Assembly: GCA_013002295.1 (NCBI GenBank) | Contig: JABDKI010000089.1 | Location: forward strand, 1 to 35,660 | DNA from: Altererythrobacter sp. | GTDB taxonomy: Bacteria; Pseudomonadota; Alphaproteobacteria; Sphingomonadales; Sphingomonadaceae | Length of the DNA stretch: 35,660 bases | Direction of reading: 5' to 3' | Shown here: piece by piece, positions 1 to 35,660 of the stretch | Position numbering within the stretch: the stretch's first letter is position 1 | How the letters are laid out: every line of letters starts with the position of its first letter | Position numbers and translations under genes: made by a program | Notes under the pieces: model-generated | The model's database searches: none | What the model was told of the DNA's origin: nothing | What the model saw: only the letters and a program-made list of their open reading frames with translations

Positions 1-93
1 GGTTTCAAGAGTTTGAACGAAATGTTTGATGCGCTGGACAATTTCAAGGTCGAGCGTCGCGAAAACCAGGTTTACGTGAAGCGACTTCACTAA
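1..93 (+). CDS. C-terminal end of an NYN/LabA-like protein with OST-HTH (LOTUS) domain (partial)
   Basis: An open frame enters from the left edge and stops at TAA 91-93, giving the last 30 residues of a protein. The tail (GFKSLNEMFDAL, then a charged stretch and VYVKRLH) resembles the end of an OST-HTH/LOTUS domain, where a Gly-Phe/Tyr-x-x-Leu helix is followed by a beta strand ending in VYVRR-like residues. In many alphaproteobacteria this domain closes NYN-domain (LabA/DUF88) proteins, which are predicted RNA-associated nucleases. The catalytic part lies outside the window, so the assignment rests on about 30 residues and remains tentative. Confidence 0.5.
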   Translation, partial: GFKSLNEMFDALDNFKVERRENQVYVKRLH

Positions 94-109
94 CGCCGTT
101 GCCAGCAAT

Positions 110-145
110 AAAAAACGGCGCAGCTCCCATGCAGGAACCGCGCCG
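110..145 (-). terminator. Rho-independent terminator downstream of the secreted repeat protein
   Basis: On the minus strand a six-base-pair GC stem (CGGCGC paired with GCGCCG, plus strand 116-121 and 140-145) is followed directly by a run of T residues (the A run at 110-115 on the plus strand). It lies just past the stop of the 170-1558 gene and is the classic form of an intrinsic terminator. The hairpin might also act on the plus-strand gene ending at 93, but that side lacks a T tract. Confidence 0.8.
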
Positions 146-169
146 CGTCATGTTTCGACTTGAGCAGGC

Positions 170-1558
170 TTAGCTGGTCGGAGCTTCTGCCTGCGCCACA
201 GCCGGAGTTGCCGGCTCTACTGCCGGAGCAGGAACCGGAGCAGCAGCCGCTGCCTTCTCACTCACATAGGCCGTCCAAAGTTTTGCGATCGGCAAGCGAT
301 TGCCGCCAACCTGAGCAAACGATGCGCTGGCAGCGTCAAACTTGCCTTGCTCAAGCTGAGCGATACCAAGCCGGGTCAGAACTTCATCACGATCCGAACC
401 AGGCATTTCGGAAGCTTTGGAATAGAATTCCTCAGCCTTGGCATATTCACTGTAGCTCAGGAATGCATCACCCGCTGCAACAACAGTACGAACGCCAGCG
501 CCGGCACCGCGTGCGTCATTTTCTAATGCCGGGAGATCTGCTTCATCAGCCGCAATCCGGCTGTTTGCAGTACTTAGCGAATCCGAGAGGTAAATATCAT
601 CGCGGCTGACGATGCCTGAGGCGTATCCCTGCTCGATAACGCTTTTGACCTCATTCGGTAGGCGGCGCGCATCGGCGGCTTCGACGTAGTCGATGTATTC
701 GTATTTCTCTCTCAATGCGCCGACGCGGTTGGACAGACGCATCAAGTCGAGCATCTGACCACCATCGTAAGAATTGAGGTTCCGCGCGATGTTGATCGCG
801 TCACGCCAGTTGGTTTCGCTCGGATAGGCCGCGATCCAGATCGACGCGAAGTCATATACCTGCGGTACAACTTCGTTGTTGTATGCCACACTCAGACCGC
901 GGCGATACCATGCTTCATCGACACTCTGACCGGCTGCCTTGCGGCTTTCGATAGCAGTCGAGAGATAGTTCAAGCCCTCAGGAATGCGGTTTTCGGATAT
1001 GAAGCTTTCTGCCATCGCGATCTGCATGTCAGCGACCGAGACAGTATCTGTGGTAAAACCGGCGTCGATTGCCGCCTGAAGAAAGGCCCTCGATCCGGGA
1101 TAATCACCACCGGCGTTCGACAATTGATAAGCGATAAAGTTGAAGCGACCGACATTCTCGGCCGTAACCTTCCCGCTTTGTAGCATCAAGCCCATGCCCT
1201 GCAGCTGGAGTGCCTGATCCCCGGTCTGTGCACCCGTGTTGTAAATCAGGCCGCCCAGCGCGTTTTTCTCGTCGCCGGACTGCGCGAGCGCAATAACAGC
1301 GGGAAACTGTCCAACAACCGTCGCTGCAGAGCCGTCATTGGCATTCACAACAGTCTGTAGCGGTGTAAAAGCTTCAATGAACTCTTTCGAGTATTCAGCT
1401 TTTGGCTCTTTGTTTTTCTTTTTGCGGTCACGCTGCGCATGCGCCGGATCAGAAATGACTCCGCTCAGCATCGCGGTCCCGGTCAGCAGCGCCACTGCCA
1501 AAACGATTGACGACCCCGGCTTCTTGCGAGCGCGCGAAGGTGAAACGAAAAGACGCAT
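170..1558 (-). CDS. Secreted repeat-containing (TPR-like) protein of unknown function
   Basis: A 462-residue protein. The ORF track begins at 1720, but ATG 1558 is preferred: it has AGGAG eight bases upstream and starts a signal peptide (basic MRLFVSPSRARKK, hydrophobic core, cleavage likely after DPAHA). The mature part begins with a lysine-rich stretch and is otherwise helical, with TPR-like sections near the C-terminus (AEEFYSKASEM, LTRLGIAQLEQGKFDAA). The last 25 residues are Ala/Pro-rich low complexity. It is probably periplasmic or surface-attached. I recognise the general type from sphingomonad genomes but no assigned function. It diverges from gyrA and ends at a strong terminator. Confidence 0.8.
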   Translation of the reverse strand: MRLFVSPSRARKKPGSSIVLAVALLTGTAMLSGVISDPAHAQRDRKKKNKEPKAEYSKEFIEAFTPLQTVVNANDGSAATVVGQFPAVIALAQSGDEKNALGGLIYNTGAQTGDQALQLQGMGLMLQSGKVTAENVGRFNFIAYQLSNAGGDYPGSRAFLQAAIDAGFTTDTVSVADMQIAMAESFISENRIPEGLNYLSTAIESRKAAGQSVDEAWYRRGLSVAYNNEVVPQVYDFASIWIAAYPSETNWRDAINIARNLNSYDGGQMLDLMRLSNRVGALREKYEYIDYVEAADARRLPNEVKSVIEQGYASGIVSRDDIYLSDSLSTANSRIAADEADLPALENDARGAGAGVRTVVAAGDAFLSYSEYAKAEEFYSKASEMPGSDRDEVLTRLGIAQLEQGKFDAASASFAQVGGNRLPIAKLWTAYVSEKAAAAAPVPAPAVEPATPAVAQAEAPTS

Positions 1559-1860
1559 GAAATTTACTCCTGAAACAAATGAAATACCGCGGATTTCCCA
1601 CGTGTAAAACACATCACGCAGCAACCAATGGCCTGCTCTGGCGTATTTTGCAATTCTTCCTATGCGAGCCATGCTGAACGAGCTTTGAATGACGTTGAAA
1701 GCGAGCGTTTTCGAGTCCACTGGCGCGCGTCGCCCTATGTGTGGAAAAAGCCTTCTTTATACCGCATTTGTTGCTCCAGAAACTGGCGGAAAACTGCCGG
1801 AGAGCCTACATTCTAGGCTCATAGACCGCTGGACATCAACCGAGCTAGAACGGACACGCT
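1559..1860. other. Divergent intergenic region between the secreted repeat protein and gyrA
   Basis: About 300 bp of non-coding sequence separate two divergently read genes, so both promoters should lie here. The stretch around 1740-1775 is visibly AT-richer than its surroundings. I found no -35/-10 pair convincing enough to place either promoter, no strong palindrome and no GTTC-N7-GTTC LexA site. The short ORFs listed across it lack ribosome binding sites and look spurious. Confidence 0.5.
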
Positions 1861-4698
1861 TTGAGCGACGAAACCGATACAATTCCCGCACCGCATCCAT
1901 TAGGTGAGTTTGAACGCGTCGACATCGTTGACGAGATGAAAACGAGCTATCTCGATTATGCAATGAGCGTGATCGTGAGCCGCGCCCTGCCCGATGTGCG
2001 CGATGGCTTGAAACCGGTTCACCGCCGCATCCTTTTCGCCTGCAAAGAAGGGGGATTTGTAGCCGGGCGGCCCTATCGCAAAAGCGCCAAGATCGTTGGT
2101 GACGTGATGGGTAACTATCACCCACACGGAGACTCTGCGATTTACGATGCCCTCGCCCGGATGACGCAGGACTGGTCGCTGCGTGTCCCATTGATGGATG
2201 GTCAGGGTAACTTCGGTTCAATGGACCCCGATCCCCCTGCCAGCATGCGCTATACCGAAGCGCGTTTGGCGCGGGTGGCCAACACGCTGCTTGACGATCT
2301 GGATAAAGATACGGTCAATTTCTCGGACAACTACGATGGTTCATTGAAGGAACCACAGGTTCTCCCTGCTCGCTTCCCAAATCTGCTGGTCAATGGCGCA
2401 GGGGGAATCGCGGTCGGCATGGCGACCAATGTGCCGCCCCACAATCTGGGCGAAGTAATCGATGGTTGTTTCGCCTTTCTCGACAATCCGGCGATTACAT
2501 CGGAAGAGCTAATCGAATACATTCCGGGGCCGGATTTCCCCACAGCACCACTAATACTTGGCCAATCTGGCGCCAGATCGGCCTATACAACAGGACGCGG
2601 ATCAATCTTGATGCGTGCACGGCACGAGATTGAAACCGGCCGCAATGACAAGCAGTCTATCGTCTTGACCTCGATACCTTATCAGGTTGGCAAGTCGGGC
2701 TTGGTTGAGAAGATTGCTGATGCTGCGAAAGAAAAACGCATCGAAGGCATATCGGACATTCGCGATGAAAGTTCTCGCGAAGGTGTGCGCGTCGTTGTCG
2801 ATTTGAAGCGTGACGCATCTCCGGAAGTCGTGCTCAATCAAATCTGGCGCTTCACGCCAGCTCAATCGAGCTTCCCTGCCAATATGCTCGCAATTCGTGG
2901 CGGACGTCCTGAAACGCTAGCCCTGCGCGACATAATCCAGGCCTTCATATCCTTCCGTGAAGAAGTGATAACTCGCCGGACAAAATACGAACTCAACAAA
3001 GCCCGTGAACGCGCGCACACCTTGCTTGGTCTGGTCGTTGCGGTTTCCAATCTGGATGAAGTTGTCGCGATAATTCGCGGCGCGCCAAATCCTGCGACCG
3101 CACGCGAACGCCTGCTGGCCAAGGAATGGCCGATCGGTGACATCGCGCAATACATCCGCCTGATCGAGGCGATTGAGCCCACTGCCGATCAAGAGGATGG
3201 GACTTACAATCTTTCGGAACGTCAGGTGAAGGCGATCCTGGACCTACGCTTGCACCGTCTCACCGCGCTGGGCCGTGATGAAATTGGCGAAGAGCTCAAA
3301 GAACTTTCTATTGCCATTGAAGAGTATCTCTCGATCCTTGCGGACCGCGTAAAGCTGTATGGTGTATTGCGCGAGGAACTTGAGGAAATCCACAGTACCT
3401 ATGCCACGCCTCGCGTGTCGGAAATTGCGCCTGCTTGGGATGGTCTTGAAGATGAAGACCTGATCGAGCGCGACGAGATGGTCGTGACTGTCACACATAG
3501 TGGCTACATCAAGCGTACACCGCTCGACACGTTCCGCGCGCAAGGCCGCGGCGGTAAGGGTCGCAGTGGAATGGCGACGAAGGACGAAGATGCAGTTGTC
3601 GAGATGTTCGTCACCAGCACGCACAATCCTGTGCTATTTTTCACCAACACTGGCCGTGTGTATCGTCTGAAGGTGTGGAAGCTGCCTGAGGGCGGACCAC
3701 AGACCAAGGGTCGCCCCATGGTCAACCTTCTACCTCTGGGCGAGGATGAGCGCGTTACCAATGTGCTGCCGCTGCCAGAAGATGAAAGCGAGTGGGACAA
3801 GCTCAACATTGTTTTCGCTACTGAGCAAGGAATGGTACGGCGCAACTCGATGGACGCTTTCACCAATGTTCCGTCCAACGGTAAATATGCGATGGGGTTT
3901 GTCGAGGGCAGCAACGACCGTTTGATCGGGGTCGAATTGCTGACTGAAGACCAGGAGATCTTCCTCGCATCCAATTCTGGCAAGGCAATCCGCTTTTCCG
4001 CCACTGACGCTCGTGAGACAAAGAGCCGCACAGGCATCGGGGTGCGCGGCATGAAGCTGAAGGATGGTCAGAAAGTTGTATCAATGGCGGTGCTGGATGC
4101 GGGTGAGCGCGACACTGAAGTGCGAGATGCTTACTTGCGAGCAGCAGCGTGGAAGAACAACGATGCCGAGCCTACACTCGACGGGGAAAAAATCGCGGAA
4201 ATGGCCGAGAATGAAGAGTTCATTCTTACGCTAACTTCGCGTGGATACGGCAAGATCTCGTCCGCTTACGAATATCGCACAATTGGGCGCGGCGGTATGG
4301 GCCTGACCAATATTGGTGAACCCTCTGACAAGGAGCGCAACGGCTCTGTTGTCGCAAGTTTCCCGGTCAAGCACGGCTCTCAGCTCATGCTGGTCACTGA
4401 TCAAGCCAAGCTGATCCGCTTGCCGGTCGAGTTGCGCCACATGGTAGAGGGCGGATTTGAAAACCACTCCGGTTACTCGATCTCGGGCCGTAGTTCTTCG
4501 GGAGTGCGCATCTTCAATGTTTCGAAGGACGAACAGATCGTTGGTGCAGCGCTGATAGATGAGACCGAAGAGCCTGAGAACGAGGCTGAAGACACTATCG
4601 TCGAGGAAATGGTCGAACGGCGCGGCGGCGGTGATGAAACAACGCCTCCAACCACTCTGCATTCGGATAAGAATATCGAGGGCGACAGCGAAGAATGA
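1861..4698 (+). CDS. gyrA: DNA gyrase subunit A
   Basis: A 945-residue type II topoisomerase subunit that, with GyrB, introduces negative supercoils. The N-terminal breakage-reunion domain is intact: [20 protein letters not shown] near residue 25, the quinolone-determining segment [10 protein letters not shown] (Ser92 and Asp96 correspond to E. coli Ser83 and Asp87, both wild type), and the catalytic Tyr131 in MRYTEARL (E. coli Tyr122). The GyrA box QGRGGKG at residues 561-567 identifies it as GyrA rather than ParC. Beta-pinwheel repeats follow, then an acidic tail. The start is TTG with only a weak ribosome binding site; MSDETDT matches the usual beginning of the family. It overlaps the downstream dioxygenase by ATGA. 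Confidence 0.97.
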
Positions 4699-5537
4699 GT
4701 TTGACAGTTACTCCTTCAGGTCAATCATGCGGTGCGATTGTCACCGGGGTTGATCTGGCAGGAGAACTGCCGGCAGAACTTGTTGCCCACATTCGCGCCG
4801 CCTGGTTGCAACACAAAGTCCTCGCCTTTGCCGACCAACGCATGGACGATGACGCTCTCGAGCGCTTCACCTTGGCGATGGGCGGTTTCGGCGAAGACCC
4901 CTTTTTCGCACCGATTGAAGGGCGCAAGAACATCGCGGCCATCCTGCGCGAAGCCGACGAAACATCGCCGTTGTTCGCGGAAAACTGGCACAGCGATTGG
5001 AGTTTTCTGGCGCAACCACCTGCGGGCACATGTTTGCTCGCGATCGATATTCCTCCGACCGGAGGCGACACGTTATTCGCCAACCAGATCGCGGCGTTCG
5101 AAGCCCTAACCCCCGAACGACAGGATTTTCTGCGGGGTCTAACCGCCATCCATTCGGCTCAGCTCGCCTATGCGCCGAATGGTTCGTATGGCGAAAAGGA
5201 TTCCGGCCGAAGCATGGATATTCGGCCAGATGAAAGCGCTCGCGCAACGCAAACACACCCATTGGTTCAAAAACATCCGGAAACCGGCGAAGATGCGCTG
5301 TATTCCACACTTGGTTACATCATTGGAATTGAAGGAATGGATCAAACGGATGCGATCGCCCTTCTGTCAGAATTAGCCCAATGGCAGTCGCGCGATGAGT
5401 TCGTCTATCGACATCGGTGGGAGCCGGAGATGCTGGTCATGTGGGACAATCGCAGCGTGCTGCACAAAGCGACTGGCGGCTATGAAGGCCATCGGCGTGA
5501 ACTGCACCGCACGACGATTGCTGCCTACCCGGGCTGA
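4695..5537 (+). CDS. TauD/TfdA-family Fe(II)/2-oxoglutarate dioxygenase
   Basis: A 280-residue non-haem iron oxygenase. The iron ligands can be read: His99 and Asp101 in NWHSDWSF and the distal His257 in NRSVLHKATGGY; Arg272 in LHRTTI fits the 2-oxoglutarate-binding arginine. His99/Asp101 have the same numbers as in E. coli TauD. The substrate cannot be told from sequence: family members act on taurine, aryloxyalkanoates, alkyl sulfates and others, and no sulfonate or sulfate transport gene lies nearby. Its ATG overlaps the gyrA stop (ATGA), implying translational coupling. Its 3' end overlaps the convergent YhhN gene by 13 bp. Confidence 0.9.
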   Translation: MSLTVTPSGQSCGAIVTGVDLAGELPAELVAHIRAAWLQHKVLAFADQRMDDDALERFTLAMGGFGEDPFFAPIEGRKNIAAILREADETSPLFAENWHSDWSFLAQPPAGTCLLAIDIPPTGGDTLFANQIAAFEALTPERQDFLRGLTAIHSAQLAYAPNGSYGEKDSGRSMDIRPDESARATQTHPLVQKHPETGEDALYSTLGYIIGIEGMDQTDAIALLSELAQWQSRDEFVYRHRWEPEMLVMWDNRSVLHKATGGYEGHRRELHRTTIAAYPG

Positions 5538-6196
5538 GCGGTCTTCTCGTGCCCGGGATGCTCACCGCGAAGCGTTTGGACGACACCGGTTGCGATCATG
5601 AACTGTCCAGCGAAGTAAAGCGGCCAGATCAGGTAATGCGGCAGATCGCCCAGATCGAATGGGCCCAAGCGGCTGAAAATCAAAAAGTCCGAAATTACAA
5701 ATAGCACAGCGCCAATGCCGACACGGTAGCGCGGGAAACGGCTCATCCATGCGCACGCCGCCATGCCGCCAAGTGACAGCCCATAAAGCGCCACCATCAC
5801 ATCGCCACTCAATAGCCAACTGACCAGCGGGGTGCCCAGCAACAGCGCGACCGCCAACGCTTTCTGTGTGCCCACAGGATTGGCGCGCGGATTGCGCAAA
5901 TAAAGCCAGATCGCGATCACATGTGAGATGAAGAACAAGCCGCCGCCGAGAGCGAAATCAAACTCGATGCCCATGTCACCTAGCGCGCCGAACAACATCA
6001 CCCCGGCAAGGATCTGCGCATCCGGGCCAAAACCGCGGCGAATCGCATAGAATGCGAGACACGCCACGCCCATGCCTTTCAGCACGATTAGCCACACTTC
6101 GCCGATCGGATTGTCACGCAAGAAGTAATAGGCAACCGCCGCAATCACACTGGCAAGCAGCCATGGACGATGATCAATCAATGCGCGTTTTGGCAT
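5525..6196 (-). CDS. YhhN-family integral membrane protein (lysoplasmalogenase-like)
   Basis: A 223-residue, very hydrophobic protein with about eight predicted membrane segments. Features seen include FGALGDMGIEFDF, GLFFISHVIAIWLY and FVISDFLIF, which match the YhhN/TMEM86 family where polar residues inside helices form the active site. TMEM86B hydrolyses the vinyl ether of lysoplasmalogen; bacterial members are assigned mainly by homology. The start was moved from 6265 to ATG 6196 (MPKRALIDHRPW) because GGGGAG stands seven bases upstream and the extra N-terminus looks non-coding. It is divergent from trmFO and converges with the dioxygenase. Confidence 0.85.
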   Translation of the reverse strand: MPKRALIDHRPWLLASVIAAVAYYFLRDNPIGEVWLIVLKGMGVACLAFYAIRRGFGPDAQILAGVMLFGALGDMGIEFDFALGGGLFFISHVIAIWLYLRNPRANPVGTQKALAVALLLGTPLVSWLLSGDVMVALYGLSLGGMAACAWMSRFPRYRVGIGAVLFVISDFLIFSRLGPFDLGDLPHYLIWPLYFAGQFMIATGVVQTLRGEHPGHEKTAQPG

Positions 6197-6264
6197 GCAA
6201 ACTCCCCTTGCCATCACTGCTAGGACTTGATGGGGTGCCACTGCAAGCCTAACTGCGCGACACA

Positions 6265-7632
6265 ATGACTCACGATGTGCACATTATTGGTGGCGGCCTA
6301 GCGGGAAGCGAAGCGGCCTGGCAGCTTGCGAAGCGCGGTTTCAAGGTACGTCTGTCAGAGATGCGCGGGTCGGGAGAGATGACACCGGCGCACCAGACCG
6401 ATGGCCTGGCTGAGCTTGTCTGCTCCAACAGTTTCCGCTCCGATGATGACGCTAAGAATGCCGTTGGCCTGCTGCATCACGAAATGCGGGAGCTAGACTC
6501 AATCATCATGCAAGCGGGGGAAATGGCTCGGGTCCCTGCAGGTAGTGCGATGGCCGTCGACCGCGATGTCTTCAGCGATGAAGTGACGCGCCTTCTGACT
6601 GAGCATCCGAACATCGAGATCGTTCGCGAGCGCGTGGACACTCTGCCCGATGGCGGCATGACCATTGTTTCAACCGGACCGTTGACTGCGCAAACGCTCG
6701 CTCAGAATATCGTGAAAGCCACCGGGCAAGAGCGCCTGGCGTTCTTCGATGCCATTGCACCGATTATTCATCGCGACAGCATTGATATGTCCAAATGCTG
6801 GATCCAGAGCCGCTGGAACAAGCGAACCGAAGCCAGCAATGAAAGTGGCGATTACATCAATTGCCCGATGACGAAGGAGCAATACCTCGCTTTCCATCAG
6901 GGTTTGGTCGAAGGCGAAAAGACCGAATTTCGCGAGTGGGAGAAGGACACGCCCTATTTCGAAGGCTGCATGCCGATCGAAGTCATGGCTGAGCGTGGGG
7001 TTGAAACGCTTCGCTATGGCCCAATGAAAGGGGTCGGCCTCGACAATCCTTACGACACCAATGAAGAGCACCCGCAAGGCCGCTGGCCTTATGCGGTGGT
7101 ACAGCTGCGTCAGGACAACAAACTTGGTACGCTATGGAATATGGTCGGCTTTCAGACGAAGCTCAAATATGGAGCGCAGATCGAACTGTTCCGCACCATC
7201 CCCGGGCTGGAGAACGCTGAATTTGCGAGGCTTGGCGGGCTGCATCGCAACACATTCCTGAACTCGCCACTCGTGCTTGATCGACAGCTACGACTCCGCG
7301 AAGCGCCCCATATCCGCTTTGCCGGACAGGTCACTGGCTGCGAAGGCTATGTAGAAAGCTCAGCTGTGGGACTGATTGCGGGCATAATGACAGCTTGCGA
7401 GCTTTCCGGACGCCAGTGGAACGCCCTGCCCGCCACAACTGCCATGGGCGCGCTGCTCGGCCATATAACTGGCGATGCAGAGGCAGAGACGTTCCAGCCC
7501 ATGAATGTGAATTTCGGCCTGTTTCCCCCACTCCATGATGTGAAGAAGAAGCAGCGCAAAGAAGCCTATACCTCGCGGGCCAAGGCGGACATGGCCGATT
7601 GGATCAGGTCAAACGAAGCTGTGCCGGCTTAG
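6265..7632 (+). CDS. trmFO: Methylenetetrahydrofolate-tRNA-(uracil-54-C5)-methyltransferase TrmFO
   Basis: A 455-residue flavoprotein that makes 5-methyluridine at tRNA position 54, using methylenetetrahydrofolate as carbon donor and FADH2 as reductant. The N-terminal Rossmann motif [13 protein letters not shown] binds [15 protein letters not shown] contains Cys53, matching the conserved cysteine of the B. subtilis enzyme; the second conserved cysteine is Cys235 in [32 protein letters not shown] and [10 protein letters not shown] complete the family signature, and the length is typical. It stands alone on the plus strand; its stop lies 3 bp from the stop of the convergent EF-hand gene. Confidence 0.96.
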
Positions 7633-7635
7633 CAC

Positions 7636-8019
7636 TTAGCAACGGCATGACGTCCGCCTGACACTGCGTTTTGGCGCGGTTGTCGCAAATTCTTTTGTCG
7701 TCAGTTTACCGTCCCCATCCGCATCGGCCCCGTCAAATTTCTCTGCAGTAGTGACAGCCCATTCTTCGAAGGTGAGTAAATTGTTGCCATCCACATCCAG
7801 TTTGCGAAAGCCCTCGCTGCGGGTGGACAGCATTTCATTGCGAGAAATGCGCCAGTCCCGATTGCGATCATAACGAAAGAAGCGTCGCTGCTCTCTCGCA
7901 AGCTCACTGGCTTCTGGCGGTGTCGGCCCTGTCATCTCGCCTGGAATTGATATGGGCAATTCAGCGGGCTTCTGAGACTCTTCTTTAGGTTTCGGAAGCG
8001 GCGGAGCGTAAATCTCCAC
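7636..8019 (-). CDS. EF-hand calcium-binding domain protein, apparently cut from its membrane anchor
   Basis: The reading frame from GTG 8019 gives 127 residues. After a proline-rich linker (PPLPKPKEE), three EF-hand loops of 12 residues can be read: DRNRDWRISRNE, DVDGNNLLTFEE and DADGDGKLTTKE, with acidic residues at positions 1, 3, 5 and 12 in most cases. A basic tail with two cysteines follows. The true start is probably ATG 8100, in frame, but TAA at 8032-8034 breaks the frame. As it stands the soluble part could only be made from GTG 8019 (a modest AAGG lies upstream) by re-initiation, or the gene is a recent pseudogene. Its stop is 3 bp from the stop of trmFO. Confidence 0.65.
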   Translation of the reverse strand: MEIYAPPLPKPKEESQKPAELPISIPGEMTGPTPPEASELAREQRRFFRYDRNRDWRISRNEMLSTRSEGFRKLDVDGNNLLTFEEWAVTTAEKFDGADADGDGKLTTKEFATTAPKRSVRRTSCRC

Positions 8020-8031
8020 TGCAGCTTTACC

Positions 8032-8100
8032 TTACCACCAGTAAAGACCAATGGTCGACATCACTAAACCAAGTACCAAGCCCAATATCACGCGACTCAT
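8032..8100 (-). pseudogene. Stranded N-terminal membrane anchor of the EF-hand gene (22 codons then TAA)
   Basis: ATG 8100 follows AGGAAG closely and encodes MSRVILGLVLGLVMSTIG then LYWW, an ideal signal anchor, and then TAA. The stop is in the same frame as the EF-hand ORF, 27 codons before its GTG. From memory, related membrane-anchored EF-hand proteins have WWQGKA-like sequence here, so TAA most simply replaces CAA (Gln). It could be a nonsense mutation, a sequencing error or a stop that is read through. Confidence 0.6.
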
Positions 8101-8137
8101 TACTTCCTACTATTCAATAATAGGAGGCTAAACTAAA

Positions 8138-8797
8138 CTACCTCCCAATTAAACCCGCGCGTAAGGCAGTCAGTATTGCTCCCCTGCCATCCATCAGCGG
8201 ACATCCGCCGCGCCTGATAGAACGCCGGGAAAGTGCGGTTAGCACTGCTAGCGCTCTAGGAATTGGCGCGGCCGAAGTATTCACGTCCAACTTGGTCCTG
8301 GCCTGTTCAAGTATCAGCTCTCGCTCAGACCGGTCAGAAACATGCGCGGCCGTATCCGCCAGCGCCCATAGAGAACCTGCATCACATGCCTGTTTAGCGG
8401 GGCCTTCGTGCCCGCAACCCAGAGCCTGAGCCAAGGGCATGGCGCGACCGTGGACAAACCCTTCCAAAACACTGGATGTGAGATCTTCTGCTACCAGAAA
8501 GACCTCCCAGGCATCAGCCAAGGGTTGAAGCTGATGCGCGCCCTCTTCCCAGCTAGCCCCGATCGCGTCCAACACAACGTCACCTGCCGGGCGATCCTCA
8601 GCCGAAGACTTCAGCATGTCGCGCCACCAGGCGATCCGCATCTGCCCCAGCATTGGCTCGCTAGAGTTCGCGACAATCTGTCCCAAACGGCGATCTAAGG
8701 CAAAGAACGAGGCGAGCCTTAGCCGAATGTCTGGCTTGGCATAGTTCAGCGCCACACGTTCAGCGTCACCAATTTCGGCTTCAAGGTCGCTTGTCAT
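8138..8797 (-). CDS. Divergent squalene/phytoene-synthase-like protein
   Basis: A 219-residue helical protein. FALDRRLGQI followed by SEPMLGQMRIAWWRDML matches the section of trans-isoprenyl-diphosphate synthases (squalene/phytoene synthase fold, including the NDUFAF6-like branch) that reads R-L/I-x-W-W-R. The two Asp-rich motifs that bind Mg-diphosphate in true synthases are not evident, and the protein is shorter than the usual 270-300 residues, so enzymatic activity is doubtful. ATG 8797 was chosen over TTG 8833 because AGGG lies about six bases upstream and 8833 has no such site. The EF-hand gene starts 37 bp downstream, so the two may be co-transcribed. Confidence 0.65.
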   Translation of the reverse strand: MTSDLEAEIGDAERVALNYAKPDIRLRLASFFALDRRLGQIVANSSEPMLGQMRIAWWRDMLKSSAEDRPAGDVVLDAIGASWEEGAHQLQPLADAWEVFLVAEDLTSSVLEGFVHGRAMPLAQALGCGHEGPAKQACDAGSLWALADTAAHVSDRSERELILEQARTKLDVNTSAAPIPRALAVLTALSRRSIRRGGCPLMDGRGAILTALRAGLIGR

Positions 8798-8987
8798 GGG
8801 CAGCCCTAGTGCCGGAGCCGCGTGACGTGTCAACCTTTGAACTGCCCGGAAACTGCGGATCTGGGACGAAAATGCACCGGATTCAGTAGCCTCTCGTTAA
8901 CCACACAAGTGAACGATCCGAATACCTAGTGTGCGCTAGAGGCCATCCAATGCAGCCAATTCTGGTTCTGCGAAAGGAATAGATGCC

Positions 8988-10568
8988 ATGGGTGTGTTGA
9001 AGAAATTCAGCCGGAAACTGCGCCGCAGCAAAAGCGGCAATGCCGCGATTCTCGTCGCGTTGGGTATGCCTGCCTTGATGGGCGGTGCAGGCTTGGCCGT
9101 GGACACGGCGCAATGGTATTTGTGGGAACGTGAATTGCAATTTGCAGCTGATCAGGCAGCCTTGGCCGGTGCATGGGCTCGCGGCAATGGCGATACCAGC
9201 ACAACTTATGTCACCCGCGCCGACCAAGAATTCTCCGACAATTTGTCAATCATCGCAGACAACGGCGCAACCCATTCAGCCACGTTGGCCGACTATGACT
9301 CAGGTACACAGAATAGCGTGCTCGTCAGCGCAGAAGTGATTGCTAACCTTCCTTTCGCAAGCTTTGTAATGGGACGTAGCGCGACCATCCGCGTAAACGC
9401 GCAAGCAATTTGGCAGACGACAGATGCGTACACTGCGTGCCTGATGTCGCTTCACCCAAGTGCAGTGCGTGCAATGTGGTTTAATGGTGGTCCGACTGTC
9501 GATGCTGCTTGTGGCGTTGCTTCAATGTCAACCGCTTCAAACTCAATCACCACTAACGGCAGCAGCGGCCCACAGAACATCAATACTGTTGCATCTGCGG
9601 GGGGGATCAGTGACGGCGCAGGGATGTTCACAAATGCTAGCCAAATCGAAAACTTTGATGGCTTGATCGACCCGTATGAAAGCTTAACTCCACCAGACAA
9701 CCCCACCCCGCGTTCGCTGTCATGCGCGCCCTCAAGCGGAACATGGACCGCTGACGACACGACAACCATAACTGTAACTTACAACTACTATCGCGGTAGA
9801 AATGCAGTTCAGGCTGAGCGCGACGGGGCAATTACGTATGTTGACGCAAAGGCAAGCACTACATCAAGTACGAGTTCCGTCGGTGTTACTTACACGTCGT
9901 CTCCGGTTAACGGAACTTCTGTAAACAATAGTGGCATATATCAAATTGCTGGTAGTGGCCCCGACAAGATATTCGAAGAAGCGATTGAAACTACCACAGT
10001 TACCTACTCAAATGTTGTTGCAGCGTTGGCGGCCGGTAACTGGGCGTATCCAGGAACTTACTCAAGTTTTACCGTTGGTTGTGACACCACCCTTTACAGC
10101 GGAGTTTATGTAATTGACGGCGGTGTACTGAAACTCAACGCCGGTAACGAGCTATCTGGAACCGGGGTGATGTTTGTTTTAAAGGACGGCGCCCAGGTTG
10201 ATATCAATGGTGGCGCTGATGTCTATCTCACGCCGATGACCGCATTGGAATTGATTGCACTTGGCGTGGCAGCTGACGACGCAGCTCTAATCGAAGGCAT
10301 GCTAATCTTCGAACATCCGGATTCGCCGGGTCATAAAGGCAGCACACTAAATGGCGGCGCCAATTTCGACCTCAATGGTGTTGTCTACATGCCTAATAGT
10401 GAAATTCTGCTGTCTGGTGCGATGACAGCGTCCGCCAACTGCCTTATGATCATGTCGTCGAAGCTTCAGATTGGTGGCACGGCCAACCTCACAACGCTTT
10501 GCCCCCCGGGCGAAACACACAGCACAATCGTCGGCAACGGTGGCACGCGCGTAAGGCTGGTGGGATAG
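8988..10568 (+). CDS. TadG-like pilus-assembly-related protein
   Basis: A 526-residue protein with the TadE/TadG N-terminus: a short basic leader, then SGNAAILVALGMPALMGGAG with AVDTAQWYLWERELQFAADQAALAGA, a single membrane segment like that of type IV pseudopilins. The large outer part has a beta-rich section (YSGVYVIDGGVLKLN, GTGVMFVLKDGAQVDINGG, GVVYMPNSEILLSG) typical of sphingomonad TadG proteins. Residues about 255-345 form a Ser/Thr-rich stretch with DNA visibly richer in A and T. ATG 8988 follows AAGGA. It leads a three-gene cluster with two TadE-like genes, probably a surface-appendage accessory set. The name TadG is used in the family sense only. Confidence 0.8.
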   Translation: MGVLKKFSRKLRRSKSGNAAILVALGMPALMGGAGLAVDTAQWYLWERELQFAADQAALAGAWARGNGDTSTTYVTRADQEFSDNLSIIADNGATHSATLADYDSGTQNSVLVSAEVIANLPFASFVMGRSATIRVNAQAIWQTTDAYTACLMSLHPSAVRAMWFNGGPTVDAACGVASMSTASNSITTNGSSGPQNINTVASAGGISDGAGMFTNASQIENFDGLIDPYESLTPPDNPTPRSLSCAPSSGTWTADDTTTITVTYNYYRGRNAVQAERDGAITYVDAKASTTSSTSSVGVTYTSSPVNGTSVNNSGIYQIAGSGPDKIFEEAIETTTVTYSNVVAALAAGNWAYPGTYSSFTVGCDTTLYSGVYVIDGGVLKLNAGNELSGTGVMFVLKDGAQVDINGGADVYLTPMTALELIALGVAADDAALIEGMLIFEHPDSPGHKGSTLNGGANFDLNGVVYMPNSEILLSGAMTASANCLMIMSSKLQIGGTANLTTLCPPGETHSTIVGNGGTRVRLVG

Positions 10569-10570
10569 AC

Positions 10571-11026
10571 ATGACAAAGTCAGTCCTAAAATCACTGCTC
10601 GCCTGCAATGGCGGCAGTGTTGCGATCGAAACAGCATTTATCGTGCCAATTCTGGCGACTATGGTGCTTGGCGGATTGGAGGTGAGCAATATCGTTTCAC
10701 GCCAAGCTGAACTCCAAACTGCCGCCGCTGAAGCGGCCGCAGTGGCGTTGGCGCGCGCGCCTAATGAAGCAAGCGAACGCCAAATGCTTGAGAGTATCAT
10801 TGTGTCATCGACAGGATTGGCTGCGGACAAGGTGTCGATGGTGCTTCGCTATCGTTGCGACACAGAACTAACTTTGGAAACCAATGCAAGTAGCTGTTCT
10901 TCGGCTGCGGTTGTTTCCGAATTCATCATTATCCGCATGAAGGATACCTACACGCCAGCCTGGACGCATTTTGGTATTGGCGGCCCAGTAGATTTCAACG
11001 TTTCGCGCCGGGTGCAAATTTCATGA
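10571..11026 (+). CDS. TadE-like pseudopilin family protein
   Basis: A 151-residue protein with the TadE signature CNGGSVAIETAFIVPILATM, one membrane helix and a small outer domain with two cysteines (RCDTELTLE, ASSCSSAA), which could form a disulfide. TadE-type minor pseudopilins are processed by a prepilin peptidase and help build Flp/Tad pili. The track ORF starts at 10499, but ATG 10571, two bases after the TadG stop, is the sensible start. Its stop overlaps the next gene by ATGA. Confidence 0.82.
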   Translation: MTKSVLKSLLACNGGSVAIETAFIVPILATMVLGGLEVSNIVSRQAELQTAAAEAAAVALARAPNEASERQMLESIIVSSTGLAADKVSMVLRYRCDTELTLETNASSCSSAAVVSEFIIIRMKDTYTPAWTHFGIGGPVDFNVSRRVQIS

Positions 11027-11454
11027 TTACAAACAGTAAATTTTTCGCTCGGGATAACAGTGGCTCGACCATCGTTGAGTTCGCGATCCTTGCCCCGGCA
11101 ATAATCGGATTATTATTCGGAGTGTTTCAAGTAGGTCTTGGGATGCAAGCCCAAAACGCCCTACGATCAATTGCACAAGAAACCGCGCGTTATGCAGTTG
11201 TCGAGTATCAAAAAGGCAATGAAATCGACAATGCCACAATCATAACTTGGGCAGAAAGCCGCGGTGCAGGAGCGCCTTACCTGCTCAACAATACTTTTGA
11301 TGTTCGGGTCACTGATGTCTCTACGCCCCGCGTATTCGGTACCCATGAGAAAACCATCAGTTTGACATATACTCCGCCATCAGTGGTTCCCTTGGTTGAC
11401 TGGGTGTCACCCCAGCTCACTTATTCACGGCCGATCATCGTCATCGACGAATAG
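11023..11454 (+). CDS. TadE-like pseudopilin family protein
   Basis: A 143-residue protein with NSGSTIVEFAILAPAIIGLL at the N-terminus, the Glu-containing TadE membrane motif, followed by an outer domain beginning MQAQNALRSIAQETARYAVVE. It shares the architecture of the preceding gene but differs in sequence, so the pair are paralogues of the same family rather than a recent duplication. It ends the TadG-TadE-TadE cluster just before a strong bidirectional terminator shared with pdhB. Confidence 0.85.
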   Translation: MITNSKFFARDNSGSTIVEFAILAPAIIGLLFGVFQVGLGMQAQNALRSIAQETARYAVVEYQKGNEIDNATIITWAESRGAGAPYLLNNTFDVRVTDVSTPRVFGTHEKTISLTYTPPSVVPLVDWVSPQLTYSRPIIVIDE

Positions 11455-11474
11455 ATTGGGTGATTCGTAACTAT

Positions 11475-11504
11475 AAAGCGGCGGGCCTTAGTGCCCGCCG
11501 CTTT
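11475..11504. terminator. Bidirectional intrinsic terminator between the Tad cluster and pdhB
   Basis: A perfect 12-bp inverted repeat (AAAGCGGCGGGC paired with GCCCGCCGCTTT, six-base loop) lies between the convergent TadE and pdhB stops. The plus strand continues CGTTTC. With A residues on one flank and T residues on the other, it can serve both transcripts. Confidence 0.88.
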
Positions 11505-11513
11505 CGTTTCGGA

Positions 11514-12872
11514 CTAATCCTTGTAACAAACCTTCTTGACGGCAGTGACGATGCGCGGCGCATCAATCAGCGCAAGCTTCTCCAGGTTCGCTGCATAGGG
11601 TAGCGGAACATCTTCATCGCATACGCGCAAGACCGGCGCGTCAAGATGATCGAATCCATCCTCCATGCAAATTGCCATCACTTCAGATGCGATTGAGCAT
11701 GTGGGCCAACCCTCTTCAGCGATCACGAGGCGGTTCGTCTTGGCGAGCGAAGTCAGGATTGCTTCCCTGTCCAGCGGGCGCAAAGTGCGAAGGTCGATAA
11801 CTTCTGCATCGATACCTTCTTCAGCCAGTGTGTCCGCCGCTTCCAGCGCGAGTCCGACCCCGATCGAGTAACTGACGATTGTAACGTCGCTGCCTTCACG
11901 CATGATCCGCCCCTTGCCGATGGGCAGGACATAGTCTTCCATGTCGGGCACATCGAAGCTGCGGCCGTAAACCAGCTCGTTCTCGAGGAAGACGACTGGA
12001 TCTTCGCTGCGGATCGCTGCCTTCAAAAGGCCCTTAGCATCTGCGCTGTCATATGGTGCAATCACGATCAGACCTGGCACACTGGCGTACCACGGGCCAT
12101 AGTTCTGGCTGTGTTGGGCACCAACCCGGCTGGCCGCGCCATTCGGGCCGCGGAACACGATTGGACAGCGCATCTGCCCGCCAGACATATAGTTTGTTTT
12201 CGCGGCTGAATTGATGATGTGATCAATCGCCTGCATCGCGAAGTTGAAAGTCATAAACTCGACAATGGGACGCAATCCGCCCATCGCCGCGCCGGAACCA
12301 ATCCCCGCAAAGCCGTATTCTGTAATTGGCGTGTCGATCACGCGCTTGGGACCAAATTCGTCGAGCAGGCCTTGCGTGACCTTATACGCGCCTTGGTATT
12401 CGGCGACTTCTTCACCCATCACAAAGACACGTTCGTCGCGGCGCATTTCCTCAGCCATGCCGTCACGTAAAGCTTCACGAACCGAGACTGGGGAGAAGCT
12501 CGTGCCTTCAGGGATTGATGGGTCAGCTTGTGGCTTTGCGACTGGCTTCGAAGGAGCAGGCGATGGTGCTGGAGCGGGCGCAACGTCCGCAGCAGGCGCC
12601 GCAGATGTCTCTGAAGGGCTCGCGTCGTCCCCCTCGCCTTCTAATTCGGCAATTACAGTGCCGACAGCGACATTCTCCGTGCCTTCCGCGACAAGGATCT
12701 TCGTAATCACGCCGTCATCAATGGCTTCAAATTCCATCGTTGCTTTGTCGGTCTCGATCTCCGCAATGATATCGCCGGCTTCAATCGTGTCGCCCACGTT
12801 CTTAAGCCATTTGGCGAGTGTGCCTTCTTCCATAGTCGGAGAAAGCGCCGGCATCTTGAGTTCAATCGCCAT
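11514..12872 (-). CDS. pdhB: Pyruvate dehydrogenase E1 component, beta subunit, with N-terminal lipoyl domain
   Basis: A 452-residue protein in two parts. Residues 1-80 form a biotinyl/lipoyl domain with the lipoylated lysine in [11 protein letters not shown] flexible Ala/Pro-rich linker (about 85-120) leads to the transketolase-type E1 beta domain ([49 protein letters not shown]). E1 alpha and beta decarboxylate pyruvate with thiamine diphosphate and transfer the acetyl group to E2. A lipoyl domain on E1 beta is typical of alphaproteobacteria. The start ATG lies 3 bp after the pdhA stop, with GGAG inside the pdhA tail, so the two are an operon. Confidence 0.96.
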
Positions 12873-12875
12873 GGC

Positions 12876-13958
12876 TCAATACTCCTCCACCAGAACATCG
12901 GTGTAGAGCTCAGACGCATCCGGCTCTGGCGAAGTTTCAGCAAAGTCCGCGCTTTCCGCAACGCGGGCCCGGATTGCCTTGTCGATGGCTTTCAAGTCTT
13001 CCTCTGTCTTGCCGTTTTCAAGCAGGACTTTCTTGAGCCCTTCGATGGGATCGCGATTGTCACGCATTCCCTGCACCTCTTCTCGGCTACGATATTTGGC
13101 AGGGTCGGACATGGAATGACCGCGATAACGATAAGTATTGCATTCTATCAACACGGGTCCGCCGCCTTCGCGTACGTGCTTGAACGCGATTTCGGCAGCG
13201 CTGCGAACCTCGAGCACGTCCATGCCGTTCACATCCATTCCTGGAATGCGAAATGCTGTGCCGCGGCGGTGGAATTCGGTCTCTGCGCTCGATCGTGCCG
13301 TGCTGGTGCCCATGGCATACTGATTGTTCTCGACCACAAACACGATTGGTAGATTCCAAAGGGACGCCATGTTGAAGGTCTCATAGACCTGGCCTTGGTT
13401 GGCTGCGCCATCACCAAAATACGCCAGGCATAGACCGCCATCTTCGTTGTATTTGTGCGCCAGAGCGAGTCCACCGCCGAGCGATACTTGCGCCCCTACA
13501 ATGCCATGGCCGCCATAGAATTTGTGCTCGGTGCTGAACATATGCATCGAGCCGCCCTTCCCCTTCGAAATACCAGCCTGACGTCCGGTCAGCTCTGCCA
13601 TAATGACGTTGGGATCGATGCCGTAAGCAAGCATATGGCCATGATCGCGATAGCCGGTGATCACACTGTCCCTGTCATTATCAAGCGCGCTTTGTAGGCC
13701 AATCGCAACAGCTTCCTGCCCGATGTACAAATGGCAAAAACCGCCGATCAGGCCGAGACCATAAAGCTGACCTGCCTTTTCCTCAAACCGGCGGATGAGA
13801 AGCATCTGCTCATAGAAAGTGAGCAATTCCTCTTCGCTAGCATCGTATTTGAGGTTCTTCTCATGCGCTTCCTGAAGCGAATGCAGAACGAACTCGCCGT
13901 CGTTTGTAGCTGGAGATTTACCAGACGCATCCTGCGTCTTTTTCGCGGCTTTAGCCAA
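12876..13958 (-). CDS. pdhA: Pyruvate dehydrogenase E1 component, alpha subunit
   Basis: A 360-residue thiamine-diphosphate-dependent E1 alpha. The cofactor motif begins with GDGAANQGQVYETFNMA and ends in VVENN, as expected for GDG-x(n)-NN. RFEEKAGQLYGLGLIGGFCH and YRYRGHSMSDPAKYRSREE, a loop with the phosphorylatable serines of mitochondrial enzymes, support the call. The N-terminus is a Lys/Ala-rich extension of about 25 residues. The start is TTG 13958 with AAGGAT about nine bases upstream. It is the first gene of the pdhA-pdhB operon and has a recognisable promoter upstream. Confidence 0.96.
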   Translation of the reverse strand: MAKAAKKTQDASGKSPATNDGEFVLHSLQEAHEKNLKYDASEEELLTFYEQMLLIRRFEEKAGQLYGLGLIGGFCHLYIGQEAVAIGLQSALDNDRDSVITGYRDHGHMLAYGIDPNVIMAELTGRQAGISKGKGGSMHMFSTEHKFYGGHGIVGAQVSLGGGLALAHKYNEDGGLCLAYFGDGAANQGQVYETFNMASLWNLPIVFVVENNQYAMGTSTARSSAETEFHRRGTAFRIPGMDVNGMDVLEVRSAAEIAFKHVREGGGPVLIECNTYRYRGHSMSDPAKYRSREEVQGMRDNRDPIEGLKKVLLENGKTEEDLKAIDKAIRARVAESADFAETSPEPDASELYTDVLVEEY

Positions 13959-14010
13959 AGCTCACATCCTTGTTTATTGTTCTTCCCCGGGGAGGTGGGT
14001 TGCTCGCATA

Positions 14011-14040
14011 CTATAGGCGCAAGCCGCACGGTTACGCAAC
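14011..14040 (-). promoter_or_regulatory. Probable sigma-70-type promoter of pdhA-pdhB
   Basis: On the minus strand TTGCGT and TATAGT are separated by 18 bases and lie about 55 bp before the TTG start of pdhA. The palindrome CCCCGGGG (plus 13987-13994) sits between promoter and gene and would be in the leader. The placement is by eye, with no transcript data. Confidence 0.5.
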
Positions 14041-14091
14041 GTCAAGCGCGCATCTGCGCATACGAAATCTTCAAGTTGAATTGAGCCGCAA

Positions 14092-14391
14092 TTACTCTTG
14101 GTCAAGCGTGATGACGATCTCATCCGGGTGAACAACATTCATGTTCTCCCGCAGCAGCTCGCCCACCAAGTCAGGGTCCGCCCCATCCGGATGAAGCCGG
14201 TCGACCTTATTCTTGAGCATGTCTCGCTTGACTTGCATCTCCGCAATCTGAGCCTTGCGTTGTTCCAGCAGCTCTTCAGTCTCGTTCCACTCGAGCAGTC
14301 CTGTCGGACCCCCAATCGCAAAACTCGCAATAAGCAGCAGTGCCGCAAGAGCCAAGCCCTGCCTCAATTGCTCTTTTGGTGGTTTGCGCAT
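14092..14391 (-). CDS. FtsB/DivIC-like septum formation initiator protein
   Basis: A 99-residue bitopic protein: a short basic cytoplasmic start (MRKPPKEQLRQG), one membrane helix (LALAALLLIASFAIGG), then a coiled coil (EETEELLEQRKAQIAEMQVKRD region) and a short outer C-terminal section. This is the layout of FtsB/DivIC, a division protein that joins FtsL and FtsQ and helps activate septal peptidoglycan synthesis. Small size and low sequence conservation make architecture the main evidence. GAGGA stands about nine bases upstream. The gene lies upstream of pdhA on the same strand, a common neighbourhood in sphingomonads. Confidence 0.75.
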   Translation of the reverse strand: MRKPPKEQLRQGLALAALLLIASFAIGGPTGLLEWNETEELLEQRKAQIAEMQVKRDMLKNKVDRLHPDGADPDLVGELLRENMNVVHPDEIVITLDQE

Positions 14392-14460
14392 TTTGCCCCG
14401 TCCTCGTCAAACGCACAGAATCATAGTTAACTGCCGCGTGCAAGTGGTTTGTGTCACAAA

Positions 14461-15621
14461 TCAGTAGGAACGCGGCAGCCCGAGTACGTGTTCGGACAAA
14501 TATGACAGGATGAGGTTGGTCGATATGGGCGCGACGGTGTAGAGCCGCGCTTCGCGAAACTTCCTTTCGACATCATACTCTTCAGCGAACCCAAACCCGC
14601 CAAAGGTCTGCACGCACATATCCGCCGAAGCCCAGCTTGCCTCCGATGCAAGCAGCTTGGCCATATTGGCTTCTTCGCCCGCATTGCCGCCTTGATCATA
14701 AACATCAGCCGCATGGTGCACCATCAATTCGGCCGCGCGCATTTGCGCATAGCAACGCGCGATCGGAAACTGCACGCCTTGGTTCTGACCTATTGGTCGG
14801 CTGAAAACTTCGCGTTCATTGGCGTAGCCCTTTGCCTTTTCAATGAACCATTTGGCATCGCCGATGCATTCGGCAGCGATCAAAACGCGCTCTGCGTTCA
14901 TGCCCGAAAGGATATAGCGGAAGCCCTTCCCTTCTTCCCCGATCAGCGCGCTGGCCGGGATACGCATATCGTCGAAGAAAACTTCGCAAGACGAATGGTT
15001 CATCATCGTGCGGATCGGCTTGATCGTCATCCCCTTCCCCACAACTTCGCGCATATCGACAAGGAAGATCGACAGCCCTTCGGTTCGCTTCTCCACTTCC
15101 TCACGCGGTGTTGTTCGTGCCAGCAACAGCATCAGATCGGAATGCTCGGCCCGGCTCGTCCAGATCTTCTGGCCGTTGATCACATATTCATCGCTGTCTT
15201 TCGTTGCGCGAGTCTTGAGCGAAAGCGTATCGGTTCCGCTGGTTGGCTCGGAGACGCCGAATGCCTGTAGGCGCAGCTCACCGTTGGCGATCTTGGGTAG
15301 ATATTCGGCCTTTTGCGCATCGCTGCCGTATCGAAGCAGGGTGTTCATGATGTACATTTGCGCATGGGCCGCACCGCCATTGCAACCTGAAGCCTGGATC
15401 TCTTCCATGATGACCGATGCTGCATCTAGCTTAAGTCCGCTGCCCCCAAACTCTTCCGGGATCAGCGCGGCCAAAAAACCGGACTTGGTGAGCGCATCAA
15501 CAAATTCTGCCGGATAATCCCGCGTGCGATCCTTTTCACGCCAATACTCGCCGGGAAACTCTTCACAAAGCGCACGTACCGCGCGTCGGATCTCAGTCAG
15601 TTCTTCGCTTTCCTGCATCAC
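14461..15621 (-). CDS. Acyl-CoA dehydrogenase family protein
   Basis: A 386-residue flavoenzyme with the FAD and substrate motifs of the family: FGVSEPTSGTDT, IWTSRAEHSDLMLLLART, CEVFFDDMRIPA, QTFGGFGFAEEYDVERKFREA. It oxidises an acyl-CoA to the enoyl-CoA and passes electrons to ETF. The usual catalytic Glu in the C-terminal YEGT motif is absent; the sequence there reads LYTVAPISTN. A glutamate occurs instead at Glu244 in GMNAERV, the position used by isovaleryl-CoA and long-chain enzymes. The substrate is unknown, with branched or medium acyl chains possible. GTG 15621 and ATG 15618 are adjacent possible starts; AGAGGG upstream fits GTG slightly better. Confidence 0.92.
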   Translation of the reverse strand: MMQESEELTEIRRAVRALCEEFPGEYWREKDRTRDYPAEFVDALTKSGFLAALIPEEFGGSGLKLDAASVIMEEIQASGCNGGAAHAQMYIMNTLLRYGSDAQKAEYLPKIANGELRLQAFGVSEPTSGTDTLSLKTRATKDSDEYVINGQKIWTSRAEHSDLMLLLARTTPREEVEKRTEGLSIFLVDMREVVGKGMTIKPIRTMMNHSSCEVFFDDMRIPASALIGEEGKGFRYILSGMNAERVLIAAECIGDAKWFIEKAKGYANEREVFSRPIGQNQGVQFPIARCYAQMRAAELMVHHAADVYDQGGNAGEEANMAKLLASEASWASADMCVQTFGGFGFAEEYDVERKFREARLYTVAPISTNLILSYLSEHVLGLPRSY

Positions 15622-15777
15622 TGCTGGATTTCCCTCTTTGAAGTTGCCTGCGCTGATTGCCCAAGTGCGAGCGCCAAGTCCACCTGATCAAGTTGATAGA
15701 CTTGCGCAATCGGTACTTTCGGATCAATACCCTTGCGCTATCCATTGGTTTGGTAGGCAACGGGGACAATCTTAAAT

Positions 15778-16623
15778 ATGCTCAATCAGATCGATTATCA
15801 GGTCACGGCAATGATGGACGGATTTGTGCAATCCATCCCATTGATCGTTGTCGCCATTATTATCCTTTTGCTGACCGGTCTGGTCGCTGGTTTTGCAGTC
15901 AAGATTGCAGATCGCATCACTGGAAAAGCTGACGTTCGGCCTTCTCTGCGAAATCTGGTGGAGACTTTGGTCAAACTGGCAATCTGGCTGTTCGGCGTCA
16001 TGCTGGCGGCAATTGTCGTTTTCCCCGACTTAACCCCTGGTAGCCTGTTCGCCGGCCTAGGCATTGGTGCGGTCGCAATCGGCTTTGCATTCCAGGATAT
16101 CTTCGAGAATTTTCTTGCGGGCGTGTTGATCATGCTGCGTCAGAAAATGCGCATTGGCGACACGATCGAATGCGAAGGAATCGAAGGCAAGGTTGAACAC
16201 ATCACCTTGCGCGAAACACACGTTCGCGCATTGTCTGGAGAGCTGACGGTCGTTCCGAACTCGATCTTGTTCAAGAACCCGGTCGAAATACTGACCGATC
16301 AGGAACAGCGCCGCTTCGATGTTGTGGTTGGCGTTGCCTATGACTCAAACCTTGATCAAGCAGCAGAAGTAATCCGAAAGTCGGTAGAGAGCGTGGATGG
16401 AATCATTCTCGACAAAGGCATTGATGTCTTTGCGCAAGAGTTCAATTCCTGCTCTGTCGATTTCAAGGTCCGTTGGTGGACTGGCTCGACCAATCGGGAC
16501 GGGCACGAGAGCCGTGACAAGGTCATCCGCGCAATCAAGCAAGGCTTGGACAATGCGGGTATCGAAATCCCCTTCCCCTATGTCACGCATACATTCAAGG
16601 GTGCGGTCCCCCTCGATAAATAG
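15778..16623 (+). CDS. Small-conductance mechanosensitive channel (MscS family)
   Basis: A 281-residue membrane protein with three N-terminal helices: roughly residues 18-42, 60-85 and the pore helix. The pore-lining helix and gate read GLGIGAVAIGFAFQDIFENF, the Gly/Ala-packed pattern of MscS TM3. RIGDTIECEGIEGKVEHITL starts the beta domain of the cytoplasmic vestibule, and ELTVVPNSILFKNPV follows as expected. It should open under membrane tension and release solutes during hypo-osmotic shock. The length matches E. coli MscS. GGGGA lies about 12 bases before ATG 15778. It stands as a single gene. Confidence 0.93.
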   Translation: MLNQIDYQVTAMMDGFVQSIPLIVVAIIILLLTGLVAGFAVKIADRITGKADVRPSLRNLVETLVKLAIWLFGVMLAAIVVFPDLTPGSLFAGLGIGAVAIGFAFQDIFENFLAGVLIMLRQKMRIGDTIECEGIEGKVEHITLRETHVRALSGELTVVPNSILFKNPVEILTDQEQRRFDVVVGVAYDSNLDQAAEVIRKSVESVDGIILDKGIDVFAQEFNSCSVDFKVRWWTGSTNRDGHESRDKVIRAIKQGLDNAGIEIPFPYVTHTFKGAVPLDK

Positions 16624-16693
16624 CGCTTGCTTAAGGGTTAGTGGCCTTTAGGTTTTTTCGTGCTACTCAATTTCTTCAAGGAGATTGTGTGCC

Positions 16694-17608
16694 ATGGAAA
16701 TCCTGCGTTTTGACCCCGCCCGTTTCACCAGCATCCCTGACTATCCATTTTCCGAGAACTGGTTGGAAATCGAATTGGGTGGCGGACACCGCGGACAGAT
16801 GCATTACCTCGATGAAGGGCCCAAAGACGCACCGCCTTTGCTGCTGTTTCATGGCGAGCCAAGCTGGAGCTTCCTCTATCGCAAGATGATCCCAATCCTG
16901 GTGCAGGCGGGATTCCGCTGCCTCGCGCCAGATCTGATCGGATTTGGCAAGAGCGACAAACCTGACGATCAAAGCTTTTACACCTATGCTCGCCACGTTG
17001 ATTGGCTCGAACAATGGCGGGATGCCATGGTGCCTCAGGAAGCCGGGCTCTTTTGTCAGGACTGGGGCGGACTGTTAGGCCTTCGAATGGTTGGCCGCGC
17101 GCCTGACCGGTTCAGTTTTGTTGTGGCCAGCAACACATTCCTGCCGACCGGCGGCACGCCTTCGCCTGCGTTCCTCGCTTGGCGCGAGTTTGCGAAAAGC
17201 TCGCCCGATTTCAAGATTGGTGAGCTACTACAGCGTGCGACCTTTACCGAGCGTTCAGCGGCAGAAGTTGCTGCCTATGACGCCCCCTTCCCTGACGAAC
17301 CGAGCAAAGCGGGCGCGCGTGCTTTCCCTCAGTTGGTGCCGGTCGAAGATGGCATGGCAGGCATTGAAGAAAACACAGCAGCTTGGGAGCATTTGGCCGC
17401 ATACGACAAGCCGTTCCTGACCCTGTTTGGTGCGGACGATCCTGTTACGGGCGGGCTCGGAGAAACACTAGCCGGGCGGATCAAAGGCGCAGAAGGCCTG
17501 CCGCACGACATCATGAGCGGATGTGGCCACTTCTGCCAGGAAGACCGGCCAGCAGAGCTATCCCAAGGTGTAATCGATACGGCCAATCAGGCAGGCATTC
17601 TGAATTGA
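16694..17608 (+). CDS. Haloalkane dehalogenase (HLD-I/DhlA-like alpha/beta hydrolase)
   Basis: A 304-residue hydrolase that would replace halide on haloalkanes with hydroxyl. HGEPSWSFLYRKM carries the oxyanion and halide-contact region, and CQDWGGLLGL holds the nucleophile Asp123 followed by the halide-binding Trp. GADDP (Asp248/249) supplies the acid, and GCGHFCQED has the base His279. This Asp-Asp-His order and the cap residues FLAWREF fit subfamily I with DhlA. The start was moved from TTG 16685 to ATG 16694 because AAGGAG at 16678-16683 is well spaced for it. The physiological substrate is unknown. The next gene, an MFS transporter, overlaps it by four bases. Confidence 0.9.
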   Translation: MEILRFDPARFTSIPDYPFSENWLEIELGGGHRGQMHYLDEGPKDAPPLLLFHGEPSWSFLYRKMIPILVQAGFRCLAPDLIGFGKSDKPDDQSFYTYARHVDWLEQWRDAMVPQEAGLFCQDWGGLLGLRMVGRAPDRFSFVVASNTFLPTGGTPSPAFLAWREFAKSSPDFKIGELLQRATFTERSAAEVAAYDAPFPDEPSKAGARAFPQLVPVEDGMAGIEENTAAWEHLAAYDKPFLTLFGADDPVTGGLGETLAGRIKGAEGLPHDIMSGCGHFCQEDRPAELSQGVIDTANQAGILN

Positions 17609-18792
17609 GCCAAGCGGGCTATCTCAGCCGCGCGCAGGAATACGGGCTCGCCGCGACGACCGCGGTGGTCACTGCGAATGCGTATTACATCCATCCCATT
17701 ATAGGAGAGGTGGCGCGCGATTTCGGAGTAAGCGATGGCGCAATCGGCGTCGTTCCTGCACTCAATCAGATTGCGCTAGCCATCGGCATTTTCCTGCTTC
17801 TGCCGTTGGGCGACCGATACTCCAACCGTAGCCTATGCATCCTGTTTGTCAGCCTGCAAACACTCGCGATGTTGGGGATGGCTTTGGCAGCGCAGTTTGC
17901 TCTCTTTACATTGGCATCGACACTGCTTGGGTTTGTGACGATCGCACCCTATCTGCTCCCGGCATTTGCTTCCAAGCGCGTTGCTCCAGAGCGGCTCGGC
18001 CAAGTCACCGCGCTGCTCACAGCCGGTGTAATCTTTGGCATTCTTGTCGCGCGTGTTGGCGCTGGTATCGTTACCGAAGCCTTTGGCTGGCGCACAGTCT
18101 ATTGGATTGCCGCCAGCCTGATGATTGCAGTTACGCTGATGCTCCCGTTCTCAATGCAGAGCGAGACGGTGCCAGAAAAGCGCCCATCCGGTTCTTATCG
18201 CGGGCTTCTAGCGTCAGTGATTAGCTTGGCTCGGCAGCATAAGGATGTTCTGAATTCCGCGCTGATCCAGGGTCTCAACTTTGGTTGTTTCACCGCAGTC
18301 TGGCTGGCACTTGCCTTACACTTGACCAGCCCTGAACTTGGCTATGGGGTCGATACTGTCGGTTATCTGGCGGGCATCGGCGCGATCAGTGTTCTTACAA
18401 CGCCGCGCATTGGTCGATGGGCCGACCATGTAGGGCCGCGGCGTGCCAGAGCCATTGTCGCTGTACTGCAGTTTGCGGGAATTGCTTTACTCTATCCGTT
18501 TGGATTCAACGCGTGGGTTGTGCTTATCCCGCTAACGCTCATCAATCTGGTTGGCCCATCGGTCGATGTGACCAGTCGAATGATATTTCTCGCGCTGGAG
18601 CCTGCGATTCGAACACGTCTGACGACAATCTATATCGTAATCATGTTTATCGGCGGCGGCTTTGGAAGCGTTTTAGGGACAGCCATTTATGATGGATACG
18701 GCTGGGCCGGCACATGCCTGCTTGTCACCATGGCTTCAGCCACAATCTCGCTTCTGGCCTTGGCGAACTTCCGACGATTTGGCGCGCGATAA
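17605..18792 (+). CDS. MFS transporter (12-helix, DHA1-like)
   Basis: A 395-residue membrane protein with the size and helix pattern of the major facilitator superfamily. LPLGDRYSNRS stands in the loop between helices 2 and 3 (motif A-like), and a long middle loop (SMQSETVPEKRPSGS) divides the halves. IGRWADHVGPRRAR is the second-half counterpart. The track ORF begins at 17383, inside the dehalogenase. TTG 17605, overlapping the dehalogenase stop (TTGA), gives a normal N-terminus (MSQAGYLSRAQEYGL) and implies coupling. The substrate is unknown; uptake of a haloalkane-related compound or export of a product is possible but not shown. It ends just before tRNA-Arg. Confidence 0.88.
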   Translation: MSQAGYLSRAQEYGLAATTAVVTANAYYIHPIIGEVARDFGVSDGAIGVVPALNQIALAIGIFLLLPLGDRYSNRSLCILFVSLQTLAMLGMALAAQFALFTLASTLLGFVTIAPYLLPAFASKRVAPERLGQVTALLTAGVIFGILVARVGAGIVTEAFGWRTVYWIAASLMIAVTLMLPFSMQSETVPEKRPSGSYRGLLASVISLARQHKDVLNSALIQGLNFGCFTAVWLALALHLTSPELGYGVDTVGYLAGIGAISVLTTPRIGRWADHVGPRRARAIVAVLQFAGIALLYPFGFNAWVVLIPLTLINLVGPSVDVTSRMIFLALEPAIRTRLTTIYIVIMFIGGGFGSVLGTAIYDGYGWAGTCLLVTMASATISLLALANFRRFGAR

Positions 18793-18797
18793 TTTGA

Positions 18798-18874
18798 TGG
18801 TGACCCCGGCGTGATTCGAACACGCGGCCCCCAGATTAGGAATCTGGTGCTCTATCCGGCTGAGCTACGGGGCC
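18798..18874 (-). tRNA. tRNA-Arg (anticodon CCT)
   Basis: On the minus strand a 77-nt cloverleaf runs from GGCCCCG to encoded CCA. The acceptor stem pairs GGCCCCG with CGGGGTC with one G-T. The D arm has AGCTCAGCCGGATAGAGC, the anticodon stem CCAGA/TCTGG closes the loop TTCCTAA, and the T arm contains GTTCGAACA. The anticodon CCT decodes AGG. Its 3' end lies six bases from the MFS stop. No second copy of its 3' end was seen in the window, so there is no sign of an integrated element. Confidence 0.97.
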
Positions 18875-18901
18875 CCGCGGAACCCAATAGCACTGAATAT
18901 T

Positions 18902-18941
18902 GGTCGCGCAAGCGACCCAAAGCGCGACTGCGGGCCCGCAG
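18902..18941 (-). terminator. Possible terminator hairpins between DUF1178 and tRNA-Arg
   Basis: Two inverted repeats lie close together: the perfect palindrome CTGCGGGCCCGCAG (18928-18941) and GGTCGCGCAAGCGACC (18902-18917). On the minus strand the first is followed by a short T run (CGCTTTGGG). They probably end the grxC-nitrilase-DUF1178 transcript before tRNA-Arg. The T tract is weak. Confidence 0.4.
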
Positions 18942-19008
18942 CGATACGATCTATGGTGGTATGAGCGAAGATCTCGCACACCCGGAGGGTGCTAGACCCA
19001 AAGATACA

Positions 19009-19488
19009 TCAATTCAGATCTTCAGGTGGTGCAACAGGGAAAGGCAGCGGTGCAATCGCAATGCCTTCATCGACCAGACCTTGCGCTTCTTCCAGGCTGG
19101 CCTGCCCGTGTATCGGTTTCTCGTCCGCTTCGCCGTAATGCATCTTTCGCGATGTCTCAGCGAACTTGTCACCTACCCATGTGCTTTGCTTCAGCGCCTT
19201 CGCCTGTGCCTCGGCAAGTTTGGTCAACGCATGTTGCACTTCAGGCGGCATAGGTGTGTTCGAAAGCTGGCTGACGTCCTGTCCGTCAGACTTAGCCGGT
19301 ACAGTGTCGCCCTTTGTGTTGCCTTTTGCAGGCACAGCGGGGGCCATAGGCGCTTTGGTGACAGCTTCGCTGCCGCAATGCGGGCATGACAACATCCCGC
19401 GCTCTAACTGCTCGACATAGTCGTCAGACGAGCCGAACCAGCCTTCGAAGCGATGGCTTTGGTTACAGATGAGGTCATAAACGATCAT
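19009..19488 (-). CDS. DUF1178 family protein
   Basis: A 159-residue protein that begins MIVYDLICNQSHRFEGWFGS and carries SCPHCGSEAVTKAPMAP, the hallmarks of DUF1178. Cys8, Cys35 and Cys38 suggest a small zinc site. The centre is a variable Pro/Lys/Asp-rich linker, and the C-terminus includes EVQHALTKLAEAQAKAL and YGEADEKPIHGQASLEEAQ. No function is established. It is the last gene of a minus-strand run after grxC and the carbon-nitrogen hydrolase (8 bp gap), a frequent alphaproteobacterial arrangement. Confidence 0.9.
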   Translation of the reverse strand: MIVYDLICNQSHRFEGWFGSSDDYVEQLERGMLSCPHCGSEAVTKAPMAPAVPAKGNTKGDTVPAKSDGQDVSQLSNTPMPPEVQHALTKLAEAQAKALKQSTWVGDKFAETSRKMHYGEADEKPIHGQASLEEAQGLVDEGIAIAPLPFPVAPPEDLN

Positions 19489-19496
19489 TGCGCGCT

Positions 19497-20315
19497 CTAT
19501 TTGGCGATTGGGCGCCGATTAGCAAGGCTTGGCAATTGAGAGCGAACCTCTTCCACGCGCGAAAGATCGATATCGCAATATGCCAATCCGGGCTTGTCTC
19601 CACCCATATCCAGCAGAATTTTGCCCCACGGATCGACCACCAAAGAGTGTCCGTATGTCTCGCGTCCGTCCTCATGTTGACCCACCTGCCCGGCTGCAAT
19701 CACGAAGGCACTCGCTTCAATCGCGCGGGCGCGCAGCATGACATGCCAATGATCGCGCCCGGTTGGCACAGTGAAGGCAGCCGGCACCGCAATCGCATCA
19801 CATTTCCGTTGCCCCAGCTGCTCGAACAATGCCGGGAAACGCATGTCATAACAGATGGTCAAACCAAGCCGTCCCAATGGGGTATCATCAATCGTAACTA
19901 CTTGCGTACCTGGCTCGTATGCCGCGCTTTCACGCCAACTCTCACCGTTCGACAACTGCACATCGAACATATGAATTTTGTCGTATGTCGCGCGTAGCCC
20001 CAGCGGTCCTCCGAAATAGAATGATCTGTTGGCCCAACGCCTATTCACGCCCATTACCGGCATTGCTCCGATCGCTAAATCAATCCCGGTTTCAGCAGAC
20101 AATTTATCTAACCTGTCGCTGATACGGTTAGGCTCTGTTGACTCGATCCAGGACCCGGCGCGCTTGCGATCCTTGTCCAACAGCACAGACATTTCCGGCG
20201 TGAAGAGAATCTCAGCGCCACCTCTTCCAGCTTCAATCGCAGCCGCCTCCAGCGCGAAATAGTTCGCTTCAGGATCAACGCCTGACGTCATCTGCAAGAC
20301 AGCTATGCGCGGCAC
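19497..20315 (-). CDS. Carbon-nitrogen hydrolase family protein (Nit2-like amidase)
   Basis: A 272-residue enzyme of the nitrilase superfamily. The catalytic triad is visible: Glu41 in LFTPEMS, Lys113 in TYDKIHMFDV and Cys155 in TICYDMRFP. The family includes Nit2/omega-amidase and deaminated glutathione amidase (Nit1-like), and KIHMFDV with YDMRFP is the pattern of that branch. A role in clearing deaminated glutathione would fit its place directly after glutaredoxin grxC, nine bases away, but this is inference. Length and start are normal for the family. Confidence 0.9.
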   Translation of the reverse strand: MPRIAVLQMTSGVDPEANYFALEAAAIEAGRGGAEILFTPEMSVLLDKDRKRAGSWIESTEPNRISDRLDKLSAETGIDLAIGAMPVMGVNRRWANRSFYFGGPLGLRATYDKIHMFDVQLSNGESWRESAAYEPGTQVVTIDDTPLGRLGLTICYDMRFPALFEQLGQRKCDAIAVPAAFTVPTGRDHWHVMLRARAIEASAFVIAAGQVGQHEDGRETYGHSLVVDPWGKILLDMGGDKPGLAYCDIDLSRVEEVRSQLPSLANRRPIAK

Positions 20316-20324
20316 GTAAGCGCC

Positions 20325-20582
20325 CTACCCCGCCAGCAATGAGTCGAGCTTGCCTTCGCGTTCCAGCGCGACGAGATCATCTGATCCGCCGACATGGACA
20401 TCGTCAATGAAAATCTGCGGCACTGTCATGGCACTGGGTGCGCGTGCCAGCATTTCATCCCGTTTGGGGCCGCCCATTGTGATGTCATACTCGTTAAACT
20501 CGGCGCCCTTCTCCTTCAGCAGGCGCTTGGCACGAACACAGAATCCGCAGGCGAACTTGGTGTAGATGTCGATTGTCGGCAT
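20325..20582 (-). CDS. grxC: Glutaredoxin 3
   Basis: An 85-residue dithiol glutaredoxin that reduces disulfides with glutathione. MPTIDIYTKFACGFC holds the active-site Cys12 and Cys15 (CGFC instead of the common CPYC), while TVPQIFIDDVHVGGSDDL has the cis-proline and glutathione-binding GGSDD. The track ORF extends to 20723, but that extension is unlike the family and would run into the hsp20 leader; ATG 20582 is the natural start. It leads the grxC, carbon-nitrogen hydrolase, DUF1178 run. A hairpin, CTCCCG/CGGGAG with a four-base loop, sits in its leader at 20605-20620. Confidence 0.93.
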   Translation of the reverse strand: MPTIDIYTKFACGFCVRAKRLLKEKGAEFNEYDITMGGPKRDEMLARAPSAMTVPQIFIDDVHVGGSDDLVALEREGKLDSLLAG

Positions 20583-20621
20583 CGTATTTCTCTTGTCCCG
20601 TTTGCTCCCGAATGCGGGAGA

Positions 20622-20650
20622 CTTGAAAGCCCATTTGCGACACCTATTTG
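20622..20650 (+). promoter_or_regulatory. RpoH (sigma-32)-like promoter of hsp20
   Basis: CTTGAAA at 20622-20628 is followed after about 16 bases by CTATTT at 20644-20649. This resembles alphaproteobacterial RpoH promoters (CTTGAA ... CTATAT-like). It lies about 100 bp before the hsp20 start, leaving a leader long enough for a structured RNA. A heat-shock promoter suits the gene it precedes. Confidence 0.6.
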
Positions 20651-20674
20651 GTATATGTCGAGGCTCGCCGCAAT

Positions 20675-20755
20675 GGGGGCTGCGACAATCACCACGGGCG
20701 CTGCAGTTGCAGGCTCCTAACATTTTTTGAATTGCTCAGAAGAGGATTTGATATG
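20675..20755 (+). promoter_or_regulatory. ROSE-like RNA thermometer in the hsp20 5' leader
   Basis: Two hairpins can be drawn in the leader. The first pairs GGGGGCTGCGAC (20675-20686) with GTTGCAGGCTCC (20706-20717): 12 positions with two G-U pairs and one mismatch. The second buries the ribosome binding site: GAATTGCTC (20729-20737), loop AGAA, GAGGATTTG (20742-20750), and it can extend towards the ATG. The TTGCT box facing AGGA across a G-G and a U-U mismatch is the hallmark of ROSE elements, in which heat melts the hairpin and frees the ribosome binding site of small heat-shock genes. The family rule is established; this instance is inferred from hand folding. Confidence 0.65.
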
Positions 20756-21229
20756 TCACGTCTAGATTTTACCCCGTATCGCCGTTCGACCGTAGGCTTT
20801 GATCACCTGTTCGACTTGCTCGAAAACAAGGTTCGCCAGAACGTCGGCGATAACTATCCTCCATTCAATATCGAGCGCCGCGGCGATGAAGAATATCGCA
20901 TCACGCTGGCAGTAGCCGGCTTCCGCCCGGACGACATCGATATCACCGCTCAACAGAACCTGCTGACGGTACAAGGCCGCAAGCGCGATGACGCTCCCGA
21001 GGGTCAGATGCTGCATGTCGGCATTGCCAATCGCGGGTTCGAGCGCCGCTTTGAGCTTGCGGACTATGTCCGCGTCGAAAACGCCGATATGGCAGACGGG
21101 CTCCTAACCATTGATCTGGTGCGCGAAGTGCCTGAAGCGATGAAGCCCAAGAAGATCGCGGTCAACGGCCATACAGCCAAGTTGAAGGCGGTTTCGTCCG
21201 GCGATGGCAGCCAAGTCGACGCGGCGTAA
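20753..21229 (+). CDS. Small heat-shock protein (Hsp20/alpha-crystallin family, IbpA-like)
   Basis: A 158-residue chaperone that binds unfolding proteins to prevent aggregation. The alpha-crystallin domain spans about residues 36-130: PPFNIERRGDEEYRITLAVAG, FRPDDIDITAQQNLLTVQGRK, then RGFERRFELADYVRVENADM and DGLLTIDLVREVPEAMKPKKI. The latter resembles the IbpA-like class A of alphaproteobacteria. The N-terminal YRRSTVGFDHLFDLLE is also typical. The start is ATG 20753 with GAGGA seven bases upstream; the track start at 20648 lies inside the leader. The gene stands alone with a heat-shock-like promoter, a thermometer-like leader and its own terminator. Confidence 0.93.
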   Translation: MSRLDFTPYRRSTVGFDHLFDLLENKVRQNVGDNYPPFNIERRGDEEYRITLAVAGFRPDDIDITAQQNLLTVQGRKRDDAPEGQMLHVGIANRGFERRFELADYVRVENADMADGLLTIDLVREVPEAMKPKKIAVNGHTAKLKAVSSGDGSQVDAA

Positions 21230-21257
21230 GCACAACAACATTAATTTAGGAATTAAA

Positions 21258-21284
21258 AGGGGGCGGACCGTTCATCCGCCCCCT
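21258..21284 (+). terminator. Intrinsic terminator of hsp20
   Basis: A ten-base-pair perfect stem (AGGGGGCGGA paired with TCCGCCCCCT, seven-base loop) begins 29 bp after the hsp20 stop and is followed by GCGATTTTC. An A run precedes it. This is a convincing rho-independent terminator, possibly usable from both sides. Confidence 0.85.
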
Positions 21285-21614
21285 GCGATTTTCATCGCCT
21301 CGTTCGATTTGTAACGTCCGGGTCGCAAAAGGCGTTACAAACCAGCTCGAGCTCTTTGCCAACGCAGGAACGCGCTAGCCAAATACACAAAGGGTGCTTT
21401 CGCCCCAAACCTCCGGTCCCCTCCGGAAGACTTTGTAACTGCTACGTTGTGAATGTTATCATGCGCAAGAATTATCTTGCTGACTTGTAAGAACACGACA
21501 GCAATTGCTGCAATTTGCGCAAAAATCGATTTTGAATGCAAATTCAGGCGCTTGAACGCTCAATTTGGCTGTGCTTGAAAGTGCAGAATTGGCAGTCTGT
21601 CCCTCAACCAAGGG
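21285..21614. repeat. Palindrome-rich non-coding region between hsp20 and pyrG
   Basis: About 330 bp with no convincing gene. It holds several inverted repeats: TTTGTAACG with CGTTACAAA (21308-21341, nine perfect pairs, 16-base spacer), GCAAGA/TCTTGC (21465-21480), CAGCAATTGCTG (21499-21510) and AAAATCGATTTT (21522-21533). A third, isolated copy of TTTGTAAC lies at 21432-21439. The stretch is AT-richer than its surroundings. It should include the end of the pyrG transcript, but no textbook terminator was seen. The function is unknown. Confidence 0.5.
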
Positions 21615-23261
<1,647 letters not shown>

Positions 23262-23347
23262 TTAAGCCCCTAACTGGATTCGTGGCAAGCAAATTGCAGC
23301 AACGATTGTGCGCAATCCACAAGTCTGGCCGAAAGTCTGGTGAAGGA

Positions 23348-23716
23348 TTACTCGGTCGCGCCGGAAAGTGGGTCTTCCGAGGCTGGCGCTTCTTGCGTTG
23401 GCGCGAGCGGATCTGCTGCAGGAGCCAATGGATCGGCCGGCGCAACGGAACGATCGATTGTTGTGGTGATCTCGTCCCCACCAATAGTCTCTACTGCAAC
23501 CGCAGCCAAGGTGATCGAAAGCGCGACAAAGGCAATCGCGAGCCAACGAGTCGAGCGTGTCAGAAAGTCTGCTGCACCGCGCGCGCCCATCAATCCGCCA
23601 GGGCTACCGCCGCCAATTCCCAAGCCGCCGCCTTCGGAACGCTGCATTAGAATTACGCCCACGAGCGCAGCCGCGACAACGGCTTGAACGACAGTAAGGA
23701 AAAGAAACAGCGACAT
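23348..23716 (-). CDS. secG: Preprotein translocase subunit SecG
   Basis: A 122-residue subunit of the SecYEG export channel. Two membrane helices are visible (LFLFLTVVQAVVAAALVGVI and TRWLAIAFVALSITLAAVAV) separated by the signature loop MQRSEGGGLGIGGG and MGARGAADFLTRST. The C-terminal tail is Pro/Ala-rich and acidic, as in other alphaproteobacteria. ATG 23716 (MSLFLFL) is preferred over the track start 23746 because the family begins immediately at the first helix, although the ribosome binding site is weak for either. It sits between tpiA and pyrG, a familiar order. Confidence 0.92.
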   Translation of the reverse strand: MSLFLFLTVVQAVVAAALVGVILMQRSEGGGLGIGGGSPGGLMGARGAADFLTRSTRWLAIAFVALSITLAAVAVETIGGDEITTTIDRSVAPADPLAPAADPLAPTQEAPASEDPLSGATE

Positions 23717-23799
23717 GATGATCCCAGTAAAGTTGCTGTGCGCCATTTAGGGGCGCGAACAGCAATGAACAAGTGTTTGTGGTCAGGCTCGTTTGCCCG

Positions 23800-24561
23800 C
23801 TAGGCTTCCGGCGGGTCTCCAGCGGCGAGTGCAATGCCCATAAAGCTGTCTGCTGTCAGGCTGGCTCCTCCGACCAACGCGCCGCCAACTTCAGGTGTCG
23901 AGAGAATCTCGCGCGCATTATCGGGGTTCACAGAGCCGCCATACAAAATGCGCACACCGGTACCCTGTTCTTCACCGTAGAGCTTGACCAGCAGCTTGCG
24001 GATTTCCGCGTGCATCTCTGCAATGTCGTCTGGAGTCGCAGAATTGCCCGTGCCGATCGCCCAAATCGGCTCGTAGGCTACGGTTAGAATGTCTCCCGCA
24101 TTGTCCAACTCTGGAAGTGAAGACTTCAGTTGCTTTGTTACGAACGATGCCGCCTTGCCAGCATCGCGGGTCTTGGCGTCTTCGCCGCAACACATGATTA
24201 CTTGCATACCGGCATCCAGCGCAGATTGCGCTTTCTCGCGCACCAGATCGTTGCTTTCGGCATGGCCTTGACGGCGCTCGCTGTGACCAACAATTACAAA
24301 TTTTGCACCGGCATCAGCCAGCATTGGCGCAGAAATGTCGCCTGTGAACGCGCCTTCGCTTCCAGGATGGCAATCCTGCGCTCCGACACCGATCTGCTCA
24401 ACTTCGCGATGGACAGCATGAATAAGCGTGTAAGGCGGCGCAATCGCCACCTCCACCTTCATGTGGCGCTGCGCGGCGCGATCAATCGTGCGCGCTTCGG
24501 ATAGCATGGCGCGCGTGCCATTCATTTTCCAATTGCCAACAATATAAGGCCGATTGGCCAT
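23800..24561 (-). CDS. tpiA: Triosephosphate isomerase
   Basis: A 253-residue TIM-barrel enzyme interconverting dihydroxyacetone phosphate and glyceraldehyde 3-phosphate. Catalytic residues are in place: Lys12 in GNWKMNG, His93 in VIVGHSERR and Glu164 in VAYEPIWAIGTG. RILYGGSVNPDNA and VGGALVGGASL complete the phosphate-binding end. ATG 24561 was chosen because AGGA lies eight bases upstream and MANRPYIVGNWKMNG is the normal start; the track start at 24594 adds a family-foreign extension. It leads the tpiA-secG-pyrG run and is divergent from the PpiD-like gene. Confidence 0.97.
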   Translation of the reverse strand: MANRPYIVGNWKMNGTRAMLSEARTIDRAAQRHMKVEVAIAPPYTLIHAVHREVEQIGVGAQDCHPGSEGAFTGDISAPMLADAGAKFVIVGHSERRQGHAESNDLVREKAQSALDAGMQVIMCCGEDAKTRDAGKAASFVTKQLKSSLPELDNAGDILTVAYEPIWAIGTGNSATPDDIAEMHAEIRKLLVKLYGEEQGTGVRILYGGSVNPDNAREILSTPEVGGALVGGASLTADSFMGIALAAGDPPEA

Positions 24562-24663
24562 AGGGGATTTCCTGTTCTTGCGAATCTTGCCCATTACATA
24601 GGGCGTAGGGGGCCGGTCCCGCTAGCCGACCTTGCACAATCAGTCAAAACCGTTCGCAACCTG

Positions 24664-24692
24664 TTGCGGCAAGAACGCAGGGCCGATAAAGC
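24664..24692 (+). promoter_or_regulatory. Possible promoter of the PpiD-like/trpE block
   Basis: TTGCGG and TAAAGC are separated by 17 bases in the divergent region between tpiA and the PpiD-like gene, about 60 bp before ATG 24755. The match is moderate and was placed by eye. The near-match GTTC-N7-GTTG at 24652-24666 overlaps it but lacks the final C of a LexA site. Confidence 0.3.
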
Positions 24693-24754
24693 GCAGCGGT
24701 CAAATTCATCCACCGGCCTACATTTGCGCCGACAATCGCGGAATACTCGCATTC

Positions 24755-26692
24755 ATGATTAGCATCTTTCGCAACTTTTTCAGCTCGAAGCTTGGTCTCG
24801 GCCTCACTTTGGGGTTCCTCGTCCTTATTGCCTTCGCTTTTGCCAGCAGTGATGTAGCCAATCAGGCGACGTTTGGCGGCGTGTCAGGCGGAGACCGCGT
24901 CGCCGTGGTGGGCGATGAAAAGATCGGCAATGCGGACTTTAGCCGCGCAGTGAGCAATGCAGTCGATCAGGTTCGTCAACAGAATCCCACCATGACTTTG
25001 CCCGCATTCGCTGCCCAAGGCGGGTTTGAAGAAGTCCTTGAGCAAATGATCGACCGCTACGCAATCGGCGCCTATGCGAAGAGGTATGGCCTGCGCGCCG
25101 GTGAGAATCTGGTCAATAGCGAGATTTTGGACATTCCTGGCTTTCGGGGTCCAGATGGCAACTTCAGCCAGCAGTCGTTTCAGGATTCATTGCGCAGGCT
25201 GAACATGAACGAAGCAATGCTACGCCGGGAAATTGGCGACAGCCTCCTGGCGCGTCAGATCATTGTACCTGGGCTGAGCGGCGCGCAAATGCCGCAAAAA
25301 TTCGCAATGCGTTACGCATCACTCCTGCGGGAACGGCGTGAGGGTTCAGTGGCCTTTATACCGAGCGTATCCTTCGCGCCAGAAGGCGATCCGACCGAGG
25401 AGCAGTTGACTGCCTATTACGATGAAAATCGCGATGACTACATCCGCCCCGAGCGCCGCGTCATTCGTTACGCAATGTTCGGTGTTGAAAATCTCGACAC
25501 GGATGTGACGCCGACCGAGGAAGAGGTTTCGGCTCGCTACGAACGTGACCGCGCGCTTTATGCCGAAAGCGAAGATCGCACGATCACACAGTTGATTGTT
25601 CCGACACAGGATGCAGCGAATAGCATTCGTGACCGTGTGAATGGCGGCGCCTCATTTGCCAGCGTTGCACGCGAGGCCGGTTTCAGCACAACACAGATCG
25701 GCCCGATCAATCAGGAAGACTATAGCAATCAAACTTCGGACGCAGTGGCTAATGCAGTATTTGGCGCATCACGCGGCCAGGTTGCACAGCCTGCACGCAG
25801 CTCTTTGGGCTGGCACGTTGTCCGTGTTGACATTGTAACTAGCATTGCCGGCCGTTCATTGGCTGCCGTCACTCCGGAAATTCGTGAGCAATTGCTACTG
25901 GAAAAACGTGCCTTTGCCTTGGCGGATCTAAGCGCGCGCGTTGAAGAGCAAGTCGATAGCGGCGTTGCCCTGTCACAAGTCGCGCAAGAGCTTGAAGTCG
26001 AGATCAGTTCCACGGCCCCGATCACAGCGGATGGCCAGGTATATGGCGTGCCGGGCGCGCAGTTGCCACCGCAATTGGTTGGCGCGGTCAACACCGCGTT
26101 CCAGATGGATGAAGGCGAACCGCAACTGGCGGAGATTGCGCGCGGCACGACCTTCATGATCTTCGAAGTCTCGGACATAACGCAATCTGCAGCGGCACCG
26201 CTTGACGAAATCCGCGAACAGATTGTGCTCAGCTGGCGTCTCTCAGAGGGGGCCAAGTTGGCACGCGCTGCCGCTGATCGTGTGATCGAACGAGCTGGAG
26301 GAGAGCTGAGCCTGGCTGCGGCTATGCGTGAAGAGGAAACACAGCTTCCTCCGGTGGATGAGCTCAATATCAATCGCCAACAACTGCTTGCGCAAGGCCA
26401 ACAGATCCCGCCAGCTTTGGCGCTGATGTTCAGTATGGCCGAAGGTACAACCAAACGTCTGGAAGCACCAAACGATCTTGGTTGGTTCATTGTCGATCTT
26501 ACAGACATCGAGACACCGGAAATTGCTGCCAATGATCCGATCATCGCGGCCTCACGCCAGCAATTGCGCGGTGCTATCGGCGACGAGCTTGCGCAGCAGA
26601 TGACCCGCGCAATGCGGCAGGAGCTGGGCGTTGAAACCAATGCGGCAGCGCTGGAAGCGGTCAAACGTCAAATGACCGGCGCAACGCAGTAG
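24755..26692 (+). CDS. PpiD-like membrane-anchored peptidyl-prolyl isomerase/foldase
   Basis: A 645-residue periplasmic chaperone tethered by one N-terminal helix (LGLGLTLGFLVLIAFAFA, residues about 14-32). A SurA/PpiD-type N-terminal domain follows (DEKIGNADFSRAVSNAVDQ, EVLEQMIDRYAIGAYAKRYG), then a parvulin-type rotamase domain at about 272-360 (ITQLIVPTQDAANSIRDRV, SSLGWHVVRVDI), and a second, degenerate one after 430. PpiD assists outer membrane and secreted proteins leaving the Sec channel. ATG 24755 was chosen since it gives a normal anchor; the track start at 24632 adds a cysteine-rich, foreign-looking leader. It is followed by trpE 12 bp downstream. Confidence 0.88.
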   Translation: MISIFRNFFSSKLGLGLTLGFLVLIAFAFASSDVANQATFGGVSGGDRVAVVGDEKIGNADFSRAVSNAVDQVRQQNPTMTLPAFAAQGGFEEVLEQMIDRYAIGAYAKRYGLRAGENLVNSEILDIPGFRGPDGNFSQQSFQDSLRRLNMNEAMLRREIGDSLLARQIIVPGLSGAQMPQKFAMRYASLLRERREGSVAFIPSVSFAPEGDPTEEQLTAYYDENRDDYIRPERRVIRYAMFGVENLDTDVTPTEEEVSARYERDRALYAESEDRTITQLIVPTQDAANSIRDRVNGGASFASVAREAGFSTTQIGPINQEDYSNQTSDAVANAVFGASRGQVAQPARSSLGWHVVRVDIVTSIAGRSLAAVTPEIREQLLLEKRAFALADLSARVEEQVDSGVALSQVAQELEVEISSTAPITADGQVYGVPGAQLPPQLVGAVNTAFQMDEGEPQLAEIARGTTFMIFEVSDITQSAAAPLDEIREQIVLSWRLSEGAKLARAAADRVIERAGGELSLAAAMREEETQLPPVDELNINRQQLLAQGQQIPPALALMFSMAEGTTKRLEAPNDLGWFIVDLTDIETPEIAANDPIIAASRQQLRGAIGDELAQQMTRAMRQELGVETNAAALEAVKRQMTGATQ

Positions 26693-26704
26693 GGAGCGGG
26701 CCGG

Positions 26705-28228
26705 TTGTCATCCATCTCAGGAGCACATCTGCCGGCTAACTCCGCAGCAGCAGCCAAGGCTTTGGCAGAAGGCAAGCCTGCGCTGGTGTGGCGCAAGGTG
26801 ATTGCGGATACGGAAACACCTGTGGGCGCCGCCGCCAAGCTGATCGAGCCAGAACGCGGTGACTTTCTGCTTGAGTCGGTCGAAGGTGGGGAAGTTCGCG
26901 GTCGCTATAGCTTGCTCGGCCTTGATCCCGATCTGGTGTTCAGGGCCCGCGCTGAAGAGGCCGAGATAAACGCTGATTGGCAGCATGACCGGGGTGTCTT
27001 CACTCCGTGCGATCAAACCAGCCTTGATGCATTGCGTTCGCTGGCTGACAGTTGCCGCATCGATGTTCCAGAGGATTTGCCACCCGCCCTCGCCTGCCTG
27101 GTTGGTTACTTCGGATTTGAAACGGTCGGACTGGTAGAAGATCTACCCCGCGCACCAGACAGCGAACTCGATCTGCCTGACATGTTGTTTGTCCGCCCAA
27201 CTATCATCCTGGTGTTTGACGGATTGAGCGATGCGCTGTTTGCAATCGCGCCGATTTGGCATTCAGATAACCCAGATGCGGCGATCGAGCGCGCAGGGGA
27301 ACGCATCGACGAAGTGCTGCGGCGATTGTCAGATGCCAAAGCTCCGCGTCACAGAGCTGGCGATCTGCCTGATATGGCATTGGAACCAGTCCTTCCCGCG
27401 GATGACTATAAAGACATTGTTCTGCGTGCGAAGGATTACATCTCGGCGGGCGACATCTTTCAGGTGGTTTTAGCCCAAAGGTTCACGTGCCCCTTCCCTT
27501 TGCCACCGATTGAGCTCTACCGCGCGTTGCGACGGGTGAACCCCTCACCTTTCCTCTATTTCCTCGACTTACCGGGCTTTGCTGTGGTGGGATCGAGCCC
27601 CGAGATACTCGTCCGCGTGCGAAATGGCGAGGTCACCATCCGGCCCATCGCTGGAACGCGGCCCCGCGGTGCAAATACAGCGGACGACAATGCTAATGAA
27701 GCTAGCCTGCTCGCCGATCCAAAGGAACGGGCGGAGCATCTGATGCTGCTTGATCTGGGGCGCAATGACGTAGGGCGAGTGGCATCCAAGGGCTCTGTCG
27801 AAGTGACCGACAGCTTTACAATCGAACGCTACAGCCACGTCATGCACATCGTTTCTAATGTTATCGGAAAACTCGACCCATCGCGTGATGCGATAGATGC
27901 CATGTTTGCGGGGTTCCCAGCAGGCACAGTCAGCGGTGCGCCCAAAATCCGCGCTTGCGAAGTAATCGCCGAGCTGGAACCCGAAGCGCGCGGCGCCTAT
28001 GCGGGCGGCGTGGGTTACTTCGCACCCGATGGCTCTGTCGACAGCTGCATCGTGCTGCGCACGGCGGTGGTCAAAGATGGTATCATGCATGTGCAAGCCG
28101 GGGCTGGCATCGTCGCCGATAGTGATCCAGACTACGAATTGGCAGAATGTAAGGCCAAAGCCGGTGCATTAATCGCTGCAGCGCGCGAAGCAGCACGCGT
28201 GGCTAGCGAACCGGAGTTTGGTCAATGA
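26705..28228 (+). CDS. trpE: Anthranilate synthase component I
   Basis: A 507-residue enzyme that makes anthranilate from chorismate with ammonia from TrpG. The tryptophan feedback motif is visible as FLLESVEGGEVRGRYSLLG. The catalytic core has RPIAGTRPRG, ERAEHLMLLDLGRNDVGRV, FPAGTVSGAPK and YAGGVGYFAPDGSVDSCIVL, as in other chorismate-binding enzymes. The start is TTG 26705 with GGGAG upstream, leaving 12 bp to the PpiD-like stop. No leader peptide or attenuator is seen. It overlaps the next gene (lipoprotein) by ATGA and is separated from trpG by two non-trp genes. Confidence 0.96.
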   Translation: MSSISGAHLPANSAAAAKALAEGKPALVWRKVIADTETPVGAAAKLIEPERGDFLLESVEGGEVRGRYSLLGLDPDLVFRARAEEAEINADWQHDRGVFTPCDQTSLDALRSLADSCRIDVPEDLPPALACLVGYFGFETVGLVEDLPRAPDSELDLPDMLFVRPTIILVFDGLSDALFAIAPIWHSDNPDAAIERAGERIDEVLRRLSDAKAPRHRAGDLPDMALEPVLPADDYKDIVLRAKDYISAGDIFQVVLAQRFTCPFPLPPIELYRALRRVNPSPFLYFLDLPGFAVVGSSPEILVRVRNGEVTIRPIAGTRPRGANTADDNANEASLLADPKERAEHLMLLDLGRNDVGRVASKGSVEVTDSFTIERYSHVMHIVSNVIGKLDPSRDAIDAMFAGFPAGTVSGAPKIRACEVIAELEPEARGAYAGGVGYFAPDGSVDSCIVLRTAVVKDGIMHVQAGAGIVADSDPDYELAECKAKAGALIAAAREAARVASEPEFGQ

Positions 28229-29040
28229 AACACATCATCCCGCTCTTAGCTGTCACCATCACCCTTGCCGGATGCGAGCTTCAGGGTGGCGAGCCCGTTA
28301 CTCGGACTGAGATCGGATCAGGTTCCGAAACACGTGTTGCATTGCGGCGCGAAGCCTCGGCTTGCGAAGTCGTGATCTTCGAAGAAGTGCCGCTCACTCA
28401 ATGTGTGGCTGACCCAACAAAACACAATATCTCGACCATCCTGACCGATCCGAACGGCACACGGTATCGCTCGCTCAAGACCTACGGCGAAGCATTGGGC
28501 AAGGATGCGACCGTCGTCGCCTTCGCGATGAATGGCGGGATGTTTGAGAGCGGCGGAAAACCGGTCGGATACTATGTCGAAGAAGGTCAGAGGCTGGAAG
28601 AACTGGAGCGCGGCGACGGCTCAGGGAATTTCTATTTGAAACCCAATGGCGTGTTCTTCGGCACGGATGGCGCTTGGGAAATCCGGACCAGCACCAATTT
28701 TCTCTACAACGTCAGTGATCGTCCTCAGTTTGGCACCCAATCGGGGCCCATGCTGGTGATTGACGGGCAATTGCATTCCGAGATTCAGGACGATGGCCCC
28801 TCCAAGATAGTCCGCAACGGTGTGGGCATCGACGCGGAAGGTAGAGCGCATTTCGTCATTTCAGATGGTGCACTTAGCTTTGGCCAGTTGGCGCGCTATT
28901 TCCGGGACGAACTGAAGACTCCCAACGCGCTTTATCTTGATGGCGGAATTTCCGGCCTTTGGGACCCGGTGACAGAGCGCTTGGACGACACCAATGGCAT
29001 CGGCCCTCTGATCGTTGTGACAAAGAAAGTCAGCCAATGA
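28225..29040 (+). CDS. Phosphodiester glycosidase family (DUF2233/NAGPA-like) lipoprotein
   Basis: A 271-residue protein with a lipoprotein signal (MKHIIPLLAVTITLAGC, lipidated Cys17). The fold is recognisable as the NAGPA/DUF2233 family: VVAFAMNGGMFESGGKPVGYY, FYLKPNGVFF, ATQSGPMLV-like GTQSGPMLVIDG, HFVISDGALSFGQLARYFRD and ALYLDGGISGLW. The human relative uncovers mannose-6-phosphate by cutting GlcNAc-phosphodiester bonds; bacterial members act on sugar phosphodiesters, possibly of the cell wall. The substrate is unknown here. It overlaps trpE and pip by ATGA on both sides, so it is translated within the trp transcript, though no link to tryptophan is known. Confidence 0.87.
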   Translation: MKHIIPLLAVTITLAGCELQGGEPVTRTEIGSGSETRVALRREASACEVVIFEEVPLTQCVADPTKHNISTILTDPNGTRYRSLKTYGEALGKDATVVAFAMNGGMFESGGKPVGYYVEEGQRLEELERGDGSGNFYLKPNGVFFGTDGAWEIRTSTNFLYNVSDRPQFGTQSGPMLVIDGQLHSEIQDDGPSKIVRNGVGIDAEGRAHFVISDGALSFGQLARYFRDELKTPNALYLDGGISGLWDPVTERLDDTNGIGPLIVVTKKVSQ

Positions 29041-29999
29041 ATTACGGACGCACCCTGTACCCAGAGATCGAACCGTATGAAACCGGCATGTTCGATGTCG
29101 GCGAAGGCCATTCGCTGTATTATGAGCGGGTTGGCACGCCCGGCGCAAAACCGGCGGTTTTTCTGCACGGTGGCCCCGGTGGGGGCATCAGCGAGAAGAA
29201 CCGGTGCCAGTGGGACCCTGCGCTTTACGATGTGCTGCTGTTTGATCAGCGCGGCTGCGGAAAATCGCTCCCTTTTGCTGAAATCGAGCACAACGACACA
29301 TGGCGGATAGTTTCCGACATTGAGAAGCTGCGTGAAATGTGCGGGCACGATAGCTGGCAGGTGTTTGGCGGCAGCTGGGGCGCGACCCTTTCGCTTGCCT
29401 ACGCGCAGACACACCCCGAACGCTGCGACGAGCTGGTGCTTCGCGGCGTATTCCTGGCTCGGCAGAAGGAAAAGAACTGGCTTTACAGCTACGGCGCGAG
29501 CGAGATCATGGCTGAGCAATGGGATCAGTTCACCGGCCTTATCCCGGAAGACGAGCGCGGTGATCTGGTCAAAGCCTATTACAACCGCCTGACTAGCGAC
29601 GACGAGGCGACCCGGCTTGCCGCGGCGCGCGAATGGTCATTGTGGGAAGGCAGCGTTGCAACATTGCTGCCCGATCCGGAGCTAATGGACGCCTTCGCAG
29701 ATCCTGCTAAAGCGGTCCCGTTCGCTCGCATCTGCGCGAAGTTCTTCCTCGAAGATTTCTTCTTTGAGGACGCTCAGCTGCTGAAAGATGCGCACAAGCT
29801 GAAAGGTATCCCGGGCATCATCGTGCAGGGGCGCCACGACATCTGCTGCCCACCGACATCGGCGTGGGAATTAAAGAAGACATGGCCCGAAGTGGACCTG
29901 AGAATTGTGCACGATGGGGGGCATAGCGCTTACGAACCGGGTATCGTTGATGGCCTAGTCCGCGCGACCGATGAACTCGCGGGGAAAACCTCCGCGTAG
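29037..29999 (+). CDS. pip: Proline iminopeptidase
   Basis: A 320-residue alpha/beta hydrolase of peptidase family S33, which removes N-terminal proline from peptides. FLHGGPGGGISEKNRCQWDP gives the oxyanion HGGPGGG signature, DQRGCGKSLP follows, the nucleophile Ser113 is in GGSWGATLSL, the acid is in VQGRHDICCPP and the base in DGGHSAYEPG. The length is typical. The track start at 28959 lies within the lipoprotein gene; ATG 29037, overlapping that stop by ATGA, begins with MNYGRTLYPEIEPYETG, the normal start. It stands between trpE and trpG, an odd setting for a peptidase. Confidence 0.94.
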   Translation: MNYGRTLYPEIEPYETGMFDVGEGHSLYYERVGTPGAKPAVFLHGGPGGGISEKNRCQWDPALYDVLLFDQRGCGKSLPFAEIEHNDTWRIVSDIEKLREMCGHDSWQVFGGSWGATLSLAYAQTHPERCDELVLRGVFLARQKEKNWLYSYGASEIMAEQWDQFTGLIPEDERGDLVKAYYNRLTSDDEATRLAAAREWSLWEGSVATLLPDPELMDAFADPAKAVPFARICAKFFLEDFFFEDAQLLKDAHKLKGIPGIIVQGRHDICCPPTSAWELKKTWPEVDLRIVHDGGHSAYEPGIVDGLVRATDELAGKTSA

Positions 30000-30013
30000 C
30001 AAAACTTTCTTGA

Positions 30014-30034
30014 TCGCGGGCACGCAAACCGCGA
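30014..30034 (+). promoter_or_regulatory. Small hairpin just before the trpG ribosome binding site
   Basis: TCGCGG (30014-30019) and CCGCGA (30029-30034) form a six-base-pair perfect stem with a nine-base loop, directly followed by AAGG of the trpG ribosome binding region. There is no T tract, so it is not a terminator. It may protect RNA or tune trpG translation. Confidence 0.3.
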
Positions 30035-30047
30035 AGGCGGCATCGCA

Positions 30048-30632
30048 ATGATCCTTGTTATCGACAATTACGACAGCTTCACCTTCAACTTGGTCCACTA
30101 TCTGATGGAACTGGGCGCAGAGGTGCGGGTTGAACGCAATGACGCGCTGAGCGCGGCTGAGGCGATCAAAACGAATGCGTCCGGGTTCCTGATTTCGCCC
30201 GGCCCCTGCACCCCCAATGAAGCCGGTATCAGTCTCGATCTGGTCGCGGCTTGTGCAGATGCGGGCAAACCCCTGATGGGCGTGTGCCTTGGACACCAGT
30301 CAATCGGGCAGCATTTCGGCGGAAAGGTGGAGCGCGGCGGGCTGATGCATGGCAAGACCTCGCCTGTGACACATGATGGATCGGGCGTGTTTTCAGGTCT
30401 GCCCTCTCCGTTTACCGCGACGCGCTATCACAGCCTGGTGGTGCAGGATCAGCCTGAAGAGCTGATTGTGAACGCAACTTCCGACGATGGCTATACTATG
30501 GGGTTCCGTCATAAGGAACTGCCAATCCACGGGGTGCAATTCCACCCGGAAAGCATTGCAACCGAGCATGGACATGCTCTGCTCGCCAACTTTCTTGCGC
30601 TTTGCGGCATAGAAACAAAGGAACCCGCATGA
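30048..30632 (+). CDS. trpG: Anthranilate synthase component II (glutamine amidotransferase)
   Basis: A 194-residue class I glutaminase that feeds ammonia to TrpE. The nucleophile is Cys80 in [15 protein letters not shown]; the His/Glu pair is in [34 protein letters not shown] is the standard start and [14 protein letters not shown] the oxyanion region. It is encoded separately from trpE, with two unrelated genes between. It overlaps trpD by ATGA, so trpG and trpD are coupled. A close alternative is pabA, since the domain can serve folate synthesis too, but the trpD-trpC context favours trpG. Confidence 0.95.
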
Positions 30633-31621
30633 AGACGCTTCCCCTCGCTGTCCCGCACATGAGCGAAGCAGAGGCTGAAGAAGTCTTCGGCTGGATCCTT
30701 GACGGTGACGCGAGCGATGAGGAAATCGCTCGATTTCTGTTGGCGATGACCGAGCGCAGCGAAACAGCTGAAGAAATTGCGGGTGCGGCGCGAGCCTTGC
30801 GCGCGCGGCTGATTCCGATCGAAGCACCTGAAGGCGCGGTCGATTGCTGCGGCACAGGCGGTGACGGGCATCACACGCTCAATGTATCGACCGCGGTGTC
30901 GTTGGTTGTTGCTGCTTGCGGAGTACCCGTGGCCAAGCACGGCAACCGCGCGGCATCGAGCAAATCAGGCGCAGCAGACACGCTCGAAGCACTGGGCCTC
31001 GATATGGATGCAGCGGGGCGCACCGCCGAAAAGACACTTTCCGAAATCGGCATCTGTTTCCTTTTTGCCAAGAACCATCACCCGGCAATGGGCCGAATTC
31101 AGCCTATCCGGCAGAAATTGGGCAAGCGAACGATCTTCAACCTGATGGGTCCGTTGTCGAACCCGGCTGGCGTGACACGCCAGCTGATCGGCATTGCGCG
31201 GCCGGGCTACGTCCCGATCTACGCCGAAGCTAAGGCACGGCTCGGCACAGAGCGCACATTCATTGTCTCTGGCGATGAAGGCCTTGATGAATTGAGTCTC
31301 GCCGGCGGAAACGAACTTGCTGACGTCACAGGCGGCGACTTTGAGATGCGCCGTGTTGATGCGGACATGGTCGGCTTGCCACATGCCCCCGTAGAGGCCA
31401 TTCGCGGCGGCGATGCTTCTCACAATTCCAAGGCGCTGAAGGCGCTATTGGAAGGTACACCCGGCCCATACCGCGACGCTGTTCTGCTCAATGCGGCTGG
31501 GACACTGATTGTGGCTGGCAAGACCGATGATTGGGGTCAGGGTGCAGAAATGGCGGCCGAAGCGCTCGACAGCGGCAAGGCGGCAGAGCTGCTCGGCAAG
31601 TGGATCGAGCTGGCGCAATAG
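30629..31621 (+). CDS. trpD: Anthranilate phosphoribosyltransferase
   Basis: A 330-residue enzyme that joins anthranilate to PRPP. The PRPP and anthranilate sites are visible: [58 protein letters not shown] and [15 protein letters not shown]. Length fits. The start ATG 30629 overlaps the trpG stop; the track start at 30602 lies within trpG. trpC begins at the very next base after the stop, so the three genes form one tight operon. Confidence 0.97.
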
Positions 31622-32407
31622 ATGAATAAGCTTGAGGAAATCTGCGCAAATAAGCGGATCGAAGTGGCTCAACGCCGCGCCGAGCGGTCTGTGACTGCGC
31701 TCGATCATCGCGCAGCAGGGCAAAGTGCCCCACGCGGGTTTGAAGCAGCCTTGCGCGCCAAAGCCGAAACCGGTTTCGCACTGATCGCTGAAATCAAGAA
31801 AGCCTCGCCTTCCAAAGGGCTGATCCGCGCGGACTTCGAACCGGCAGACCACGCCAAAGCCTATCAAGCAGGCGGCGCCACGTGTCTGTCAGTCCTTACC
31901 GACGCGCCCTATTTTCAGGGTCATGAGGATTATCTCAAAGCCGCTCGCGCGGCATGCGAGCTGCCCGTCTTACGCAAGGATTTCATGATCGATCCGTGGC
32001 AAGTCGCCGAAGCACGCAGTATCGGTGCAGATGCAATCCTGATCATTGTGGCGGCGCTGGAAGACAGCGTGATGGCAGAGATCGAAGCCGCAGCGCTGGA
32101 GCGCGAGATGGATGTGCTGGTCGAAGTTCATGACGAAGCCGAGATGGAACGTGCGGCCAAGCTCAAATCGCGGCTGATCGGCGTGAATAATCGCGACCTC
32201 AAGACCTTCACCACCGATCTTGCCACCACGGAGCGGCTTGCACTGCTAGCACCAGAAGGCACGCTGTTGGTGGGTGAGAGCGGGATCAACAGCCATGATG
32301 ATTGTGCGCGCCTAGCGAAGTCTGGCGTCCGGACATTCCTAGTGGGCGAAAGCCTGATGCGTCAGGATGACGTGGAAGCGGCCACGCGGGCATTGCTGCA
32401 AGGCTGA
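31622..32407 (+). CDS. trpC: Indole-3-glycerol phosphate synthase
   Basis: A 261-residue TIM-barrel enzyme closing the indole ring after the trpD step. Catalytic elements are clear: [64 protein letters not shown] and [13 protein letters not shown]. Length is standard and there is no fused TrpF. No base separates it from the trpD stop. Tryptophan synthase genes trpF, trpB and trpA are not in the window, so the pathway is completed elsewhere. Confidence 0.97.
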
Positions 32408-32429
32408 ACATCGGCCAGAAAGGCGAATT

Positions 32430-32903
32430 ATGAGCAAACGCCTGACCCATCTCGATGAAAGCGGCACCGCCCGCATGGTCAATGTCGGGGCCAAGCCGGC
32501 GACTGAACGCATGGCGCGCGCTGGCGGAATTATCCGCATGAGCGCCGATGCGCTCGCCGCGATCAAGGCGGGTGATGCGCCCAAAGGCGATGTTTTGGGT
32601 GCTGCACGGATCGCTGCGATCATGGCAGCGAAAAAGACGGGCGAGCTGATCCCGTTGTGCCATCCGCTCAGCCTTGATGCTGTTGATTTGGAGTTTACCT
32701 TCGAAGGTGACGGTGTTCGCGTCACCGCCACTGCATCTCTCACCGGTAAGACGGGGGTCGAGATGGAAGCGATGGTGGCGGCATCAACCGCGCTTTTGAC
32801 GATATATGACATGGCCAAGGCGCTAGATAAAGGCATGGTGATCGGAGAGGTTCGGCTGCTTGAAAAGCTGGGTGGCAAATCCGGGCATTGGGTGGCTGAC
32901 TGA
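32430..32903 (+). CDS. moaC: Cyclic pyranopterin monophosphate synthase
   Basis: A 157-residue enzyme of molybdenum cofactor synthesis that converts the MoaA product, 3',8-cyclo-7,8-dihydro-GTP, to cyclic pyranopterin monophosphate. The active-site segments are [38 protein letters not shown] and [13 protein letters not shown] 32430 gives the typical N-terminus [17 protein letters not shown]; the track start at 32367 overlaps trpC. It lies 22 bp after trpC and 3 bp before moeA. moaA is not present in the window. Confidence 0.97.
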
Positions 32904-32906
32904 CGC

Positions 32907-34094
32907 ATGGGCGCAATGCTCACTCTGGAGGAAGCACAGGACCGAGTGCTGGCGCTAGCGCCGCAAATGCCAACAGAGACTGTGCCAGTTGAAGCTGCCG
33001 TTGGTCGGTATCTCGCAGAAGATTTGCAGGCACAGCGCACCCAGCCACCAGCGGATCTTTCCGCCATGGATGGTTATGCCATCGGCAGTGGGGACCAGGG
33101 GCCATGGAAACTGGTTGGCGAAAGCCGCGCGGGAACGCCCTATAATCGCGCGCTGCTTGATGGCGAGACTGTGCGCATTTCGACGGGCGCACATGTACCC
33201 TCCGGCGCAGATCGTATTCTGATCCAGGAGAATGCGCGGGTCGATGGCCAGACTGTGACGTGTTTTCAGGACTTCCCGCCAGCCATGCGGCACGTTCGCC
33301 AACGTGGGTTTGATTTTGCAGCGGGCGATCTTGTCCTGAAAGCAGGAACGCGCATTGGCCCTGCACAGCTGGCGCTTGCGATTGGTGCCGGTCATGCGGC
33401 GCTGGATGTTCGCCGCGCACCCAGGGTTGCTGTCCTCGACAGCGGCGATGAATTGTCCGCCGATCCCGCGAACTGCGCCGACCATCAGATTCCGGCCAGC
33501 AATGGTGCGATGATCGGCGCCACGCTGGCTGAGCTGGGCTGCGAGGTCATTAGGCTCGGTCCGGTGTCTGATGATCGCGAAGCCCTCGCCACTGCTCTCG
33601 CGAAATCGGAAATCGCAGACATTCTCGTTACAACCGGCGGGGCTTCTGTGGGCGATCACGATCTGATGCGCCCGGCGCTCGAAGCCTGGGGCGCTCAGCT
33701 CGATTTCTGGAAAGTCGCGATGAAGCCGGGAAAGCCGATCATGGTCGCGACCAGAGGCGAAAAAGTGATCTTCGGCCTGCCTGGCAATCCTGTGTCGAGT
33801 TTCGTTACGTGCTTCCTGTTTGTGCTTCCGTTGGTGCGCGCAGCAATGGGCGCAAAGCACCCCCAGCCCGCCGTAGCAACCTTAGCTGCGGGATGCACCC
33901 TTCCCGCAATCGGCTCGCGCCGCGAATTCCTGCGTGCCTATTGGGACGGGGAAACCGTCAGCCTGGCCGACTCACAGGATTCTTCTGCCCTCGCTGCCTT
34001 GGCTCAAGCCAATTGCCTAATCGACCGCCCAGCGCATGCATTTGAGATCGAAGCGGGAACACCTGTTCCATGCCTGCTGTTGAAAAATGGCTGA
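32907..34094 (+). CDS. moeA: Molybdopterin molybdenumtransferase
   Basis: A 395-residue enzyme that inserts molybdate into adenylylated molybdopterin. Recognisable parts are LSAMDGYAI, RISTGAHVPSGADRILIQE, VAVLDSGDEL, TTGGASVGDHDLMRPALEAW and FWKVAMKPGKPIMV with GLPGNPVSSFVTC. ATG 32907 and ATG 32916 are both possible; the latter gives MLTLEEAQDRVLALAP, the more typical start. It follows moaC by 3 bp and ends about 95 bp before lexA, so trpG-trpD-trpC-moaC-moeA may share a transcript. Confidence 0.96.
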   Translation: MGAMLTLEEAQDRVLALAPQMPTETVPVEAAVGRYLAEDLQAQRTQPPADLSAMDGYAIGSGDQGPWKLVGESRAGTPYNRALLDGETVRISTGAHVPSGADRILIQENARVDGQTVTCFQDFPPAMRHVRQRGFDFAAGDLVLKAGTRIGPAQLALAIGAGHAALDVRRAPRVAVLDSGDELSADPANCADHQIPASNGAMIGATLAELGCEVIRLGPVSDDREALATALAKSEIADILVTTGGASVGDHDLMRPALEAWGAQLDFWKVAMKPGKPIMVATRGEKVIFGLPGNPVSSFVTCFLFVLPLVRAAMGAKHPQPAVATLAAGCTLPAIGSRREFLRAYWDGETVSLADSQDSSALAALAQANCLIDRPAHAFEIEAGTPVPCLLLKNG

Positions 34095-34099
34095 ATTGC

Positions 34100-34142
34100 T
34101 TGACTTACCGAATTTCGTTGCCTAATTGTTCCGCATTCGTTC
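34100..34142 (+). promoter_or_regulatory. lexA promoter with LexA operator (SOS box)
   Basis: GTTC, seven bases, GTTC (34128-34142) exactly matches the alphaproteobacterial LexA operator GTTC-N7-GTTC. It overlaps the end of a probable promoter: TTGACT (34100-34105), 17 bases, TAATTG (34123-34128). Binding there would block transcription, which is standard LexA self-repression. The site lies about 48 bp before ATG 34190. Confidence 0.85.
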
Positions 34143-34189
34143 ACCATAAGGTGTGAACACGGGAAAGGCGACCAGAGGAGGTTCCCGCC

Positions 34190-34876
34190 ATGCTGACGGC
34201 AAAGCAGCACGAGTTGATCCGTTTCATCCAACAGCGTTTGGAAGAGACTGGCATTTCTCCAAGTTTTGAAGAGATGAAAGAAGCGCTCGATCTCAAGAGC
34301 AAGTCTGGCGTGCACCGCTTGATCTCTGCATTGGAAGAGCGTGGGTTTATCCGCCGATTGGCCAATCGCGCGCGTGCACTTGAAGTGATCAAGATGCCTG
34401 AAGATGCGACTCCAGTTGGCCGCTCTGCTCCGGCGAATGATCCGGTTGCGCGGGTGACTACCCCTGCCCCGGCCGCTCCTGAGCCTGCGAACGACATTAT
34501 CGACGTGCCGCTACACGGCCGCATCGCTGCGGGTGCTCCTATTGAAGCGCTCGAAGGTCAGTCGAGCATGCCGGTTCCTGCCGCTTTGCTTGGCCCAGGT
34601 GAACACTATGCTCTCGAAGTATCCGGCGACTCGATGATCGAAGCCGGCATCTTCGATGGCGACTATGCCTTGATCAAGCGTGCCGAAAGTGCGCGTGATG
34701 GAGAGATTGTCGTGGCGTTGGTTCGCAATGAAGAAGCGACACTCAAATACCTTCGTCGCGAGAACGGCATGATCCGGCTGGATCCCGCGAATGGAGCCTA
34801 CGATCCGCAAGTCTATCAACCGCACGAAGTTGCGGTACAGGGCAAACTTGCGGGCCTGCTTAGGCGTTACCACTGA
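34190..34876 (+). CDS. lexA: LexA repressor (SOS response)
   Basis: A 228-residue self-cleaving repressor. The N-terminal winged helix reads [40 protein letters not shown] and [15 protein letters not shown]. The scissile Ala114-Gly115 bond is in [11 protein letters not shown], the nucleophile Ser148 in [11 protein letters not shown], and the general base Lys186 in [11 protein letters not shown]. RecA filaments trigger cleavage after DNA damage. The linker between the domains is long and Ala/Pro-rich. GAGGAGG stands close upstream of ATG 34190. A perfect LexA operator precedes the gene. It is followed by a C-terminal comEC fragment in convergent orientation. Confidence 0.97.
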
Positions 34877-34881
34877 TGATT

Positions 34882-34920
34882 GTCCCCGGTGCGCGCCGGG
34901 ACCGTACCGCTATTTAGCGG
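34882..34920. terminator. Possible hairpins ending lexA
   Basis: Two stems follow the lexA stop: GTCCCCGG with CCGGGAC (34882-34902, one bulge) and CCGCT with AGCGG (34907-34920, loop ATTT). Neither has a strong T run, so the terminator assignment is tentative. They lie between convergent genes and could serve both. Confidence 0.4.
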
Positions 34921-34929
34921 CTCCCCACC

Positions 34930-35490
34930 CTAATCGGGCTCGGCGCGCCACCACCCGTGTTGTCCCTGATAGTCAGAGACCCGAACAATCGATTGTTCGC
35001 CAAGTACGATCGCCAGTCCGCCAGACTGTTCAAGAAACTTGCCATCCGCTTTCAGCCATCGCGGTTGGCATGAGCGTGGCAGCCACCTGACCGCAACCAC
35101 AATGTCGGCCCGCTCACATGCAGCGGCAAGGGCACGCTCTTCAACCCGCATGTTGTTTCGTGCCATGAGCAATTCCCAGTCGCGGCCATCTCGCGTGAGT
35201 GTCATCGCACAAAACTCAGACGTACAATGTGCGCTCGGCCAGTCTGCCATGGGAATTGGGTCGCTCTTGACGCTCGCGAGCTCCATCAGGTTCTCGCGCG
35301 CATAATCGGATCGCGTACCGCGCAAACTCACAAGCTGAGATCCATTCTCGCTTGGCATTGTAATGCCGACATGTCGTCCATCTCGCGAAATCAGGATATC
35401 GGGCACGGGCGTCGCCAACAGCATCACAGTCGCAGCTCCTGCAGGAACAAAGCCCAGCAAACGCCACAACAAACCACGGCCCACGATCAA
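34930..35490 (-). pseudogene. C-terminal fragment of a ComEC/Rec2-like competence protein
   Basis: The 186-residue frame (TTG 35490) matches what I recall of the end of sphingomonad ComEC: a membrane segment (LLGFVPAGAATVMLLATP), then PDILISRDGRHVGI, EFCAMTLTRDGRDWELL, CERADIVVAVRWLPRSCQPRWLK and GGLAIVLGEQSIV. A full ComEC has over 600 residues, including many membrane helices for DNA uptake. Here TGA at 35503-35505 (in frame, minus strand) closes the frame five codons upstream, and none of the three frames from 35491 to 35660 reads as membrane protein. There is no ribosome binding site before the TTG. It is therefore probably a remnant; a short expressed protein is less likely. Confidence 0.6.
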
Positions 35491-35660
35491 AACCAGAGGC
35501 GTTCAAAAAATATTCGCATGCAGAGGTGAGGCTGGACATGGAAAGCGGCATGCGCCATTGACGCTGCACTGCAACATCGCTTCTCTCGGCGCCGCCCCCT
35601 GTGGGCACCACGGGCGTATGGTGCGTGGCCAACCCGGCATTGGAAAGGAAACAACGTCTT
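35491..35660 (+). promoter_or_regulatory. Probable 5' regulatory region of a plus-strand gene beyond the right edge
   Basis: Non-coding sequence upstream of the comEC fragment. TTGACG (35558-35563) could be a -35 box. Directly after it lies TGCACTGCA (35565-35573), a near-palindrome like the TGCA-rich sites bound by PhaR-type regulators before phasin genes. Close to the edge, GGAAAGGAAAC resembles a ribosome binding site, so a plus-strand start codon is expected just after 35660. No start codon is visible, so the gene cannot be named. Confidence 0.35.

Follow-up and report, generated by a model that had tools for sequence, protein, structure and literature searches.

Thermometers of the ROSE-like type that have been published combine a U(U/C)GCU box opposite the Shine–Dalgarno (SD) sequence with sigma-32 transcription (PMC3669281). 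The ROSE1 element of Bradyrhizobium hspA contains four hairpins, with hairpin IV as the sensor, whereas the short ROSE-like ibpA thermometers of Pseudomonas contain two hairpins in approximately 62 nt and pair the box with the SD, combining sigma-32 transcription with translational control (PMC3669281). ROSE-G elements carry CUGCU with a double G bulge (PMC12857270), and both ROSE-G and fourU elements hide the SD in a terminal hairpin.

In this study, the leader of an hsp20 gene was analysed in a window of 35,660 nt, the whole stretch of DNA under study, from an Altererythrobacter genome. Like ROSE (RF00435), the leader lies before a small heat-shock gene, is built of several hairpins with a bulged G in hairpin I, and ends in a terminal hairpin of the form UUGCUC-NNNN-GAGGA that hides the SD. 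It resembles the Pseudomonas elements in its box, its promoter and its predicted control, and differs from ROSE1 in having three hairpins, and from the Pseudomonas elements in having three hairpins in approximately 96 nt. It shares the SD-hiding terminal hairpin with ROSE-G and fourU; unlike ROSE-G, the box has one bulge and reads UUGCU, or UCGCU in certain relatives, and unlike fourU, the conserved fold has no run of four U paired to AGGA. No report of ROSE before hsp20 in the sphingomonad family was found in the literature searched; the paper on Sphingomonas melonis Hsp17 does not mention the promoter and contains ROSE solely in its reference list.

We conclude, with a probability of roughly 0.93, that the hsp20 leader is a three-hairpin RNA thermometer of the ROSE class transcribed from an RpoH-type promoter, including opening of the ribosome binding site (RBS) by heat. 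It appears to be a real, previously unmarked member, with its RpoH-type promoter, of a class that is itself well known. Homologous leaders, their covariation and the conserved promoter all support the ROSE identity, and with it the reading of an earlier note on this DNA, which had proposed a ROSE-type thermometer and an RpoH-type promoter before hsp20.

The hsp20 locus and its promoter

The hsp20 gene (20753..21229, + strand) encodes a small heat-shock protein of 158 aa (PF00011, 66.8 bits), and its PF00011 match is the only one detected in the draft genome (2.1 Mb, approximately 88% complete). The divergent neighbour is a glutaredoxin gene (20325..20582, − strand; PF00462, E 4.4e-19), and 170 bp separate its start at 20582 from the hsp20 ATG at 20753. 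CTP synthase, triosephosphate isomerase and SurA-like PPIase genes also flank hsp20, and a tRNA-Arg (CCT) lies at 18798-18874 on the − strand. The flanking genes, like the comparison with the family, are consistent with a sphingomonad. Two further elements were observed 3′ of hsp20, namely, a strong inverted repeat, GGGGGCGGA/TCCGCCCCC, at 21258-21284, which is terminator-like on the opposite strand, and an imperfect palindrome around CTCGAG at 21332-21365.

Pattern matching and conservation identified an RpoH (sigma-32)-type promoter at 20622..20649 on the + strand, with a −35 box CTTGAA (20622-20627), a spacer of 15 bases and a −10 box CCTATTT (20643-20649). The element ends approximately 104 bp before the ATG, in agreement with the heat-shock-like promoter that had been placed about 100 bp upstream. 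It deviates at a single base from the RpoH1 consensus of alphaproteobacteria, CTTGAA-N15-16-CCTATAT (quoted in PMC4843759). The pattern CTTGAAN{15,16}CYTATNT had a single match in the 2.1-Mb draft genome, which was the hsp20 promoter, and the reversed control had none. Among the 110 hsp20 leaders collected from the family for comparison, 109 carried a site scoring at least 10/13, a score reached by 8% of shuffles; the spacer was 15 in 96 of these 109, and the position was mostly 90–110 bp before the ATG. The genome contains an rpoH gene (362 bits, above the TIGR02392 cut-off of 323), and no sigma-70 promoter was found in 20550-21450. Transcription of hsp20 probably depends on RpoH. The transcription start would be expected approximately 6–8 bases past the −10 box, where hairpin I begins, and no observation puts it downstream of 20675.

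Leader structure and its conservation in relatives

The leader extends from approximately 20657 to 20752 and folds into three hairpins on the + strand. Hairpin I (20657..20686) consists of an outer stem (20657-20660/20683-20686), a second stem (20662-20666/20677-20681), a bulged G at 20667 and the CC/GG pairs 20668-20669/20675-20676. Hairpin II (20696..20716) pairs GGGC with GCTC and, past a bulged G at 20700, CTGC with GCAG around the loop AGTT. Hairpin III (20727..20751), the thermosensor, has the 5′ arm TTGAATT[G]CTC, the loop AGAA and the 3′ arm GAG-GATTTGA; it contains the anti-SD box TTGCT (20732-20736) with the bulged G at 20734 and sequesters the SD sequence AGGA (20743..20746, + strand). 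The RBS hairpin described in the earlier note is borne out, given that TTGCTC (20732-20737) lies opposite GAGGA (20742-20746), with AGAA (20738-20741) as the 4-nt loop between them. The same is true of its ROSE hallmark, the TTGCT box opposite AGGA, which reads UUGCU or UCGCU in relatives, and of the multi-hairpin ROSE layout, since three covarying hairpins precede the start codon. The loop, which had been called unusually short, is of ordinary length: the Rfam ROSE consensus has four loop bases, as do most relatives, and ROSE1 has the tetraloop CUUG (PMC11342760).

The Rfam scan of the window gave no match of ROSE (RF00435) to the hsp20 leader even at E = 10, though the model matches the same leader in many relatives; the covariance match expected from the earlier reading was thus missing, and the window copy has diverged beyond the reach of the Rfam model. 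At E ≤ 1, RF00435 matched 89 of 201 family genomes, 22 of them above the cut-off, and it was without a match in the genome of the window and in three other genomes of its genus. On orthologous leaders, matches over the full model length reached up to 41.2 bits and stayed under the gathering cut-off of 45. ROSE_3 (RF02523) gave a subthreshold match on one relative's leader only (L036, 29.8 bits against a cut-off of 43) and none in the window. Two weak Rfam matches in the window (E 4.5 and 7.3), both on the opposite strand, were rejected as chance. At E ≤ 10, the scan matched no other credible RNA family. Three relatives (G104, G059 and G018) have 3–5 Rfam ROSE matches each, several of which lie directly before further hsp20 genes.

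TTGCTC or TCGCTC stands a few bases before GAGGA in nearly all of the 110 family leaders. A covariance model, R1, was built from the leaders of 11 relatives, with the genus of the window left out. On the window, R1 scored the leader at 53.9 bits (E 1.1e-10), a value for which the model sequences were blind to the window but the structure, fixed with the hairpins of the window already known, was not. The leader ranked first in the whole genome at the same score (E 6.3e-9), 38 bits above the runner-up at 16.1 bits. R1 gave 96 matches over 100 family loci. Across the class, it matched 26 leaders from other families, and in 25 of these the element runs up to the beginning of an Hsp20 gene; the contig of the remaining one breaks off 17 codons in. 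As that search made no use of the gene, this placement before hsp20 provides independent support. Three leaders of one lineage (L031, L039 and L040), with matches of approximately 71 nt, seem to be without hairpin II, hairpin I being followed directly by hairpin III.

Covariation was analysed in three sets of leaders; MAFFT alignments A1-A3, in which a stem was out of register in some rows, were left out. The seed alignment (11 leaders) was not fitted to a structure, but its rows had been chosen for clean alignment; 99.2% of its cells were paired, and 9 of the 24 pairs changed on both sides. In the 96 family leaders, whose alignment was fitted to the structure and consequently leans towards it, 96.8% of cells were paired and compensatory changes occurred in 19/24 pairs, across all three hairpins, including all seven modelled pairs of hairpin I and all eight pairs of hairpin II in the family model. 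The covariation score of these 96 leaders was 0.469 compared with 0.181 ± 0.006 for shuffled alignments and at most 0.080 for slid partners; sliding the pair partners by 1–3 bases abolished the covariation. In the separate set of 26 class-wide leaders, 97.1% of cells were paired and 17/24 pairs were compensatory. The earlier reading had hung on covariation of these pairs in related hsp20 leaders, and both sets contain it.

Hairpins I and II are also conserved in structure, each with a fixed bulged G, and could form a binding platform; a conserved structured 5′ UTR might act through a bound protein, a small RNA or mRNA stability rather than mainly through temperature-dependent opening of the SD. 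We regard this explanation as very improbable, because proven thermometers are characterised by an SD-hiding UUGCU box with a bulged G (PMC3669281, PMC11342760), the box precedes small heat-shock genes here, and the Rfam scan at E ≤ 10 yielded no other credible family. Still less probable is that control of hsp20 lies solely with the RpoH promoter and that the hairpin is a relic or incidental. The consensus promoter is unique in the genome, and hairpin III of the window is among the weakest in the family (102nd of 110 in short-segment energy), which would fit such a relic; however, the core bases of hairpin III are invariant (G, C and T in 96/96 leaders each), and every one is kept in the window, which suggests that purifying selection maintains the pairing.

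The bulged G and its repetition

The bulged G20734 of hairpin III is invariant in the 96 leaders, and the U beside it forms U.G in 74, C-G in 13 and U-A in 9 of them. Because relatives can have U-A or C-G in place of U.G, this U is taken to be paired and the G to be bulged. The G-G and U-U mismatches that had been read in this stem form one possible register; the single bulged G beside a U.G wobble is better supported. Two structures of related stems are available. In the crystal structure of a ROSE-like stem the G is bulged, and deleting it lowers heat induction (PMC11342760), whereas in the NMR structure of ROSE1 the same G is paired with a G across the stem (described in PMC11342760). Our reading of the hsp20 leader agrees with the former, unlike the G-G pair of the latter.

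A single bulged G in the context Y[G]C is present in all three hairpins of the window leader (20667, 20700 and 20734). When the 96 leaders were folded freely, 222 of the 243 single 5′ bulges fell on a G, nearly all of them as Y[G]C. Two or three such bulges per leader were found in 77/96 relatives, and not even two in any of 960 shuffles. The Rfam ROSE consensus draws a bulge in hairpins I and III and a continuous stem in hairpin II, in which the window leader differs. No paper describing the repetition was found in a literature search that was thin on primary ROSE papers. It is conceivable, and we propose it tentatively as a doubtful reading, that in alphaproteobacteria the ROSE sensor motif is repeated in all three hairpins, together with covariation of the Y-R pair next to it. 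On this reading, hairpins I and II might be copies of the sensor hairpin or mimic its structure, and rather than simply aiding folding they would supply either several hinges that are labile to temperature or a binding site in repeated form.

Predicted folding, heat response and implications

The openness values given here are model numbers rather than measurements. For AGGA in the leader, mean openness was predicted to rise from 0.03 at 25 °C through 0.08 (37 °C) and 0.12 (42 °C) to 0.22 (48 °C); the corresponding values for hairpin III alone were 0.05, 0.15, 0.27 and 0.47. The RBS is thus predicted to be closed at 25 °C, as the earlier reading implied for low temperature, and the opening is gradual rather than switch-like. 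Removal of the bulged G in silico locked the stem, with AGGA openness at most 0.05 throughout. At positions occupied by C-G and A-U in relatives, hairpin III of the window has wobble pairs, and less warming may suffice to open it than to open theirs.

Single-sequence folding was rejected as proof, because the total folding energy of the leader was no better than that of shuffles (z −0.37). When the coding sequence was included and took part in the pairing, the minimum-energy fold changed register and paired the U6 tract with UCAGAAGA; the SD is hidden there too, yet the register differs from the conserved one. The ROSE register accordingly rests on comparison, not on energy alone. The U6 tract (20723-20728), which allows this alternative hairpin, is particular to the window copy. 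An in-silico change inside the anti-SD CUC box shifted the predicted opening little, since in the full leader the SD is also covered by other pairings, and the energy model alone therefore does not single out hairpin III. The 12-position hairpin that the earlier note had drawn upstream of hairpin III (20675-20686/20706-20717) pairs on paper at 11 of 12 positions and belongs to the best fold when the RNA is cut at 20675, but it has next to no chance of being the fold of the full leader, in which it can form only by breaking the more stable hairpins I and II that use the same bases, is 8–11 kcal/mol worse at 25–42 °C (−25.5 against −36.0 kcal/mol for the conserved three-hairpin fold of leader 20657-20755 at 30 °C) and is not the one that covariation favours.

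With the conserved three-hairpin fold, temperature-dependent melting and translation of the leader would be expected from the folding model. The RpoH-type promoter would yield an hsp20 mRNA with the leader of approximately 96 nt, and at low temperature hairpin III would pair UU[G]CUC with GAG-GA and hide the AGGA RBS. The bulged G and the adjoining U.G wobble would make the stem marginal, so warming could open it and allow translation to start. The GC-rich hairpins I and II would probably remain folded and may hold hairpin III in register. During heat shock, RpoH would raise transcription, and the thermometer would add a direct, faster gate at translation.

On strong comparative evidence, the known ROSE thermometers are hereby extended to hsp20 of a sphingomonad family, in which the Rfam model misses the genus of the window. 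A 2013 study described the role of the upstream ROSE hairpins as ‘not fully understood’ (PMC3669281), and the family model together with the repeated bulged-G pattern offers a direct test of that role.
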